Below, piece by piece: positions 1 to 64,000 of a stretch of DNA of 64,000 bases. A program made the translations under genes and the position numbers. How positions within the stretch are numbered: position 1 is the stretch's first letter; every line of letters starts with the position of its first letter. The DNA lies in the NCBI GenBank assembly GCA_016873165.1, contig VGXV01000014.1, forward strand, positions 1 through 64,000. Direction: 5' to 3'. This DNA is from Planctomycetota bacterium (GTDB lineage: Bacteria; Planctomycetota; Brocadiia; Brocadiales; Brocadiaceae). The notes under the pieces were generated by a model. The model was not told the origin of the DNA and searched no databases. It was given only the letters and a program-made list of their open reading frames with translations.

Positions 1-107
1 GTTCTGTGCTTTTTCGTCTCTCTTTATCGCTCATAATAACAGTATAAAAAATTTATTCCGAAAAAGTCAGTTTTTTCTTTATCTTTCTTGTTTATCCTTG
101 CTTACAT

Positions 108-791
108 TTATATTTGACTTAGCCCTGTACGGCCGCCGTGTTCTTCGATAAATTTTTCACTTTGAACAAACATCCCCCCGGCACCACAACATCCGTCATA
201 AACACGTCCCTTGTATGGTTCAAGCATTTCAACAAGGAGTTTTACGATACAGGCGGGGGTATAAAACTGTCCCCCTTTCTTGCCTTCAGCATCGGCAAAT
301 TGACCGAGAAAATATTCATACACCCTGCCAAGTAAATCTTTTGCTTTATGTCCACTTTGGTTGAATCCAATAGTCCCGATAAGGTCAATAAGTTCTCCCA
401 GGCGCTGTTTGTTGAGTTCGGGATCAGCGTATATCTTTGGCAAAACACCCTTCAGTGAAGGGTTTATTTTTTCAATGGAATCCATTGCGTTATCAATAAA
501 CTTACCAATCTCTGGCTGCTTAGCCCGATCCTGCAAGTACTGCCAGCGTGCTTTCACAGGGACAAAAAAGATATTATGGGCAAGGTACTCGTCTTTATCT
601 TCCGGATCAGCGCCTTCAAATTCTCCCTCTCCGGAATTCAGTTTTTCATACAGATCATTAAAGGCATCGGAGACATATTTAAGAAAAATTAAACCGAGCA
701 CAACATGTTTATACTCGGCTGCATCCATATTACTGCGGAGCTTGTCAGCCGCCGCCCATAGTGTCCTTTCCATCTCATTTTTATTTGGCAT
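108..791 (-). pseudogene. hsdM: Truncated type I restriction-modification methyltransferase subunit (HsdM N-terminal part)
   Basis: Reads as the first 227 residues of a type I R-M DNA adenine methyltransferase. The helical HsdM_N domain occupies about residues 1-140. The start of the N6-methylase domain follows, with '[18 protein letters not shown]' and an SAM motif I written [10 protein letters not shown] (the family normally has DPCCGSGGMF). Family members are about 500 aa. Here the frame stops shortly after 'FIEEHGGR', before the catalytic NPP[FY] motif, and positions 1-107 do not continue it. The start at 791 has an AAAGGA ribosome site. No hsdS or hsdR is visible inside the window. A truncated, probably inactive remnant; a frameshift with continuation beyond the window edge is less likely. 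Confidence 0.75.
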
Positions 792-1125
792 TCATTATTC
801 CTTTTATTAACTAAAAAATGTTGTTTCTTAAATATATTGGTAATGGAGCGCCATTGCTTTCAAATATTAATAAATAGGGAGTTTATTTATGCGAGATGGT
901 GATAAAAGCATGTCTTATTCTGTGAACTCGTTTTATTAAATTCTCTAAAGAACGAACATTTTAAGAATGTTTGCTTGTAATGTCGGGAAGCACGTATCCC
1001 ATATTCCCGCATGATTTAATCCTAAATTTTATGCAAAATCAAGATATAAAATGGCAGTTTTATGGTTGAAATTAAAATTTTAAAAATATTAAAAAACATT
1101 GACTTCTTAGTTCTTCGGAATGGCT
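792..1125. other. Intergenic, no gene recognised
   Basis: A+T-rich stretch between the hsdM remnant and the DUF296 gene. The only start with an SD-like sequence (889) opens a 16-codon frame with no recognisable content. No clear terminator or repeat was seen. Confidence 0.5.
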
Positions 1126-1563
1126 TTAAGGTATCTTCAGCAGGGACATTCCTGATGCCGGGTCGAATTCCCGCATGGCGTTTATTCCGGAAAGTTCGAG
1201 GATGACCGCTTCGAGCACGAGGAATGTTTCTGCTTTTTCCCTGAGACAGCCTACCTTTACCGAATCTCCTTTTCCGAAAGCGCCGTGCAAATGCACCTTT
1301 GGTTTATCTCCCTGATAAAATATTGTGCCAAAACCAATCACTTCGTGGCTTTCTCCCAATTCTCTCCACATGGGGATAGGCGGAAAAGATTCGGTTTCCG
1401 GGCCGACAACAAATTTCCCTTCACGCATACCACCGACTAAATAAAAGGCCGCTGCGGGGATATTTTCTTTTTTAATTATTTGAATCAAATTTTCCAAAAC
1501 ATTTTCACCATCCTCAAATTTTGCGACAATAACCTTTCCTATCGTGCCTACCTGATATTTCAT
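1126..1563 (-). CDS. DUF296 / PPC-domain protein
   Basis: A 145-residue protein that is entirely one PPC (plant and prokaryote conserved, DUF296) domain. The family signature is clear: 'AAAFYLVGGMREGKFVVG' near the N-terminus, then the central 'KVHLHGAFGKGD' followed by 'GCLREKAETFLVLEAVILEL'. Bacterial PPC proteins are small trimeric proteins of uncertain function, often described as DNA-binding because plant versions carry AT-hooks; no AT-hook is present here. It is divergent from the acetyl-CoA synthetase gene, with about 110 bp of A+T-rich sequence between them that probably holds both promoters. Family assignment is firm; function is unknown. Confidence 0.85.
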   Translation of the reverse strand: MKYQVGTIGKVIVAKFEDGENVLENLIQIIKKENIPAAAFYLVGGMREGKFVVGPETESFPPIPMWRELGESHEVIGFGTIFYQGDKPKVHLHGAFGKGDSVKVGCLREKAETFLVLEAVILELSGINAMREFDPASGMSLLKIP

Positions 1564-1676
1564 GTGTGAATCCCCTCTGATTTATAAAAAAAGTAATTGA
1601 TATAAGACCTATTATTATATATAAATTTTGTAATAACATTCATTTTTTATCAATTTTTCACTAAATACACTCCTCT

Positions 1677-3407
1677 ATGAATAAGACGGAAATAATCAGC
1701 AAAAACCCTGGAATGCGCAATCTTATTAATTATGATGACCAGTACAGGAATTTTTCATGGGAAATGGTGAAAGAGGAACTTGGCCTTGCCGACAACAGAG
1801 TAAATATTGCTTACGAGGCCATCGACAAACACGCCAGTACATGGAGAAAAAACAAGGTAGCATTGTATTGGGAAGGTTCGGATGGCACACACTTGAAATT
1901 TACATTTCAGGAATTGAAAATCCTTTCCGATAAATGTGCCAATATGTTGCAGACATTAGGGGTCGGAAAAGGAGACCGCGTCTTTATATTCCTGCCGCGT
2001 GTTCTGGAGCTTTTTGTCAGTATGATCGCAATTGCGAAGCTTGGCGCCATTTCGGGACCGATGTTTTCCGCGTTCGGGCCTGACGCAGTGCGAGACCGTT
2101 TACAGAACAGTGAAGCAAAAGTTCTCATCACCACTCCAGAATTAAAGGAACGCGTTGATACGGTGCTGTGGGAATTACCTAAATTGGAACGGATTGTACT
2201 GGTAAATGTTAAGGAAGACTATGAACTGGAAGAAGGAAATGTATGTTATAAAACCCTAATGAAAGACGCTTCAGATCAGTTTGAAATAGAATGGATGCAC
2301 CTTGAAGATCCGTTCTACATTTTATATACATCGGGAACGACGGGAAAACCGAAGGGCGTGACGCATGTTCACAACGATATGATTTCGCACTATATTACCA
2401 CAAAATGGACATTAGATTTGAGAGATGATGATATTTACTGGTGCACGGCAGATCCAGGTTGGGTAACGGGAACGGTGTATGGTGTGTGGGGACCATGGTT
2501 AAATGGTGTCTCAGTATATGTATATGATGGCAGGTTTGATGCGAATAAGTGGTATGAATCCATACAAACATTTAAGATTACGACATGGTATACTGCTCCT
2601 ACCGCGTTGCGCATGTTAATGAAATCGGGAGATTACGTTGTTACTCAATACGATTTAGGAAGCTTGCGGTATATTTGCAGTGTGGGAGAACCCCTTAATC
2701 CCGAAGTGATCAAGTGGGGTATGAATGTGTATAATCTTCCTATCCATGATACATGGTGGCAAACGGAAACAGGGTCTATCATGATTGCGAATTATCCGTG
2801 TTTACCAATAAAACCCGGTTCTATGGGAAAGCCGTTTCCAGGCATTAAGGCTGCCATCATTGATGGCAAGGGAACCGAGCTTCCCGATGGACATCATGGC
2901 ATTCTGGCATTAAAGCCGGGCTGGCCCTCTATGTTAAGAAAAGTATGGGGCGATGAAAACCGTTTCAAAGAATATTTCAGCATTGAGGGGTGGTACACCA
3001 CAGGCGACACTGCGTATAAAGATAAAGACGGTTATTTCTGGTTTATCGGAAGGGCAGATGATGTTATCAATACGTCAGGTCATAGAGTGGGTCCGTTTGA
3101 GGTGGAAAGCGCTCTGCTGGAACATCGGGCGGTTGCTGAAGCAGGGGTCATTGGCAAACCCGATCCGGAAAGGGGTGAAATTATAAAGGCATTTATTGCC
3201 CTTAAAGAGGGATTTGAACCTTCCCATGAATTGGAAGAAGAGATTAAAAAATTTATAAAACATCATCTTGCGGCACACGCCTATCCCCGTGAGATAGAAT
3301 TTTGTGACAATCTGCCAAAAACACGAAGCGGCAAAATTATGCGCAGACTTTTAAAGGCAAAGGACCTTGGGCTGCCCACCGGAGATATCTCTACGCTCGA
3401 AGATTAA
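1677..3407 (+). CDS. acsA: Acetyl-CoA synthetase (AMP-forming), short AcsA type
   Basis: Adenylate-forming enzyme that makes acetyl-CoA from acetate, ATP and CoA in the cytoplasm. At 576 aa it matches the shorter Bacillus-type AcsA rather than the ~650-aa enterobacterial Acs. Visible motifs: the P-loop-like 'YTSGTTGKPKG' (about residue 218), 'TWWQTETGSIM' (about 360), 'GWYTTGDTAYKDKDGYFWF' and 'GRADDVINTSGHRVGPFEVE' (about 440-480), and the C-terminal 'LPKTRSGKIMRRLL', which carries the lysine that is usually reversibly acetylated in this family. The start has no obvious SD. Two genes follow on the same strand (54-nt gap, then none), suggesting one transcript. Substrate could be another short acyl group such as propionate. 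Confidence 0.92.
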   Translation: MNKTEIISKNPGMRNLINYDDQYRNFSWEMVKEELGLADNRVNIAYEAIDKHASTWRKNKVALYWEGSDGTHLKFTFQELKILSDKCANMLQTLGVGKGDRVFIFLPRVLELFVSMIAIAKLGAISGPMFSAFGPDAVRDRLQNSEAKVLITTPELKERVDTVLWELPKLERIVLVNVKEDYELEEGNVCYKTLMKDASDQFEIEWMHLEDPFYILYTSGTTGKPKGVTHVHNDMISHYITTKWTLDLRDDDIYWCTADPGWVTGTVYGVWGPWLNGVSVYVYDGRFDANKWYESIQTFKITTWYTAPTALRMLMKSGDYVVTQYDLGSLRYICSVGEPLNPEVIKWGMNVYNLPIHDTWWQTETGSIMIANYPCLPIKPGSMGKPFPGIKAAIIDGKGTELPDGHHGILALKPGWPSMLRKVWGDENRFKEYFSIEGWYTTGDTAYKDKDGYFWFIGRADDVINTSGHRVGPFEVESALLEHRAVAEAGVIGKPDPERGEIIKAFIALKEGFEPSHELEEEIKKFIKHHLAAHAYPREIEFCDNLPKTRSGKIMRRLLKAKDLGLPTGDISTLED

Positions 3408-3461
3408 AAAAAATATCCGTTAAAAGAACAATCTTTTTTTATAAGAGGAGAAATTTAACTA

Positions 3462-4103
3462 ATGGAACAGACAAAATTTAACAAACCATTCTTCAAAGAT
3501 GTGGAACCGATAAAAATCAGGGATTTGCTTGCAGTGGCGCTCGGCGCAATTGATAAAAACGAACCTTTTGTCTTTACGTATATGGACGTAGTGAAACTTG
3601 CCGGACATTCATGTCCTGCCGTTTCCGGCGCATATAAGCTGACTCAATTAGCCTTAAAAGCCTTATATAAAAATGAAATGCCCGAACGCGGACAAATTCT
3701 TGTTACATTCAAGGGGGATGTGGAATACAAGGTGAATGGCCCGATATCGCAGGTGGTTACCTTGATAACAGGGGCTTCCGGAGAGACAGGGTTTAAAGGA
3801 CTGGGAGGCGGCAGATACAACAGATACAATCTGCTTTCGTTTGATGAGAAACAGGAAGCGGCACCAAATGCCGTATGCACAGCACTATTTGAAAGAATGG
3901 ATACTCATAAAAAAATAGAAATCAGCTACCGCAACCACATGCTTCCGATGAATCCTAAAATGGGCGATCTGATGCCCCTTGCAGTGACAGGAAAGGGTAC
4001 GGATGCTCAAGTAAAAGAATTCGGTGAATTATGGCATGAGAGAATTAAAATCGTATTATTGAATCCGCCGGAAGGAATGTTTGAAATAAAGGAAGTAAAA
4101 TAA
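3462..4103 (+). CDS. FmdE-like domain protein
   Basis: A 213-residue soluble protein. 'VVKLAGHSCPAVSGAYKL' (about residues 45-62) resembles the His/Cys signature (GHxCPG...G) of the FmdE domain, found in a subunit of formylmethanofuran dehydrogenase and in many stand-alone bacterial proteins of unknown role. The following region contains 'GGGRYNRYNL'. A good AGAGGAG ribosome site precedes the start. It is the second gene of the acs cluster and the next gene begins right after its stop codon. A metal-binding or C1-related role is an inference; there is no other evidence of methanofuran chemistry in the window. Confidence 0.6.
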   Translation: MEQTKFNKPFFKDVEPIKIRDLLAVALGAIDKNEPFVFTYMDVVKLAGHSCPAVSGAYKLTQLALKALYKNEMPERGQILVTFKGDVEYKVNGPISQVVTLITGASGETGFKGLGGGRYNRYNLLSFDEKQEAAPNAVCTALFERMDTHKKIEISYRNHMLPMNPKMGDLMPLAVTGKGTDAQVKEFGELWHERIKIVLLNPPEGMFEIKEVK

Positions 4104-4610
4104 ATGATACTCCGCAATTTCCGGCGTCTTAAAAAATGGAAGATGTGCTTTATTACGGTTTTTTCGGGAGGCATCTTTTCTCTTTTATCATCATATTTTC
4201 ATGTAGCAGTGGCAGACATGGCGCTTGTCCATGCAAATGTTGTGTGGGAAATGACAGATGTTGTAATACAGGAAAATTCCGTTGTAAGCTGGAATGTCGA
4301 AAAGGACAATGTATGGAGCTTTAACCCGGATCTTTATCCCGAGGGGCATTCCGCGGATGGCATCCCTGTATTGGCGTTAATAAATTACGTATTAACAGAT
4401 CAACCCATTGGCATGCTTGTTGGAAGATTTGGAGATTGCGGCAGAACGTTTCCTATGGGAAGTAATGGTTCAATTCGTCCGTTGCCGGCTGAGGAAGGTG
4501 AATTTTTATATCTCAGCATGAATGATGACATCATTGGAAATTACGGAAAAGGTTTTAAGGATAATACCGGGGCGCTTAAGGTGCAAATTACCCAAACAAG
4601 GAAAGACTGA
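4104..4610 (+). CDS. Secreted PA-IL (LecA)-like lectin-fold protein
   Basis: A 168-residue exported protein. The N-terminus has a basic region (RRLKKWK), a hydrophobic stretch and a plausible signal peptidase site after 'HVAVA'. The mature part resembles the PA-I galactophilic lectin fold. It has an 'IGMLVGRFGDCGRTFPMGSN' strand pair and a C-terminal 'YLSMNDDIIGNYG...DNTGALKVQI', parallel to the 'NDxxGxYxxNxGxxxVxI' calcium/sugar-binding loop of LecA-like domains. The Asp and Asn positions that bind Ca2+ in LecA appear to be kept. ATG follows the previous stop directly, so it is translationally coupled to the FmdE-like gene. Sugar specificity is unknown. Confidence 0.65.
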   Translation: MILRNFRRLKKWKMCFITVFSGGIFSLLSSYFHVAVADMALVHANVVWEMTDVVIQENSVVSWNVEKDNVWSFNPDLYPEGHSADGIPVLALINYVLTDQPIGMLVGRFGDCGRTFPMGSNGSIRPLPAEEGEFLYLSMNDDIIGNYGKGFKDNTGALKVQITQTRKD

Positions 4611-4725
4611 ATATACCCCATACGGAATATACGCAAAGTTGCACAATCCTCAGAAATAAAAGAAAAGAGAAAGCATCTATACAACATTTCTCTCTGATCT
4701 GTTATTTCGTTCATAAATATATCAC

Positions 4726-4753
4726 TTGACGAAGAACGTTTAAAATGTATAAT
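4726..4753 (+). promoter_or_regulatory. Sigma-70-type promoter for the 4903 gene
   Basis: TTGACG (4726-4731), 16-nt spacer, perfect TATAAT (4748-4753). It sits about 150 nt before the start codon, so the transcript has a leader of about 140 nt. The same TTGAC-N16-TATAnn layout precedes the genes at 37940 and 41196. Confidence 0.7.
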
Positions 4754-4804
4754 AAATCACTATTTTGAAATAATCAGCAATACTGTTATGAGGTGATATA
4801 CTAC

Positions 4805-4846
4805 GAAAGGGGGTGGAATAACAGGGAGGAGAATAAATTACTTTGC
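4805..4846 (+). promoter_or_regulatory. Two purine-rich boxes in the long 5' leader
   Basis: Box A (GAAAGGGGG, 4805 on) and box B (GGGAGGAGAATAAATTA, 4824-4840, then CTTTG) lie 60-100 nt upstream of the true start codon, which has its own AAAGGAG. Matching boxes occur in the leaders at 37821-37884 and 41051-41125. Confidence 0.5.
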
Positions 4847-4902
4847 ACACTCTATAGGAATCTTATACGTTATATTTAAAAAAAAGGAAAGGAGAATAGG
4901 TA

Positions 4903-5247
4903 ATGTTTAAGAAGGTATTGATGGGAATGTTTGGTGCGGCAGTTATTGCAGGAATCGGCATGACAACAGCACAGGCTTATGATGTAAAACCTGCAAAATT
5001 ATGGGTAACGGCGATTGCTATTGGTACTCCAATTGTAGGCGCTGAAATTAAGGTTGGAGATGAAGAATGTACAACCGGCAATAATGGCACCTGTGTATTT
5101 GAGTTGAAACCTGGTGTATACGAAGTTTCTGTTCATGAACATGGCGGACAGAGCGCGCACACAGAACTTGTTTTGGAAGAAGGAAACATTCGCTTTTTGT
5201 CATTGGATCTTGGCGCAGCGGCTCTTCATCCATCAGGCCACCACTAA
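4903..5247 (+). CDS. Small secreted protein with a carboxypeptidase-regulatory/CnaB-like beta-sandwich
   Basis: A 114-residue protein with a classical signal peptide ending at 'TTAQA'. The mature ~90 residues read as a transthyretin-like or CarboxypepD_reg/CnaB beta-sandwich: 'GTPIVGAEIKVGDEECTTGN' followed by 'GTCVFELKPGVYEVSVHEHG'. The C-terminus is His-rich (HPSGHH). It is monocistronic, with a near-consensus promoter, a long leader, a strong AAAGGAG ribosome site and a perfect intrinsic terminator, all signs of high expression. A structural, binding or metal-related envelope role is possible; the true function is unknown. Confidence 0.75.
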   Translation: MFKKVLMGMFGAAVIAGIGMTTAQAYDVKPAKLWVTAIAIGTPIVGAEIKVGDEECTTGNNGTCVFELKPGVYEVSVHEHGGQSAHTELVLEEGNIRFLSLDLGAAALHPSGHH

Positions 5248-5280
5248 TTTAGCGTTAAATATTTACAACTGTATATTTAA

Positions 5281-5316
5281 AAAGCAGTTATCACTCATCG
5301 TGATAACTGCTTTTTT
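5281..5316 (+). terminator. Intrinsic terminator
   Basis: Perfect 13-bp stem (5281-5293 with 5301-5313, extendable by one pair) closed by a short loop and followed by a T-run, 33 nt after the 4903 gene's stop. The A-run on the other side makes it potentially bidirectional. Confidence 0.9.
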
Positions 5317-5617
5317 ATTTCACCAAAAAAAACGTGTAAATATGTTGCATGTTGCAGTTTGAGTTTTTGATGCATAGCGGCTCATTAAATAATACTGAAC
5401 ATTTTCCTAATGTTCTTTTTGCTGTCATTGGTAATAATCAGCCAATAACAGTACTCTTTTCATACGATATTATATCCGCAATTTTTACATAGCAAATCAT
5501 TAATAACAATTCCGTTTCCTTATCTACAGGTTATCTCAATGGTTGTGAAATACCATGCGACTTATATAAAAATATCATCGATATGGCATCACAGTTGCTT
5601 ATGGCACACATTAGTTA

Positions 5618-6085
5618 ATGTACCTCCTAAAAAAGGTACTATTTTTGTTAACAACCGCCGTTTTGGCAAAGCATGTATATTTTACTATGAAAATTACTAA
5701 AAACCGTAGAATGCCTTTAGTATCTTCAGAGAAGCAAGGAGAAATTGACTTTCTCATTGATTCGATCACAGACCCCATTGTTATATTTGATGCTGAATTT
5801 AATATTAAAAAGTTGAATAAAGCTGCCAGACAATTTTTTCCTGGCAATCCTGTTGACAAGAAATGTTTTGCAACAAAACACAAGTTTGCCTCTGCGTGCA
5901 AAGATTGCCTGATCTGGCAGACGTTAAAAACGGGGCATTCAACATCCGGAGAAATTTTAAACTTTAAAACTGGCGATCCTATTCTTTTAAAAACATACCC
6001 GATTTTCAATAATCAGAAAAAACTAAAAGGCGTTGTGCTTATTGGCAGAAATAGCAGTGATGTGCCAATAAAGTGGATGCGATAA
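5618..6085 (+). CDS. Stand-alone PAS-domain protein with a Cys/His motif
   Basis: A 155-residue protein whose body (from about residue 40) is a PAS domain beginning 'LIDSITDPIVIFDAEFNIKK'. It includes 'KKCFATKHKFASACKDCLIW', a C-x5-H-x5-C-x2-C arrangement found in PAS domains of bacterial sensor kinases. No kinase, GGDEF or HTH output domain follows, so it would have to act on a partner. The first 23 residues are hydrophobic and could be an anchor; alternatively translation starts at the in-frame ATG at 5687. Neither start has a good SD. It is alone between the 4903 gene and the lipoprotein gene. Confidence 0.6.
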   Translation: MYLLKKVLFLLTTAVLAKHVYFTMKITKNRRMPLVSSEKQGEIDFLIDSITDPIVIFDAEFNIKKLNKAARQFFPGNPVDKKCFATKHKFASACKDCLIWQTLKTGHSTSGEILNFKTGDPILLKTYPIFNNQKKLKGVVLIGRNSSDVPIKWMR

Positions 6086-6310
6086 AAAACGGCGCTGTTG
6101 AGGGCATTTCAGTTTTTCCCGCAAGATTATTTTTCCCAGGGCAATTCTATTCAGCAATATCCAAGATAAAATAATTTTCTTGTGAATGAAAATATTTTAA
6201 TCCATACTAAAAGCTATTAATATTCAATAGCCTTTTTTCCCGGACAGGAAAGAATAGATATTTGCGACACACAATTCAGTAAAACATTACCAAAAGCGCT
6301 GTGAGTACGT

Positions 6311-6982
6311 ATGGGTAAATTAAAATTTATAAAAAAAAAATACAGAGTTGTTTTGCTTATTTTCCTGATTCTGAGCGGCTGTTTCAGCACGCAAAAACCT
6401 CCGGTCACCATTGCTCCCTCGTGCAACAAGAGGATTTATGAAATATCGAAGCAGCCGTTGACCATGGGTATCTATATCGATCCTGTCCTGAGAAACCACG
6501 AGCAGAAAGAAAAGCTGTGGCATCAAATCATTGGAATTCAATACTTTGTTTTTCCCGTTGGAATGCCTCTTGCGAAAAAAATCGAGGAAACATGTCAGTC
6601 TTTATTTAATAATGTGGTTTTCCTGAATAATCCGGAGGATAAGGCATTATTAGAAGGGAAATCACTGGATGGAATTCTGGAATTTCGTTTAAAAAATTCG
6701 GATATTCACCTGCGAATCGAGGAAGCGGTGTTGCATGCGATAGGGGAACATTATCTTTCTCTCTATGTTATGCTCTATGACACGAAACAAAATAAATTAT
6801 GGGAAGATGAAGTTTTTGCAGAGGGGAAAGGATTGGATGTGGTTACATCGCAAGTCGAATGGGAATGGTGGATCACTTCAGGGCCGAAATTTGGGCCTGC
6901 CGTTGATATGGCGATTGAAAATATTACCTATAACTTGGCGCAAAAACTTACTGTGGTAAAAGAAATTCTTGGTCAAAAATAG
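6311..6982 (+). CDS. Conserved-looking lipoprotein of unknown function
   Basis: A 223-residue protein with a lipoprotein signal: basic 'KKKYR', hydrophobic 'VVLLIFLIL', then the lipobox LSGC with Cys at about residue 24. The mature part has an alternating beta pattern and a 'VEWEWWITSGPKFGPAVDMA' segment that I do not recognise. It was the last gene before the integrated element: its stop lies about 50 bp from the left direct repeat at 7030. The role is unknown; an outer-membrane or periplasmic location is inferred from the lipobox. Confidence 0.65.
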   Translation: MGKLKFIKKKYRVVLLIFLILSGCFSTQKPPVTIAPSCNKRIYEISKQPLTMGIYIDPVLRNHEQKEKLWHQIIGIQYFVFPVGMPLAKKIEETCQSLFNNVVFLNNPEDKALLEGKSLDGILEFRLKNSDIHLRIEEAVLHAIGEHYLSLYVMLYDTKQNKLWEDEVFAEGKGLDVVTSQVEWEWWITSGPKFGPAVDMAIENITYNLAQKLTVVKEILGQK

Positions 6983-7016
6983 GAACATTCGTATGATAAA
7001 AACCAATCGTGCCAAA

Positions 7017-7043
7017 CGGGAATATTCCCGAAATACTATTGCA
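7017..7043. other. Left attachment-site candidate (attL)
   Basis: GAAATACTATTGCA at 7030-7043 is repeated exactly at 18150-18163. It abuts a perfect 14-bp palindrome CGGGAATATTCCCG (7017-7030). It lies 112 bp outside the 3' end of the integrase gene, the usual place for an att core. Confidence 0.6.
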
Positions 7044-7083
7044 ATATTTACTATTTTCTCCGCCTATTACCATGCAACCTTTG

Positions 7084-7149
7084 TCGCTGTAGCCTTACAA
7101 GGCAATTCGTTGCTGGCGTTCTTAAAGCCATGTCGTACCGTAGTCGTAC
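7084..7149 (+). repeat. Left arm-type site candidate
   Basis: TCGCTGT (7084), AAGGC (7099), then GTCGTAC at 7132 and 7143 (11-bp period). The same series in the same orientation and almost the same spacing recurs at 17953-18017. Likely arm-type integrase or accessory protein sites. Confidence 0.5.
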
Positions 7150-7154
7150 TTTAT

Positions 7155-8327
7155 CTATTGCGCTATGGCCAAAGAGGTCTTTGATTGCTTACTCAAGACA
7201 TGTTCTGTCAATGCATTAATCGCCGTTTTCTTTGAATCCATACCGGTATGTGAATACTTTTGCAACATTCCCAAACTTGAATGCCCCGTCATACCCTGAA
7301 CAACCACCGCACCGACACCAAGTTCACCCTGAAGGATACTTGCGAAACTATGCCGTAAGTTATGGAAGGTAAAACCCTGAATACCTAAACTCTTAAATAA
7401 CTGGCTGAAATGTTCACTATATCGAATGATTACTTTTTGAGTTATCTTCCCTTCAATAAACAGCCTATCGCCGGAGTTTAATTCCTTCCACTTCCGTAAC
7501 TCATCAATAAGATAGTCGGAAATAGGTATTGATACCATCTTGCCGGTCTTATGGTTAGAAGTGATTAAACCTTTGCTGAAATCAATATCCGCCCATGAGA
7601 GACCCAAGACCCCGCCTAAACGCAACCCCGTAAAAAGTCCTGTCAAAACCATTAATCTGTCTTTGCCTTGCAGTTTATCCAGCAATAAAGTTATTTCCTC
7701 TTGCGATAATACCCTGTCTTTGGTCTGTGTTGTTTTAAGTTTCTTTACTTGCTGGCATGGGTTCTTATCGATAAGACCTTGTTTTATTGCCGTGTTAAAC
7801 ATATTACCGAGAAAGGCAATATCCATATTGACCACCGAATCCTTAACCTGATCCTTTTCTTTCCTTTCAAGGCGATACCTTTCAATTATAAACGGCGTGA
7901 TCTTGTCCAAACGATAATCCCCAAGATATTGTACCAATACCCTGACCGCTCTTTTCTTCGCAAGTAACGTGTTCTCTTTATCCCCTCTGGATAATTCCAA
8001 ATACTTTTCGCTGTACTCTCTAAGGGTAGGTGTCTTTCTTGACTGCGGCAATCCGATAAGACCTCTCCGGATATTTGACCGGATATCCTCAAGGCGTTCC
8101 TTTGCTTCAGTCTTTGATATGCCTGTAAATACCTTTGAAACCCATCGACCGTCAATTTCCCTGTAATCAATCGACCACGCCCCGCAAGGTGAAGGTACGC
8201 CCTCTGGACAATGCTTGCCCCGCTTCCCTTCGCATTCGATACCCTTTTCTATTACCTTGCCGTATTTATCCCCCGAAGCCCTCTTGCCTTTGCATTCTCC
8301 ATAATACTTTCTCCAGCGTATTGCCAT
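7155..8327 (-). CDS. int: Tyrosine recombinase / phage-type integrase
   Basis: Site-specific recombinase expected to insert and excise the 7030-18163 element. The chosen start (8327) has GAAAGGGG seven nt upstream and gives 390 aa; the open frame extends 42 codons further upstream through a hairpin. N-terminal ~50 residues contain four Cys, possibly a zinc-ribbon-like arm-binding module. A SAM-like core-binding domain covers about 95-200. The catalytic domain shows 'TGLRLG' (first Arg), 'HNLRHSFAS' (HxLRH), 'GHSS' and the nucleophile Tyr in 'KYSHTG'. The usual acidic residue after the first Arg motif is Gly here. The 3' end faces the left att candidate, as is typical. Confidence 0.92.
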   Translation of the reverse strand: MAIRWRKYYGECKGKRASGDKYGKVIEKGIECEGKRGKHCPEGVPSPCGAWSIDYREIDGRWVSKVFTGISKTEAKERLEDIRSNIRRGLIGLPQSRKTPTLREYSEKYLELSRGDKENTLLAKKRAVRVLVQYLGDYRLDKITPFIIERYRLERKEKDQVKDSVVNMDIAFLGNMFNTAIKQGLIDKNPCQQVKKLKTTQTKDRVLSQEEITLLLDKLQGKDRLMVLTGLFTGLRLGGVLGLSWADIDFSKGLITSNHKTGKMVSIPISDYLIDELRKWKELNSGDRLFIEGKITQKVIIRYSEHFSQLFKSLGIQGFTFHNLRHSFASILQGELGVGAVVVQGMTGHSSLGMLQKYSHTGMDSKKTAINALTEHVLSKQSKTSLAIAQ

Positions 8328-8343
8328 ATATACCCCTTTCAAT

Positions 8344-8393
8344 AAAAAAGCCGTTAAGCCCTCATAATGCCGGTTATGAAGGTTAACGGCTTT
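8344..8393 (-). terminator. Terminator-like hairpin directly before int
   Basis: On the minus strand a perfect 11-bp stem (8347-8357 with 8383-8393), extended by a near-perfect inner stem, ends in a T-run four nt before the int ribosome site. It leaves no room for a promoter between hairpin and int. Confidence 0.7.
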
Positions 8394-8856
8394 ACGGCAT
8401 GTTTCCACGCCCCATATCGTGAATGCTTCCGGCAAAGCATATAATACAAACAAGGTACGTACTATTTACCGTACTCTTTAAACCCTGTCAAGTATTTTTA
8501 CGTGTTTTCATGTCTTTTATTTATTGTTTTCTTTTGTTTGTGTGTTTGTGTATGAAAAATGATAATAGACGTTATTTTTAGAGTATAAAGAAAAGCATAA
8601 ACACGGCCAACTACTATTGCCCCGAAAAAACCAGCAAGCAAACAGCCCTCATACTATTAAACGAAAATAATTGCATAATTTAAACCTTTCAAATTTTCCC
8701 AAGACGCCCCCCTACCCCCCTTTACATCCTACCCGTCAACTTCTACGTATCGGCCTCTAAACCTACGTGCAAAAACGCAGTATGAAAATTTAGGACAAGA
8801 ATAAAGAAAAGCAAACAGCCCTGAAGCCTTCAAAGAGAAGTAAAAAACAAATGATA
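8394..8856. other. Gene-poor 460 bp between dam-like gene and int
   Basis: No convincing gene. A C-run region (about 8706-8722, G-rich on the minus strand) and two copies of AAGCAAACAGCCCT (around 8635 and 8812) are visible. A 20-codon minus-strand frame starting after GAAAGG has no recognisable product. Confidence 0.4.
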
Positions 8857-9708
8857 TCAATAAAGTTTGTATTCATGTTTTTTTCCTTCAAACAAACTTT
8901 CCGGTTGATAATTAAGCCAAACACATTCAATGATTTTAGGCTTTTCTACACCATTATTGCTTTTGTAACTTCCCTTGAAACTCTGGCGATAATAGCAGTT
9001 AAAACCGCCATACAGCGAATCGTACAGGCTATTCTGGCAATGCGAAACCATTACCTTGCCTTTGATGCCATGAAGCAATTCGGCAAGCCCGTAATGGTCG
9101 TTTTCGGTAAAGGAATTGCCGTAATAATGTTCGCTGCCATAATACGGTGCATCGATATAAAAGAAGGTATTTTCGGAATCGTAACGCCTTATGCATTCGG
9201 CATAATCCAGACATTCGATAGTAACATCCTGAAGCCGTCCGGCAATATGTTCAAGACTATCAACGATATTCCTGAAAGTTTTTGCCGGATTCCGTCCGCT
9301 TATACTTGGACACGCAAAGCCGCCATACCTTTGATCCCCGCCAAAGCAACTCCGGTTCAGAAAGAACCACCACGCAGAACGTAAAACCTCATCGGAAGGA
9401 TACATACAATGTTTCCAATGCTGACGTATCTCTTGCCACAACCTACGGGAAAAGGGCAAATTTTCCAGTGAGTTTATAAGCCGCTCTCTTTTCTCTGGAT
9501 TTTTCAGAACGTTAAAGAAGCTTATCAGGTGGTTATCGCAATCGTTCAAGATTTCAACTCGTGCGGGTTCTTTGGCAAATAACAAGCCGGCACTGCCGCA
9601 AAACGGTTCAACGTAGCAAACATGTTCCGGTATGAATTGCCGAAGCCATCCGGAGAGCATGCCCTTGCCGCCAATTCTACAAACTGGAGATTTTAAACCT
9701 TTAGTCAC
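8857..9708 (-). CDS. D12-class DNA adenine N6-methyltransferase (Dam-like)
   Basis: A 283-residue methyltransferase expected to methylate adenine in a short DNA site. N-terminal 'SPVCRIGGKGML' matches the SAM-binding start of D12 enzymes. 'YVEPFCGSAGLLF' (about residue 32) is the FxGxG motif and 'FFYIDAPYYGSEHYYG' (about 185) takes the place of the catalytic DPPY, here DAPY. No restriction endonuclease is adjacent, so it looks like an orphan methylase protecting or regulating the element. Its ATG overlaps the stop of the upstream HTH gene by 4 nt, so the two are translated together. Target site cannot be read from sequence. Confidence 0.85.
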   Translation of the reverse strand: MTKGLKSPVCRIGGKGMLSGWLRQFIPEHVCYVEPFCGSAGLLFAKEPARVEILNDCDNHLISFFNVLKNPEKRERLINSLENLPFSRRLWQEIRQHWKHCMYPSDEVLRSAWWFFLNRSCFGGDQRYGGFACPSISGRNPAKTFRNIVDSLEHIAGRLQDVTIECLDYAECIRRYDSENTFFYIDAPYYGSEHYYGNSFTENDHYGLAELLHGIKGKVMVSHCQNSLYDSLYGGFNCYYRQSFKGSYKSNNGVEKPKIIECVWLNYQPESLFEGKKHEYKLY

Positions 9709-9914
9709 TCCTTAGCCTCTTGAAGATTTTGAGAAATAAAAGCGTCAAGGTCTTTCTTTCTAAATCGGTTCAACTTGCCTATTTTGCAAACGGGAATTTG
9801 CTTCCGCATGCAGAATTGATAGAGAGTGCTACGCTTTATTTTAAGATATTGAGAAGCTCCGTCCATATCAAACAACCCGCCGTTGACGTTATTTACAATT
9901 AAATTTTCATTCAT
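9705..9914 (-). CDS. Small helix-turn-helix protein, excisionase-like
   Basis: A 69-residue protein with one MerR/excisionase-type HTH: 'DMDGASQYLKIKRSTLYQFC' then 'IPVCKIGKLNRFRKKDLDAF', the usual helix-turn-helix plus wing of HTH_17 proteins. AGGAG lies upstream of the start. It overlaps the methylase gene by 4 nt (ATGA). In elements with a tyrosine integrase such proteins are often recombination directionality factors, but a transcriptional regulator is equally possible. Confidence 0.75.
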   Translation of the reverse strand: MNENLIVNNVNGGLFDMDGASQYLKIKRSTLYQFCMRKQIPVCKIGKLNRFRKKDLDAFISQNLQEAKE

Positions 9915-10082
9915 TTTTTTTATCTCCTATTGAATCGTAAAATAAAATTTTTTCTTTTATCCGCTTAATTTCATTCTTTAAAATAACTTTGCAATGAATA
10001 TCTCCGTATTGCCTTGCATGATTCATGTAGTGAAAACATTTCATCAATCTATTTATGTTTTTTGATTGTTTTGTGTTCATTT

Positions 10083-11714
10083 TTAGGAATCAGATTTTTT
10101 CCAGCCAGAAATTTCGATAAACTTGCACCCGTCAATTAGTTTGTATTGCAGCTCCATCCCATTGGGATTTATTCTGGAATCAGCCCAGTTTTTCCCCTTT
10201 ACAATTTTGATTTTGTTATCTTCCATTGATAAATAAAGTCTCGGCTTCTCCAATGATCTCATACCCCCAAGTCCGTAATCATTTCCTTTGTTTTTTTGCA
10301 GTGCAATTATGGCAATTCCACTGCGAAGTTTGTCAAATATCTGTTTGATATAGCCAGAAACCTTGTAAAACTCGTCTGAAATTTCCATGTAATCAATAAT
10401 GTTTATCGCATCCGGTCGGACAACATCCGCAAAGTCTGAAGCACGCTCAATGGGTGTGAATTTCCAATACTCTAGGGGAAGTTCAAATTTGCCTAATCTA
10501 TCCCTCATTTCCAAAGCACCCATTTCACTTGAAAAGTAATAAATATCATGGGCATGCATATTCAAAGCAACGATATTCAGAAGGTATGCCGTTTTGCCGG
10601 AATTCGGTGTGCCCGCAACAACTATGATGTTTTTAGGCATTATCTTTATTTTTTTTTCTTCGCCAAAAGGCATTTTGAGATCAACTACAGAGTCCGTGAC
10701 ACCAAGAAAATTTATAATCTCATAATTTATTTCAATCCTTCTAAAACAGCCGTTTCTGTTATCAACACGCTCTATGAGGCCTTCTTTGACCAAATTACTT
10801 AGACACTCAGATAAATTCTTTTTTTCCTGCCGATTAGTAAGAACCAGACAGTTCTGGACATCACTGGACAAAAAATGGCCATTGCTGGACAAAACCCACT
10901 CCCTAATTTCCTGCCAAAGATTTCTTTCTCGTCTTTCTTGTCTTTTCAATGCGCTCTGTATCTTAGCATTTATCCACTTCTCATCGTATTCACCCCATGA
11001 ATGCATAATATATTCAAGGTATTTGAAGATTTCACTCTCTGGCATGCCTGATTTTACTAGGTGGTTAGCAAGGTGAAATAAGTCATCGTCCCTGCGGCCA
11101 TTGTTAAAAAGAACGCCCTGTCCAGTAAAATGTCCAGTTTCCTCTAGAGAGTGTTTATTATTTATATTATTTATATTAATGTGCTCCCTTGAGGTCGCAC
11201 GTTGGCTATGCGACTGAGAAAGCATCTCAATAAGGCTTTGCGGCATTGGTGGTAGAGAATCTTTTGAAAGTGAATCATTTAACCAAATATATTGCTTGCC
11301 CTCGGAATTTACAGAAGGAGGACAAACGATACAGCCGCCATCTGAGCGTATATCGCAATGACTAAAAACACCTGCTTTCGTTTGAAAAAGAGGATTATGG
11401 GCAAAGTAATAGTGCTGCCCACCTCCTGGGGTTCCCGCAACAGGTATTTCGATTGAATCACCGATGTTTTGCTCAATTGCCTCTACAGCCTCTTTACTAT
11501 CCGTGTCTATCACCGTCAACCCTGATAATGTTCCGGTAACGATACCGACCATTGCCGTTGGATTTTTTCCCCACCATGACCGAATTTCAGATTCATCAGG
11601 AAGCCGCTTTTGGAATTCTGCCCATCCTATCATCGGACGCTTGTCTTTTGCTGACATGGGAATAACACTAAAGCCCGCTTTTCGATATTCTAAGGCTGAA
11701 TCAATGATTCTCAT
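10083..11714 (-). CDS. Primase-polymerase / RecA-like ATPase replication protein
   Basis: A 543-residue replication protein. N-terminal prim-pol domain (about 1-170): 'GFSVIPMSAKDKRPMIGW', 'SGLTVIDTDS' (metal-binding Asp residues), 'GGGQHYYF' and 'DIRSDGGCIVCPPS'. A helical PriCT-like linker (about 200-260) and a winged-helix-like part (about 265-350) follow. A RecA/AAA ATPase core has Walker A 'VVAGTPNSGKT' (about 370) and 'GIAIIALQKNKG' as a plausible later motif. This architecture is typical of replicators in plasmids, phages and satellite elements. It is coupled by overlap to the 47-aa gene upstream, with the iteron-like array about 400 bp away, suggesting it starts replication of the excised element. 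Confidence 0.88.
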   Translation of the reverse strand: MRIIDSALEYRKAGFSVIPMSAKDKRPMIGWAEFQKRLPDESEIRSWWGKNPTAMVGIVTGTLSGLTVIDTDSKEAVEAIEQNIGDSIEIPVAGTPGGGQHYYFAHNPLFQTKAGVFSHCDIRSDGGCIVCPPSVNSEGKQYIWLNDSLSKDSLPPMPQSLIEMLSQSHSQRATSREHININNINNKHSLEETGHFTGQGVLFNNGRRDDDLFHLANHLVKSGMPESEIFKYLEYIMHSWGEYDEKWINAKIQSALKRQERRERNLWQEIREWVLSSNGHFLSSDVQNCLVLTNRQEKKNLSECLSNLVKEGLIERVDNRNGCFRRIEINYEIINFLGVTDSVVDLKMPFGEEKKIKIMPKNIIVVAGTPNSGKTAYLLNIVALNMHAHDIYYFSSEMGALEMRDRLGKFELPLEYWKFTPIERASDFADVVRPDAINIIDYMEISDEFYKVSGYIKQIFDKLRSGIAIIALQKNKGNDYGLGGMRSLEKPRLYLSMEDNKIKIVKGKNWADSRINPNGMELQYKLIDGCKFIEISGWKKSDS

Positions 11715-11844
11715 TTTTCAACGACTCCAAAATGACACTTATACAATCTACCGTTTGTGATCTTTCTTTTGTAAACGGTTTTTCCGCAATGTTATCACGA
11801 TATTTGATTAACAATTTCCGCAAGAGTTTTTGAGGTTTTTTCAT
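11701..11844 (-). CDS. 47-residue protein between HTH and primase genes
   Basis: A small basic protein (begins MKKPQKLLRKLLIKYRDNIA, ends ESLKNENH). Its ATG overlaps the stop of the upstream HTH gene (ATGA) and its stop lies 14 nt inside the primase gene, so all three are probably translated as a chain. No family recognised. The tight overlaps on both sides are the main evidence that it is real; it could be a replication accessory factor or mainly a coupling frame. Confidence 0.55.
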   Translation of the reverse strand: MKKPQKLLRKLLIKYRDNIAEKPFTKERSQTVDCISVILESLKNENH

Positions 11845-12050
11845 TTTTGCGATACCTCGAATAGCGTTTTTTTAATTCTTTCGAGGTCGGACTTGCTAAA
11901 AACTTTATGTCCATTTGGCAGTACCTGAAATTCTTCTGCACGCAATTTTCTGGAGTCGAAAAGATAAGTAAACCTATGACGTGGAATGTTCAGAAGCTTT
12001 AGCACGTCTGAGACTGTGTATAACTTCTCTTGAATGGATTGATTTTGCAT
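11841..12050 (-). CDS. Small DNA-binding protein (AlpA/excisionase-like HTH)
   Basis: A 69-residue protein: 'LYTVSDVLKLLNIPRHRFTY' followed by 'VLPNGHKVFSKSDLERIK', an HTH with a wing typical of MerR/AlpA/excisionase-like small regulators. AAGAGG ribosome site. It is the first gene after the 22-bp repeat array (12112-12165), so it is a good candidate for the protein that binds those repeats and controls the replication operon. It starts the overlapping chain HTH, 47-aa gene, primase. Confidence 0.7.
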   Translation of the reverse strand: MQNQSIQEKLYTVSDVLKLLNIPRHRFTYLFDSRKLRAEEFQVLPNGHKVFSKSDLERIKKTLFEVSQK

Positions 12051-12111
12051 TTTACACCTCTTATGTAGTGAAAAAGAAATTATGACTACTTAAAAGAAGG
12101 TGTGCGACATT

Positions 12112-12165
12112 TTATGTCCGATTTGCGGACAAATTATGTCCGAATCTCGGACAAATTATGTCTGT
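12112..12165. repeat. 22-bp iteron-like operator array
   Basis: TGTCCG starts at 12115 and 12137, with a partial third copy (TGTCTG) at 12159: an exact 22-bp period. Each full unit is a dyad, TGTCCGATTTGCGGACA (12115-12131) and TGTCCGAATCTCGGACA (12137-12153), separated by AATTA. It lies 65-115 bp upstream of the HTH gene. Replication iterons or repressor operators. Confidence 0.7.
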
Positions 12166-12261
12166 GTAATTTTTTTGTAATTATTTAAATCTGTAAGTAC
12201 TGAAATGCCAAGTGCTAAGATGGGATGTTCGGTTTTTTGTAGTAAATCCAAAAAAAAGAAT

Positions 12262-13341
12262 TTATTTATTCCAGTTTGTGGATTCTTTAGGCATGTAAAA
12301 AATATAACCTTGTTTAAAACAAATAGAGTCGCAAATATGTTCCCCTATAAACAAATGATCACTCCCTTTTTTTTTACACTCTTTTTTTATATTTTTAATG
12401 CATCTCGTTATTCCTCTATCAATTCTATCCTTTTGCTTTTTCAGGTCAGTGTTAGCAAAATTGAAAGATGTTCCCTTTTTAGTTAATGCAAGTACATGTC
12501 TCTCTATTTTTTCGATTTCCTCCTTAAGCTCCGCTGCTTTTTCGTCATTACCAAGTGCTTCTGCGTCTCCTTTTTGTTTCTCCAACTCTTCATTTTTAGC
12601 TATTGCCGAACGGATATATTCATTATCCAATATTTCACTACCGCCACTTTGAACAGACATACTTGAATTAAGCATGTCTTTTACTTCTCCTCTTTGTTCT
12701 ACAGATGTATTTAAATTAGATATTTTTTCAATTTCTAATTGCAATTCATTATATGTAAACTTTTTTGGAAAAGGATTTTCGAGTAGTAACGCAATATATT
12801 TTAAATACATACCATCTCTTGGCGAAATAGTCTCTGACTTGTATTTAATAGTCCAATTACCACCATTGCAGCGAAACACATTACAATTGACCGTCTTATC
12901 CGATTCTGAAATTGAAATTTCCTGCTTTAGTGTGTCTTTTGGTGTGCCTGCTTCTGGTTTGTAGTGCTCAATTCTTTCTAGACAATCCTGATATTGGTCT
13001 TGAAAATATTCCTTAAGTTTTGCTTCTCTGGTGCCCATCCACTTCTGATCGATTTCACGAAGTCCCATTTCATCCAATTCTTCATAACTATAATAAGGCC
13101 ACGTCTTAAATAATTCCCTATCCAGTTCTTTCACATCTTCAAATGAAACGATTGGTTTATTATCAGACATAACCAGCAAAAGACCTCTTGGGGATAAAGT
13201 TTTCACGTATTTATTAATTCTTTCGTTATATTTCTCTTTAGGAATAAGAGTGCTATTACTGCCGTTATTAATAATGAGGTCGTGATACTCTTTGAATATA
13301 TTCTTGAGATGTTCTGCTGAATCGCTGAGATTTTTTGACAT
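12262..13341 (-). CDS. 359-aa element protein of unknown function
   Basis: Soluble, charged protein with a good AGGAG site. Residues about 235-280 are a coiled coil rich in Glu and Lys ('EKQKGDAEALGNDEKAAELK'). The C-terminal part, 'DRIDRGITRCIKNIKKEC' ... 'HICDSICFKQGYIFYMP', resembles a short conserved C-terminal module found in many bacterial hypothetical proteins (pattern R-x3-AI-x2-(A/C)-(L/I)-x2-I...C-x-Y-x-P), perhaps DNA-binding. Its gene is noticeably T-rich on the plus strand and lies on the element between the iterons and the protease. No function is assigned. Confidence 0.6.
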   Translation of the reverse strand: MSKNLSDSAEHLKNIFKEYHDLIINNGSNSTLIPKEKYNERINKYVKTLSPRGLLLVMSDNKPIVSFEDVKELDRELFKTWPYYSYEELDEMGLREIDQKWMGTREAKLKEYFQDQYQDCLERIEHYKPEAGTPKDTLKQEISISESDKTVNCNVFRCNGGNWTIKYKSETISPRDGMYLKYIALLLENPFPKKFTYNELQLEIEKISNLNTSVEQRGEVKDMLNSSMSVQSGGSEILDNEYIRSAIAKNEELEKQKGDAEALGNDEKAAELKEEIEKIERHVLALTKKGTSFNFANTDLKKQKDRIDRGITRCIKNIKKECKKKGSDHLFIGEHICDSICFKQGYIFYMPKESTNWNK

Positions 13342-13488
13342 GTTGTTATCTCCTGCAAAAACCCCTGAAGAAAGAATAAGGGCAACCGCTCAGGATTGCG
13401 GCGTTCGGTGATCAGCCTAGCCCTTTTTATTTAAGATGTGATTATAATCCCTTATTCATGCATAACATGCATAAGGCTTTTTTGTAAC

Positions 13489-16400
13489 TTACTGCTTTAC
13501 CTTTACATTATCACTTCCCACAAACATAGTGCCATTTTCCAATTCACCTGATACCGTAAAATCCATTTTTTTTGTTTTATCATTTTCTAAGTCTATATCT
13601 AAATCCTGGATTTTAAATATTATTTTAAGTTTGTTTTTTTTCGCCGTACAATCAACAGCCATTGCTCCTTCGCATTCTATTGTACCACACACAACGTCTT
13701 CAATATCATATACAGAAGGAAGTTTGACTATTGTTTTGAATTTCTTTTTGCTATTAAGATCAATAGTCTTTGGTGTAATGCTGACATTTGCCTCCGTACT
13801 TGTTGCTGCAAATGTATCTGTTGCCACGTTTCCCGCGTTATCTGTTGCCGTTACCGTTATGGAATTACTTCCATCCGAAAGGCTAATATCCGAAACAGAC
13901 CAGTTTGTCGTACCAATTGCCGTTCCATTGCTGCCGGTAGCGGTATTCGACCATGTAACACTCTTTACCCCGCTGGCGCTATCAGATGCGCTTCCGCTTA
14001 GACTTATAATAATGCCTGTGGTAGAATACATTGCATCAAATGTATGGCTGATTATTGATACCGTTGGAGCAGTAGTATCCAGAGTAATGGAATCACTGGC
14101 AGAATCAGAAACATTTCCTGCGGCATCTTTGTACCAGACGTATAATGTTTTGCTTTCATCACCGCCACTCAATGTATATGAAATATCCTCTCCGTAATTG
14201 ATGGTTGAAGATATCGATGTCCAGCCAACATTGTCTATAGATGGTTTAGCGGAACTGCTAGAGAGGAAATAACCTGTTACACCAATGTTATCACTGGCAG
14301 AAAAGGTTAATGTAACAGAAGCAGAATCGACATAGTCACTATCCGTATTGATTTTTATTGATCCCGTTGGAGCAAAAGTATCAGGTGTTTCCCCTAAATT
14401 AATATTAACTTGTAATGGTGTATTTTGAATGAAAGAAGTGCCATTACCTCGTTCACCATACACATTAATCCCCCATGCCCAGACTGTACCATCTAATTGC
14501 ATGGCAAGACTATGACCGCTTCCGGCAGCAATAACTACTACACCACTCAGGTCGCTTGCCTGTATCGGTGTCGTTCTCTGGGTAGTCGTCCCGTCACCCA
14601 ACTGTCCATATTCATTTTGTCCCCATGCCCAGACCGTACCGTCTGATTTCAGGGCAAGACTGTGACTATCTCCAGCAGCAATGTCCATCACACCACTAAG
14701 ACCGCTTACCTCTACTGGTGTATATCTATCCGTTGTACTTCCGTCACCCAACTGCCCAGATCCATTATATCCCCATGCCCAGACTGTACCATCGGATTTC
14801 AATGCGAGACTGTGGCGACTTCCCACGGCTATGGCCACTACACCACTCAGGTCGCTTACCTGTATCGGTGTCGTTCTCTGGGTAGTCGTCCCGTCACCCA
14901 ACCGTCCATATCTATTATGTCCCCATGCCCAGACCGTACCGTCTGATTTCAGGGCAAGACTGTGACTATCTCCAGCAGCAATGTCCATCACACCACTAAG
15001 ACCGCTTACCTCTACTGGTGTATATCTATCCGTTGTACTTCCGTCACCCAACTGCCCAGATCCATTATATCCCCATGCCCAGACCGTACCGTCTGATTTC
15101 AGGGCAAGACTGTGACTATCTCCAGCAGCAATGTCCATCACACCACTAAGACCGCTTACCTCTACTGGTGTATATCTATCCGTTGTACTTCCGTCACCCA
15201 ACTGCCCAGATCCATTATATCCCCATGCCCAGACCGTACCGTCTGATTTCAGGGCAAGACTGTGACTATCTCCAGCAGCAATGTCCATCACACCACTAAG
15301 ACCGCTTACCTCTACTGGTGTATATCTATCCGTTGTACTTCCGTCACCCAACTGCCCAGATCCATTATATCCCCATGCCCAAACTGTACCGTCTGATTTT
15401 AAAGCCATTGTATGAGAATTAGTAGTTGAAACTGTTGGAGTTGTTGTTATCGAAATAAAACTTTTTTCATTACCATAAGCGGTACCTATGCTATTTTGCG
15501 CAACTATTCTGTAATAATACGTTATCCCTTCTGATAAACCGTTTATGTCACTGCTGATCGCTATTTCACCCGACCCGCTAATGTTTTGTGCTGAAGTTGT
15601 GTTACTGTATGTTCCACTGATAATTCCATACTCGAACCACACCGTTGTTTCCTCACCATAGGGATTCACCGTGCCATTTAATGTGGCAGAGCCTGAATCA
15701 AGGTTTGTGATGGAACCCGTAGTTGCTTCGGGTAGAAGGATTACATATGCACTCATGGTGTCACCATAGGAGGAAATATCAGTTATTGAAATATTCGTGG
15801 AATTACCGTTTTTAAGCCTTGAATTTGGTGTGGTTAAATCGGAAAAACTGTCGTTATTCCCTGAAAAATAAAACATGTTGGTATGCACAGGTCGTTCATA
15901 TGTATCCAACATGCTGTATCCAACACTCCCTTCGTTGGCTTCTTCCACATCCACACCTTTGTCATCTTCGTCAGCGTTAACATCATACCGCATATCTGCT
16001 TTCGATGTATCAATATGATAGATAACTATCCCTCCATGCCATGATGAACCAAATCCTATATCGTAACCGGAAAATTGCCTGTTCTCTATGAGAAAATATT
16101 GGTCTGTATCTGATGTATCAAGGCGAAACATGGAGGAACTATTGCCATCCGCTTTTGACAACGATATCGTTTGGCTTGAGTTAATAGTGTTTACCGTTCC
16201 CCATGAAAGATATTCTTTGCTCCATGCGCATGGATGTGTGGGTGAAGAACCTGCGTATTCTCCAGACTTTACTCCCCAACAGCCGGAACCCATTAGACCA
16301 AAGTCGCCGATGCCTAACGAATCTCCGTTATCTTTATCAGTATCATACAAGTCTGGCAAATCGAATATTAAATGACCCAATTCGTGAACCATAACACCCA

Positions 16401-17376
16401 TCGTTCCCATATGGCTACCATGTTTCTCGCCTACCATGGCAAAACTACCCAGATTTATGTCATCTGTAGTTACAGAGGTTCCCGATGCATGACCCCATAC
16501 GGATGGTTCATCGCTACCTGCAGCAGCTTCATAACCTGCAACAATAATAAGGACGGCAAGCTCGGTCGCCACTATGTACCCATCTCCATCGGCATCATAC
16601 GATGCAAAGTCTATATAATCGCTTGCAGCAACCATTGCGTTCTCTGCCGTCTGCTTATCAGTCGCATGATCCTTATCAGAACCAGTATTCGGATGATTGC
16701 CGCTTAATTGCAGCCAACCAATGAACCCATCATTTGAAGTCCCATGCGATTCCGATGCGGGTTCAATAGTTACCGCACCATATGACACATCATTAAAATA
16801 ATCGGCAATGCTGCTGCTCTCTCCGAATAATAGCGGCTGAATATCATCGGCAGAATAGGTTGCAGGATGGTCTTCAAACTGCACCCCTATAACCAAAAGC
16901 TTTATTGTGCCACTAATTTTTTTGCTTTTTGATGTTCTTTCAAATACCTTTTGGGGGGTTTTCTGCCGATACACTTCTGTTTTTTCAATTGAGGATTCCA
17001 TTTTTTTTATTTTTGCGGGTCTTAACCGTTTTGGGATATTGCGTGAAGCGGGGTCTATGTTGCCAACAATTACCCCATCATCTTCTGTACATCTAATCCC
17101 TAATCTTGGTTTATCAGGGTCATCAGAAGGCAAGTAATATTCCCAACAATTTGTTTTCCTGTTTTTATAAATACCATAACCCTCCTCAGTTTCTACCCAA
17201 TTATGCCATTCGTCACCGCGTTTTCTAGCTTTAAAAGTATACCCTGATGGCTGTTGTAACAGAAACAATCCATCATATGCAGGAACGGAAAACGCTTCGT
17301 AGGAAAAGAAAAATGTAACTCCAGTAAAGACGAATATTAAACACAATAATAATTTGTAGTTCAATTTTCGAAGCAT
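13489..17376 (-). CDS. Secreted M6-family metalloprotease with RCC1 repeats and Ig-like domains
   Basis: 1295 residues. A signal peptide (about 1-35) precedes a propeptide-like region. The M6 peptidase domain includes 'GVMVHELGHLIFDLPDLYD' (about residue 330), the HExxH zinc motif in the form typical of immune inhibitor A-like proteases. A fibronectin-like domain follows (about 555-640), then seven RCC1 blades (about 650-975) with 'ALKSDGTVWAWG', and one or two Ig-like domains ('SITVTATDNAGN'). No sortase or PorSS-type sorting signal was recognised. AGGGAG ribosome site 8 nt before ATG. It is the right-hand gene of the element and looks like cargo: a large extracellular protease with a beta-propeller binding module. 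Confidence 0.88.
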   Translation of the reverse strand: MLRKLNYKLLLCLIFVFTGVTFFFSYEAFSVPAYDGLFLLQQPSGYTFKARKRGDEWHNWVETEEGYGIYKNRKTNCWEYYLPSDDPDKPRLGIRCTEDDGVIVGNIDPASRNIPKRLRPAKIKKMESSIEKTEVYRQKTPQKVFERTSKSKKISGTIKLLVIGVQFEDHPATYSADDIQPLLFGESSSIADYFNDVSYGAVTIEPASESHGTSNDGFIGWLQLSGNHPNTGSDKDHATDKQTAENAMVAASDYIDFASYDADGDGYIVATELAVLIIVAGYEAAAGSDEPSVWGHASGTSVTTDDINLGSFAMVGEKHGSHMGTMGVMVHELGHLIFDLPDLYDTDKDNGDSLGIGDFGLMGSGCWGVKSGEYAGSSPTHPCAWSKEYLSWGTVNTINSSQTISLSKADGNSSSMFRLDTSDTDQYFLIENRQFSGYDIGFGSSWHGGIVIYHIDTSKADMRYDVNADEDDKGVDVEEANEGSVGYSMLDTYERPVHTNMFYFSGNNDSFSDLTTPNSRLKNGNSTNISITDISSYGDTMSAYVILLPEATTGSITNLDSGSATLNGTVNPYGEETTVWFEYGIISGTYSNTTSAQNISGSGEIAISSDINGLSEGITYYYRIVAQNSIGTAYGNEKSFISITTTPTVSTTNSHTMALKSDGTVWAWGYNGSGQLGDGSTTDRYTPVEVSGLSGVMDIAAGDSHSLALKSDGTVWAWGYNGSGQLGDGSTTDRYTPVEVSGLSGVMDIAAGDSHSLALKSDGTVWAWGYNGSGQLGDGSTTDRYTPVEVSGLSGVMDIAAGDSHSLALKSDGTVWAWGHNRYGRLGDGTTTQRTTPIQVSDLSGVVAIAVGSRHSLALKSDGTVWAWGYNGSGQLGDGSTTDRYTPVEVSGLSGVMDIAAGDSHSLALKSDGTVWAWGQNEYGQLGDGTTTQRTTPIQASDLSGVVVIAAGSGHSLAMQLDGTVWAWGINVYGERGNGTSFIQNTPLQVNINLGETPDTFAPTGSIKINTDSDYVDSASVTLTFSASDNIGVTGYFLSSSSAKPSIDNVGWTSISSTINYGEDISYTLSGGDESKTLYVWYKDAAGNVSDSASDSITLDTTAPTVSIISHTFDAMYSTTGIIISLSGSASDSASGVKSVTWSNTATGSNGTAIGTTNWSVSDISLSDGSNSITVTATDNAGNVATDTFAATSTEANVSITPKTIDLNSKKKFKTIVKLPSVYDIEDVVCGTIECEGAMAVDCTAKKNKLKIIFKIQDLDIDLENDKTKKMDFTVSGELENGTMFVGSDNVKVKQ
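14440..15430 (-). repeat. Tandem 150-bp repeats encoding RCC1 blades
   Basis: Seven 50-codon units in register: copies of ACCGCTTACC recur at 14701, 15001, 15151 and 15301, with a variant (GTCGCTTACC) at 14851. Several neighbouring units are identical or nearly identical in DNA, including synonymous positions, so they arose or were homogenised recently. Confidence 0.9.
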
Positions 17377-17594
17377 TATCTAATTCTCCCTAAAAACAAG
17401 AGGAAGTAATAAAAAAAGCCTGTCCGCAGTTCTTATGGGGAAAAAAACATGGGGTCATACCTAATCTATTGACAATAAAGAGTTTTCCCCTTTAAAAACA
17501 TTATACGTTTAACAGTTTTTGATCACAAGGATTATGTTGGAATTGATTATATTTATGAATGTATATCAAGAAAAGTGTGCCATTTCTGGCACTG

Positions 17595-17627
17595 TGTCAC
17601 CCATGTCACTCCCATGTCACTGTGACA
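17595..17627. promoter_or_regulatory. Cluster of TGTCAC boxes upstream of the protease gene
   Basis: TGTCAC at 17595, 17604 and 17615 in one direction and its inverse GTGACA at 17622, all within 33 bp and about 220 bp upstream of the M6 protease start. Possible binding sites of a regulator. Confidence 0.4.
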
Positions 17628-17670
17628 CACTTTTCATCATGTTGCTGGATTTGAAAGAATGAAACATATA

Positions 17671-17716
17671 AAAAAAAGCCTGTCCGCAGTCCTTATGGGA
17701 GAACCACGAACAGGCT
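17671..17716 (-). terminator. Minus-strand intrinsic terminator
   Basis: AGCCTGT (17710-17716 read on the minus strand) pairs with ACAGGCT (17677-17683), followed by a T-run to 17671. It would stop transcripts coming from the parvulin gene side before they reach the protease gene. Confidence 0.65.
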
Positions 17717-17952
17717 AACGCAAAAACGTTTAATGGTGTGGTATTATGGTATCAAGTTCGTTTTTAAAAAACAACTGAATTTTATATTGTACCAATGCGT
17801 AAAAATGATAAGTGGAAAATGTCATGCAGTCCTATTGACAATCGCAAATGATTTATTATTATGGTAGTTTTTTGTACCTAGCTGTCAATCGACTGCACTT
17901 TCCCAATTATATAGCAATTAGCAGGCTAAAAAAAAGTCAATATAGCAGGTTA

Positions 17953-18017
17953 TCGCTGTCTCAGAAGGCGCTTATATAGATAGCCAACCAAAAATCCAAG
18001 TCGTACCTAAGTCGTAC
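17953..18017 (+). repeat. Right arm-type site candidate
   Basis: TCGCTGT (17953), AAGGC (17966), then GTCGTAC at 18000 and 18011. Order, orientation and spacing match the left copy at 7084-7149 within about 1-2 bp. Confidence 0.5.
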
Positions 18018-18149
18018 CCTGAATAAAAAGAGAACAATGGAAAAGAAACTACATAAATAATACTTGCAATCCTTACCGTTGAATTTACTGGCTAAATACT
18101 AACAGAAAAAAGAAAAGAAAAAAAGGTAAAAACATGGTAAAAAGCGGTA

Positions 18150-18163
18150 GAAATACTATTGCA
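18150..18163. other. Right attachment-site candidate (attR)
   Basis: Exact copy of the 14-bp sequence at 7030-7043. On the minus strand it covers the last Gln codon and TAG stop of the parvulin gene, so the gene's 3' end would be the chromosomal target. Confidence 0.6.
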
Positions 18164-19091
18164 TAATTTCAATCTTCGCTTCACTTCGGAGCTTTTTCAG
18201 CAATTTTAGTATTTCTTCATCTAACATTGTTGAGCGCACGTCGTTTATCACGTCTTCAAAGTTCACCGGGATTCCTTCTTTTTTATCGGTGACTTTTATC
18301 AGATGATATCCGTATTCCGTCTTTACCGGTTCACTTACTTTTCCAACACGTAATGAAAATGCGGCGCTTAAAAATGGTTCCTCATACGAACCGCTTCTCC
18401 GCTGAATAAACCCTAAATCTCCGCCATTTGGCGCGGAAGGACAGTCCGAATATTTTCTTGCAATCTCTTCAAAATCAGCGCCATTATCAAGTTCAGTTTT
18501 CAATGTATTGATCAAATCAGCCGCTTTCGAGGTTCCGGCTGTTGCATCAAGATTTTTCGTAGTGATAAAAATGTGCCTTACTTTTATGGCTTCCCCATTG
18601 AAAAAATTTCTGTTTTTTTCAAAAAATCGTTTCAGATTTTGAAAGTCAAGGAGGGCGCTGAAATATTTTTCAAGGGCGAGGGAATGTTTAATTGTTTTCT
18701 CGAAATCGTATAAATTTGAACCTATGGATGTGAGCATATCCTTTAAAAAGGCATCCGTATCGCTGCTATCGCCTGCGATATCTCTTTTTATCTGTTCAAG
18801 TTCTCTTGTGATTTCAAGCGGGGTGACAATGATGCCTTGTTTATCTATGAAATCTTCCAGTAAAATATTCGTGATAAATTGTTCAATAACCTCCTGCCGT
18901 ATGGCATTATAGGTTTCGGCATCAGCATCCTGAAATAGCATTAAACGTTTATTAACATCGTCTTGTTTAATTTTCTTTCCATTTACTATAGCGGCAATAT
19001 CCGCACCGATGACACGGCTCTCCGAAGAAAAAATTACCAGGAGAAACAACAGAAAGGCTGTGCGCAAAAAAAGGGCTGTTCTTTTATGCAT
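18156..19091 (-). CDS. Periplasmic parvulin-type peptidyl-prolyl isomerase (SurA/PrsA-like)
   Basis: A 311-residue exported foldase. Signal peptide (about 1-30, 'FLLFLLVIFSSESRVIGA'), then a SurA-type N-terminal helical chaperone region beginning 'IAAIVNGKKIKQDDVNKRLM'. The parvulin rotamase domain lies at about 165-265: 'IKVRHIFITTKNLDA', 'GADFEEIARKYSDCPSAPN' and 'GGDLGFIQRRSG'. AAGGAG lies before the start. It assists folding of secreted or outer-membrane proteins. Its last two codons coincide with the right direct repeat of the integrated element, so it is the probable insertion target and remains intact. Confidence 0.9.
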   Translation of the reverse strand: MHKRTALFLRTAFLLFLLVIFSSESRVIGADIAAIVNGKKIKQDDVNKRLMLFQDADAETYNAIRQEVIEQFITNILLEDFIDKQGIIVTPLEITRELEQIKRDIAGDSSDTDAFLKDMLTSIGSNLYDFEKTIKHSLALEKYFSALLDFQNLKRFFEKNRNFFNGEAIKVRHIFITTKNLDATAGTSKAADLINTLKTELDNGADFEEIARKYSDCPSAPNGGDLGFIQRRSGSYEEPFLSAAFSLRVGKVSEPVKTEYGYHLIKVTDKKEGIPVNFEDVINDVRSTMLDEEILKLLKKLRSEAKIEIMQ

Positions 19092-19308
19092 TTTTACTCC
19101 TTATCGAAACAGAAAATACATGGAAATTGTTTTATTTCCTTTGGAATTATGGATGTGAAATAAACCATACTAAACATTCTTTCAATTGTCAATTTTAATA
19201 AAACATCCGCTTTTTATCGCATTGCTTGACATAATCACACATGAGGGTTACAATTTTTTAAGAGTGACGTAGCCATAAATGTATTCATTTTTTACGAGTT
19301 ATTGTTCT

Positions 19309-20451
19309 ATGATCACAAGAAGAAGGTTAATAAAAGCCAGTGTGCTTGGCGCGTGCGGTCTCTGTTTCGGAAATAAATTGACCGCGTTTGCCGAGGATGT
19401 TTACACTGCGGAAAAATTAAAGGGGATCAATCAGGGTTTTCCGGTTGAGGAAGCGTTGCACTACAAAAAACTCGAGGATATGCGGGTGCAATGTGTATTG
19501 TGTCCCCGGGAATGCACCATTGCGGATTTAGAGCGTGGATATTGCGGGGTAAGGGAAAACAGGAGCGGCACATATTACACCCTTGTTCACTCCCGTGTGT
19601 GTGCGCTCAACGCTGACCCCATTGAGAAAAAACCCTTGTTCCACTTTTTGCCGGGCACCAGGGCATATTCCATTGCCACGGCGGGATGTAATGTGGAATG
19701 CAAATTCTGCCAGAACTGGCAAATCTCACAGTACCGGCCGGAACAGATCGACAGCATGAGGTTAACGCCGGAAGATGTAATGAATGAAGCAAAAGCAGGC
19801 AGATGTAAAACAATTGCCTATACCTACTCCGAACCGGTAGTGTTTTATGAATACATGTACGACACGGCGAGATTAACCAGTAAAAACGGCTTGAATAACG
19901 TGATGATATCAAACGGTTACATTCAGGAAAAACCATTGCGTGAGCTGTGTCAGCATCTGAGCGCAGTAAAGATCGATTTAAAGAGTTTTACGGAAAAGTT
20001 TTATAAGGAAGTTTGTGCGGGAGAACTAAAGCCGGTATTGCAGACCCTTAAAACCTTAAAAGATATCGGAATATGGTTTGAGATCGTGGTGCTGATTATC
20101 CCTACGCTTAACGACGCCGAAGCGGAGATCACGGAAATGTGCAAGTGGGTGAAAAATGAGCTTGGCCCGCAGGTGCCAATTCACTTTACCCGATTCCAGC
20201 CCACATTCAGAATTAAAAACCTTCCTCCCACTCCGATTAAGACACTTGAAAACGCGAGGGATATTGCCGTTGACAGCGGACTCCTCTTTCCCTATATAGG
20301 CAATGTTCCCGGACATAAGGGGGAGAATACCTATTGCCCTCACTGCCAAACTATCCTGATCCGGCGCGCAGGATACAGAATATTGGAAAACAATATCACG
20401 GATAGCAAATGTAAAGACTGCGAAACAACCGTCCCCGGCATTTGGTCATAA
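19309..20451 (+). CDS. AmrS-like radical SAM protein with a Tat-type signal
   Basis: Radical-SAM enzyme of the AmmeMemoRadiSam / pyruvate-formate-lyase-activase-like group. The cluster motif is 'AGCNVECKFC' (CxxxCxxC). N-terminal 'CVLCPRECTIADLERGYCGV' and C-terminal 'NTYCPHCQTILIRR' plus 'CKDCETTV' are extra Cys clusters of this family. Starting at ATG 19309 (ten codons inside the longest frame) gives 'MITRRRLIKASVLGACGLC', an RR motif plus hydrophobic stretch like a Tat signal, unusual for a radical-SAM enzyme. A cytoplasmic paralogue lies at 39247-40257. The next gene follows by about 125 nt. Substrate unknown. Confidence 0.82.
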   Translation: MITRRRLIKASVLGACGLCFGNKLTAFAEDVYTAEKLKGINQGFPVEEALHYKKLEDMRVQCVLCPRECTIADLERGYCGVRENRSGTYYTLVHSRVCALNADPIEKKPLFHFLPGTRAYSIATAGCNVECKFCQNWQISQYRPEQIDSMRLTPEDVMNEAKAGRCKTIAYTYSEPVVFYEYMYDTARLTSKNGLNNVMISNGYIQEKPLRELCQHLSAVKIDLKSFTEKFYKEVCAGELKPVLQTLKTLKDIGIWFEIVVLIIPTLNDAEAEITEMCKWVKNELGPQVPIHFTRFQPTFRIKNLPPTPIKTLENARDIAVDSGLLFPYIGNVPGHKGENTYCPHCQTILIRRAGYRILENNITDSKCKDCETTVPGIWS

Positions 20452-20576
20452 AGAAGCAACATTTATCCAGTGGAATTGAATTGGAAGTTAGTAACCGGGT
20501 GCAGCATTATGAATACGGAGTAAGTTGCAGAAATATGATAAATAACCTCAACATAAAAATAAGAAAGGATAACACT

Positions 20577-21020
20577 ATGAAGCATGAAACAACGCCTGTT
20601 TACACGAAAAGAGGGGGAATGATGTGCGAGGGATTAAGGGGGTGGGGAAAGATCATTATCGTTGCAATTATCTTTTTCACAGGATTTGTGTCACGGCAAA
20701 GCAACGTTTTGGCAGAAATAGATGTACAGAAAGACGTCTATCTGTTCCTTCACGGAAGAACAGATCTCCATGAAAAAGCAGTAAACGCCCTCGTTTCCTA
20801 TGGATTCTCAAAGGAAAAAATTACCCTTGCTGCTCCGGAAAAAGTCGGCAACGTAGGCGATTATATGGCAATGCTCTGGAAACCGCCGGAGCCTGATCAC
20901 ATAAAACTCCAGCAAATAACCAAAGTTGAAAAAACAGAACCGGAAAAGATTAAAGGTCTCTGGAAAGGCGTTATAAGAGAGGATAGAGACAGCATTCCTT
21001 TAGATTTGCAAAAAAGGTAA
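20577..21020 (+). CDS. Membrane-anchored protein of unknown function
   Basis: 147 residues from the ATG at 20577, chosen because AGAAAGGA precedes it; the longer TTG-initiated frame overlaps the radical-SAM gene. One hydrophobic segment ('IIIVAIIFFTGFV', about 25-42) acts as signal or anchor. The rest is soluble: 'KDVYLFLHGRTDLHEKAVNA' and 'GNVGDYMAMLWKPPEPDHI'. No family recognised. It probably shares a transcript with the Tat-type radical-SAM protein, which would also act outside the cytoplasm. Confidence 0.55.
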   Translation: MKHETTPVYTKRGGMMCEGLRGWGKIIIVAIIFFTGFVSRQSNVLAEIDVQKDVYLFLHGRTDLHEKAVNALVSYGFSKEKITLAAPEKVGNVGDYMAMLWKPPEPDHIKLQQITKVEKTEPEKIKGLWKGVIREDRDSIPLDLQKR

Positions 21021-21138
21021 AAAGAATTCTAATGAGGGGAGCATCCTTTATCCCATCACGACATAAGGCGAATCGGTTCGATTTTCAGCAAATAAATATA
21101 CACTCTTTTTCATATTGGTCATTGACATTGTCCCAAAT

Positions 21139-21167
21139 AGTGCTATCATTTCAGAACTTGTAGCACT
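21139..21167. promoter_or_regulatory. Candidate NikR operator
   Basis: Perfect inverted repeat AGTGCTA-N15-TAGCACT 45 bp upstream of nikR. NikR sites in other bacteria are dyads of similar half-site length and spacing (for example GTGTTAC-N14-GTAACAC types). It suggests autoregulation. Confidence 0.5.
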
Positions 21168-21211
21168 TTTTATTGTCAAAGCATCATAATATTATAGTGA
21201 GGCAATAAGAA

Positions 21212-21628
21212 ATGTCTTTTTTAGTAAGATTTGGGGTTTCGCTGGAAAAGGAACTCCTTAAAAAATTTGATACGCACATAAGAAAGAAAAAATATACCAA
21301 CCGTTCAGAGGCAATACGCGATCTGATCCGTGGCGATTTGGTGGCGGAAGAATGGCAGGAGGGCAAGGAGATTACCGGGTCAATTACCCTTGTGTACGAC
21401 CATCATAAAAGGGAACTGGTCAACATTCTTATTGATATTCAGCATGACTATCATGATATTATTCTTTCCACGCAACACATTCACCTTGACCATGATAATT
21501 GCCTTGAGATTATCATTATAAAGGGCAAACCTCAAAGGGTGCATGAATTATACGGGAAGCTGAAATCGGCAAAAGGGGTGAAACATGGGGGCATATCCAT
21601 GGCAACCACAGGAAAGGAAATTTTGTAA
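21212..21628 (+). CDS. nikR: Nickel-responsive regulator NikR
   Basis: Ribbon-helix-helix repressor (138 aa) that senses Ni(II) and controls nickel uptake. The N-terminal RHH domain contains 'RFGVSLEKELLKKFD' and 'NRSEAIRDLIRG'. The C-terminal ACT-like domain carries the nickel ligands in 'STQHIHLDHDNCLEIIII', matching His87, His89 and Cys95 of E. coli NikR, with a further His in 'IQHDYHDI'. It sits immediately upstream of the nickel transporter genes, with a dyad in its own promoter region, fitting autogenous control of the cluster. Confidence 0.95.
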   Translation: MSFLVRFGVSLEKELLKKFDTHIRKKKYTNRSEAIRDLIRGDLVAEEWQEGKEITGSITLVYDHHKRELVNILIDIQHDYHDIILSTQHIHLDHDNCLEIIIIKGKPQRVHELYGKLKSAKGVKHGGISMATTGKEIL

Positions 21629-21751
21629 TATGGATTTCTCCGGAAAACGGGATTGTTTAACTTTGCTATTCAGGATGCGGGGAAGATATTTTTCTTATTT
21701 ATGGTGGCACGAATATTTTTAATGTAGTACGCACAATCAAAGGAGATGTTT

Positions 21752-22357
21752 TTGCATATTAGCGACGGGGTGCTTTCTCCCTACATCATTATTGCCGGTT
21801 GGGCTGCTGCGGTTCCTGCATTAGCGGTGTCGGTAAAAAAATTGAAAGCCGAAAAGGTCGGTGTTTATGGGGTTATTGCCGCCGCTTTTTTTGCGGGATC
21901 AACAATCCACATACCCGTTGGGCCTCTCAGCATGCATCTGATGCTTAACGGCATTGCGGGGCTTTTGCTGGGATGGAGCGCGGTAACGGTAATAACGGCA
22001 GGGCTTTTGTTGCAGGCATTATTTCTCGGTTTCGGAGGATTAACGGTGCTGGGAGTAAATATTGCAATTATGGCATTGCCGGGCGCAATTATCGGAATTC
22101 TTGGGCGCAACTGGATAAAACGTATTTCCGCAAAAAAAAGGCCGTGGATAGGGTCGTTCGTGGGGGGAGGAACTGTCTTTATATCTTCCGTTTTGCTCTT
22201 TATTGCTCTTTCTACAACCCATACGGCAATGGCTCCCCTTGCCAAACTGGTTTTTTTTGGAAATATTCCCGTCATATTCATTGAAGGGGCAATCAGTTAT
22301 TGGCTGGTACACTTTCTGCAAAAAGTAAAGCCGTCATTGTTAGGGATTTTGCCATGA
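21752..22357 (+). CDS. nikM: ECF nickel transporter substrate-specific subunit NikM (CbiM family)
   Basis: Membrane S-component of an energy-coupling-factor transporter, 201 aa. I chose TTG at 21752 rather than ATG at 21746. AAAGGAG is directly against that ATG but 6 nt from the TTG, and only the TTG start gives MHISDGVLS, the family N-terminus in which the terminal amine and His2 bind the metal. Further features: 'FAGSTIHIPVGPLSMHLMLN' and several hydrophobic helices. It follows nikR by 124 nt, and its stop overlaps the next start (ATGA). Nickel rather than cobalt is inferred from the neighbouring NikR. Confidence 0.88.
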   Translation: MHISDGVLSPYIIIAGWAAAVPALAVSVKKLKAEKVGVYGVIAAAFFAGSTIHIPVGPLSMHLMLNGIAGLLLGWSAVTVITAGLLLQALFLGFGGLTVLGVNIAIMALPGAIIGILGRNWIKRISAKKRPWIGSFVGGGTVFISSVLLFIALSTTHTAMAPLAKLVFFGNIPVIFIEGAISYWLVHFLQKVKPSLLGILP

Positions 22358-22770
22358 AAACATTCTTAGCCATTTTCTGTTGTATTTTTTTTGCAATGCC
22401 CTTTACGGTGTATGCTCATGGACTTTCCCTCTTTTCTCAGGAGAAAAAATTGATTGCATCTTACAGTGACCATTCTCCTGCTGCCGGAGCTGATGTTATT
22501 CTTGCGGATGTAAATGGAGTAATAATTTTTCAGGACAAAACAGACGAGAAAGGTATGTGGAAATTGCCAGAGAATCTGGAAACTATTCCTTTCTTAATAA
22601 TTGTAGAAGATTCCACAGGACATCGAGAGAAAATAACATGGGAGGAATTTTTGAAAGGACACCGAAGGGGATTTTTTGATCTTTCAGGTATACGCGTAAT
22701 AATTGGGGTAGTAGCCATTATTAGCGTTGGATATACCATACAACGGATTTTATTGAAAAAAAGGACATGA
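22354..22770 (+). CDS. NikL-like auxiliary subunit of the nickel ECF transporter
   Basis: 138 residues from ATG 22354, which overlaps the nikM stop by 4 nt. Signal peptide ending in 'TVYA', then a mature N-terminus 'HGLSLFSQEKKLIASYSDHS', a periplasmic CarboxypepD_reg/CnaB-like sandwich ('AGADVILADVNG', 'TDEKGMWKLPE') and one C-terminal transmembrane helix with a basic tail. This matches the NikL/NikN type of small auxiliary proteins in NikMNQO or NikKLMQO systems. The His at the new N-terminus could take part in nickel capture. Confidence 0.7.
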   Translation: MKTFLAIFCCIFFAMPFTVYAHGLSLFSQEKKLIASYSDHSPAAGADVILADVNGVIIFQDKTDEKGMWKLPENLETIPFLIIVEDSTGHREKITWEEFLKGHRRGFFDLSGIRVIIGVVAIISVGYTIQRILLKKRT

Positions 22771-22776
22771 TGTTTT

Positions 22777-23487
22777 TTGCAAAATAAAAAAATGAGATTG
22801 CCGTCACTCTCAACCAAAACGGGAACCCTATTGATTTTGTCAATTCTGGCAGGCATTGGTTTGCTGAATAATTTTGCGTCTCTTGTTGTTTGCCTGTTGG
22901 CGGTGTTATTGTTTGGGGTATTTGCTGCAGGGAATATATTTATCATTTTATATCGCGCGAAGGGGGTATGGATTTTTTTCCTCCTTACCGGCGTGAGTCT
23001 TTTGTTTACAAAAGAAGGACGCGTGCTAGCCCCGATCCTTATCACCAAAATGTTTTCTATGTGGTTGTGGGGAGTGATCTGGATTAAATGGGTGGGATTT
23101 GAACAGATTTTATCAAGTTTCGGGAAAATAGGCATTCCGGCAATTTTGATACATATTATTGCATTCACCGCGCGTTTTTTGCCCATTATGGCGGAAAGGA
23201 TAAAAATGACGTTTGCCGCACAAGCTTCACGCGGCGCAAAAAAGGGATTGCGTTCCCTGCAATTAAGAAACCTTGCCGGAGGGATTGGCAGTGTGCTTTT
23301 GTCGAGTTTTGAACAATCGGAAAATGTAGAACGTGCGATGCAGTCGCGCGGGTTCTGCGGAATGTATTCACTTCGGATGGAAAAAGATGAAAAAATTTCT
23401 TATGTTACTTTATTTCTCATATTTTTTATGGTTTTTGCGATCTGGGCCGGAGTAATTTGCAATGTCCTGTGTAGTGCGCGTTCATAA
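22777..23487 (+). CDS. nikQ: ECF transporter transmembrane coupling subunit NikQ (CbiQ/EcfT family)
   Basis: Membrane protein of 236 aa, with start at TTG 22777 or ATG 22792 (no clear SD for either). About five hydrophobic helices and the two Ala-Arg-Gly-like coupling motifs of EcfT proteins, here 'AQASRGA' and 'AMQSRGF', which contact the ATPase. It links NikM to NikO. Six-nucleotide gap after the NikL-like gene and 26-nt overlap with nikO. Confidence 0.88.
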   Translation: MQNKKMRLPSLSTKTGTLLILSILAGIGLLNNFASLVVCLLAVLLFGVFAAGNIFIILYRAKGVWIFFLLTGVSLLFTKEGRVLAPILITKMFSMWLWGVIWIKWVGFEQILSSFGKIGIPAILIHIIAFTARFLPIMAERIKMTFAAQASRGAKKGLRSLQLRNLAGGIGSVLLSSFEQSENVERAMQSRGFCGMYSLRMEKDEKISYVTLFLIFFMVFAIWAGVICNVLCSARS

Positions 23488-24190
23488 TATCACATTTTTT
23501 TATCCTGATGGCGTTCAGGCGATATCCGGGTTGTCATTTTCCGTTCATCAGCATGAAAAGGTGGGGTTAATCGGGCCCAGCGGCGCGGGCAAAACAACCC
23601 TTTTCTGGCATTTAAACGGACTTTTAAAACCACATTCGGGCGAGGTAAAAGTCCTGGACAGACCGCTTACCGGCCACAAAAATATTAATGAAGTCCGGAG
23701 GCATGTCGCGCTTACGTTTCAACAGGTAAATGATCAGCTTTTTTGCTCTTCCGTTTGGGAAGAAATTGCGTTTGGACCGAAAAATCTGTATTGGCCAAAA
23801 CAGCAGATAGTCGATACGGTGGAAAAGTGGCTGGCGTATTTTGAGTTAAATGATGTGAGGGAGAGACCTCCGCATCATTTATCCGGAGGCCAGAAAAGAA
23901 GGGTTGCGCTGGCAGCGGCAATGGCAATGGAACCCGATTTGTTGATTCTCGACGAACCTGCGAATGACTTAGACCACCGCCACCGGCGCAAATTAATAAC
24001 CTATCTGAAAGGATTACAAATTGCCCTTCTGGTGGCATCTCATGATTTGCGTTTGATTGGAGAATTGACAGGGCGATGTATTCTTATGGATAAAGGCAGA
24101 TTGGTCGCAGACAAAGTCACCGTTGATTTGATACATGACAAAGAAACATTAAAGGCCTATGGAATGGAGGCGATACCAGTAAAAGAATAA
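23462..24190 (+). CDS. nikO: ECF transporter ATPase NikO (CbiO family)
   Basis: ABC ATPase of 242 aa that powers nickel import. Walker A 'GPSGAGKTT' (about residue 38), Q-loop 'ALTFQQVNDQLF', signature 'LSGGQKRR' (about 140), Walker B 'LLILDEPAND' and H-loop 'LLVASHDLRL'. Starts inside the end of nikQ. A single ATPase gene implies a homodimer. Confidence 0.93.
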   Translation: MSCVVRVHNITFFYPDGVQAISGLSFSVHQHEKVGLIGPSGAGKTTLFWHLNGLLKPHSGEVKVLDRPLTGHKNINEVRRHVALTFQQVNDQLFCSSVWEEIAFGPKNLYWPKQQIVDTVEKWLAYFELNDVRERPPHHLSGGQKRRVALAAAMAMEPDLLILDEPANDLDHRHRRKLITYLKGLQIALLVASHDLRLIGELTGRCILMDKGRLVADKVTVDLIHDKETLKAYGMEAIPVKE

Positions 24191-24273
24191 ATTTTTTTAA
24201 TTATAGTAGCACGAATATAATAAATGTGTTATTTAATTTCCCTTATTTTATTATGTTAAAAGGAGTTTTTATA

Positions 24274-25284
24274 GTGAACGATCGCTTTTTTAACAATTTT
24301 ATCCTTATCCTTTTTTTCTGCTACGCAAGTGGCATTGGAAATTTAGTGCATGCACACCATGGGGGAGTTTCTACGGCCTTTGGCCCTGGTGCGCCCGTAG
24401 AAACCGCATCGCCGATGACCATCGGGAAAGGGAAATTTTTGCTGTATGAAAAAATGGAATTTGCTTCTTTTGAACAGGAAAGCCACGCAGACCCGGAAAA
24501 TATAGAAAACTTTACCTTCTTTAATACATTGGCAGGCTATGGCATTACCGACTATGTATCCCTCTATCTTGTGATGCCGTATGCTATTAAAGAACAAGAC
24601 TCATTAGGCACATCGAAGGGATTCGGCGACGCAGGATTTCTGGCACAATATGGATTTAAGTACGGCGAGAGAAACGGGGTCAAAGGTTTTTATCAGAACG
24701 GACCCGAAGATACTATCGGAGAACGCTATACGACGAACGATCTGAAGATGTCGTTTTTAGGAGGCTTTACGGTACAGACCGGTGATATTACCAACGAAGA
24801 TAATAAAGGAAACCGCTTTGATATGGGTATGCAGCCGGGCTTTGCAGCGCCAACGTTTATGACAGGTTTCTCTGCGTCAAAAATGCTTTTCCCCCATTTT
24901 ACACTTACCGGAGATACTTCATTTACCACGTTTACCCGTCATGATGACGGAAAACCGGGAGATGAGATACGTTTCAATCTGGCCGGAGGATATGAAATAT
25001 TTGAAAATCCCCTTGGATTTTTCCAAAGGGTGGATCTTATTACGGAATCAAATATCCTCCATCTGACAAAGGATGAAGACGAACACCATCACGATGAAGA
25101 CGACAGCGGAGGAACAATTCTCTACCTTTCACCAGGCTTTCGCGTGTCTCTGAAAAAGAATATCAGCTTTGGAGGGCTTCTGAAATTTCCCGTCGGGAAA
25201 GATTTAAACAGGGAATCGGAGCAACAGGGATCAGAAGGGCTTGAACACTACAGGGCTATTCTTACCGTGACATGTTCATTCTGA
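24274..25284 (+). CDS. Outer-membrane beta-barrel protein, probable metal-related transporter
   Basis: About 336 residues from GTG 24274, chosen because AAAGGAG lies 8 nt upstream. Signal peptide ending near 'NLVHA', mature start 'HHGGVSTAFGPG'. The rest has alternating amphipathic strands ('DYVSLYLVMPYAI', 'FTLTGDTSFTTFTR') and a C-terminal Phe ('AILTVTCSF'), typical of outer-membrane barrels. A loop near residue 285 is 'KDEDEHHHDEDD', a likely metal-binding cluster. It directly follows nikO, so nickel passage or capture at the outer membrane is a reasonable inference. Confidence 0.7.
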   Translation: MNDRFFNNFILILFFCYASGIGNLVHAHHGGVSTAFGPGAPVETASPMTIGKGKFLLYEKMEFASFEQESHADPENIENFTFFNTLAGYGITDYVSLYLVMPYAIKEQDSLGTSKGFGDAGFLAQYGFKYGERNGVKGFYQNGPEDTIGERYTTNDLKMSFLGGFTVQTGDITNEDNKGNRFDMGMQPGFAAPTFMTGFSASKMLFPHFTLTGDTSFTTFTRHDDGKPGDEIRFNLAGGYEIFENPLGFFQRVDLITESNILHLTKDEDEHHHDEDDSGGTILYLSPGFRVSLKKNISFGGLLKFPVGKDLNRESEQQGSEGLEHYRAILTVTCSF

Positions 25285-25355
25285 GAATGCCAATCCTGAC
25301 AGAATTTCTTGCCCATCAATACCTTACACCATTTATAGAGAAGGAGAAAAACACC

Positions 25356-25925
25356 ATGCTAAAAACAGGAATACGGAAAAAGCGGACGATCACACTACTT
25401 TTTTGTGTTTGTTGTGCTTTACTGTTGTATCCGAAATACATATTCGCACATGAAGGCCATGACCACTGGAATAATACTCCCATAACCATTAAAAAATCAA
25501 CAGTGGCGCATTTGCAGTCAATATTGGATTCATATAATAGTCTTTACAAAAAACTTATAGAAAAAGATATTCAAGATATTCCTCTATTGGCGCAAAACAT
25601 TATGGACGCTGCGCAACAGGGTGTTCAAACTGAAAAAAAAGGCGAAGGGCGTTATATGATGGAACACATTTACCTGCACGCAATGTCTCTTAAAAAAGTC
25701 GAAATTCCGGACAATGTGAAGGAATCCTTCAAATTAATAAGCAGTGAATTGTTTCCGTTTTTTGTTGCATGGCCGATGCAGTTAAAACAGAATGGATTAT
25801 GTCTTTATTATTGTAAAGATGATTGTGGGTACTGGTTTCAGACGGAAGGCAGCGATCCGGTGTGTCCCTATTCTTCCGGTAAGTTGCCATCATGCAGCAA
25901 TATTGAAAATGCAGGAAATAAATAA
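25356..25925 (+). CDS. Periplasmic His/Cys-containing protein, nickel cluster
   Basis: 189 residues from ATG 25356 (GAAGGAG upstream); the longer frame begins inside the barrel gene. Signal peptide 'LLFCVCCALLLYPKYIFA', mature start 'HEGHDHW', a His-rich N-terminus resembling metal-efflux partner proteins. A helical region follows (about 45-130). The C-terminus is 'CLYYCKDDCGYWFQTEGSDP' then 'CPYSSGKLPSC', a Cys-rich metal- or cofactor-binding tail resembling DUF3347-type proteins. Last gene of the nickel cluster. Confidence 0.6.
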   Translation: MLKTGIRKKRTITLLFCVCCALLLYPKYIFAHEGHDHWNNTPITIKKSTVAHLQSILDSYNSLYKKLIEKDIQDIPLLAQNIMDAAQQGVQTEKKGEGRYMMEHIYLHAMSLKKVEIPDNVKESFKLISSELFPFFVAWPMQLKQNGLCLYYCKDDCGYWFQTEGSDPVCPYSSGKLPSCSNIENAGNK

Positions 25926-26009
25926 TGCGCCCGGCTTCTTTTGTAATTCCCATACTTGCATCAGGGAGAAAAACGAGTGTTTATATTCGTAATAAATAAT
26001 CCTGGCACC

Positions 26010-26954
26010 TTATAAAAGTGTATTGAGTCCGCTTGCCTTCCACGTATCGGGCGCATGGAGTTCGGAGTGGCCGGGTTGGCCTCCGTGCCCGTCATCTTCC
26101 GCTCTGAGATTAATGACACTTACCCCGTCACCGAAGGTGCGTCCTTCAGCTCTGCGATTGGGAAACGTGCCTGCCGGAGTTTGCACAAGGTCCCGTGTTG
26201 AAAAAACATTGTAGAGCAATTCAATGTTTCTGAGGTCTGGGAGATATTCCAACCGAACCGGAGTACCCAGGGTAATTAATTTTCTGATTTTCAGTCCAAG
26301 TCTGGTGGCGAGCAGAGACACGTTTCCGCCATGGCTATGGGCAATTATATCGAGGTGTGTGCATGGATGTGTTTTTATCCAATCAACGAGATTATGAGCA
26401 GCTTTAACACGGTCTTTGTGCTTGTTTGCCCCCGACCATGAAAAGGCGTCCTTTCCTCCATAGACATTGCCGGTTATTCCATTAATATAATTCCAGAAGT
26501 CTCCTCCCTCCTGCCACCAGGTGCTTGTTGCCGCCCATGTGCCATGAATAATAATGGTCATTTCCTGCTTTGTGGCAGCTTTCGCGGCCTTATAACCCAG
26601 CGGCATTAGTCTTGAGCTCAGTTCTTTAAAGTGGTTAAGTAAAAATGGATATTTGGAGGAATCTTCTTTTGCGATATTTTCCGCCTGAGGAGAAGATTTC
26701 TCGGCAATGAGAAATCGAACATAATTTCTGGCGGATGCGGCATCTTTTTTTACCGCATTTGCCACACCCTCATCCGGCATGAGAGAGAGTATATACGATC
26801 CTACCATGGCAAGATCAGGAGACGGGTTTGCAAGCAAACGCCGCACTTCTTCAGGTGAGATATCATTTGTGCTGATGGCGCCTGTCACCTGTTTTACATC
26901 CAGTATTCTTGAAATATTTAAAATAAATTCTTCATCGTTTTTGGATAATTTCAT
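26010..26954 (-). CDS. Alpha/beta-hydrolase (lipase-like)
   Basis: 314 residues. The C-terminal two-thirds is an alpha/beta hydrolase: 'MTIIIHGTWAATSTW' (oxyanion-hole His-Gly), nucleophile elbow 'DIIAHSHGGNVSLLATRLG' (Ser in HSHGG), 'LITLGTPVR' as in triacylglycerol-lipase/GPI-inositol-deacylase-like folds, and a late His in 'GHGGQPGHSELH'. The first ~125 residues are helical and unrecognised. No signal peptide, GGAGGG ribosome site. Substrate unknown. Confidence 0.72.
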   Translation of the reverse strand: MKLSKNDEEFILNISRILDVKQVTGAISTNDISPEEVRRLLANPSPDLAMVGSYILSLMPDEGVANAVKKDAASARNYVRFLIAEKSSPQAENIAKEDSSKYPFLLNHFKELSSRLMPLGYKAAKAATKQEMTIIIHGTWAATSTWWQEGGDFWNYINGITGNVYGGKDAFSWSGANKHKDRVKAAHNLVDWIKTHPCTHLDIIAHSHGGNVSLLATRLGLKIRKLITLGTPVRLEYLPDLRNIELLYNVFSTRDLVQTPAGTFPNRRAEGRTFGDGVSVINLRAEDDGHGGQPGHSELHAPDTWKASGLNTLL

Positions 26955-27338
26955 ACTGTTCCCTCCAAAATAAGGATATCTGAATTATTATATTTAATCG
27001 ACTCGCCATTTGTTGTAGCGCACGTTCATACGGTTAACCGTAGAGACGCATTGCTATTCGTCTTTACAGACCGCGCCATTCCATTATCAATTTAGAATTC
27101 ACATTGTATGAACATCATTAATTTGCAGTTAAGGGTGGATTAAGGCGTTGTTTTTTACGCCGAATCCACCAATAATATTCGCAGGAAAGGTGGATTCGCT
27201 GTCGCTTAATCCACCCTACCGCTGTCAGGGTTGCCTCGTCCTATTCTCATTAATAACTTAGCTCAGGAGTTAACAGGAAAAAAAATGATAGTGAGTATAA
27301 AAAAGCAAAGGAGGCTAAATTCAATAAAAGCAAGATGC
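26955..27338. repeat. Intergenic repeats (GGTGGATT family and GAGACGCATTG family)
   Basis: About 380 bp without a gene. An inverted pair built on 'GGGTGGATTAAGGCG' and 'CGCCGAATCCACC' (about 27132-27171) recurs as 'GGTGGATTCGCTG' and 'CGCTTAATCCACCCT' (27189-27220). Related copies occur near 59590-59700 and 60789. 'GTAGAGACGCATTGCTAT' at 27043 also occurs near 39082. Confidence 0.6.
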
Positions 27339-28100
27339 TTAAAAAGTTACATTCAAACCGTCATAAGCGAGTTCAACGTTTTCGGGAAGCTTGCTATTTG
27401 TTGCCTCATGCTCTATCTCATGACATATATGGGTAAAATATGTCATTTTGGGTTTGATTTTCGAAACAATATCCAGCGCCTGGTCTATATTGAAATGTTT
27501 TGCATGAGGCGTGTAGCGAAGCGCTCCCAGGACAAGAATATCGAGATTCATTAATTTTGTCAATGAGTGTTCAGGTATTTCACTTACGTCTGTTATGTAA
27601 GCGAATCTCTCGAATCGATACCCCGTTACAAAGCCGTTTCCATGGATGGCGTCAACCGGGACAATGGAAAGATTGCCGACTTTTAAATTGCCGTTAATAG
27701 TATTGAGTGAGAAACGGGGCAAATAACCGTCTTTCTCCGTTCGGATATTAAACGCATAGTCAAAAATTCTTTTTATGCCTTCAAGAGTATCTGAGGTTCC
27801 GTAGAGAGGAATCTCTTTACGCTGGACAATATTGAACCTCCGAAGGTCGTCCAGTCCGAAAATGTGATCCGCATGGATGTGGGTAATAAGGACGGCATCC
27901 AGTCTGGTAATATTGTTTTTTAAACATTGAAGCCTCATTTCCGGGGTGGCGTCGATAAGGATATTATACCCGTTTTCCCGAACGAGAACAGAAGTGCGCA
28001 TTCTGTTATTCTTCGGATTGTCGGAGGTGCACACCTTGCAGTTGCATGCAATCATAGGTATTCCATGTGAAGTGCCCGTGCCCAGAAATATTATTTCCAT
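27339..28100 (-). CDS. PhnP-like metallo-beta-lactamase-fold phosphodiesterase
   Basis: 253-residue MBL-fold hydrolase. N-terminal 'FLGTGTSHGIPMIACNCKVC' matches the PhnP/YycJ-like 'GTGTSxGxPxxxCxCxxC' signature with structural Cys residues. 'ITHIHADHIFGLDDLRR' holds the HxHxDH metal site, and later 'ITDVSEIP' and 'YFTHICHEIEH' supply the remaining ligands. PhnP itself hydrolyses cyclic ribose phosphates in phosphonate breakdown, but no phn genes are nearby, so a general phosphodiesterase role is safer. Followed (downstream on plus, upstream on minus) by the CNNM/CBS gene with a 48-nt gap. Confidence 0.85.
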   Translation of the reverse strand: MEIIFLGTGTSHGIPMIACNCKVCTSDNPKNNRMRTSVLVRENGYNILIDATPEMRLQCLKNNITRLDAVLITHIHADHIFGLDDLRRFNIVQRKEIPLYGTSDTLEGIKRIFDYAFNIRTEKDGYLPRFSLNTINGNLKVGNLSIVPVDAIHGNGFVTGYRFERFAYITDVSEIPEHSLTKLMNLDILVLGALRYTPHAKHFNIDQALDIVSKIKPKMTYFTHICHEIEHEATNSKLPENVELAYDGLNVTF

Positions 28101-28148
28101 CGGTTACAACCTTTTAAAGATAGAAAAGATATTTGAAAATTCATAGTG

Positions 28149-29198
28149 TTATTTTTTCCTTCGCATGCCAACACGCTGGTGCCATATTTTTTTTACGATG
28201 CCGTCATCATCCTCATCATAAATTTCACCCAGAACTTCTTCCATGATGTCTTCCATCGTTACGATACCGACAGGCAGTGAATTTTTACAAACAATTGCCA
28301 TGTGGATATGGTATGTCTGAAGATTTTTTAATACCCGCAGAATGTGGTCATTTACATCCACAAAATAAGGCTCACGAATCAGACTTTCCAGCGAAAAAGG
28401 TGTTTTTGTATCCATCATTGCGATAAACTCTTTTGTGTGCAGGATACCGGAAACTTTTATTTCTTCACCTTCCGATATGACAGGAATTCGCGTGTGTCCG
28501 CAGGCAATTACTACTTTCAGAATATCTTCTTTATTCAACGATGCGGGTACGGTCACTGCTTTTGAAAAGGGAAGCATTATTTCCGATGCTTTCTTAAATC
28601 GCAAGGCAAATAAATTCAAAATGTAGTCTCTATGAAACGGATGCAACGACTCAAGAGAGAGTTCGGCAATTCCGGTTTTTCCGGTAAAAGTCGTGCGAAT
28701 GCCAAACAACGACAAAAGTTTTATCGTGGCTTTTTCGAGGGCATGAATAACAGGCATGGAAACCTTTATCATTATTCTCAGGAAACGGCTCGATACCAAA
28801 GATACTTCCTCAGGATAGCGGATTGCGATTGCTTTTGGCACTAATTCTCCGATAACAACGGAAAAAAAAGTAAAAGGAATAACAAAGAGGGCTATTCCAA
28901 GAATTTTTGCGGTTGCGTCCGAAACATTGAGTGATTTTTGAAGAAACGGAAGTATAGTCTTCTCGACTTCGGTGCCGCCCACAGCAGCAGAGAGTATGCC
29001 GACAAGGGTAATGCCTATTTGAATAACGGCAAATGTCCTTTCAGGTCTGCTTTTTAAAGACAAAAAAATTTTTGCCGCGTTGTTTCCCCTGGATGCCATA
29101 TTGCGCATAAGCGCCGCGTTTGCGGATGCAAATGCCATTTCTACGCACGAAAACAAACTATTAAACAAAAGCATCACTATAATTATAATCCAATCCAT
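28149..29198 (-). CDS. CNNM/CBS-domain membrane protein (CorC/HlyC family), short form
   Basis: 349 residues. N-terminal CNNM (DUF21) domain of about 190 residues with four hydrophobic segments ('LLFNSLFSCVEMAFASANAA', 'VIPFTFFSVVIGELVPKAIA'), then a CBS pair ('ACGHTRIPVIS', 'HIHMAIVCKNSLPVGIVTME') ending in 'DIMEEVLGEIYDEDD'. The usual C-terminal CorC_HlyC transporter-associated domain (about 80 aa) is absent; the protein ends in a basic tail (GMRRKK). The family is linked to Mg/Co ion transport or resistance. Confidence 0.85.
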   Translation of the reverse strand: MDWIIIIVMLLFNSLFSCVEMAFASANAALMRNMASRGNNAAKIFLSLKSRPERTFAVIQIGITLVGILSAAVGGTEVEKTILPFLQKSLNVSDATAKILGIALFVIPFTFFSVVIGELVPKAIAIRYPEEVSLVSSRFLRIMIKVSMPVIHALEKATIKLLSLFGIRTTFTGKTGIAELSLESLHPFHRDYILNLFALRFKKASEIMLPFSKAVTVPASLNKEDILKVVIACGHTRIPVISEGEEIKVSGILHTKEFIAMMDTKTPFSLESLIREPYFVDVNDHILRVLKNLQTYHIHMAIVCKNSLPVGIVTMEDIMEEVLGEIYDEDDDGIVKKIWHQRVGMRRKK

Positions 29199-29286
29199 AA
29201 AGTATGCCTGCAGATGGGTTGATGGTGTTTGTTTTCAAAAACATCCTTTGCCTGTTTTGTGGTTCACTGACCGCAGTGAGATTTAT

Positions 29287-30624
29287 TTACCGGGAAAAAC
29301 CCTCAAGTTTTTCTGAAATTGCTGTTTTGACCGCTTCATATGAAGGCGGGACTGATACCGGTAAATTTGCAAACCGTGGGGTGACTTCTTTCAGTTTGTT
29401 TTCGTGATAATTTATCTTAAATTCGGAGAATTTCAGCCCGTGCGCGGTTGAGACGACTACCACCTTTTCATGCGATTTTATTTTTTTCTTTTCCAGCAAT
29501 TTTTTCAAAGCGGCAAGGGCGACGCCTGTATGGGGACAACTGAATAATCCCGTTCTGTCTGCTTGTGCCGATGCATTTGCCAATTCGTCTTCCGTTGCCT
29601 GTTCGACAATGCCATCAAAATTTTTTAATATATTGATTGCCTTCTGATAGCTAACAGGGTCTCCAATCTGTATGGCGCTGGCAAGTGTCTTTTGCGCCTT
29701 TACCGGCTTAAATTCTTTAAAACCGGTTAAATAACTGAGATATAAAGGATTCGCCTTGGCTGCCTGTGCGCATACGATGCGTGGTCTTTTATTTATCATA
29801 CCCAGTGCTTCCATAATCATAAAACCCTTTCCTATGGCAGAGGTATTGCCTAAATTTCCTCCGGGAATGATTATTACATCGGGCACTTCCCAGTCAAACT
29901 GCTGTACTATTTCAATGCTCACCGTTTTCTGCCCTTCGATACGCAAAGAATTCATGGAATTGGCAAGATAGATGTTGTTTTTGAGACATATTTCCCTGAC
30001 GAGCTTCATACAACCGTCAAAATCCGTATCAATGGATAGCGTGAGGGCGCCATTTGCTATGGGTTGGATAAGTTGCGCGTGAGAGACCTTGTCTTTGGGG
30101 AGAAATACTATCGCCGGGATTCCTGCTGCCGCACAGTAAGCGGCCAATGCGGCTGAGGTGTCGCCGGTAGAAGCGCAGGCAACGGCAGGGATTTTTTTCC
30201 CTTCGGAAATCATTTGTTTCACCATGGAAACCAGCACGGTCATTCCCAGATCTTTAAAAGATCCCGTGTGAGAATTTCCGCATTGTTTGATCCAGATGTT
30301 TTCAATCCCAAGTTCCTTTCCAAGCCTTTCAGCCCAGAAGAGATTGCTGCCTCCTTCATACAATGAAACTACATTCTCATTTCCCACATGAGGACAGACA
30401 AATTCCTTCTTCCCCCATACGGAACTGCCATATGGCCATTCGGTGCGAAGATAGCGTTTGTCCATTAAATCCTTCCATTGTTTCGCACTGAACTTGCGTA
30501 ATTCGTCCAGATCATGCACAACTTCCAGAAGGTTGCCGCATTTTTTGCAATGGTAAATTATTTCGTTAAGTTCGTATTTTTCGTCACAGCCGGCAATACA
30601 TTGAAACCACGCCCTGTATGGCAT
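29287..30624 (-). CDS. thrC: Threonine synthase
   Basis: PLP enzyme making L-threonine from O-phosphohomoserine; 445 aa from ATG 30624, chosen for its GAGGGAG ribosome site. An N-terminal zinc ribbon ('[20 protein letters not shown]' then CKKC) precedes the fold-type II body. '[12 protein letters not shown]' contains the PLP lysine, '[20 protein letters not shown]' and '[16 protein letters not shown]' bind the phosphate, and '[14 protein letters not shown]' is near the end. Single gene on this strand, about 90 bp from the CNNM gene. Confidence 0.92.
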
Positions 30625-30897
30625 GAACTTTCTCCCTCTTCCATCATTAAACAATAATTGTATACACTGTCTCAAAAGAATATTTTTTTAATTATAGGCA
30701 GACATACATTGCATTATCAAGTAAAATTAAAAGGTCTATTTTGGCGAAATAGCCATTTTCATTTTGACAAAAATACTATTGTTTTGATAAGCTTCTCACT
30801 AAATATTACATAAGCAAAATGTATTATTTAAAAACGGATTCCTATTGTGTCCTTTTATTTGATATACCGATAACACTATAAATTTCTTCATAGTTAC

Positions 30898-31269
30898 ATG
30901 TTTTCGTTTTTCAGAGATTTTGACAAACAAACGTTTAAGCGCGAATTGAAACATGCTTTTAGCGTTGGTTCAACGCAAGAAGATAATTCATTGAGCGAAA
31001 AAGAACATGCCCTCATTGTCCGACTGGCAGAAATAATTCATAAACGAAGGCTTACGACACCGGCAATACTGTTTCTTGAATGCTTGCAGCCGCTTAATTA
31101 TGTTGGAAGCCAGTCAATGGTGTTCTTCAGGCCTTTTTTAACCTTTTTCTTCAGCGCCAGGGAATACGACCTTCTTCAGGGCATTCTTGAGAAGAGAACA
31201 GGAATAAAAATGATTATCGGAGAATTGGAAAAGGTTTCAAACCGGCATGACAACAAGAAAAACGGATGA
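30898..31269 (+). CDS. Small protein of unknown function
   Basis: 123 residues, mostly helical, with no signal peptide and no motif that I recognise. The central part, 'TTPAILFLECLQPLNYVGSQ' then 'FFRPFLTFFFSAREYDLLQG', could be a membrane-associated amphipathic helix pair. It is 53 nt upstream of the MutL-like gene on the same strand, so it may belong to that unit. The start has no obvious SD, which lowers confidence. Confidence 0.5.
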   Translation: MFSFFRDFDKQTFKRELKHAFSVGSTQEDNSLSEKEHALIVRLAEIIHKRRLTTPAILFLECLQPLNYVGSQSMVFFRPFLTFFFSAREYDLLQGILEKRTGIKMIIGELEKVSNRHDNKKNG

Positions 31270-31322
31270 AAAATTAGCGGGAATAAAAACAATAAAATAT
31301 TACTCCATCTTAAATATAGATT

Positions 31323-33131
31323 ATGGAACATGAATATCCTGATTTGAACGTTATCATTGCCACTGATTGCGGCAGTACCACTACAAAAGCCATTTTGATT
31401 GAGAAAAAGGACGGAGTTTACCGGCAAACATTCCGCGGGGAATCGCCGACAACTGTGGAAGCCCCTTTTGAAGATGTCACCCGTGGGGTGTTGAACGCAT
31501 TTGCGGAAGTGGAGGAACTTTCCGGCAGAAAGATTTTAGACGGCGAGAAAATTATCACTCCTGCCAGAGGAAATAAAGGGGTTGATATTTATGTTTCCAC
31601 CAGCAGCGCAGGCGGAGGGTTGCAGATGATGGTTGCGGGAGCGGTCAAGGCAATGACCGCAGAGAGTGCGCAAAGAGCGGCTTTGGGAGCTGGTGCGATT
31701 GTCATGGACGTTATTGCCTCAAATGACAAACGGCTTCCGCATGAAAAGATTGACCGAATACGACACCTCCGGCCTGATATGATACTCCTTTCCGGAGGCA
31801 CGGATGGGGGTACGGTTACCCACGTAGTGGAACTGGCAGAATATATTGCTGCCGCAAATCCGAAACCACGGCTCGGCATGTCATTTCAGCTTCCCGTAGT
31901 ATATGCAGGCAACAAGGATGTCCGTCAGAAAATTGCCGATATACTGGAGGGAAAAACTTCGTTGCACGTTACCGATAACTTACGCCCTACACTTGAACGG
32001 GAAAATCTTTTTCCTTCGCGTCAGGAAATCCAGAAACTCTTTCTTGAGCATGTTATGGCACAGGCTCCCGGTTATAAGAAACTTATGACCTGGACAGGCG
32101 CTCCGATTATGCCCACACCGGCGGCAGTCGGTCTCATTATGCAAACGATAGCGAAAAAAGATACTATTAACGTTGTCGGAGTCGATATTGGCGGCGCGAC
32201 AACAGACGTTTTTTCCGTTTATGGCGAAATTTTTAACCGTACGGTGAGCGCAAATCTGGGGATGAGCTACAGTGTTTCTAACGTTTTGGCAGAGGCGGGT
32301 CTTCAGAATATTTTACGATGGATGCCATTTGATATTGATGAATCCGATCTGAGAAACAGGATTAAGAATAAAATGATTCGCCCTACTACCATTCCGCAAA
32401 CTTTGGAAGAACTAAAGATAGAACAGGCATTGTCACGCGAAGCGCTCAGACTTTCTTTCGATCAGCACAAATCACTGGCAGTCGGGTTAAAAGGGGTACA
32501 GAAGGAGAGAGATATTTCCGAAGCCTTAAAACAGGATGTCTCAGAAGAAACAATTATAGATATGCTGAAATTAGACCTCCTGGTAGGCAGCGGAGGGGTT
32601 TTGTCTCACGCGCCGCGAAGGGCGCAATCGATGCTTATGATGATAGATGCCTTCCAGCCTGAAGGGATAACGAGGGTTGCGGTTGACAGCATTTTCATGA
32701 TGCCGCACCTGGGGGTGCTTTCTTCTGTGAATGAAAAAGCGGCAACGGAGGTATTTATGAAAGATTGCCTGATTCATCTTGGAACATGTGTTTCTTTAGC
32801 AAAAAACCGTCCGGGGAAAGCAGGAGAACAATGTCTGACATATAAAATAACCCTGCCCGGGGGGAAAATAAAGGAAGATTCGGTTCCATTCGGGGAATTG
32901 TGCGTGATACCCCTTGGCATTGACGAGACAGCGGAAATGGAAATATTCCCTGCAAAGAATTATGATGCCGGTAAGGGGAAAGGAAAATCTTTCACGGCGA
33001 AGGTTTTTGGGGGAGTTGTCGGTGTTGTAATTGATACCCGCGGCAGACCAATTGCCTTAGCGAAGGACAATGCCTCGCGGGTGGAACAATTAAAGAAGTG
33101 GACGCAAGCTATCGACGCGTATCCGATATAA
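31323..33131 (+). CDS. MutL/GlmL-like ASKHA-family ATPase
   Basis: 602 residues. N-terminal 'VIIATDCGSTTTKAILIEKK' is the phosphate-1 motif of actin-like ATPases. 'DMILLSGGTDGGTVTHVVE' and 'VVGVDIGGATTDVFSVYGEI' are the hallmarks of the MutL/GlmL family, named for a protein beside glutamate mutase and ornithine aminomutase that is thought to help reactivate B12-dependent enzymes. No aminomutase gene is in the window, and the next gene (33213) is its only clear partner. Family firm; client enzyme unknown. Confidence 0.85.
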   Translation: MEHEYPDLNVIIATDCGSTTTKAILIEKKDGVYRQTFRGESPTTVEAPFEDVTRGVLNAFAEVEELSGRKILDGEKIITPARGNKGVDIYVSTSSAGGGLQMMVAGAVKAMTAESAQRAALGAGAIVMDVIASNDKRLPHEKIDRIRHLRPDMILLSGGTDGGTVTHVVELAEYIAAANPKPRLGMSFQLPVVYAGNKDVRQKIADILEGKTSLHVTDNLRPTLERENLFPSRQEIQKLFLEHVMAQAPGYKKLMTWTGAPIMPTPAAVGLIMQTIAKKDTINVVGVDIGGATTDVFSVYGEIFNRTVSANLGMSYSVSNVLAEAGLQNILRWMPFDIDESDLRNRIKNKMIRPTTIPQTLEELKIEQALSREALRLSFDQHKSLAVGLKGVQKERDISEALKQDVSEETIIDMLKLDLLVGSGGVLSHAPRRAQSMLMMIDAFQPEGITRVAVDSIFMMPHLGVLSSVNEKAATEVFMKDCLIHLGTCVSLAKNRPGKAGEQCLTYKITLPGGKIKEDSVPFGELCVIPLGIDETAEMEIFPAKNYDAGKGKGKSFTAKVFGGVVGVVIDTRGRPIALAKDNASRVEQLKKWTQAIDAYPI

Positions 33132-33212
33132 AAGCCGTTTAACTTTTTAAGAAATTTAATAACGTATCTATCATTAAAGAACATTTACGGGAAAAGATAC
33201 ATTTAAATAACC

Positions 33213-34337
33213 ATGACACACGCTTATACACCGGGTCTGCGCATATCTGAAAAAACAAAAATCTCAAGCCGGCGGACTTTGCCCCTGTTGGGTGATGTTC
33301 TTGTTAAGGAAGGGGACGTGTTAAAGGCAGAGGACGTTGTTGCCGTTACCCACTTGCCGGGAAAAGTGCATGTTACAAATGCGGTTAACCGGCTGGGTAT
33401 TCAACCGAAAGACCTCATGGATTACATGTTGAAAAAAGAAGGGGATCTTGTTCAAAAAAACGAACCCATTGCAGAAACAAAGCCTTGGATAAAAATGATG
33501 AAATCTGTTCTGCAATCTCCCATTACCGGCACTATTGAGACGATATCTACCGTAACGGGACAAATCCTTTTGCGCGAACCTCCGAGGCCAATCGAGGTAT
33601 ATTCTTATATTGATGGCACTGTTACGGAAGTAATGGAAAAAGAGGGGGTAATGGTAGAGACGGTCGGCGCCTTCGTCCAGGGAATTTTTGGTGTGGGAGG
33701 AGAAACGGTCGGTGAACTGGTGATGGCAGTTGACAGTCCTAATGATGTAGTTACCGCAGATAAAATTCATTCTGAATATAAAGGTAAAATTATTGTTGGC
33801 GGTGCTTTTATTGAATTCAATACCATTGAAAAGGCAAAAAATATTGGTGTCAGAGGAATAATTGTTGGGGGTTTTAATGATGAAGACCTTAAAAAACTTC
33901 TGGGGTATGATTTAGGTGTGGCGATTACCGGCACAGAAGAAATTGGCATAACGCTTATCATTACAGAAGGATTTGGGCACATACAAATGGCTCAAAGGAC
34001 GTTTGATTTGCTTAAATCCCGCGAAGGAGCCAAGGCTTCCATAAATGGGGCAACTCAGATTCGGGCAGGAGTGGTCAGACCGGAAATTATAATCCCGCTT
34101 TCGACTCAGACAACCGGAAAGGAAGATGTCGCTGTAGCAGACAGGGGTATGGAAATCGGGGATCCGGTGAGGGTGATTCGTATGCCCTATTTTGGCAAGA
34201 TTGGGAAAATCAAGGCACTTCCATTTTCGCCACAACTCATAGAAACAGAAGCCACCGTGCGCATACTTGAAGTAGAATTTACAGACGGCACGTCTGCTGT
34301 TATTCCCAGGACAAACATAGAGATGATTGAAATGTAA
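33213..34337 (+). CDS. Barrel-sandwich/KOW-containing protein paired with the MutL-like ATPase
   Basis: 374 residues, soluble. The first ~145 residues contain two hairpin-like beta units resembling biotinyl/lipoyl barrel-sandwich folds ('LPLLGDVLVKEGDVLKAEDV', 'VLQSPITGTIETISTVTGQI'). The middle has an alpha/beta domain ('KIIVGGAFIEFNTIEKAKNI', 'GVRGIIVGGFNDEDLKKLLG') and the C-terminus a KOW-like segment 'GDPVRVIRMPYFGKIGKI'. It lies 81 nt after the MutL-like gene on the same strand. No named family; the pairing suggests joint function. Confidence 0.65.
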   Translation: MTHAYTPGLRISEKTKISSRRTLPLLGDVLVKEGDVLKAEDVVAVTHLPGKVHVTNAVNRLGIQPKDLMDYMLKKEGDLVQKNEPIAETKPWIKMMKSVLQSPITGTIETISTVTGQILLREPPRPIEVYSYIDGTVTEVMEKEGVMVETVGAFVQGIFGVGGETVGELVMAVDSPNDVVTADKIHSEYKGKIIVGGAFIEFNTIEKAKNIGVRGIIVGGFNDEDLKKLLGYDLGVAITGTEEIGITLIITEGFGHIQMAQRTFDLLKSREGAKASINGATQIRAGVVRPEIIIPLSTQTTGKEDVAVADRGMEIGDPVRVIRMPYFGKIGKIKALPFSPQLIETEATVRILEVEFTDGTSAVIPRTNIEMIEM

Positions 34338-34345
34338 CGATACTT

Positions 34346-34603
34346 TTATTTCGAAGGCAGTTTTTCTTCAGCGGTTTTAGATGCTTCTTCTTTCATTTCC
34401 TTTTCCATTCGCTTTCTTTCAGCCTGCTGTATGTCATATTCAAGCTCCCGGTTGAGTTTGTCCGTGTCTGTTTGGGAATCGTCAATAAAAAATTGTTCAG
34501 AAGTTTTAAATTTTATATTTACTCTATCGCCACCACAACCGGGAAGAAATAATAAAACGGCAAGAATTGGCAATATTTGTACGATATAATTTTGTACCTT
34601 CAT
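34346..34603 (-). CDS. Small lipoprotein
   Basis: 85 residues. Signal with lipobox LPGC (Cys about residue 23: 'ILAVLLFLPGCGGDRVNI'), then a charged helical tail rich in Glu and Lys ('QQAERKRMEKEMKEEASKTA'), likely a coiled coil. Located 34 nt downstream of mtnA on the same strand. Function unknown. Confidence 0.65.
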   Translation of the reverse strand: MKVQNYIVQILPILAVLLFLPGCGGDRVNIKFKTSEQFFIDDSQTDTDKLNRELEYDIQQAERKRMEKEMKEEASKTAEEKLPSK

Positions 34604-34637
34604 GTACAGTGTTCCTTGCTATAAGTATAAAATTTTA

Positions 34638-35684
34638 TCAACCTAAAATTTTTTGTACGCTTTCCCTGGAAGGCTTCTCTATCACACCTTTTTCGGTAAT
34701 AATCGCTTTTATATTTTTTGCCGGAGTTACATCAAAAGCAGGATTAAATACCTTGATGCCTTCCGGCGCCGTTCTTTTGCCAAACCCGCAGGTAACTTCT
34801 TCCGAAGACCGTTCTTCAATGGGAATAGCATCACCCGAGGCAATGTTCAGATCAAATGTAGATACCGGAGCCGCAACATAAAACGGAATGCCATGTTCCT
34901 TTGCCAAAATGGATACGCCATACGTGCCAATCTTATTTGCAGTATCGCCATTTGCCGCTATTCTGTCCGCGCCCACAATTACACACTGAATCTTGCCTAA
35001 TTTCATTACATGAGCTGCCATATTGTCGCAGATAAGAGTCACGTCTATGCCGGCATGCATGAGCTCCCATGTTGTCAGTCTTGCTCCTTGTAAAAGGGGA
35101 CGGGTCTCGTCCGCGTATACCTTAAATTTTTTCCCATGTTCATATGCCTTAAACATGACCGCCAGTGCGGTGCCGTAATCGGCTGTGGCAAGTCCGCCCG
35201 CATTGCAATGAGTAAGAACGCCGTCTCCGTCTTTGATGAACTTCGCGCCGTTTTCCCCTATTTGTCTGCAAATAGATTTGTCTTCATTTTGAACATTGAT
35301 TGCTTCCTTCAAGAGGAGTTCCTTAATTTCACGAACCGGCCTGTTCAGATTTTCCCTTGCAACTCGTTCCATCCGGGAAAGCCCCCAGAAAAGATTCACT
35401 GCCGTAGGCCTTGAGGAACCAAGATAATGTGTCACATTCTTTAACTCTTTTAAAAAAACTTCGGAATTATCGGCATGAATGTCTTTAATTCCCAATACTA
35501 CCCCGGTAACTGCCGCAATGCCAATCGCAGGCGCGCCTCTTACCATAAGCGTTTTAATCGCATGCCACATACTCTTTACATCTTCACAATAAATATATTT
35601 TAACTCGGTGGGCAATTTGGTCTGGTCGATTAGTCGAACGCGGCCTTCAATATTACCTTCCCATTCTATAGTTGGTAACGGCAT
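34638..35684 (-). CDS. mtnA: S-methyl-5-thioribose-1-phosphate isomerase
   Basis: Methionine-salvage enzyme (348 aa) converting methylthioribose-1-phosphate to methylthioribulose-1-phosphate. Clear motifs: 'VRGAPAIGIAAVTGVVLG' near residue 48, the catalytic Cys in 'LTHCNAGGLATADYGTAL', the catalytic Asp in 'VTLICDNMAAHVM', and 'IVGADRIAANGDTANKIGTY'. AAGGAG precedes the start. Distinguished from related eIF2B-like proteins by the Cys/Asp pair. A nucleosidase/phosphorylase gene follows upstream at 35810. Confidence 0.92.
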   Translation of the reverse strand: MPLPTIEWEGNIEGRVRLIDQTKLPTELKYIYCEDVKSMWHAIKTLMVRGAPAIGIAAVTGVVLGIKDIHADNSEVFLKELKNVTHYLGSSRPTAVNLFWGLSRMERVARENLNRPVREIKELLLKEAINVQNEDKSICRQIGENGAKFIKDGDGVLTHCNAGGLATADYGTALAVMFKAYEHGKKFKVYADETRPLLQGARLTTWELMHAGIDVTLICDNMAAHVMKLGKIQCVIVGADRIAANGDTANKIGTYGVSILAKEHGIPFYVAAPVSTFDLNIASGDAIPIEERSSEEVTCGFGKRTAPEGIKVFNPAFDVTPAKNIKAIITEKGVIEKPSRESVQKILG

Positions 35685-35754
35685 CTCATCTCCTTATGTA
35701 ATGCGTAACATTGTTGAACTATTCCCGGTAAATTCTGTATTCGGTGACTTTTAC

Positions 35755-35812
35755 ACGGATAACCGCATATGCAGAGACGCAATGCATTGCGTCTCTGCAT
35801 ACCGTGAATTTA
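35755..35812. repeat. Palindrome of the GAGACGCAATG family
   Basis: 'TATGCAGAGACGCAATGCAT' runs into its inverse 'GCGTCTCTGCATA' (about 35768-35803), a near-perfect hairpin between mtnA and the nucleosidase gene. Sequence relatives at 27043 and 39082. Confidence 0.6.
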
Positions 35813-36583
35813 TTTTAACAAAGTGTTATATATTTGTGTAATAAAATCCGGCAGGAACGCTGACAGAGAGCTCGTTGCGGATTTTGCCTGTTTGCGGAGG
35901 CGATTTAAAGCAAGTATGCCGTATGGTTTTTTCAACAGATAAAATACTACTGCCGGCACGTTTATTTTCCCTTCTCTGGTAACAAGATTTTCGCAAATAT
36001 CGACATTTTCATCCGCCCTGTCGGAAATTGCCCGTACAACTACGAAGGGAATTCCCAAGATATGTGCCTGCTCAGCAATCATGAAAGATTCCATGTCAAC
36101 GGCAATTGCAGAAGTATTGTTTCCAAGTAATTTCTTATCTGAAGATAAATGGAGTATTCTATTCGTTGTTGCAACAAGTCCATAATGTACTTTAAAACGG
36201 TAGCTATTGGGAAATCCCGGGACCTCATCTGAAATAGATGTTTCACAGGGAAGAGACGAATTGCTCAGCGCTTTCTTCTCAAATGTCTCTTCTGTTGCGT
36301 ACAGAACCTTTTTCCCTATTACGATATCACCCACATCGATTCCTGATTGCAAGGCACCTGCGAAGCCGGAAGAAATTATTAACTGTATTCTGAACTTCTG
36401 AGATAAGTGCTGAAGGACGGAGGAAACGTTTTGCCCCATTCCCGTCTGAACAAGCGCCACCGGGAAACCGCAAAATTCAGCATGATAAAATATTGCGTGT
36501 CCGAAACGTATTTTCCCCAGGATATTTACTTTTGATTTTATGGAAGCAATCTCCTGGCTTAAAGCAAAAAATATCACGATCAT
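35810..36583 (-). CDS. Nucleoside phosphorylase-family protein (MTA/SAH nucleosidase-like)
   Basis: 257 residues of the purine-nucleoside phosphorylase/MTAN fold: 'VALVQTGMGQNVSSVLQ', 'IISSGFAGALQSGIDVGDIV', the ribose-binding 'AVDMESFMIAEQAHILGIP' and the catalytic Asp in 'VVRAISDRADENVD'. It fits 5'-methylthioadenosine/S-adenosylhomocysteine nucleosidases, futalosine hydrolases and hopanoid-associated HpnG equally; these cannot be separated here. Proximity to mtnA on the same strand makes a methylthioadenosine role plausible. Confidence 0.75.
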   Translation of the reverse strand: MIVIFFALSQEIASIKSKVNILGKIRFGHAIFYHAEFCGFPVALVQTGMGQNVSSVLQHLSQKFRIQLIISSGFAGALQSGIDVGDIVIGKKVLYATEETFEKKALSNSSLPCETSISDEVPGFPNSYRFKVHYGLVATTNRILHLSSDKKLLGNNTSAIAVDMESFMIAEQAHILGIPFVVVRAISDRADENVDICENLVTREGKINVPAVVFYLLKKPYGILALNRLRKQAKSATSSLSAFLPDFITQIYNTLLK

Positions 36584-36814
36584 TGGTTGTGCGTTAGTGC
36601 GTTAATTTATTGTAAAGGCATTGTAAGGTATCAATGCCGTATTCGTTACTATTCTCTGATTATCAACGATTGGGTTGCTTTTGTTCTTTTATTTTAAAAT
36701 TAATTATTATATCATATTTTTTCTGTTTTACACTTTTTTTCTTGAGAATATCAGGTTGTATAGAGTAAACAACCAACGCTTTTCTGGAAAGGAAAACTTC
36801 AAAAAAGGAAACAA

Positions 36815-37606
36815 ATGCCTTACGGAGCAATAAATAAGAAATGTTATGAAAAGAAACGGACGGTGCTGGAGTATTCTCTTACGGCGTTACAAATCGCCGA
36901 AGTAATGATTCTTATAAAATACAGGGAATATATTGTGAACAAACATATACTTGATATCGGATGTGGCGCTGGAAGAACAACATTGCCGCTGACGAGATTA
37001 AGCAAGCATTACATTGGCATTGATTTTTCTTTTGACATGGTAGAACTCTGCAGGAGGAAATTTACGAATGCAACCTTTATTCATCATGACGTGAGGAGCA
37101 TGGAAATTTTTGAGGATGAATTATTTGATTTTGTATTATTTTCATATAATGGATTAGATTCTATTAGTCATGATGACAGATTGAAAAGCTTTAAAGAAAT
37201 TCACAGGGTACTAAAAGAAGATGGATTATTTGTATTTTCCTCCCACAACAGAAATTACCACCGTGCCAATTCTTTCCCTAAAATAGTCTTTACGCCCGAC
37301 CCGTATGCCCAGATAAACCTTTTGCTAAAATATTTTCGTTCAATAGTTAATTTCCTAAAAAATAGAAAGTTAGAACAATTTAACGAAGAATACGCGATTA
37401 TAAATGATAAGGCACATAGCTATGCCTTGTTAAGCTACTATATAGATAAAAATAGTCAGATATTGCAGAATAAAAGTATGGGATTCGAAACGATAGAAAT
37501 GTACGATGTATCGGGCAATATATTAAATCCGGGCGACAAAGATAGCCATAGCGCATGGATTTATTATGTTACAAGAAAACCGATGAACATTGAAACAGTA
37601 CAATAA
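36815..37606 (+). CDS. Class I SAM-dependent methyltransferase
   Basis: 263 residues. SAM-binding motif I 'ILDIGCGAGRTTLPL' (about residue 48), then 'YIGIDFSFDMVELCRRKF' (acidic ribose-binding end of beta-2), 'FIHHDVRSMEIF' and 'LFDFVLFSYNGLDSI'. 'FKEIHRVLKEDGLFVFSSHN' is motif III-like. The C-terminal ~100 residues are unusual and may bind the substrate, which is unknown. AAAAGGAAA site 5 nt before ATG. Single gene. Confidence 0.85.
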   Translation: MPYGAINKKCYEKKRTVLEYSLTALQIAEVMILIKYREYIVNKHILDIGCGAGRTTLPLTRLSKHYIGIDFSFDMVELCRRKFTNATFIHHDVRSMEIFEDELFDFVLFSYNGLDSISHDDRLKSFKEIHRVLKEDGLFVFSSHNRNYHRANSFPKIVFTPDPYAQINLLLKYFRSIVNFLKNRKLEQFNEEYAIINDKAHSYALLSYYIDKNSQILQNKSMGFETIEMYDVSGNILNPGDKDSHSAWIYYVTRKPMNIETVQ

Positions 37607-37717
37607 ATTGATTTTCCGGAAATCTTAAAAAAATCGTAAGTCCCTATAAAAATAAAGTTTATTTTTTCAATATCTTGTATAACGCTTAAGGTGCACTACA
37701 ATGTATTGTATTTTTTC

Positions 37718-37745
37718 TTGACAAAGCCTTTTTTTCTGGTATAGA
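37718..37745 (+). promoter_or_regulatory. Sigma-70-type promoter for the 37940 gene
   Basis: TTGACA (37718-37723), 16-nt spacer, TATAGA (37740-37745). The transcript would carry a leader of about 185 nt. Confidence 0.65.
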
Positions 37746-37820
37746 TATTCATCTGATGCAGTGTACTATATATAGTTATTTATATAGTTATTTAGATTTT
37801 TATTTTTTAAAAACTTTCCA

Positions 37821-37943
37821 TGAAAGGAGGAGTGGTAAACAAAAAAAGAAATTCGTTATTTGGGGAGGAGAATAAGTAAGTTTGAGCGTATGATAGGAAA
37901 ACGGGAAATTCTGGCTATGTATAAAGGAGATAAGGCTAAATGA
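37821..37943 (+). promoter_or_regulatory. Long leader with purine-rich boxes and possible leader frames
   Basis: Box A AAAGGAGGA (from 37823) and box B GGGGAGGAGAATAAGTAA (37862-37879, then GTTTG). A 17-codon frame (37890-37943, MIGKREILAMYKGDKAK) ends in TGA overlapping the main ATG, so translational coupling is possible. A second short frame can start at GTG 37832 behind box A. Confidence 0.45.
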
Positions 37944-38335
37944 CAACAGCAGTATTAGAAATACCAACAACAAAGAATGATATTCGCGGTATAGAAAATG
38001 TGCAGTTAATAATCGAAGAAAAATTGAAATCTTTTGACGAGGCGATTGAGGGGCATGATTTCCTGGAAATCGATGGCGACATAGAAGGGAATTCGCCAGA
38101 AGAACATTCCATAAAGATTATTAACCACAGAGCAGAGTGCGCATATGCAATTAGTATTGATGCGGTTATCAGACAGGATTTAGATTATGTAATAGATTCA
38201 CTTGAAACGGGAAATACCACACGCCTCTATGGGATAACGAGAATTGTGGGATATTACAGCCGTATATCAAATTGGAATAAATCCAAGGTCAGCGAATTAC
38301 ATGACAGGCACGAGGGGAGATATTCGGTAAGTTAA
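37940..38335 (+). CDS. Stand-alone NrdD-type glycyl-radical domain protein
   Basis: 131 residues. The C-terminal ~35 residues, 'GITRIVGYYSRISNWNKSKV' followed by 'SELHDRHEGRYSV', match the end of anaerobic ribonucleotide reductase (NrdD), where the Gly in the R-x-x-G-Y motif is the radical site. The long catalytic barrel (about 600 aa) is missing. The N-terminal ~95 residues are soluble and unrecognised. By analogy with GrcA, which replaces a damaged pyruvate formate-lyase radical domain, it could be a spare radical domain; this is inference. Good AAAGGAGA site, own promoter and terminator. Confidence 0.6.
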   Translation: MTTAVLEIPTTKNDIRGIENVQLIIEEKLKSFDEAIEGHDFLEIDGDIEGNSPEEHSIKIINHRAECAYAISIDAVIRQDLDYVIDSLETGNTTRLYGITRIVGYYSRISNWNKSKVSELHDRHEGRYSVS

Positions 38336-38422
38336 ATGCTTGTACAACTCTCCAAATAAGGAAGAAAAGCAAAAACATTTTTTCCATCAGCGCCTTCTTC
38401 CTTTCAGATGTCTCATTTTCTT

Positions 38423-38463
38423 AAAGACCATTGCAGCATGCTCCTTGCTGCAATGGTCTTTTA
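38423..38463. terminator. Bidirectional intrinsic terminator
   Basis: Perfect 16-bp stem (38423-38438 with 38446-38461), 7-nt loop, T-rich on the plus side and A-rich before it. It serves the 37940 gene and the convergent universal stress protein gene. Confidence 0.9.
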
Positions 38464-38493
38464 TTTTCCGGAAATCGGGTATTGCCGATGATT

Positions 38494-38952
38494 TTAGTTA
38501 GTGTCTGTCGTAGTGGCGGGGATTCTTACCGTAAGCACAGGACACGGGGCTTTGCGCACAACCTTTTCTGCCACACTCCCCATCATCACATGAGATAGCC
38601 CGCTTCTGCCATGAGTGCCTATTACAATAATATCTACATCCAGTTTTTTACTCGCGTTAACGATTTCGTTGAAAGGTATTCCATTTTCAACGATTGTTTC
38701 CACTTCAAGCAAATCCGTTGTGCCCTCCGGAACACTTTTTAACAAGTCGGTGTGAATTTTTGCTATGGTTTCATTATCAAGTTTATATGGGCTGAATTTG
38801 TATATTTCCGTGTCATATGCACGGGTATCAATTACGTGCATAACATATAATTTCGCTTCGTCCTTCAATGCCAGAGAAGCCGCATATTTTAGAGCAAGAT
38901 AAGAACATTCGGAATGATCTACAGGACATAATATTTTCTTGAATTTTATCAT
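38494..38952 (-). CDS. Universal stress protein (UspA family)
   Basis: 152 residues from ATG 38952, chosen for its AGGAG site. Begins 'MIKFKKILCPVDHSECSYLA' (Rossmann-like start) and ends with the ATP-binding signature 'GTHGRSGLSHVMMGSVAEKV' followed by 'KAPCPVLTVR'. A cytoplasmic nucleotide-binding stress protein. Convergent with the glycyl-radical domain gene and separated from it by a shared terminator. Confidence 0.93.
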   Translation of the reverse strand: MIKFKKILCPVDHSECSYLALKYAASLALKDEAKLYVMHVIDTRAYDTEIYKFSPYKLDNETIAKIHTDLLKSVPEGTTDLLEVETIVENGIPFNEIVNASKKLDVDIIVIGTHGRSGLSHVMMGSVAEKVVRKAPCPVLTVRIPATTTDTN

Positions 38953-38999
38953 ACGAACTCCTGTTATACTGGGGAAAAGAAGGATCACAAAAAACAGGT

Positions 39000-39170
39000 A
39001 AAATTTTACAAAATGGTATATTATTTTTAATTAGGCCTTCGGCAACTTTTAACAGAGTTTGGTGGGCATCGCCCACCAAACGTAGAGACGCATTGCTATG
39101 CGTCTGTACAAGCAACGTGAGACGGTGGGCAATGCCCACCCTTGGTTTAAAATTCCTTATCATCCACGCA
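39000..39170. repeat. Intergenic repeats near the stress-protein gene
   Basis: 'GGTGGGCATCGCCCACC' (about 39060) and 'GTAGAGACGCATTGCTAT' (about 39082) are palindromic or family repeats; 'GGTGGGCAATGCCCACC' recurs at about 39124. No gene is seen upstream of the stress-protein start in this strip. Confidence 0.5.
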
Positions 39171-39246
39171 GGGGGGGGTTAAAAATCGTTCGGCCAAGCT
39201 CACGACGAAGTCTTCCGCCAACCTATCAAGATTGGAATTGATTGCC

Positions 39247-40257
39247 TTACATACCAACTCCATCAATAACCGCACCGCATTTTGAACACTGTGAATTGAT
39301 AATGTTATTTTCAATGATTTGATACCCAAATCTTTTAATAAGCATTGCGTTGCATTGATAACAATACGTATTTTCCCCTCCCTCGCCAGGAACATTGCCT
39401 TCGTAAACGTAACGAAGTCCGGTTTCCAAGCCGATTATGCGGGCATTCCTCAGTGTTTCTACCGGAGTCGGCGGCGTATCAAGCAGTCTATGCCTTGGAT
39501 AGAAGCGGCTAACATGCCAGGGAATTTCAGGGCCAACATTCTTAATAAATCCGGCGATCTGTTTTAATTCCGATTCCGAGTCATTAATCCCGGGAATAAT
39601 AAGAGTAGTTATTTCTATCCAAATGCCCAATTTCTTATAAGAACGAATACAGTCGAGCACGTTTTCAAGCCTTGCGCCGCAAAGTTTTTTATATGTTTCG
39701 TCAGAAAAACTTTTCAAATCGATATTTGCCGCATGAAGATACGGCTGTATTGCTGATAAAGCCTCATACGTTGTATATCCGTTTGTTACGAATACGTTCA
39801 GAATCGACCTGGCAGAAGCACGTTTTGCAATATCATACGCATATTCAAAAAAAATTGTGGGTTCTGTATAGGTGTAAGCAATGCTTTTGCAGTTATACTC
39901 CAGGGCATCTTCAACAATTGCTTCCGGCGCTACATCTTTTCCGTTTATTTGATCAAAATCTTTAGGGAGTTGTGATATTTCGTAATTCTGACAGTTAAGG
40001 CACCTGAAATTACATCCTGCCGTTGCAACAGAAAAAGAGGAGCTTCCAGGATAAAAGTGAAAGAGAGGTTTTTTTTCTATAGGGTCTATGTTTTCTGAAA
40101 TTAGTTTTCTGTATACAAGGGAATATAATGTTCCCCCTATGTTTTGCCTGACATGGCAAATACCTTTCTTTCCGTCATTGATCACGCATGTATGACGACA
40201 GAGGTGGCATTTAACTTTGCCATTATCAAGTTTTTCATAAAACATAGCTTCCCGCAT
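39247..40257 (-). CDS. AmrS-like radical SAM protein (cytoplasmic paralogue)
   Basis: 336 residues, same family as the Tat-type protein at 19309 and clearly paralogous: 'CHLCRHTCVINDGKKGICHV', 'ENIDPIEKKPLFHFYPGSSS', the cluster motif 'AGCNFRCLNCQNYEI' (CxxxCxxC) and 'NTYCYQCNAMLIKR'. It has no signal peptide. AmrS-type proteins are usually encoded with AMMECR1 and Memo proteins, but neither is adjacent. Substrate unknown. Confidence 0.85.
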   Translation of the reverse strand: MREAMFYEKLDNGKVKCHLCRHTCVINDGKKGICHVRQNIGGTLYSLVYRKLISENIDPIEKKPLFHFYPGSSSFSVATAGCNFRCLNCQNYEISQLPKDFDQINGKDVAPEAIVEDALEYNCKSIAYTYTEPTIFFEYAYDIAKRASARSILNVFVTNGYTTYEALSAIQPYLHAANIDLKSFSDETYKKLCGARLENVLDCIRSYKKLGIWIEITTLIIPGINDSESELKQIAGFIKNVGPEIPWHVSRFYPRHRLLDTPPTPVETLRNARIIGLETGLRYVYEGNVPGEGGENTYCYQCNAMLIKRFGYQIIENNIINSQCSKCGAVIDGVGM

Positions 40258-40397
40258 TTATACCGATATCTCCTGCTTTTTAATATGGAATAATAACCAT
40301 ACAATATGACAAAAGCATCGCTTCGGTCGTCTGTATCATATCTTCCAAAATTATAAAAAAGTAACAGTATAGTATTCTGAAAAATAACTTCATCTGC

Positions 40398-40485
40398 TCG
40401 CTCCCAAACTCCGGTTTGGGAGCGTAAATGGACGAGAAACTGAGTTTCTCATTAAAATTGTGTACCCAAACTGGAGTTTGGGTAC
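40398..40485. repeat. Triple-palindrome intergenic repeat (CCCAAA family)
   Basis: Three hairpins in a row: 40398-40423 (CGCTCCCAAACTC arm), 40434-40450 (GAGAAACTGAGTTTCTC) and 40462-40485 (GTACCCAAACTG arm). A relative is at 57501-57532 (CTCGTTCCCAAA arm). Likely a REP-like dispersed element. Confidence 0.6.
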
Positions 40486-40673
40486 AAGCAGGAATGCAAC
40501 GTTTTGAGCATATGTATCGTACATTCCACAGTGAAGAAAAATTCTGCTAAATTATTTTTTTTTGCTCCGATAATAGTAAAAGTTAATCCTGCAGCTGATT
40601 CGTTTAATAAGTATAACAGAATTTCTGCAATGATATGAAGACAAAAATGTTTTACGAAAATTTAAATAAATAT

Positions 40674-40701
40674 TTGACATTTTTTTTGTATGTGATATAT
40701 T
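40674..40701 (+). promoter_or_regulatory. Sigma-70-type promoter for riboswitch and prepilin genes
   Basis: TTGACA (40674-40679), 16-nt spacer, TATATT (40696-40701), about 20 bp before the riboswitch. Confidence 0.7.
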
Positions 40702-40720
40702 ACCGCTAAATTTTCAATAG

Positions 40721-40806
40721 TTTGAAAAGGGCAAACCAATCGTGAGGTTGGGACGCAAAGCCATGGGTCTTCAAAGCTTTGAAGATCGCCAGGTTGCCAA
40801 ATTGGG
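40721..40806 (+). ncRNA. c-di-GMP-I riboswitch (GEMM aptamer)
   Basis: Contains the conserved strings of the GEMM-I class in order: AGGGCAAACC (40728 on), a GNGA-like closing loop between AACC and GGTT, GGACGCAAAGCC (40751-40762), a palindromic P3 arm (TCTTCAAAGCTTTGAAGA) and AGGTTGCC (40791 on) that closes P1. Known GEMM-I RNAs bind cyclic di-GMP and often control pilus or motility genes. The next genes are prepilin-like. Not a gene for a protein. Confidence 0.9.
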
Positions 40807-40999
40807 CTGTATGCGCTTTTATTAGAAATACAGGGATTTTCTAGTCATTTATCAGAGAAATTAGCTTTGCTTTATCCAAAAGCCATTAAGAAGTTACTTA
40901 GGTAATTCTGGCTTTTATCGAATGTAAAGCTTAAAGTTTACATGACTTATGGAAAATCATTGGAAAATTTCTACAAAGTGCTCCTAGCGAATAAAATAT

Positions 41000-41044
41000 A
41001 AAGACCCAAGCCTTTGCGTTATATGGCTTTGGGTCTTTTTTTTT
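41000..41044 (+). terminator. Terminator / expression platform of the riboswitch
   Basis: Stem AAAGACCCAAGCC with GGCTTTGGGTCTTT followed by a run of T's. Its 5' arm and loop (41001-41018) can also pair with aptamer bases 40754-40771 (16 of 18 positions), giving a plausible switch between two structures. Confidence 0.8.
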
Positions 41045-41195
41045 GGGGATAAAGGAGGTTAAAAATAAATTGAGATATGGGCGCAAGTATTTTTTAACAC
41101 TAAAAAAGGGAGGAATAAATTATTAGGTTTTAGAAGTGATGGGATGCACTGTGTGTGGATGTATTACGTAACGTTTTTTTAATAGGAGATTAAAA
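41045..41195 (+). promoter_or_regulatory. Prepilin leader with purine-rich boxes
   Basis: Box A AAAGGAGG (41051-41058) and box B GGGAGGAATAAATTATT (41109-41125) precede the true ribosome site (AGGAG, about 41185). Short frames occur, including 41140-41172 (MGCTVCGCIT). Confidence 0.45.
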
Positions 41196-41831
41196 ATGTT
41201 AAATTTTAAAAAATGGAGGACCGAGGGTTTTACCCTGATTGAGTTGCTGGTAGTAATTGCCATTATCGGTATTCTCGCCGGTATTTTGTTGCCTGTATTG
41301 GGCAAAGCGCGTGAGTCGGCACGTAAGACGCAATGCGCATCAAATTTGAAACAGATCGGGTTGGCGCTGAACATGTTTGCCAATGATCAGGATGAGGCAT
41401 TTCCTACCGCAGGTGCTACTGGTATGGAATCGTTGGGACAGTTATACGACAAATATATTTCAGACAGGAAGATTTTTCGTTGCCCAAGCGATGATGATGT
41501 AACGGAGACAAATAACTTAGCTTTAACTGCTGCAACTACAATTACAACTGCGAATACATCGTTTACCACGGCCAGATGTAGTTATGGTTACGATGATAAC
41601 CATACGTCCGCAAATGATCCCGGTGTAGCGTTGGCTGCAGATGCAAAGGGAACCTCCACAACTGGGCTTTCAAGTAATCATGATGAAACAGGTCAAAATG
41701 TGCTTTACCTTGATGGTCACGTGGAATGGAAAGGCACGACAACGTGTGGATATTATAATGGCTCATCATATGATGACATTTACGCAGATGTTTCTGGCGT
41801 AACAGGAACAGATACATATATAGCGCAGTAA
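41196..41831 (+). CDS. Prepilin-like protein (planctomycete pseudopilin type), first copy
   Basis: 211 residues. Short basic leader, then '[20 protein letters not shown]' with the Gly/Phe prepilin peptidase site and Glu at +5, '[20 protein letters not shown]' and the C-terminal '[17 protein letters not shown]' (H-x(n)-DG motif). This family is greatly expanded in planctomycetes and relatives, and probably forms type II secretion or type IV pilus-like fibres. Controlled by a c-di-GMP riboswitch and terminator. Close paralogue at 42147. Confidence 0.9.
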
Positions 41832-41861
41832 GTTAAGATTTTCAAAACAGCATTATTTTAT

Positions 41862-41900
41862 AAAAAGGGTGATATTCAACAGGGATATTGCCCTTTTTTT
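41862..41900 (+). terminator. Intrinsic terminator after first prepilin gene
   Basis: AAAAAGGGTGATATT pairs with GATATTGCCCTTTTT (with wobble) and a T-run, 31 nt after the stop. Confidence 0.75.
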
Positions 41901-41963
41901 ATTACCTTCTAAACAGTAAGTGTTAATCATAAATACGACCAGTTCTTATAATTAACCTTTATC

Positions 41964-42114
41964 GGGTGCATTCCCGATTTTTTGTAAAAAACTTATTATT
42001 TATGTAGGATGGGCCAAGCGAAGCAGACCCATCAATCATATTCTTTATTTTGATGGGTGCGCTGGCGCTTCACCCATCCTACTCTGAATGTTACAAAAAA
42101 TCGGGAATGCACCC
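41964..42114. repeat. Nested foldback repeat between the two prepilin genes
   Basis: Perfect 24-bp terminal inverted repeats (41964-41987 with 42091-42114), with a second inner palindromic pair (GTAGGATGGG 42004-42013 with CCCATCCTAC 42073-42082). No coding potential. MITE-like. Confidence 0.7.
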
Positions 42115-42146
42115 TTTATAACCTTCATCTATGTGAGGTATTTATT

Positions 42147-42776
42147 ATGTGCAAAGGAATAAAATGGGGGATTTCTGGTTTTACGCTAATAGAATTATTG
42201 GTAGTAATCGCGATCATTGGCATTCTTGTATCCTTTCTCTTGCCAGTGTTGGGAAAGGCACGAGAATCCGCACGCAGAACACATTGTGCTTCAAATTTGA
42301 AACATATCGGCCTGTCGCTCAGGATGTATGCCAATGATCAGGACGATGCGCTTCCCACCGGAGGAAGCACGGGAATGGAATCGCTTGGAATGTTATATGA
42401 TACGTATATAAGCGACAGAAAAATTTTCCGTTGTCCAAGCGATAGCGGTGTTAGTGCAGCAAACAACATGGACTTGACGGCTGCTCCGGACATTTTTACG
42501 ACAAATGCATCATTTACTATTTCCCGATGCAGCTATGGATATGATGATACCCATACATTAAAAGATAGCTCCGGGGTAGTACTGGCCGCAGATGCAAAGG
42601 GAACCCCCACCGGTTCTCTTTCAGATAATCATAATGAATGGGGGCAAAATGTGCTTTATCTGGACGGTCATGTAGAGTGGAAGGGCACTGCAACCTGCGG
42701 ATATTACAATGGCTCAACGTATGATGATATTTACTCGGGTACGGGAAACGGCACGGATACCTACATAGCACAATGA
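42147..42776 (+). CDS. Prepilin-like protein, second copy
   Basis: 209 residues from ATG 42147 (GAGG site upstream; the longer frame begins inside the foldback repeat). Same architecture as the 41196 protein: '[20 protein letters not shown]', '[20 protein letters not shown]', '[17 protein letters not shown]' and the shared ending 'GTDTYIAQ'. The two are clearly recent paralogues. A foldback element and terminator separate them, so the second copy has no riboswitch of its own. Confidence 0.9.
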
Positions 42777-42801
42777 TTTTTAAGTTTTTCGGATAAAAAA
42801 G

Positions 42802-42844
42802 AAAAAGGAAGTAATATTCTTTTTGAATATTACTTCCTTTTTTT
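42802..42844 (+). terminator. Intrinsic terminator
   Basis: Near-perfect 18-bp stem (AAAAAGGAAGTAATATTC with its inverse) and T-run, 25 nt after the second prepilin gene. Confidence 0.9.
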
Positions 42845-42914
42845 GTTATAAATAAGGAGATCAATTTTAAAGTATTGAATTTTCAATAAATGATCTTCTA
42901 AGAAAGGAAAACCT

Positions 42915-43313
42915 ATGATACTCAATCCTGAAAAACATTTAAAAGACGCAAAACAGAGATTTTATAATTATATAGAGGAAGATGTTGTGCTTTGGCTTAA
43001 CGAAAGAAGAATAAAAGTCAAATCAGATGAGATCGAATTTATTTACGGAGATCAGAAACATTTTGTTTCCCATAGGTATGCCGACGGTTATTTTGCTGAA
43101 TATTCAACAAAAGGATGGAATAAGGTGCAGGAAGATGAATTATCCGATGAAGGATTAAAGGTATTTAAAAAATCAGGGGGATTGGTCTGGCCAAATGTAT
43201 GGTATGCAGTCCGGCTCAAGGAAATAGATGAAATACTTCCGCTGGAATCCGGCGCAATTGAAGAAGCAATTTTAAGCGGCGGAATCCCTGAAAAATACCG
43301 GGTTAAACATTAA
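42915..43313 (+). CDS. Protein of unknown function
   Basis: 132 residues, no signal peptide, begins 'MILNPEKHLKDAKQRFYNYI'. Mixed alpha/beta with 'KHFVSHRYADGYFAEYSTKG'; it ends in a helix 'LESGAIEEAILSGGIPEKYR'. No family recognised. AAAGGAAA site 6 nt before ATG, and it stands alone after a terminator. Confidence 0.5.
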   Translation: MILNPEKHLKDAKQRFYNYIEEDVVLWLNERRIKVKSDEIEFIYGDQKHFVSHRYADGYFAEYSTKGWNKVQEDELSDEGLKVFKKSGGLVWPNVWYAVRLKEIDEILPLESGAIEEAILSGGIPEKYRVKH

Positions 43314-43339
43314 CGGGAAAAACAAAAACGACAGGATAT

Positions 43340-43540
43340 AATCAAACAAATCTGGTTTTCGAACTATCAAATAAGTTTTTACCTGGAAACACGACCCTTC
43401 GGCGGAGTTTATCCTGAGCGGCAAAAGATGCTTCGACTCCGCTCAGCATGACATAAGCGAAGGGCTCAGGGTGACAGCTTCGTCATGCTGAACGGAGTCG
43501 AAGCATTAAAAGGCTAATTGAAAACCAGATTTATTTGACT
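43340..43540. repeat. MITE-like element
   Basis: Terminal inverted repeats of about 21 bp (19 matches), left 43341-43360 and right 43520-43540, around an inner palindrome built on 'GCTTCGACTCCGCTCAGCAT'. Possible ATA target duplication. A remnant of its right end (GATTTGTTTGACTATA) occurs at about 53187, and the CTTCGACxGAG motif recurs near 49605. Confidence 0.55.
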
Positions 43541-43556
43541 ATACAACAAAAATGCT

Positions 43557-43931
43557 TTACTCCGGAATCAGAGGTTTTATAAATTGTGAAATGATATGTC
43601 TGTTATCAGCAAGTTTTCGATAGAGCGCAAATAAAACGGATTTCATAATGGGTAATTTGAATAATATACTTACTATTCTGTACCCTCTTAAACGACGAAT
43701 AATTTCCGGTATTACTTCATCTCCCGCTAATGTTTTACCATCTGAAAACACCAGATGAAGAGATTGCAGGCAGCGTTCTTCTTCCATCCGGGGAAAGCGA
43801 AGTTTTCGTTCCTCAGACTGGCACGGAATAAATTCAAAGATATCTTTTCTTAGTGCATGCAGTTCAATCCATTTCATACTTCCCCTACACAAACTACATC
43901 TATCATCATAGACAAGCACAACATTTTTCAT
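43557..43931 (-). CDS. DCC-family thiol-disulfide oxidoreductase-like protein
   Basis: 124 residues of the DCC (DUF393) family: 'LVYDDRCSLCRGSMKWI' with the CxxC redox pair and 'SLHLVFSDGKTLAGDEVIP' in the middle. Cytoplasmic or membrane-associated; biological role in bacteria unclear. Five nt after the secreted 43937 gene on the same strand, so part of the nadD unit. Confidence 0.85.
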   Translation of the reverse strand: MKNVVLVYDDRCSLCRGSMKWIELHALRKDIFEFIPCQSEERKLRFPRMEEERCLQSLHLVFSDGKTLAGDEVIPEIIRRLRGYRIVSILFKLPIMKSVLFALYRKLADNRHIISQFIKPLIPE

Positions 43932-43936
43932 TATTT

Positions 43937-44464
43937 TTATTGAATATCAATCTCACACAATTTAATGCCCGATAAATTTGAAATATCTTTTACCGGCAGA
44001 TTTCCGTCATAGATACTTTCCAGGACGGCGATGCCATTATTATAAATTGTGACGGGAACATTGTTGATGTTTCTCTGGAGTAAAAATTTATAATGAAACC
44101 TTGTTCTGTCTCCGGAATTCCTGGCAATGACTGCCACAATTCTGTTGTTTCCCTTTCTTAATTTATCTGACGCGTCACAAAACCCTTTTCTCTCAAACTT
44201 TTCTGCTTTTTTTGTATCGACAAAAACCAATGCTACCTTGTCGCCTTCCGTTATGTTCTCAAGTTCAAATCCTAATCCTTCCAATCCTTCTGAAACAACA
44301 ATTTTTAAGGGAGTTGAATGGGTGATTCTTTTCGTATCATCCCATGCGTTGGGGTTGTTTAAGAAATAATCCACGATATTTTCACGTGCATGGCTGACAT
44401 TATTCCCTAGAAGAAAAAATGTAATAATAAAGAAAAATACCCTATATTTTTTTTGAAAACTCAT
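43937..44464 (-). CDS. Secreted protein of unknown function
   Basis: 175 residues from ATG 44464, fixed by a 4-nt overlap (ATGA) with the end of nadD. Signal peptide 'VFFFIITFFLLGNNVSHA'. The mature part has a domain with 'GLGFELENITEGDKVALVFV' and 'NRIVAVIARNSGDRTRFHYK'. No family recognised. Coupled to NadD translation, though a periplasmic protein would have a different place of action. Confidence 0.6.
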   Translation of the reverse strand: MSFQKKYRVFFFIITFFLLGNNVSHARENIVDYFLNNPNAWDDTKRITHSTPLKIVVSEGLEGLGFELENITEGDKVALVFVDTKKAEKFERKGFCDASDKLRKGNNRIVAVIARNSGDRTRFHYKFLLQRNINNVPVTIYNNGIAVLESIYDGNLPVKDISNLSGIKLCEIDIQ

Positions 44465-45090
44465 ACGTGCGGCTGCCTCTTTAAATAAAGTGAATGTGTT
44501 CTGATATAGTTTTCCACACATGTGGGGACTAAATATTTTATACTAAGACCGGTTTCTAATTTTTTCCTTATTTCAGTTGAAGAAATGCCTATGGAAGGAA
44601 TCTGTACCATTAATTTTTCAATTTCTGCCTTTTTTTTAATGCCAATAGCGCTTTTCTTTATAATATCGGCATTCATCACAACAGGAAATCTGTTGACTAC
44701 TATAAAATGGCACATTTGAGAAAGCATTTCAATATCCTTCCATGTGCTGATTTCATTTATCATGTCTGTTCCCATAATAAGGAACAAATTATGCTCTCTT
44801 CCTAATTCTTCCCTGAGGGTCCTGATCGTATCAACGGTGTATGATTTTCCCGATCGTTTTACTTCAATGTCTGAAACTTCAAAGTGGTCATTATCAGAGA
44901 TTGCTTGTTTTACCATTTGATACCGGTGAGATGATGCTATTAACCCGCCGGATTCCTTATGGGGAGAAATTCCCGTGGGGATAAATATTATTTTGGATAA
45001 TTTTCTCTGCTGAAATACTTCTTCCGCAACGATCAAATGTCCTATGTGAATCGGATTAAATGACCCGCCAAATATTCCTATATCCATCAT
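44461..45090 (-). CDS. nadD: Nicotinate-nucleotide adenylyltransferase
   Basis: 209 residues; makes deamido-NAD from nicotinate mononucleotide. 'GIFGGSFNPIHIGHLIVAEE' contains the HxGH nucleotidyltransferase motif, 'IFIPTGISPHK' and 'DTIRTLREELG' follow, and the second motif 'GISSTEIRKKL' lies near the C-terminus. Essential NAD synthesis step. It starts the three-gene minus-strand unit nadD, secreted protein, DCC protein. Confidence 0.93.
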   Translation of the reverse strand: MMDIGIFGGSFNPIHIGHLIVAEEVFQQRKLSKIIFIPTGISPHKESGGLIASSHRYQMVKQAISDNDHFEVSDIEVKRSGKSYTVDTIRTLREELGREHNLFLIMGTDMINEISTWKDIEMLSQMCHFIVVNRFPVVMNADIIKKSAIGIKKKAEIEKLMVQIPSIGISSTEIRKKLETGLSIKYLVPTCVENYIRTHSLYLKRQPHV

Positions 45091-45244
45091 GCGTTTTTAT
45101 CTTGATATTTGTTGTGTTTCAATGGTAAAAGTTTGATATTATATAACAAATCAAACAATAGAACTATACCAAATTATTTCTTAAGGATAAAAGCAATATT
45201 GCGTCATTTGGAACACTTTAGTTTTTGAAAAATTCGTAACAGTT

Positions 45245-45320
45245 TGCCCACCCCTAAATCCCCTCCCAAAAGGGGACTTCTTGTGTTCCCCTCCTGGGAG
45301 GGGCCAGGGGTGGGTCATTT
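45245..45320. repeat. REP-like CCACCCCTAAATCCCCTCCC palindrome
   Basis: 'CCCACCCCTAAATCCCCTCC' inverted as 'GGGAGGGGCCAGGGGTGGG'. The same family occurs at 51488-51597 and related forms at 54641-54722 and 58448-58494. Confidence 0.7.
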
Positions 45321-45362
45321 TCCAATACTGGGACAATCCGGATTCAAGAGGGATGGGCATAA

Positions 45363-46565
45363 TTGAAAATTGCATATTTTGATTGTTTTTCGGGAATCAG
45401 CGGGGATATGATTCTCGGGGCATTGGTGGATGCGGGACTCGAAATCCATCTGCTACGAACCGAACTGGAAAAACTCCACCTCCACGGATACAAAATTTCC
45501 GGTGAGAAAGTGAAACGTGCCGGAATCTCCGGCACAAAGGTTTGTGTGGATATTTTCAGCCGGCATGAACATTCGCATGCAACAGATCACGCGCATCATT
45601 TAAAATTTCCCGATATCCGTTTGATTATTGAAGAAAGCAAACTGCATCAACAGATTAAAGAGAATGGCGTTAAGATATTTCATCGACTTGCCTCTGTTGA
45701 GGCAAAGATTCATAATGCTTCCGTTGACGATGTCCATTTTCATGAAGTGGGCGCTATAGACTCAATTGTTGATATTGTTGGCGCTGTTATCGGCTTGCAT
45801 TTTCTCGGTATTGAAAAAATATATTTCTCGCCAATTCCCACCGGCAGCGGATACGTGAAGTGCGAACATGGTATTTTTCCCGTTCCCGCCCCTGCAACCG
45901 CGGAGCTGCTGAGAAACCATCAGTTGAAATCGGTGGCAATAGAAAAGGAGTTAACCACCCCAACCGGAGCCGCAATTATAACAACTCTGGGAGAAGGGCT
46001 CAAAACCTTGCCGGAAATGAAGGTTCATACGATCGGTTATGGCGCCGGCAGTAACGATAATCCTGAAGTTCCGAATCTATTGCGTGTCTTTATCGGTGAA
46101 GATACGCAGCGCGAAGAGTCTGATGAAGTCTGGATCGTCGAAACAAATATTGATAACATGCCGGGGGAAATTTTGGGGTATGTAATGGATAAACTATTCG
46201 GCGCCGGGGCTGTTGATGCATATTTTACCTCCATTCAAATGAAAAAAGGAAGGCCGGGAATTATCATCAGCGCTATTGTGCCGGAGAAGTGTCTTTCCTC
46301 CGTAGAAGCTGTATTGTTTAATCAGACCACCACTTTTGGAATAAGAAAACACAAGGTTGTTCGCAGCATATTGTCCCGCGAAGTTAGGGAATATGAAAGT
46401 TCGTTTGGCAAGATAAAGGTGAAGATTGGCGCCTTTCATGGTGATATAAAAAGTATTTCTCCCGAATATGAAGATTGCAAACGAATCGCAGAAGAAAAAA
46501 ATATTCCTCTGAAACACGTCTATACCATCATTTCCAGAGAACTTGATGCATTTGATCACCAGTAA
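45363..46565 (+). CDS. larC: Nickel-pincer cofactor nickel insertase LarC
   Basis: 400 residues. 'IAYFDCFSGISGDMILGALV' is the LarC (DUF111) N-terminal signature, followed by a His-rich stretch 'HEHSHATDHAHH'. Later 'DVHFHEVGAIDSIVDIVGA', 'ELTTPTGAAIITTLGE' and 'ETNIDNMPGEILGYVMD'. LarC inserts nickel into the pyridinium-dithiocarboxylate cofactor of lactate racemase and related enzymes. Start is TTG 45363 behind GAGGG. larB, larE and larA are not in the window. The TPR gene starts inside its end. Confidence 0.9.
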   Translation: MKIAYFDCFSGISGDMILGALVDAGLEIHLLRTELEKLHLHGYKISGEKVKRAGISGTKVCVDIFSRHEHSHATDHAHHLKFPDIRLIIEESKLHQQIKENGVKIFHRLASVEAKIHNASVDDVHFHEVGAIDSIVDIVGAVIGLHFLGIEKIYFSPIPTGSGYVKCEHGIFPVPAPATAELLRNHQLKSVAIEKELTTPTGAAIITTLGEGLKTLPEMKVHTIGYGAGSNDNPEVPNLLRVFIGEDTQREESDEVWIVETNIDNMPGEILGYVMDKLFGAGAVDAYFTSIQMKKGRPGIIISAIVPEKCLSSVEAVLFNQTTTFGIRKHKVVRSILSREVREYESSFGKIKVKIGAFHGDIKSISPEYEDCKRIAEEKNIPLKHVYTIISRELDAFDHQ

Positions 46566-48489
46566 AAAAATATTGCAGGGAACTTCCGGGACAAAAAACT
46601 GGCTTCATCTCTGTATTCCGATTTTTATTATTGTATGCTTGTCGCAATTCATTTACTTGAATTCGTTATCAAATCAGTTTGTGTATGATGATGAATTTAT
46701 TATTACCAACAATCCTTTCATAAAAACATGGGACAATTTCCCCAAACTTTTCAGCAGGGAATATTTTGAATATTCCGGAGAGTTAAGCTATCGGCCAGCA
46801 GTTACGGCTACCTATTTTATTGATTATGCCTTATGGAAACTGACTTCATTTGGGTATCATTTCGCCAACAACTGTTTACACTCATTAAATGCGGTATTGG
46901 TGTTCTTCTTGCTCCTGCATTTATTCAAACATACGGGGGGGGCATTCGCCGGAGCTTTAATTTTTGCATGTCATCCGGTTTTGTCCGAAACGGTAAATGC
47001 CGTTTGCTTTCGGGAGGATTTGCTGGCATGTACCTTTTTCCTATCTTCATTTTTATTTTATAACAGAACGAAGCTAAAATGCTCATATTTATTCTATGCC
47101 GCTTCTCTGGCATGCTATTTTTTTGGAATATTTTCTAAGGAAATAGCAATCACCCTTCCTTTGCTCCTTTTTCTCTGCGATGCTCTCTACAGAGAAAGTT
47201 TCAAAAAAAATATTCGTTATTATGCAGGCTATGTTTTTATAACGATATTTTATCTCGCCATCAGATTTATTATCCTGCATAATCCCGAGGAATCAACCGT
47301 ATCCTACCCGGGAAACAGCATTCTCGTAAATTGTCTTACAATGTCAAAGGTGTTTGTATACTATATAAAACTCTTTTTTCTTCCCACAAAACTATGTTCG
47401 GACTACGTTATTCCGCGTTCTTTTTCCCTAAGTGAACCGTCCGTTATTACATCGTTTCTCATGATCGTTTCCGTTGCAGTCATCGTTTATAAATTATTTA
47501 CTTACCATAAGGAACTATTATTTTCTTTTGTATGGTTTTTTATCAGCCTGCTTCCGGTTTTAAATATCATACCGATAGAAAATATCATGGCGGAAAGATA
47601 TCTTTACCTTCCTGCGGTAAGTTTCAGCATGCTTTGTGCGGGTTTCATTGTGTCTTGCAAAAAAACGATTCCGTTCTCAAATAAATCGTATGGAATCATC
47701 ATATTGGCTTGCATGCTCATCTTGTTTTCAGTGAAAACGTATAACAGAAATAAGGTATGGAAAACCCAATCGGTATTATGGGAGAGTACCGTAAAGACAA
47801 CGCCGGATAGTTTTAAGGCACATAATAATCTCGGGAATTTTTACCGGGATTCCGGCAAATTAGACCAGGCAATTGAAGAATTTCATCGGGCATTGAACCT
47901 TTTTGAGAATTACGCGGAGGCCCATAACAACCTTGGCATAACATACAGAAAAAAAGGGATGTACGAGGAGGCCTACAATGAATATCAGAAAGCGTTGCAA
48001 CTCAATCCCGGTTATTCCGGCGCTCATAACAATCTTGGTGTTTTATATACAAAGATAAATAAGACCGATCTTGCAATTGAGGAATTTAAACAAGCCATTG
48101 CAAATGAACGAATATATCCGGATGCTCATAACAATTTGGGTGTGTTATATGCCCATTTAGGAAGATTGGATTTAGCCATCGAAGAATTCAGAAATGCAAT
48201 TTCCGATAAACCGGACTATCCGGAAGCTTACAACAATCTTGGAACAGCGTATTTAAAAAAGGGTATGTATGAAGAGGCAATAAATGAACTCCTTAAAGCA
48301 ATCACATATAACAATCGTGACATAAAGGCGTATTATACTTTAAGCACGGCATATTGGAATAAGGGATATTACGGTAAAGCCGCAGAAATATGCAAAAAAA
48401 TATTGTCCATCGATCCAAATCATCAGGACGCCATTACACTGCTTAACGCGATCAATCAAAAAACCGGGCACGTGGAAGTTGTTCCTTAA
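46546..48489 (+). CDS. Polytopic membrane protein with C-terminal TPR repeats (TMTC-like)
   Basis: About 647 residues. The first ~410 form about ten hydrophobic segments with 'NQFVYDDEFIITNNPFIK', 'YRPAVTATYFIDYALW' and 'CHPVLSETVNAVCFREDLLA', the pattern of the PMT/DUF1736-type glycosyltransferases of TMTC proteins. The rest is six TPR repeats ('KAHNNLGNFYRDSGKLDQAI', 'AHNNLGVLYTKINKTDLAIE'). Likely lipid-linked sugar transfer coupled to protein binding on the outer face. ATG 46546 overlaps larC by 20 nt. Confidence 0.8.
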   Translation: MHLITSKKILQGTSGTKNWLHLCIPIFIIVCLSQFIYLNSLSNQFVYDDEFIITNNPFIKTWDNFPKLFSREYFEYSGELSYRPAVTATYFIDYALWKLTSFGYHFANNCLHSLNAVLVFFLLLHLFKHTGGAFAGALIFACHPVLSETVNAVCFREDLLACTFFLSSFLFYNRTKLKCSYLFYAASLACYFFGIFSKEIAITLPLLLFLCDALYRESFKKNIRYYAGYVFITIFYLAIRFIILHNPEESTVSYPGNSILVNCLTMSKVFVYYIKLFFLPTKLCSDYVIPRSFSLSEPSVITSFLMIVSVAVIVYKLFTYHKELLFSFVWFFISLLPVLNIIPIENIMAERYLYLPAVSFSMLCAGFIVSCKKTIPFSNKSYGIIILACMLILFSVKTYNRNKVWKTQSVLWESTVKTTPDSFKAHNNLGNFYRDSGKLDQAIEEFHRALNLFENYAEAHNNLGITYRKKGMYEEAYNEYQKALQLNPGYSGAHNNLGVLYTKINKTDLAIEEFKQAIANERIYPDAHNNLGVLYAHLGRLDLAIEEFRNAISDKPDYPEAYNNLGTAYLKKGMYEEAINELLKAITYNNRDIKAYYTLSTAYWNKGYYGKAAEICKKILSIDPNHQDAITLLNAINQKTGHVEVVP

Positions 48490-48540
48490 TCATTGAGATT
48501 TGTTCATGCCGTGTTACAATAAATATTTAAGGAGGATAAA

Positions 48541-49584
48541 ATGAACGTTTCTATAATAGGAGCAGGCGGCGTAATAGGAAGGCAAATCGTCATTACGCTT
48601 GTACAGGAACGGATAATTCCCATGAATGCCCGGCTTCAGCTTGTGGGGCATATTGAGGGGAAAAGCAAAAGCCTGCTTTATGGATTGGCTTCTGACCTTG
48701 TAGACGCTTATGCGGAAATAATTCCTGAAATAGATGTCTGCCTTGATCCGGAAAAAGTGTATGGCGATATCATAATTTTTGCAGCCGGAAAGTCTTCGGT
48801 GAATGAACCGGGAAAACTTCATGACCGTCAGGCGCTTGCTTCACTGAATTTGCCGGTTTTTGAAAGTTATGCTCAGATACTTTCTGAGAACAGAAAACAT
48901 GGCGAGGAAATTGTTGTAATTGTCACCAATCCTGTAGAACTTGGGGTAGAAATATTTTCACGATACTTTGAAAGGTCGCATGTCATTGGCATGGGCGCCT
49001 TTTCCGATACCCTGAGATTCCGCCGTGAAATTGCTGCCGAACTGGGATGCCGCCGTCAGAATGTGCAGGGTTTAGTGCTTGGCGAACATGGAATGGGAAT
49101 GGTGCCCTGCTGGAGTACGGTAAAGGTGTATGGTTATATGTCATCAAAAAAACAGGAAGAAATTGCCGCGCTCAGAAATCATCCTTGCCCGGAACGTCAG
49201 GCAGCAGTGCAGGAGGCGATTCGTTTGTTGTTTGAAGAAAATGCCCGGGAAGCATATAAATACGTATCTTCTTTGAGAGCAGATATCCGAACATTTGTCC
49301 GTCCTGTGGTAACATACAGAACCGGATCGAATACCCCTGTCGCGACCGCAGAAATTGTTTCCCGTTTAGTCGAAACAATTGTTGATGGCAAACAAATTTT
49401 AGCGGCAGCACAGGTATCGCTGAAGGGGGAATTTCTCAATATTCATGGCGTGACCGGCGCTCCGGTGATTCTCTCCAATCAGGGAGCCCGTATAGTGCCG
49501 GTAGAATTGTGGCCGGAGGAAGCAATAGCGGTGCATAATGCGGCGAAGAGGTTTAAGGAATATTTGGCGAAGATGGAATCGTAA
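48541..49584 (+). CDS. Malate/lactate dehydrogenase-family protein with altered substrate loop
   Basis: 347 residues. NAD fold start 'MNVSIIGAGGVIGRQI' (GxGGxxG), 'VTNPVELGVEIF', 'GMGAFSDTLRFRREIA' (Asp and Arg of the active site) and 'LGEHGMGMVPCWS' (catalytic His). The mobile loop, normally 'AGxxRKPGMxRxDL', reads 'AAGKSSVNEPGKLHDRQAL' with an insertion and no Arg in the first position, so substrate may differ from malate or lactate. AAGGAGG 5 nt before ATG. 52 nt after the TPR gene; larC lies 2 genes upstream. Confidence 0.8.
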   Translation: MNVSIIGAGGVIGRQIVITLVQERIIPMNARLQLVGHIEGKSKSLLYGLASDLVDAYAEIIPEIDVCLDPEKVYGDIIIFAAGKSSVNEPGKLHDRQALASLNLPVFESYAQILSENRKHGEEIVVIVTNPVELGVEIFSRYFERSHVIGMGAFSDTLRFRREIAAELGCRRQNVQGLVLGEHGMGMVPCWSTVKVYGYMSSKKQEEIAALRNHPCPERQAAVQEAIRLLFEENAREAYKYVSSLRADIRTFVRPVVTYRTGSNTPVATAEIVSRLVETIVDGKQILAAAQVSLKGEFLNIHGVTGAPVILSNQGARIVPVELWPEEAIAVHNAAKRFKEYLAKMES

Positions 49585-49599
49585 TTTACTATACAAGGA

Positions 49600-49690
49600 A
49601 TTTTAATGCTTCGACGGAGTTTATACTAAGCGTGCGAATGTACTCAGCACGACGTCATTCTGAGCAGAGTCGGGGAATCAAGGCTACTGA
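49600..49690. repeat. Copy of the CTTCGAC/GAGTC repeat
   Basis: 'ATGCTTCGACGGAGTTTATA' and 'CATTCTGAGCAGAGTCGGGG' resemble the inner parts of the 43340-43540 element. No gene. Confidence 0.4.
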
Positions 49691-49725
49691 AGGACTAATT
49701 AAACATAAAGAGAAGGCACATCAAA

Positions 49726-51429
49726 ATGAGTGCGAAAGACGATACTGACAAGGAACTGCAAAATTGTTCTGTTGATTATTGGGAATACTACCTCAAATGC
49801 AACCCTGCATTTGCCACCTATATTGGCGATCACCGGTATGATGATGCGCTCCAGGATATATCGGAACAATCGGTTTCTGCACAAAAAAAATTCTATAAAA
49901 ATGTTCTTGTGCGGTTAGAGAAAATTGACAGGAATTCATTATGCGATGAAAATAAATTAAACATCATGCTCCTGAAAAAATCGTTGTCCGACCGCATCCA
50001 ATTGTATGATTTTAAAACGCATTTCATCCCTCTTGATCATTTGCAGGGTCCACACCTGGAAATTCCGCAAATTATAGAATACCATCCTTTCAACACAAAA
50101 AAAGATTTTGAAAATTATGTTGCAAGGTTAAAGGCATTTCCACAATTGATAGATCAGGTCATTGATAATTTACAAACGGGAATACGGCATGACATTATTT
50201 CATATAAAAAAAGCATTGAATATGTTATTCAGCAGTCGAATACTTTTGCGCAATTCAGCCCGGAAGATCATCCGTTCTATGCGCCTGTAAAGAAATCAGA
50301 GAACGGCTTTTCTGCCAAAGAAAAAGAAGAAATACAACAAATGATCAAAGCGACGGTTATTTCTGAAATAACTCCTGCTTATAAAAAACTATCCTGTTAT
50401 TTAAATGATGAATATAAAAATTTTTGCAGAGAAAAGGAAGGGATATGGTCGCTCCCCAACGGGAGCGATATGTATGCATTTTTAGTAAAGCACCATACCA
50501 CCACAGACCTTTCCCCCGAAAAAATTCATAAAATCGGGAAAGGGGAGATTGAAAGAATAAGCGGAGAAATCCGGGGAATCATGAAACAAATGGGTTTCAG
50601 CGGAACGACAAAAAAATTTGCCGGATATCTCAGGGGGAAAAAAGAACTTTATCATAAGCAAGGACAAGAATTGCTGGATGATTACCGTAGCATTTTATCC
50701 AAAATGGACAAAAAATTGCCGGATTATTTTGGGAGATTGCCAAAGGCGAAATATGGGTTTAAAAAAATAGAAACCTATAGAGAGAAAACAGCGCCGGCGG
50801 CATACTATTATCCTCCTCCCAAAGATTTTTCACGCCCGGGTTATTTTTATGTGAACACGTATAAACCGGAACAAAGGCCGGTTTTTGAAATGGAAGCGCT
50901 TGCGTATCATGAAGCCGTGCCCGGCCACCATCTTCAGATTGCAATCATGCAGGAACTTGAGAACATTCCCGACTTCAGGAGATACGAAGGCTCTACCGCA
51001 TTTATCGAAGGGTGGGCATTATATGCGGAAAAACTCGCCGGAGAAATGGGGTTTTATGGGGATATTTACTCGCAATACGGAAGATTAACCTTTGAAATAT
51101 GGCGGGCGGTGCGGCTTGTTGTTGATACGGGATTGCATTATTATAAGTGGAGCAGGGATGATGCTGTTAACTTTTGTAAAGAAACAACGGGACTCGAAGA
51201 CCATGAAATTGAAGTGGAAGTCGACCGTTACATAGTAATGCCCGGCCAGGCCTTGGCATATAAAATAGGTGAAATTAAAATATTGGAACTGAGGAAGAAA
51301 GCGAAGAATCTTCTAAGCTCAACGTTCAACATCAAAAGTTTTCATGACAAACTCCTCGAAAACGGAGCATTGCCGCTTTTTTCCCTTGAGAATGTGGTTG
51401 ATGAATGGTTAAAGTCTTTGAGTGTGTGA
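49726..51429 (+). CDS. DUF885-family metallopeptidase-like protein
   Basis: 567 residues, soluble, no signal peptide. The DUF885 signature is clear: 'AYHEAVPGHHLQIAIMQEL' (HExxxGHH zinc site, about residue 395) and 'STAFIEGWALYAEKLAGEMG' just downstream, with 'DRYIVMPGQALAYKIGE' near the end. The family is related to carboxypeptidase-type M32/M2 folds and often annotated as a lipoprotein or X-Pro dipeptidyl enzyme. Specific substrate unknown. GAGAAGG upstream of the start. Confidence 0.88.
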   Translation: MSAKDDTDKELQNCSVDYWEYYLKCNPAFATYIGDHRYDDALQDISEQSVSAQKKFYKNVLVRLEKIDRNSLCDENKLNIMLLKKSLSDRIQLYDFKTHFIPLDHLQGPHLEIPQIIEYHPFNTKKDFENYVARLKAFPQLIDQVIDNLQTGIRHDIISYKKSIEYVIQQSNTFAQFSPEDHPFYAPVKKSENGFSAKEKEEIQQMIKATVISEITPAYKKLSCYLNDEYKNFCREKEGIWSLPNGSDMYAFLVKHHTTTDLSPEKIHKIGKGEIERISGEIRGIMKQMGFSGTTKKFAGYLRGKKELYHKQGQELLDDYRSILSKMDKKLPDYFGRLPKAKYGFKKIETYREKTAPAAYYYPPPKDFSRPGYFYVNTYKPEQRPVFEMEALAYHEAVPGHHLQIAIMQELENIPDFRRYEGSTAFIEGWALYAEKLAGEMGFYGDIYSQYGRLTFEIWRAVRLVVDTGLHYYKWSRDDAVNFCKETTGLEDHEIEVEVDRYIVMPGQALAYKIGEIKILELRKKAKNLLSSTFNIKSFHDKLLENGALPLFSLENVVDEWLKSLSV

Positions 51430-51487
51430 AAAAGAATAATAATCGTAACAGTTCACCCCTTCCGGATTGTGCCGGTGTTTGAAAAGG

Positions 51488-51597
51488 ACCCACCCCTAGC
51501 CCCTCCCAAGAGGGGAATACAAGAAGTTAATTCCCAAGAGAGGAATGCAAGAAGTCACAGTCCCCTCCTGGGAGGGGATTTAGGGGTGGGTGAACTG
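51488..51597. repeat. REP-like palindrome (CCACCCCTA family)
   Basis: 'CCCACCCCTAGCCCCTCCC' (about 51489) inverted as 'GGGAGGGGATTTAGGGGTGG' (about 51571), with AAGAAGT motifs between. Same family as 45245. Confidence 0.7.
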
Positions 51598-51647
51598 TTA
51601 CTAATAATCAGTAGTCTTCTGATTTTTTGATTTTAAAGAGGATGTGC

Positions 51648-52886
51648 ATGAACAGGCAAGAGAGAAACGCCGTCAGAAAAAGTCTTACTATTTCGATGAA
51701 GGATGGTATTGCTGCCGCTGCAACATCGGGTTTTGGAAACAACTATGTCAACCCCTTTGCCGTTGCCCTTGGCGGAACAAATATCCAGATAGGCATATTG
51801 AATTCCATAATACATTTTATTCCCGCGCTGATGCAGCTTAAGGCCGCGGATATAACCGAATACGTTGGCAGCAGAAAAAAGATTATCGTCATTTCCGTTC
51901 TTTCGCAGGCCAGCATGCTTATCCCCATTGCCCTCATTCCCTTTTTCCCGAAATATTTCCGCATTATTGCGCTTATTTGCTTCTGCACCTTTTATATGTC
52001 TTTTGAATCTCTTGCTACCCCTGCATGGGGTTCTCTCATAGCCAACCTTGTTCCAAAAAAGAGAATGGGGCGGTATTTCAGCAGGCGTTCACGGATTGTC
52101 AACCTTGTTGGTTTAATGGCGACGTTTTTAGCAGGATATTTGCTGGACATATTTAATAATCCCTCGCTTATGGGTTTTACGATTATATTTTTACTTGCAA
52201 TGATTTCACGGTACATTTCATGCTATTTTCTCAGCAGGATGTACGAGCCGCCTCTGGAAATAAAGCGGGAGCATTATTTTTCATTTGTTGATTTTCTGAA
52301 AAGATTAAACATCGGAAACTTCGGGAAATACGTGATTTTTCAAAGCGCTTTTAATTTGTCGGTGCATATTGCATCACCCTTTTTTGCTGTATATATGCTC
52401 AGGGATCTTGGATTTTCTTATCTTACTTACACAATTGTTATAACGGTCGTGCCTCTCGCCACCATATTATCGATGAGTTACTGGGGGCGATACGCCGACA
52501 CAATGGGAAATCGGAAGGTTCTTACTCTATGCAGTTTTGTCATATCGAGCCTGCCTGCATGGTGGCTGCTTTCTCATAATGTATTTTTTCTGATAGGAGT
52601 TCAGATATTATCCGGATTTTTCTGGGGTGGTTTTAATTTGTGTTCGTCCAATTTTATCTATGAATCGGCAATCCCGGAAAAACGCACCCGCTGCATCTCG
52701 TACTTTAATACGATAAACGGCATCGCAATATGCCTTGGGAATTTATTGGGCGGCTTTCTTGCCGCCCATGTGCCTCCGGTACTTGGCTACCGACTGCTTG
52801 CCATCTTTGCGGTTTCTGCGTTCCTGAGATTCCTTATGGCAGCCATTTTATTGAGGAGGGTAAAAGCGGTTGCGAGGAGGGCGTAG
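51648..52886 (+). CDS. MFS transporter
   Basis: 412 residues from ATG 51648 (AAGAGG 7 nt upstream). Twelve hydrophobic segments with a typical MFS loop 'ADITEYVGSRKKIIVIS' after helix 2 and 'YWGRYADTMGNRKVLTL' at the corresponding point of the second half (helices 8-9). Also 'LVPKKRMGRYFSRRSRIVN', typical of a branch of unknown-substrate MFS proteins found in planctomycetes and deltaproteobacteria-like groups. Direction and cargo cannot be read. Confidence 0.88.
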   Translation: MNRQERNAVRKSLTISMKDGIAAAATSGFGNNYVNPFAVALGGTNIQIGILNSIIHFIPALMQLKAADITEYVGSRKKIIVISVLSQASMLIPIALIPFFPKYFRIIALICFCTFYMSFESLATPAWGSLIANLVPKKRMGRYFSRRSRIVNLVGLMATFLAGYLLDIFNNPSLMGFTIIFLLAMISRYISCYFLSRMYEPPLEIKREHYFSFVDFLKRLNIGNFGKYVIFQSAFNLSVHIASPFFAVYMLRDLGFSYLTYTIVITVVPLATILSMSYWGRYADTMGNRKVLTLCSFVISSLPAWWLLSHNVFFLIGVQILSGFFWGGFNLCSSNFIYESAIPEKRTRCISYFNTINGIAICLGNLLGGFLAAHVPPVLGYRLLAIFAVSAFLRFLMAAILLRRVKAVARRA

Positions 52887-53233
52887 TGATGATGAGATTA
52901 ATAAGGAGAATAATATAAATTTGAAATTTTGCCCATGTCTTAACTCCATGCTTCAGCATGGGGTTAAGGGGAGAAATAATCATGGGCTTCAGCCCTGCGG
53001 CAACGTTAACCCAATATCTTTCACTGTACCAGAAGGTCATGAAAGCCGGTGTATCTATTGTAGATATCTCCGCCTAAAGTGCGGAGTTAATTTAATGGAG
53101 GTGGAATTTGCGCCATGCGTCAATATTAGAGGCGCCTTATAAAATAAGGGAAATCGAAGTTTTTTTCAAAAAGCTAAAGTGTTACGATTTGTTTGACTAT
53201 ATGCAACACAAAAAGAGCACGGTTAGGAGTTTT
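52887..53233. other. Intergenic with small hairpins
   Basis: 'CTTAACTCCATGCTTCAGCA' inverts to 'TGGGGTTAAG' (about 52939-52968) and a 'CTCCGC...GCGGAG' pair lies at about 53067-53084. A remnant of the MITE end is at about 53187. No gene seen. Confidence 0.5.
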
Positions 53234-54595
53234 TCAGGGCATTTCCTGGTTGCACAGTATGCCAAATAAAGTAAGGTCTGTTACTTCATTTATTGTTACC
53301 TCTGCAAGTGTTCCCACCAGGTCCGGCTGTCCGTTGAACACGACAATATGATTCTGTCTTGACCTGCCGGAAAGTTTGGTTTGATCTGATTTGCTTGCGC
53401 CTTCAACAAGCACCTGCAATTTCCTGCCAAGAAGTTTTTTGTTTTCCTCCAGGCTTATTTTTTTTTGCAAATCCAACAATACTGCATTTCTTTTTTTCTT
53501 CACTTCATCGGGTACGTCGTCTTCCAGTTCTGCGGCTTTGGTGCCTGTGCGGGTTGAATATTTGAATATGAAGCAGTTCTGGAAGCGGATATCTTCCATC
53601 AGCCGAACCGTCTCCTGAAAATCTTCTTCCGTTTCTCCGGGAAAGCCGACAATGAAATCACTTGCAACGTTGATATCGGGCATTAACTCTCTTGCGTAGT
53701 GTATAAGCTCCCGGTAATAGCCAGCCGTATAACCGCGGTGCATCTTTCTCAGTATCCGGTCTGACCCTGACTGTGCAGGCATGTGCAAGTGTTCGCAGAC
53801 TTTATCAAGCCGGCTCATGGTAAGAATAAGATCGCGGGACATGTCTTTTGGGTGTGAAGTTACAAACCGCAGCCTTTCGAGTTTTTCAATGCCATTCAAC
53901 TCCGTCAAGAGATCTCCGAGGGTGACATTCCCCTGCAAACTTTTGCCGTAAGAATTAATGTTTTGCCCCAAAAGGGTAATTTCCTTGCAGCCGTTTGTAA
54001 CAAGTTCCTGCACTTCCTGTTTCACATCGTCAATTGTCCTGCTTATTTCCCTGCCGCGGACATAAGGAACAATGCAGTAGGAGCAGTAATTATCGCACCC
54101 CCTCATAACGGTGACGAATGCCTGATAAACATTTGGCCGGTAGGCGGCAATGCGTTTTACGTCAACGATTTCATCCTCGTCTATGGCAAGGACATGGTTG
54201 CCGTGATTCCTGATCTTCAACAGCAATTCAGGCAGACGGGAAAACATCCTGGTGCCGCAGACAAGGTCAACGTGGGGCATGCGTTTGAAAATAGATTGTG
54301 CGTCCTTCTGTGCCATGCAGCCGAGAACGCCGACTATTACATCAGGGTGTTTTTTCTTAAGGGTTTTCAATGCGCCAAGATGGGAATATACCTTGTCTTC
54401 CGCATGCTGGCGAACGCTGCATGTATTGTATAAAATAACGTCTGCATCATCGACTTTGTCAACAATCCGATAACCATCCTCCTGCAAAAGCCCCAATGAC
54501 AATTCTGCGTCAAGTTTGTTCATTTGACAGCCAAATGTCTCGAAAAATACGGTTTTATACTGACGTTCGTTTTTGTAATCGGCTAGGTTAATCAT
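53234..54595 (-). CDS. miaB: tRNA-2-methylthio-N6-dimethylallyladenosine synthase MiaB
   Basis: 453-residue radical-SAM methylthiotransferase acting on A37 of tRNAs. N-terminal UPF0004 domain with three cluster Cys: 'FFETFGCQMNKLDAEL', 'LYNTCSVRQHAEDKVYSHLG' and 'GVLGCMAQKDAQ'. Radical SAM motif 'RGCDNYCSYCIVPYVRG' (about residue 165), and a C-terminal TRAM domain with 'LSGRSRQNHIVVFNG'. Its first codons (MINLADYKNERQYKTVFFET) reappear in a diverged fragment at 57535-57599. Confidence 0.95.
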   Translation of the reverse strand: MINLADYKNERQYKTVFFETFGCQMNKLDAELSLGLLQEDGYRIVDKVDDADVILYNTCSVRQHAEDKVYSHLGALKTLKKKHPDVIVGVLGCMAQKDAQSIFKRMPHVDLVCGTRMFSRLPELLLKIRNHGNHVLAIDEDEIVDVKRIAAYRPNVYQAFVTVMRGCDNYCSYCIVPYVRGREISRTIDDVKQEVQELVTNGCKEITLLGQNINSYGKSLQGNVTLGDLLTELNGIEKLERLRFVTSHPKDMSRDLILTMSRLDKVCEHLHMPAQSGSDRILRKMHRGYTAGYYRELIHYARELMPDINVASDFIVGFPGETEEDFQETVRLMEDIRFQNCFIFKYSTRTGTKAAELEDDVPDEVKKKRNAVLLDLQKKISLEENKKLLGRKLQVLVEGASKSDQTKLSGRSRQNHIVVFNGQPDLVGTLAEVTINEVTDLTLFGILCNQEMP

Positions 54596-55125
54596 GGCAG
54601 ATAAGTGTAATATCCAAGGAATATTAAATTTATATCATATTGGACAACCCCCTAACCCCCTTTATTAAGGGGGATGAAACTTAAACAATTCCCCCTTAAT
54701 AAAGGAGGTTAGGGGGTTGTTTGCAACCGATATTTTGCCGTGTATCTAAAAAAGCAAAGCAACATTTTAAGACTGCGTTCCAATTTTAACTCACTTTAGA
54801 AGGGAATCAAAATATTTTTCCCTGTAAAAAGGGGCATTTGATTTTGAATGAGGCATTTTATAGATTCATTAATATATCTTCATCTCCTTTGATAATTTCA
54901 CAGAGGTGATTTAAGTAACGTAATCAATTGGTTTTAATCTTATCGATATTTGTCATCGCGATCTCATATAGAATAAAGGGATTTCAGGAGATAAATACTA
55001 TCAACAATTTATACAATTAGACAATTGTTAACAAATAGGTACATACCAATGCCACTGTCAATAAAGATATATGGCTACACAAATAGAGTAGGGTCGAACA
55101 TCCCCCTTTTTGCTTTTTTGAATAA
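54596..55125. other. Intergenic with a long palindrome
   Basis: A ~28-bp inverted repeat 54644-54719 ('CCCCCTAACCCCCTTTATTA' and its inverse 'AATAAAGGAGGTTAGGGGG') is in the strip. The remainder is A+T-rich with no gene recognised. Confidence 0.5.
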
Positions 55126-55755
55126 TTATACCTTTTTGGACTTATTTTGGGGATATGATTTTTTCTTTGAAGAAAGACTGCTTTTGCCATGTATTCCAGG
55201 CAATCTTGGTAGATTCGAACTTTTTCGTAAGTCATTAATTCGTTTTAAAGTTTCCTGGTGTTTTGGATCATGACTACTTTCAATACTAATTTCTACAATA
55301 GAAAGAGCAAAATTAGCAAGGCATTCGGTTTTTTCTGTTTGAAAGCTTCTTAGTACACCATTCAATGCAAAATTTACGAAATGTTCACAATTATTGTTGC
55401 GAGCATTGTATTTAACAGGCGCACGTTCAAAAGCTCTACATAGTATCAAAGGTGATTTCCTTTCGTCTTGTAATGTTTCAATTTCATATTTTGAACTACC
55501 TGCCAAAAAATCTTTAAGTGTAATGCATTCAACTCCGTTTAAATTATTTTCAAGAATCCACAATACTTTATTTTTATCAAAACCGTATATAATTCCATAA
55601 TGTTTATAAATACCTAATGTTATTGAAATAGGCCTTTTTATTAAAGAACCAGTAAAACCAAATTTCCCATTCCATTTAAATCTAGTACTGAATAATTCTG
55701 GTAAATTATCCATTCTGTATGTCTTATTACTTCTAACTAAATTCATAATCATCAA
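55126..55755 (-). CDS. LRAT-domain (NlpC/P60-like) protein
   Basis: 209 residues. The LRAT-type papain-like fold is indicated by 'TLGIYKHYGIIYGFDKNKVL' (His in the first strand pair) and 'NARNNNCEHFVNFALNGV' (catalytic Cys in NCEHF). LRAT-like bacterial proteins are thought to act as lipid or amide-bond acyltransferases/hydrolases. The C-terminus is a basic tail 'SSLSSKKKSYPQNKSKKV'. It lies in the island between miaB and the miaB remnant. Confidence 0.75.
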   Translation of the reverse strand: MMIMNLVRSNKTYRMDNLPELFSTRFKWNGKFGFTGSLIKRPISITLGIYKHYGIIYGFDKNKVLWILENNLNGVECITLKDFLAGSSKYEIETLQDERKSPLILCRAFERAPVKYNARNNNCEHFVNFALNGVLRSFQTEKTECLANFALSIVEISIESSHDPKHQETLKRINDLRKSSNLPRLPGIHGKSSLSSKKKSYPQNKSKKV

Positions 55756-56026
55756 ATAAAAAACAGCTTAAACACTGTACAATAATAAGTCTTTTATTAG
55801 TATATTTAAGAACCAAAAAGCATATAAAGGTAGATTACATATTTTTCATAAACGCCTCTCAAAGATAGAACACTTGATTGTTACTTTCTTGATGGGTACT
55901 GTTTTCCAACGCCAATGTTGTTTTATCAATAATGTTTATTGTGAATAACTATTATCCAAATGCATAAGCATTTATCCAAATTAAGTTATAAAATGCCATT
56001 TTGGACAGGAGTGATTGTAAATATTT
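55756..56026. other. Intergenic, nothing recognised
   Basis: A+T-rich 270 bp between the LRAT-domain gene and the toxin gene. No gene or clear repeat seen. Confidence 0.4.
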
Positions 56027-56401
56027 TCATTTTTTATAATGTTTCAATATCCTTTCCCTGTCCTCATTTTCTTTGTCCCCCTTGTAATAGATTTCTATAA
56101 GCTCTATCTTGTCTTTTTCTTCAAAATAAGTGTAAATTATTCTAATGCCTGATTGTGCCCCCTTTCCTTTGAGAGACCGGCAGGCGAATTTTTTTGCCTT
56201 GTAAATTATAGGGCTTTCTATGGATAAGCCTGTAATTCGAAAAATACCCTGATTATCGATTTTCAATTTATGGTAAAGGGTAAGTTGTTTTTCGATGAAA
56301 ATTTTTAAGTCGTCTTCAAGGGTTTTAAATCTTTTGAGAAGTTTTTTCAGATCGTTTTCAAATTCAGGAATACGGCAGACTGCATTAAATATCTTCACCA
56401 T
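56027..56401 (-). CDS. RelE/ParE-family toxin
   Basis: 124 residues, RelE/ParE-like: 'EFENDLKKLLKRFKTLEDDL', 'FACRSLKGKGAQSGIRIIYT' and the late strand 'DKIELIEIYYKGDKENED'. Such proteins cleave mRNA on the ribosome or inhibit gyrase. It lies downstream of and overlaps by 17 nt the HTH-Panacea gene, so it is most likely the toxin of a type II pair. Confidence 0.75.
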   Translation of the reverse strand: MVKIFNAVCRIPEFENDLKKLLKRFKTLEDDLKIFIEKQLTLYHKLKIDNQGIFRITGLSIESPIIYKAKKFACRSLKGKGAQSGIRIIYTYFEEKDKIELIEIYYKGDKENEDRERILKHYKK

Positions 56402-57173
56402 AATCCCTCAATGAATAGGGAGGCGTTCTGTAAAAAACGGATTCATACTCAATGACTTTTCCATCTTCTGTCGTCAACCAAGGGACGTCATTATGTGAAT
56501 ATTCGCTGATTTGCGATGCATTCATATCGGAAAGTTTATGTAAAACGTCGTCAATCACTTCAATTTCATTCGCCATTAATTTTGACAGGTTAGGTTTTCT
56601 CAAGGGCAGGTATTTAATTTGCGGATATGTAAAAAAACTGCTTTTTATCTGTTCTATTTCCTTATCCTTGCTCATTTTTTCGATGATTTTTCTGAATTCC
56701 AGCGGTGTGGGGCCATATTTGTTTTTCATATAGGTGGCGCCAATGAGTTGTTCCTCATACTTTTCGTAAAAATCAAAATCAATAAAGTAGAGGAGTTTGT
56801 ATATCACCGTTTCCCCAATGTTGGGTTTTGAACCGACCTTGTTCAGGATGTAGAGCAATACTTCCTTGAATTTTTCCAAATTTTTTTGAGGGACATCGAT
56901 TCGTATGTGTGGTTTTGCCGGTTCCTTCTTCTTTGCCTCTTCCAGAATTACTTCAGGTTCTTTTCCCAGATTCAACAGATTATCCAGGGAAGTATGGAAT
57001 ATCTCGGATAATTTCTTTAATTCTTCCGCAGATATTTTTCTCTCGCCGCTTTCTATTTGAGAAACAGCAGGGCGTGAAATATCCAATAATTTAGCCAATG
57101 CTTGCTGACTAATCTCGGTTTGTTCCCGTAATATCCTTATTCGTTTTCCAAATGCAATATTGAAATCATACAT
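56385..57173 (-). CDS. XRE-HTH plus Panacea (DUF4065)-domain antitoxin
   Basis: 262 residues. N-terminal XRE HTH (about 8-65): 'RIRILREQTEISQQALAKLL' and 'DISRPAVSQIESGERKISAE'. The C-terminal Panacea/SocA-like domain (about 110-260) shows 'IGETVIYKLLYFIDFDFYEK', 'GATYMKNKYGPTPLEFRKI' and a late 'SEYSHNDVPWLTTEDGKV'. Panacea is known as a versatile antitoxin domain paired with many toxin types. Overlapping RelE-like gene follows. Confidence 0.82.
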   Translation of the reverse strand: MYDFNIAFGKRIRILREQTEISQQALAKLLDISRPAVSQIESGERKISAEELKKLSEIFHTSLDNLLNLGKEPEVILEEAKKKEPAKPHIRIDVPQKNLEKFKEVLLYILNKVGSKPNIGETVIYKLLYFIDFDFYEKYEEQLIGATYMKNKYGPTPLEFRKIIEKMSKDKEIEQIKSSFFTYPQIKYLPLRKPNLSKLMANEIEVIDDVLHKLSDMNASQISEYSHNDVPWLTTEDGKVIEYESVFYRTPPYSLRDYGEDI

Positions 57174-57500
57174 ATTCTACCTCGTTATTTTTTGTTTAAA
57201 TATTAGCATATGTACGAATATCTGTCAATATGATGTAATAATATATTACAATTCAGAAAAATCTTTTATGAATTTAAAAAAGGCATGTTTTACGCAGCGC
57301 CATTATTCAAATACGAATGTGTCATTCCCGCAGAAGCAGGAATCCGGAAAAATATTGGATTCCTGGTCAAGCCAGGAATGACAGACTGTTGTACTTATGT
57401 TGCTATGTATAGCTGGAAATAGTTGGTGAAGGGATGTTAAAAAAATCTTCCTGAGGGACATTCCCGATTTTTGGTAAAAAATATTTACCTATTTACAAAG
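57174..57500. other. Intergenic with an inverted repeat
   Basis: 'GTCATTCCCGCAGAAGCAGG' (57319) and its inverse 'AAGCCAGGAATGAC' (57368-57381) form a hairpin of the common GTCATTCCCGC type. No gene. Confidence 0.5.
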
Positions 57501-57532
57501 CTCGTTCCCAAATTCCTTTGTTTGGGAACGAG
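57501..57532. repeat. CTCGTTCCCAAA palindrome at the miaB-fragment end
   Basis: CTCGTTCCCAAA pairs with TTTGGGAACGAG. Related to the repeats at 40398-40485. It abuts the end of the miaB-like fragment. Confidence 0.7.
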
Positions 57533-57534
57533 TT

Positions 57535-57599
57535 ACAAATGTTTCAAAGAAAACGGTTTTATACTGACGTTCGGTTTTATAATCGGCCAGGTTAATCAT
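57535..57599 (-). pseudogene. Fragment of a second miaB (first ~22 codons)
   Basis: On the minus strand ATG 57599 opens MINLADYKTERQYKTVFFET followed by F, then loses similarity. MiaB at 54595 begins MINLADYKNERQYKTVFFET. DNA identity is about 89% over 63 bp, with mostly synonymous differences. The fragment overlaps the last codons of the M48 gene by 8 nt, suggesting an ancestral M48-miaB overlap. Confidence 0.8.
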
Positions 57600-58404
57600 G
57601 TTGGTAATACTGCATTGCCTCCGGTATCATTTCTTTAATTTTTCGTATCCTTGTTTCGTCAGAAGGGTGGGTGCTCATGAATTCGGGAACTGTTTTGCCT
57701 CCCTTTGTTTCTGACATTCTTTGCCAGAAATCTACTGCCGCATTCGGGTCATATCCCCCCATAGCCATAAAGATTAAACCGAGATGGTCTGCCTCACTTT
57801 CATGGAGACGGCTATAGGGAAGAAGAACTCCGTATTGTGCCCCGTATCCATACGCAGCAGAAAAGGCTTGTTTGGCCATTTCAGATTGCCCTTCTGTCAA
57901 AGCAGCAAGCGCCGTCCCGCCCAACTGATAGAACACTTCCTGACTCATTCTTTCGCTTCCGTGCTTTGCTATGGCATGTGCCACTTCATGTCCCATAACC
58001 ACTGCAAGGCCTGTTTCATCTTGTGCGATGGGTAGAATTCCGGTATACACCACAACTTTTCCACCCGGCATTGCCCATGCATTTACATCGTCGCTTTCCA
58101 CAAGATTAAATTCCCACGCGTAATTTTTTAACTCATTCGACATGTTATTTTGCGCAAAATATTGTTCAACAGCCTCTTGTATATTTTTGCCAGCCCTTTT
58201 TACCATTTGGGTTTGTTCCTGATTGTCACTCAATTTATTACTTTTGAGAAATTCATCATATTGCTGAATGCTCATGGTAAGCATGGTTGAATTCGGAATA
58301 AAGCTCATTTGCTTTCTGCCGGTAAGGGGCACCGAACTACATGATAGAAAGAAAAGGGAAATGAATATTGAGAAATAAGAAATATATTTTTTTTGAAATG
58401 TCAT
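57592..58404 (-). CDS. M48-family metalloprotease lipoprotein
   Basis: 270 residues. Lipobox 'LFFLSC' (Cys about residue 22) followed by 'SSVPLTGRKQMSFIP', typical of BepA/LoiP-like periplasmic M48 proteases. Zinc site 'VMGHEVAHAIAKHGSERMSQ' (HExxH, about residue 138), third ligand Glu in 'LHESEADHLGLIFMAMGGYD', and 'PEFMSTHPSDETRIRKIKEM' near the C-terminus. Probable outer-membrane protein quality control. The miaB-like fragment starts inside its end. Confidence 0.93.
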   Translation of the reverse strand: MTFQKKYISYFSIFISLFFLSCSSVPLTGRKQMSFIPNSTMLTMSIQQYDEFLKSNKLSDNQEQTQMVKRAGKNIQEAVEQYFAQNNMSNELKNYAWEFNLVESDDVNAWAMPGGKVVVYTGILPIAQDETGLAVVMGHEVAHAIAKHGSERMSQEVFYQLGGTALAALTEGQSEMAKQAFSAAYGYGAQYGVLLPYSRLHESEADHLGLIFMAMGGYDPNAAVDFWQRMSETKGGKTVPEFMSTHPSDETRIRKIKEMIPEAMQYYQHD

Positions 58405-58447
58405 ATTGTTGCTCCTTTTAAAAAACTTCTTTTTTTACAAGTTTTTT

Positions 58448-58494
58448 ACCACACCTCTTTCCCCTCCTTGCGAAGGAGGGGAAAGAGGTGTGGT
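58448..58494. repeat. Near-perfect palindrome
   Basis: 'ACCACACCTCTTTCCCCTCC' arm with its inverse, 3-nt loop, between otsB and the M48 gene. Confidence 0.8.
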
Positions 58495-58518
58495 CAATTT
58501 GGTTGCGGCTATGTTGCC

Positions 58519-59340
58519 CTACGTTGTATATTCATTTTTTACCAAATCTTCAAGTAATTCTATAACCACCGGTTGTTGATTATCAAGTAAATTATATCTG
58601 GCGAATGATGGAGGCGTTCCCACTTTTATTGTGTATGCTGTTTGCGGAAGTGCAAGAAACAGGTCTTCATCGGTGCGGTCGTCTCCGATTGCCAATATAA
58701 AATCGGAACGTCTCTTCTCGATCCAATATTTTCCCGCAGTGCCTTTATTTACCCCTGTGGTTCTTACTTCGATTACGGTATTTCCCTGTAAAATTTCTAT
58801 GTTCATATCATCTACGTATTTTCTCATCATATTCAGAAAATCGTTTTTTATCATTGCGCATGATTTTTCATCCGCGGCGCGGTAGTGCCACACGAGGGAA
58901 AAATCTTTTTCCTCGATGAACGCTCCCGGCAAACGGTTAACATATTGCTGAAGAACGGAACGTATTTCAGGCTTCCAGTCATTCACAAAAAGGGCGCTCA
59001 GTTGCCAGTCTCTATGTTTTTCTTTCCTCCATGCGCCGTGTTCGGCGGCAAGTTCAATATCAAGAGAACCAAGCCATTCTTGTAATATAGCCTTATCGCG
59101 TCCGCTGATAATAACAACTTCTGTATTTGACACGTCAGAAAGGTGTTTCAATGTCGCAAGCAGTTTTTCACCGGGTTTTGCCTGATGCGGATACTTTACG
59201 TATGGCACCAGCGTGCCGTCGTAATCAAGAAAAATGAGCCGCCGGTTTGCCTTTTTAAAGTCTAAAAGTAGCTGCTGCTTTACTTCTCCGGACAAATAAC
59301 GGGTATGCATCTCTTTTTCAGAGGAAATTAATGTATCCAT
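58519..59340 (-). CDS. otsB: Trehalose-6-phosphate phosphatase
   Basis: HAD-superfamily phosphatase (273 aa) that releases trehalose. 'LIFLDYDGTLVPYVKYP' holds the nucleophile DxDGT, 'VVIISGRDK' the second motif, 'GAWRKEKHRDWQ' the OtsB-specific part, and 'ILAIGDDRTDEDLFLAL' the terminal acidic motif. No otsA is present in the window. The middle ~300 bp of the gene is duplicated at 61794-62096. Downstream glycan genes malQ and the GH57 family member are on the same strand. Confidence 0.92.
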   Translation of the reverse strand: MDTLISSEKEMHTRYLSGEVKQQLLLDFKKANRRLIFLDYDGTLVPYVKYPHQAKPGEKLLATLKHLSDVSNTEVVIISGRDKAILQEWLGSLDIELAAEHGAWRKEKHRDWQLSALFVNDWKPEIRSVLQQYVNRLPGAFIEEKDFSLVWHYRAADEKSCAMIKNDFLNMMRKYVDDMNIEILQGNTVIEVRTTGVNKGTAGKYWIEKRRSDFILAIGDDRTDEDLFLALPQTAYTIKVGTPPSFARYNLLDNQQPVVIELLEDLVKNEYTT

Positions 59341-59735
59341 ATTAGAACTAAAGAGTAGTAGAAAGGAATAAGGAAATCAAGGGGAAAAGCCGGATTAACG
59401 GGAGGAGAACAAATAAGGTATAACATTCGGTTAGGTAATGTTTCAGACTACAGAAATGGCAATAAATGTTTTATCTCCATGAGCCGGAAATTCGATTGAC
59501 AACGATAAACAGATGCGCTAAATTTTCGCCCGCGGCTATACCGCAATACTGAGCATAACTCGTCATTAAAAGAAAAAATTGAGTGTATTGTGGTGGATTC
59601 AGCGCAAAAAACAGCGCCTTAATTCACCCTACATGTCATCCCGCGTTTTTTTACCCGTAGGGTGGATTAAGGCATTGTCTTTTATGCCGAATCCACCAAT
59701 GACCAATGACCAATTTTTAAGAAAGGAGAAAAAGT
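59341..59735. other. Rearranged region with repeats
   Basis: No intact gene. Positions 59483-59630 are duplicated exactly at 62093-62240. Two GGTGGATT-family repeats (about 59591 and 59661) lie within. An orphan SD-ATG (about 59734) opens only MKRKGSLLP before a stop, suggesting the deleted start of the 59736 gene. Confidence 0.5.
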
Positions 59736-60781
59736 ATGAAAAGGAAGGGGTCGCTCTTACCATAGAGCCTGGGGTTACGGTGAAATTTAACGATGGCAAG
59801 GCGCTTCAGATACAGGGAGAGTTAATTGCCCGTGGTTCAAGTGCAAGCGGCATTACTTTTACAAAAAGCGGCTCAACCAACTGGGGATATATCTTATTTG
59901 AAGATACCAGCACAGATGCCGATTATGATTCAAGCGATAATTATACATCAGGTTCCATTATGGAATATTGTACGGTGGAATATGTGGGCAGCTCAACTCT
60001 TGGCGACAATGGCGCAGTGCGTATCGATGATGCGTACCCGCATATTTTATATTGTACGGTAAAAAACAATTCGGCAGATGGTATTCATGCCTATAATCTT
60101 GGAAGAAAAAATTTTACCATCTCAGATTGCGAGAGTTCTGAAAACTCAGGGAGTGGTATTTATTGTTATGATAGATTTGATCATAATAACAGTAATTTTG
60201 TAAAGATTATAGGTTGTACAATAACAAATAATAAAAGCAGTGGACATGGCGGTGGTATTTTGACTGATTGTTATTCACCTGTAAATATAAGTAACTGCAG
60301 TGTAACAGAAAATACATCAGGCCTCAATGGAGATGTTTATTATGAAAATGGAGAAGGTATTTATGCTGCTGATGGTTCAATAACAATCAGCGATTGTACG
60401 GTAGAGATTGACGATGGTGAGGAATATGAGGTGGACACGATAGAGATGGTGCATGAGGACGAGGGGCTTGGGCTTATTTACGGGTATGTGTACGACATAG
60501 ATGGGGAACCGATAGAGAGTGTGAAGGTGACGATAAAGGGGGTGGTATCGGGAGAGAAATCAAATGAATACACGGACGCGGACGGATTTTTTGAGTTCAG
60601 TGATGTAGAGTCGGGCACCTATAAACTCAGCGCCAAGAAGAAGGGGTACAAGAAATCCAAAGAGACGGTATCGGTTAAGGCATCGCAGGAGAAATATGTG
60701 GAACTTGAGTTGCGTAAATCAAGCAAGAGCAGGAGTGATAATATAGAGGAGGTAGAGGACGGAGCGGGGATAGGGTTGTAA
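59736..60781 (+). pseudogene. 5'-truncated right-handed beta-helix protein with CarboxypepD_reg C-terminus
   Basis: From 'EGVALTIEPGVTVKFNDGKA' the protein reads as the middle of a secreted parallel beta-helix protein ('YCTVEYVGSSTLGDNGAVRI', 'NSADGIHAYNLG', 'CTITNNKSSGHGGGILTDCY'), ending in a carboxypeptidase-regulatory beta-sandwich ('GLIYGYVYDIDGEPIESVKV'). The open frame extends upstream to 59579, but that part translates repeats and has no signal peptide. An SD-ATG pair just before opens a nine-codon frame in a different phase. Original N-terminus appears deleted or frame-shifted; possibly not expressed. Confidence 0.65.
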
Positions 60782-60832
60782 TTATATTGGTGGATTCGCT
60801 GTCTATCGGAAGATAGCGAATTTGCCTTTTTC

Positions 60833-61093
60833 CTATTTCCTGAAGAACGCAAAAAGAATAGCAGTCAGAACGCCAACAATGGAAGCGAATTGTCCCATCC
60901 AGAATAGAAACATCCACTTGATAATTTCCGCTTTTGTTTCGGCGAGGTCTTTTTTTGTGGCGACTTCTTCAATTAAACTTGCATTATTTGTTTCCATAGC
61001 GGCTTCGACTGCTTCAGCAATCTTGGCAGCCTGTTTTTCATCGAAAACCGAACGCAATGTTTCAAATACTTTTAGAGTATTGATGTGTGCCAT
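60833..61093 (-). CDS. Small coiled-coil protein with C-terminal membrane anchor
   Basis: 86 residues from ATG 61093 (AGGAGG 7 nt upstream). 'MAHINTLKVFETLRSVFDEK' then 'AAKIAEAVEAAMETNNASLI', a helical coiled coil, and 'ATKKDLAETKAEIIKWMFLF' leading into a hydrophobic C-terminal segment. This is the layout of DUF1640/CCDC90-like small bacterial proteins, of unknown role and common in multiple copies in mobile or repeat-rich regions. Confidence 0.75.
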   Translation of the reverse strand: MAHINTLKVFETLRSVFDEKQAAKIAEAVEAAMETNNASLIEEVATKKDLAETKAEIIKWMFLFWMGQFASIVGVLTAILFAFFRK

Positions 61094-61793
61094 GAACAAC
61101 CTCCTATATTAAATTTTATATACCGAGTATTTGTTGTCTATGGTAGATGCAGATTGATTTTAACATTTTGTTGTTTTTGTAATCAAGGAACATTTTGTTT
61201 CAAATTCTATTGTTGGTTTTGGCCAATAGTATTAGTCATTGGGATTATGAGTTAAGAGTTCGGAGTGTAGAGTTTGGCGGGAAGGGAGAGGATAATATCT
61301 TCTCCTGGTTCTCAATGATGTGTGTATTTCATCTGCCTCAAAAGATTTGCATGTATTGTCCCCCGCTGGCGGGGGTTCCGGGGGTGGGATTTGTTTCTCG
61401 CACAAAGCCGCTAAGACACGGAAATTAAATGTAAAACCATAGTAACCGTAATAAATAATTATGTATGCATGAAAGTGTCATTGCTTCGCTTTGCTCGCAA
61501 TGACACTTTTTTTTACGTTCACTATGATTTGAAATCCACATTTTATAAATATTTCGAAAGTAGTTTTTTCAATTAAGCAATTAATAAACACGCCCCTCCC
61601 GGTTCTTTTCAAAATGATTATAATAAAAAGTTTTCTCAGGGTTGCCTGTCCGGCTTGTCTGCCGTTAGGCATGGCAGGCAAGGTGGCAAGGGGTGGGTTA
61701 AAAACAGGAAATAATCATTGAACGATACTTTAATACGCTCTTTCCAATAATGCTACAGGAAAGGAAGTGAAAATTTCTGAAAGAAATATTCCT
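61094..61793. other. Gene-free repeat-rich strip
   Basis: About 700 bp between the small coiled-coil gene and the otsB copy. Palindromes 'CCCCCGCTGGCGGGGG' (about 61361) and a hairpin 'TCATTGCTTCGCTTTGC' / 'GCTCGCAATGACAC' region (61480-61508) are seen. No convincing gene. Confidence 0.5.
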
Positions 61794-62096
61794 GCAGTGC
61801 CTTTATTTACCCCTGTGGTTCTTACTTCGATTACGGTATTTCCCTGTAAAATTTCTATGTTCATATCATCTACGTATTTTCTCATCATATTCAGAAAATC
61901 GTTTTTTATCATTGAGCATGATTTTTCATCCGCGGCGCGGTAGTGCCACACGAGGGAAAAATCTTTTTCCTCGATGAACGCTCCCGGCAAACGGTTAACA
62001 TATTGCTGAAGAACGGAACGTATTTCAGGCTTCCAGTCATTCACAAAAAGGGCGCTCAGTTGCCAGTCACTATGTTTTTCTTTCCTCCATGCGCCG
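61794..62096 (-). pseudogene. otsB fragment
   Basis: Encodes the middle of trehalose-phosphatase ('GAWRKEKHSDWQLSALFV' to 'VRTTGVNKGTAG') without the nucleophile motif or the terminal acidic motif. The open frame upstream comes from the joined repeat, not from otsB. Confidence 0.9.
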
Positions 62097-62240
62097 GAAA
62101 TTCGATTGACAACGATAAACAGATGCGCTAAATTTTCGCCCGCGGCTATACCGCAATACTGAGCATAACTCGTCATTAAAAGAAAAAATTGAGTGTATTG
62201 TGGTGGATTCAGCGCAAAAAACAGCGCCTTAATTCACCCT
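61794..62240. repeat. Recent composite duplication from the otsB region
   Basis: 61794-62096 copies 58736-59038 (2 differences in 303 bp) and 62093-62240 copies 59483-59630 (no differences). The two source blocks are joined at a shared GCCG, so 444 bp present between them at the source is missing here. Confidence 0.95.
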
Positions 62241-62307
62241 TTTGCCAGACATTGTTCGGTAAGTGGCAACCGGTATTTTGGGAGCAGGATGGTGTACATG
62301 TGCCATG

Positions 62308-63807
62308 TCAGCCCCTTCCATAAATTATAGTAGTTTCCTTCAATTCATTTGTTACTGATGGCGTAAGCTGTTCAGGAAGCAGTCTCCACGCCCAGTTTCC
62401 TTTTGTAGTAGCCGGCAGATTCATCCTTGCTTCTTCGCCAAGCCCAAGGATATCCTGCATGGGAATGATCACGGTATCGGCAATCGACATCATTGCAAGG
62501 TTTATTAACGCCTGACAAACATTGGTTTCGGAAACTTCTCTCCCTAAATACTTGAAAAGGTTTCTCTTTGTTTCTTCGTTTGCCTCATTTTTAAACCATC
62601 CCTTTATGGTGTTGTTATCATGGGTTCCGGTATACACCACGCAGTTTTTTACATAATTGTGGGGCACATACGGATTTTTAGCGACGTCATCACCAAAGGC
62701 GAAGACAAGAAGTTTCATGCCGGGAAATTGAAACGTTTGCATGACGAGTATTACATCCGGCGTTATGGTGCCAAGGTCTTCCGCGATAATGGGCAAATCA
62801 GGAAAGTGTTTAAAAATAGTGATGAAAAAGTCTTCAGCAGGCGCTTCAACCCATGAGCCATTAATAGCGGTTTGTTCGTGGGCGGGGATTTCCCAATACG
62901 CGACAAACCCCCTGAAATGGTCTAACCGGACAATGTCAAAAAGTTCCATATTGTGCTCTATGCGTTTTATCCACCACGAAAACCCTGTTTGTCTGTGAAA
63001 ATCCCACGTATAAATAGGATTTCCCCATCGTTGTCCTGTTTTACTGAAATAATCCGGAGGCACTCCCGCAACGAATGCAGGCTGTTCGTTTTTATCCAAT
63101 TTAAATAATTCCGGATGCGACCAGACGTCAGCGCTGTCATAGGTAACATAAATAGGAATATCTCCGATTATTTGTATGTTCTTTTTATTGCAGTACTCTT
63201 TTAGCCTGTACCATTGCTTAAAGAATATGTACTGGACAAACCGTTCCTTTTCCGTTCGGTCTTTTAATCTTTCTCTCCATTCGTGCATTGCTTCAGGTTT
63301 TCTGTGTTTTATTTCCGCAGGCCAGTCGCTCCATACTTTTCCGTGAAAATATTCTTTCAGGGCGATGAATAAAGTATAGTCACAGAGCCAATGCGCGTTT
63401 TTTTCACAAAATAACTGAAATTCATACTTTCCGTCTTTTTGCAGTTGAAAATTCTGAAATGCCTTTTGAAGAATATCTTCTTTCCAGGTAGTGACATTTG
63501 CGTAATCTGTCCGGTCATCAGGCAAATGTTTGTAATTCCCGACATCCGAATTTGCAAGCAGACCTTCTTCCATCAAAATATCAGGACTTATCATGATATG
63601 GTTTCCCGCAAAGGCGGAGCAACTGCCGTAGGGGCTGTTGCCATAGGCGGTAGAGGTGGGATTTAACGGTAGTATCTGCCACAAACACTGCTTCGTTTCT
63701 GTCAGGAAATCGATAAATTTATAGGCAAAAGGACCAAAATCTCCAATGCCGTATGGCGATGGGAGAGATGTTATATGTAATAGTATTCCGCTTCTTCTCT
63801 TGTTCAT
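62308..63807 (-). CDS. malQ: 4-alpha-glucanotransferase
   Basis: GH77 amylomaltase (499 aa) that transfers glucan chains in glycogen or maltodextrin metabolism. 'GILLHITSLPSPYGIGDFGP' at the N-terminus, nucleophile Asp in 'IVRLDHFRGFVAYWEIP', acid/base Glu in 'IIAEDLGTITPDV', and 'YTGTHDNNTIKGWF'. AGGAAAGAC just before ATG; the preceding gene ends 7 nt upstream, so both are one unit. Confidence 0.95.
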   Translation of the reverse strand: MNKRRSGILLHITSLPSPYGIGDFGPFAYKFIDFLTETKQCLWQILPLNPTSTAYGNSPYGSCSAFAGNHIMISPDILMEEGLLANSDVGNYKHLPDDRTDYANVTTWKEDILQKAFQNFQLQKDGKYEFQLFCEKNAHWLCDYTLFIALKEYFHGKVWSDWPAEIKHRKPEAMHEWRERLKDRTEKERFVQYIFFKQWYRLKEYCNKKNIQIIGDIPIYVTYDSADVWSHPELFKLDKNEQPAFVAGVPPDYFSKTGQRWGNPIYTWDFHRQTGFSWWIKRIEHNMELFDIVRLDHFRGFVAYWEIPAHEQTAINGSWVEAPAEDFFITIFKHFPDLPIIAEDLGTITPDVILVMQTFQFPGMKLLVFAFGDDVAKNPYVPHNYVKNCVVYTGTHDNNTIKGWFKNEANEETKRNLFKYLGREVSETNVCQALINLAMMSIADTVIIPMQDILGLGEEARMNLPATTKGNWAWRLLPEQLTPSVTNELKETTIIYGRG

Positions 63808-63814
63808 GTCTTTC

Positions 63815-64000
63815 CTATGACACCTTTACCCCTAAGTAGTACCCCAGTTTTTTAAATGCCTCTCCCCATCGTTTAAAATGCGGGTCATCTGTTAATGACT
63901 TTTCTTTCATTGTGTGGTAAATGTTTTTCCCGATATGGAAATAAACGTTTTGTGCCTCCCACATGTCCAGTTTTATGGAAAGCGAGTTTAGTAGTTTCAG
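63815..64000 (-). CDS. C-terminal end of a GH57/DUF3536-like protein (partial)
   Basis: 61 residues before the stop at 63815; the gene continues past the right edge. 'DMWEAQNVYFHIGKNIYHTM' and 'FKRWGEAFKKLGYYLGVKVS' resemble the end of DUF3536-containing glycoside hydrolase family 57 proteins, whose tails read 'NxYFxIGxxxYxxM...LGxYLxV'. Read directly from the raw sequence. It is followed after 7 nt by malQ. Confidence 0.6.
   Translation of the reverse strand: MKLLNSLSIKLDMWEAQNVYFHIGKNIYHTMKEKSLTDDPHFKRWGEAFKKLGYYLGVKVS

Follow-up and report, generated by a model that had tools for sequence, protein, structure and literature searches.

A putative c-di-GMP-I OFF switch in the leader of anammox prepilin genes, with a terminator arm predicted to compete for aptamer helix P3

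The leader of a prepilin gene pair in a Candidatus Kuenenia species, an anammox planctomycete of the order Brocadiales, is very probably a c-di-GMP-I riboswitch that acts as a transcriptional OFF switch. It was found in a stretch of 64,000 nucleotides, referred to here as the window, in which aptamer bases 40754-40771 (CGCAAAGCCATGGGTCTT) can pair with terminator bases 41001-41018 (AAGACCCAAGCCTTTGCG) at 16 of 18 positions. This complementarity had been claimed in an earlier note on the same DNA and was confirmed, as none of 300 dinucleotide shuffles of the downstream stretch reached 16 matches (the best ungapped 18-mer gave 15). The same arrangement recurs in leaders across several Brocadiales genera. 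The order of the alternative folds is predicted by folding of the growing transcript, and we infer from these results the identity of the ligand, the dependence on it and the sign of regulation in the window leader. The reading in which c-di-GMP would turn the prepilin genes off was well supported by the comparison between leaders together with the folding predictions.

Leader anatomy and predicted folding along the transcript

The features of the leader are collected in Table 1. The promoter was the best in the region with 11 of 12 matches, judged by consensus match only, and it predicts an RNA starting shortly 5' of the aptamer. The c-di-GMP aptamer proposed in the earlier note was recovered with both Rfam models, RF03167 at 70 bits in the window and RF01051 at 73 bits against a cut-off of 35 in a whole-genome covariance model search. 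RF03167 (c-di-GMP-I-GGC) was the best-scoring label in the window, with a score above the model cut-off, and was dropped: its consensus has a G after CGC, and the window has an A at 40757. Because of this A the aptamer was assigned to the canonical c-di-GMP-I class. The ligand-contact residues of RF01051 are present in the alignment as G at 40730 and A at 40757, which we take to be equivalent to G20 and A47 of Vc2, the residues of c-di-GMP binders, and the natural ligand of the aptamer is presumably c-di-GMP. With G at position 20 and A at position 47 by this equivalence, it is highly improbable that the OFF switch answers instead to another natural cyclic dinucleotide such as 3',3'-cGAMP. Some GEMM-I aptamers do bind cGAMP (PMC9262584).

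Table 1. Coordinates of the leader features and of the genes that follow, in window positions
Feature	Position	Strand	Details
Sigma-70-like promoter	40674..40701	+	TTGACA, 16 nt, TATATT; TG ahead of the second hexamer
c-di-GMP-I aptamer	40721..40802	+	P1, P2 with GUGA loop, P3; Rfam matches
Aptamer strand predicted to form the antiterminator	40752..40771	+	Core GACGCAAAGCC and P3 5' strand AUGGGUCUU; folding, complementarity
Self-folding spacer	40803..40996	+	Own hairpin structure; folding, z -2.9
Decoy arm	41001..41020	+	Terminator 5' arm and loop, complementary to the aptamer strand
Intrinsic terminator	41000..41042	+	Hairpin 41000-41039; tract of nine T, 41034-41042
DUF1559 prepilin gene	41196..41831	+	N-terminal methylation motif, 211 aa; predicted regulated gene
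Second DUF1559 prepilin gene	42147..42776	+	Same kind, 73% identical; ORF listed from 42057, likely start ATG 42147

Partition-function folding was carried out length by length at successive transcript ends. The aptamer helices P2 and P3 were formed until about 41016, with P3 mostly at 0.8-0.9. At 41018-41030 the predicted antiterminator, pairing 40752-40770 with 41002-41020, reached 0.99-1.0 and P3 fell to about 0.1. From 41038 the terminator took over (0.95-0.97, with 0.97 at 41042) and P3 was restored. The two exclusive folds described in the earlier note, aptamer plus terminator or a long-range antiterminator, therefore both appear in the model, in this order. Terminator and aptamer are both present in the full-length fold and have no bases in common, and the terminator is strong by itself (-18.7 kcal/mol, z -4.2, folding of 40990-41045). 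The antiterminator was still at only 0.11 at 41012, where the arm stops short of the core, and extension of the pairing into the core is therefore predicted to tip the balance in the window leader.

The folding energies also constrain how a ligand could act. Without ligand the antiterminator was favoured by about 11-13 kcal/mol at 41020-41030, with the arm kept unpaired as the reference, so the ligand must act kinetically by holding P3 and not at equilibrium. Since the terminator prevails in the complete leader even when ligand is absent, the antiterminator must persist through a short decision time. Self-folding of the spacer would bring the aptamer and the terminator arm close together, and it exceeded that of shuffled sequences in 14 of the 19 leaders tested.

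We propose that the aptamer would fold first and that the spacer would then fold on itself. The emerging 5' arm of the terminator would capture the 5' strand of P3, and in the window leader also the ligand-contacting core, and the antiterminator thus formed would destroy the aptamer. The terminator would then come too late and the prepilin genes would be transcribed. If c-di-GMP were already bound, P3 would be locked and the arm would stay free to pair with its own 3' arm, forming the terminator and stopping prepilin transcription.

Two features near the leader were also recorded. Between the terminator and the prepilin start (41050-41130) lies AAAGGAGG, and after it a frame of about 17 codons that begins with TTG, possibly a leader peptide or chance, and a similar AAAGGAGG is also found 3' of the terminator in leader L002. 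Just 5' of the promoter (40399-40491) are perfect palindromes. The CCCAAACTSSRGTTTGGG motif occurs at nine genome sites, some of them paired, and looks like a dispersed repeat.

Related leaders in Brocadiales

The window genome has seven RF01051 matches. Six of these loci carry a type A aptamer, and downstream of each is a terminator with a 5' arm that matches (A)GACCCAAGG exactly or almost exactly. The terminator pattern AGACCCAW...TKGGTYTTTT was found at five distinct sites in the 4.05 Mb genome, all just 3' of c-di-GMP aptamers, and at none in the reversed control of that genome. Across 33 genomes of the family it occurred in four genomes only, where every match adjoins an aptamer, and the reversed control of the 33 genomes again gave none. 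A scan of named genomes with the P3 string located leaders in Candidatus Kuenenia hertensis. The same P3 string also occurs in Firmicutes and other bacteria, where a crude pattern test gave no such terminator.

In total 32 leader records were collected from Kuenenia, Scalindua, Anammoxibacter and other Brocadiaceae. One distance among them (L212, 271) is an artefact in which the terminator of a second tandem copy was assigned to the first aptamer, so about 30 leaders is a fair number. Lack of the complementarity in related leaders, which the earlier note had named as evidence against its reading, was not what we observed, as it is present in about 30. A predicted antiterminator above 0.5 was obtained in 29 of 32 leaders as compared to 8 of 256 with shuffled arms. 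Two emphases of the earlier note did not hold up in this comparison. The distance of 230 nt, described there as unusually long, is ordinary among relatives, in which aptamer and terminator are about 50-300 nt apart, and the spacer folds on itself. Reuse of the core, also considered unusual, gives way to capture of the P3 5' strand, and not of GACGCAAAG, as the general mechanism.

The pairing between TGGGTCTT in the P3 5' strand and AAGACCCA in the terminator arm is nearly invariant. The general pairing element is UGGGUCUU of P3, with the extension into the GACGCAAAG core a lineage-specific addition. Three Kuenenia species share this extension in their prepilin leader, with the terminator loop TTTGCRTTA conserved among them and the spacer drifting. 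Arms containing GCGT were considered as a general contact to the GACGC core and set aside, as inspection by eye showed them in only a handful of groups, not enough for such a claim.

Covariation in the type A pairing was weak because eight base pairs are nearly invariant: three pairs had changed on both sides (eight cells), a level reached by 57 of 500 shuffles. Suggestive single cases include the second pair, which changed from C-G to U-A in L074 and L243, and the usual A.A mismatch, which was repaired on one side in L006 and L190 and on the other in L107 and L243. The weak covariation, along with the many paralogous leaders with similar arms, would also be expected if whole leader units had been duplicated, leaving the arms alike, the terminator a plain attenuator and the pairing idle. 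This explanation is improbable, as arm complementarity is kept between leaders with unrelated spacers and terminator loops, the core-contacting loop is kept in three species, the A.A mismatch was repaired on opposite sides in L006 and L107, and shuffling the arm abolishes the predicted switching. Tandem complete riboswitch-terminator units, two per leader and each with its own decoy arm, were observed in the G000 genome at C28 16884-17422 (L002/L003), and further tandem units in G019 (C5, C17 and C38) and at G034:C132.

A second kind of leader, type B (AAAGTAAAGGGTCTT...AAGACAGCCTTACTGCC), has a different anatomy: the 3' strand of the aptamer itself serves as the terminator's 5' arm. Because this strand has both roles, ligand should prevent termination (ON). 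In total 66 such leaders were classified, and folding showed the two states to be exclusive. With so many ON-type leaders in the same order, the window leader might itself be an ON switch in which c-di-GMP prevents termination, as type B anatomy predicts and as is known for Geobacter pilM. In the window, however, aptamer and terminator are made of different bases and both form in the full-length fold, and as the antiterminator alone excludes the aptamer, ligand can only favour termination. An ON switch in the window is therefore very unlikely, and the OFF reading is preferred.

In about 9-13 further type B leaders the terminator is separate, and its arm is a repeat of the aptamer 3' strand. 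Their anatomy points to OFF logic, since aptamer and terminator coexist. In these leaders the pairing of the decoy with the P3 5' strand of its own leader is weaker than that of the native strand, and a clear antiterminator was predicted in only about 3 of 9. This makes OFF logic in these type B leaders, and with it part of the pilin association below, less certain. On these same two results we rejected the idea of a clean compensatory swap between type A and type B decoys.

Genomes of genus g3 (Candidatus Brocadia), G006 and G004 among them, contain up to 56 c-di-GMP-I matches per genome (E <= 0.001). The riboswitch regulon of this genus is unusually large, and most of the leaders examined were of the ON type, in which the terminator contains the aptamer 3' strand; long P3 insertions were frequent. 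A locus upstream of an N-acetylmuramoyl-alanine amidase gene (L007, G000:C28 about 32000-32116) initially scored as a short, weak aptamer. Its classification as a broken aptamer was dropped when the 3' strand AGCCCTGCTACCG was located about 90 nt further on in a terminator arm, and it is probably an ON leader of type B in which P3 has a long insertion.

Genes downstream of the leaders

Pilin-like genes follow several type A leaders besides the one in the window: DUF1559-type prepilins in L072, L159 and L211, a GspH-type pilin in L058 and a pilin with the methylation motif in the Scalindua leader L222. Other type A leaders lie ahead of an HTH and AAA ATPase pair, a PAS histidine kinase, an HDOD protein and exported proteins without assigned function. 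Pilin genes were found after 13 of 42 separate-terminator leaders, in several genera, as compared to 0 of 69 ON-type leaders. By class, pilin motifs were present in 6 of 29 type A, 7 of 13 separate-terminator type B and 0 of 69 ON leaders (one-sided Fisher 4.5e-4 for type A and 4.5e-7 for separate-terminator type B, from sequences that are not phylogenetically independent). The two kinds of leader thus sort with gene function as the OFF reading predicts. The prediction in the earlier note that c-di-GMP switches the prepilin off fits the recurrence of such leaders upstream of pilin genes.

The close relatives of the window prepilin, which are 60-75% identical, have a separate-terminator leader in seven genera. 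Of these, Kuenenia, G024 and G014 have a type A leader at the orthologue, and the four other genera have a type B leader. No aptamer was found upstream of the Brocadia orthologues of the window prepilin.

In two Kuenenia species a type A leader with its decoy terminator has no same-strand gene downstream (L005 1501-1690 and L191 about 6870-7075). The neighbours are a divergent murJ-like gene and a convergent gene that by eye looks like a formylglycine-generating-enzyme-type one, and because the latter is convergent, readthrough would be antisense to it.

Comparison with characterised switches and meaning for anammox bacteria

The characterised OFF switch most relevant here is Cd1 of the Clostridioides difficile flagellar operon, in which aptamer and terminator coexist and compete with a transient antiterminator (PMC9262584). 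The window leader resembles Cd1 in its GEMM-I aptamer, its probable transcriptional OFF logic, a predicted antiterminator that would destroy ligand binding and its motility-type genes. As in Cd1, its terminator is compatible with the folded aptamer in the full-length fold, and its predicted antiterminator (near 1.0 at 41018-41030) takes aptamer bases and excludes the ligand. The two differ in the strand that is captured. The switching strand of Cd1 has as its partner the aptamer-stabilising strand A, which itself pairs with the 5' aptamer strand (PMC9262584). The window terminator arm would instead capture the 5' strand of P3 together with the core, and in Brocadiales such capture is predicted across 50-300 nt with a folded spacer. 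Pairing with strand A is a detail of Cd1 and not a general feature of OFF switches.

The pilM cGAMP riboswitch of Geobacter metallireducens also combines a GEMM-I type aptamer with transcriptional control of pilus genes. It is an ON switch with an aptamer strand that is part of the terminator (PMC9262584), which the Brocadia type B leaders resemble and the window leader does not. Vc2, a translational OFF switch (PMC9262584), and Vc1 (PMC4744006), both of Vibrio cholerae, have the same aptamer class and different expression platforms. The window leader is thus very probably of a known kind, a Cd1-like transcriptional OFF riboswitch, and its platform, in which a terminator arm would compete for P3 over a wide range of distances, is a new variant. 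A literature search in a collection with few subscription papers returned none on c-di-GMP riboswitches in anammox bacteria or planctomycetes.

These leaders provide c-di-GMP-I riboswitches with a well-defined, predicted OFF platform, based on competition of the terminator arm for P3 across 50-300 nt. Paralogues of one design differ in spacer length and offer a natural series for the question of whether the distance determines how long ligand can be sensed. More tentatively, and with somewhat less than even confidence, we suggest that anammox bacteria have a genome-wide c-di-GMP RNA regulon with two opposite wirings of one aptamer, ON for secreted and envelope genes and decoy-arm OFF for pilin genes. 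If this is true, ON could have evolved into OFF by a simple route, the gain of a decoy copy of one strand. Anammox bacteria, which are without pure cultures, are important in nitrogen removal and form biofilm granules as they grow. That pilin genes follow some leaders but none of the ON type suggests that these bacteria make wide use of riboswitches to choose between pili and matrix.
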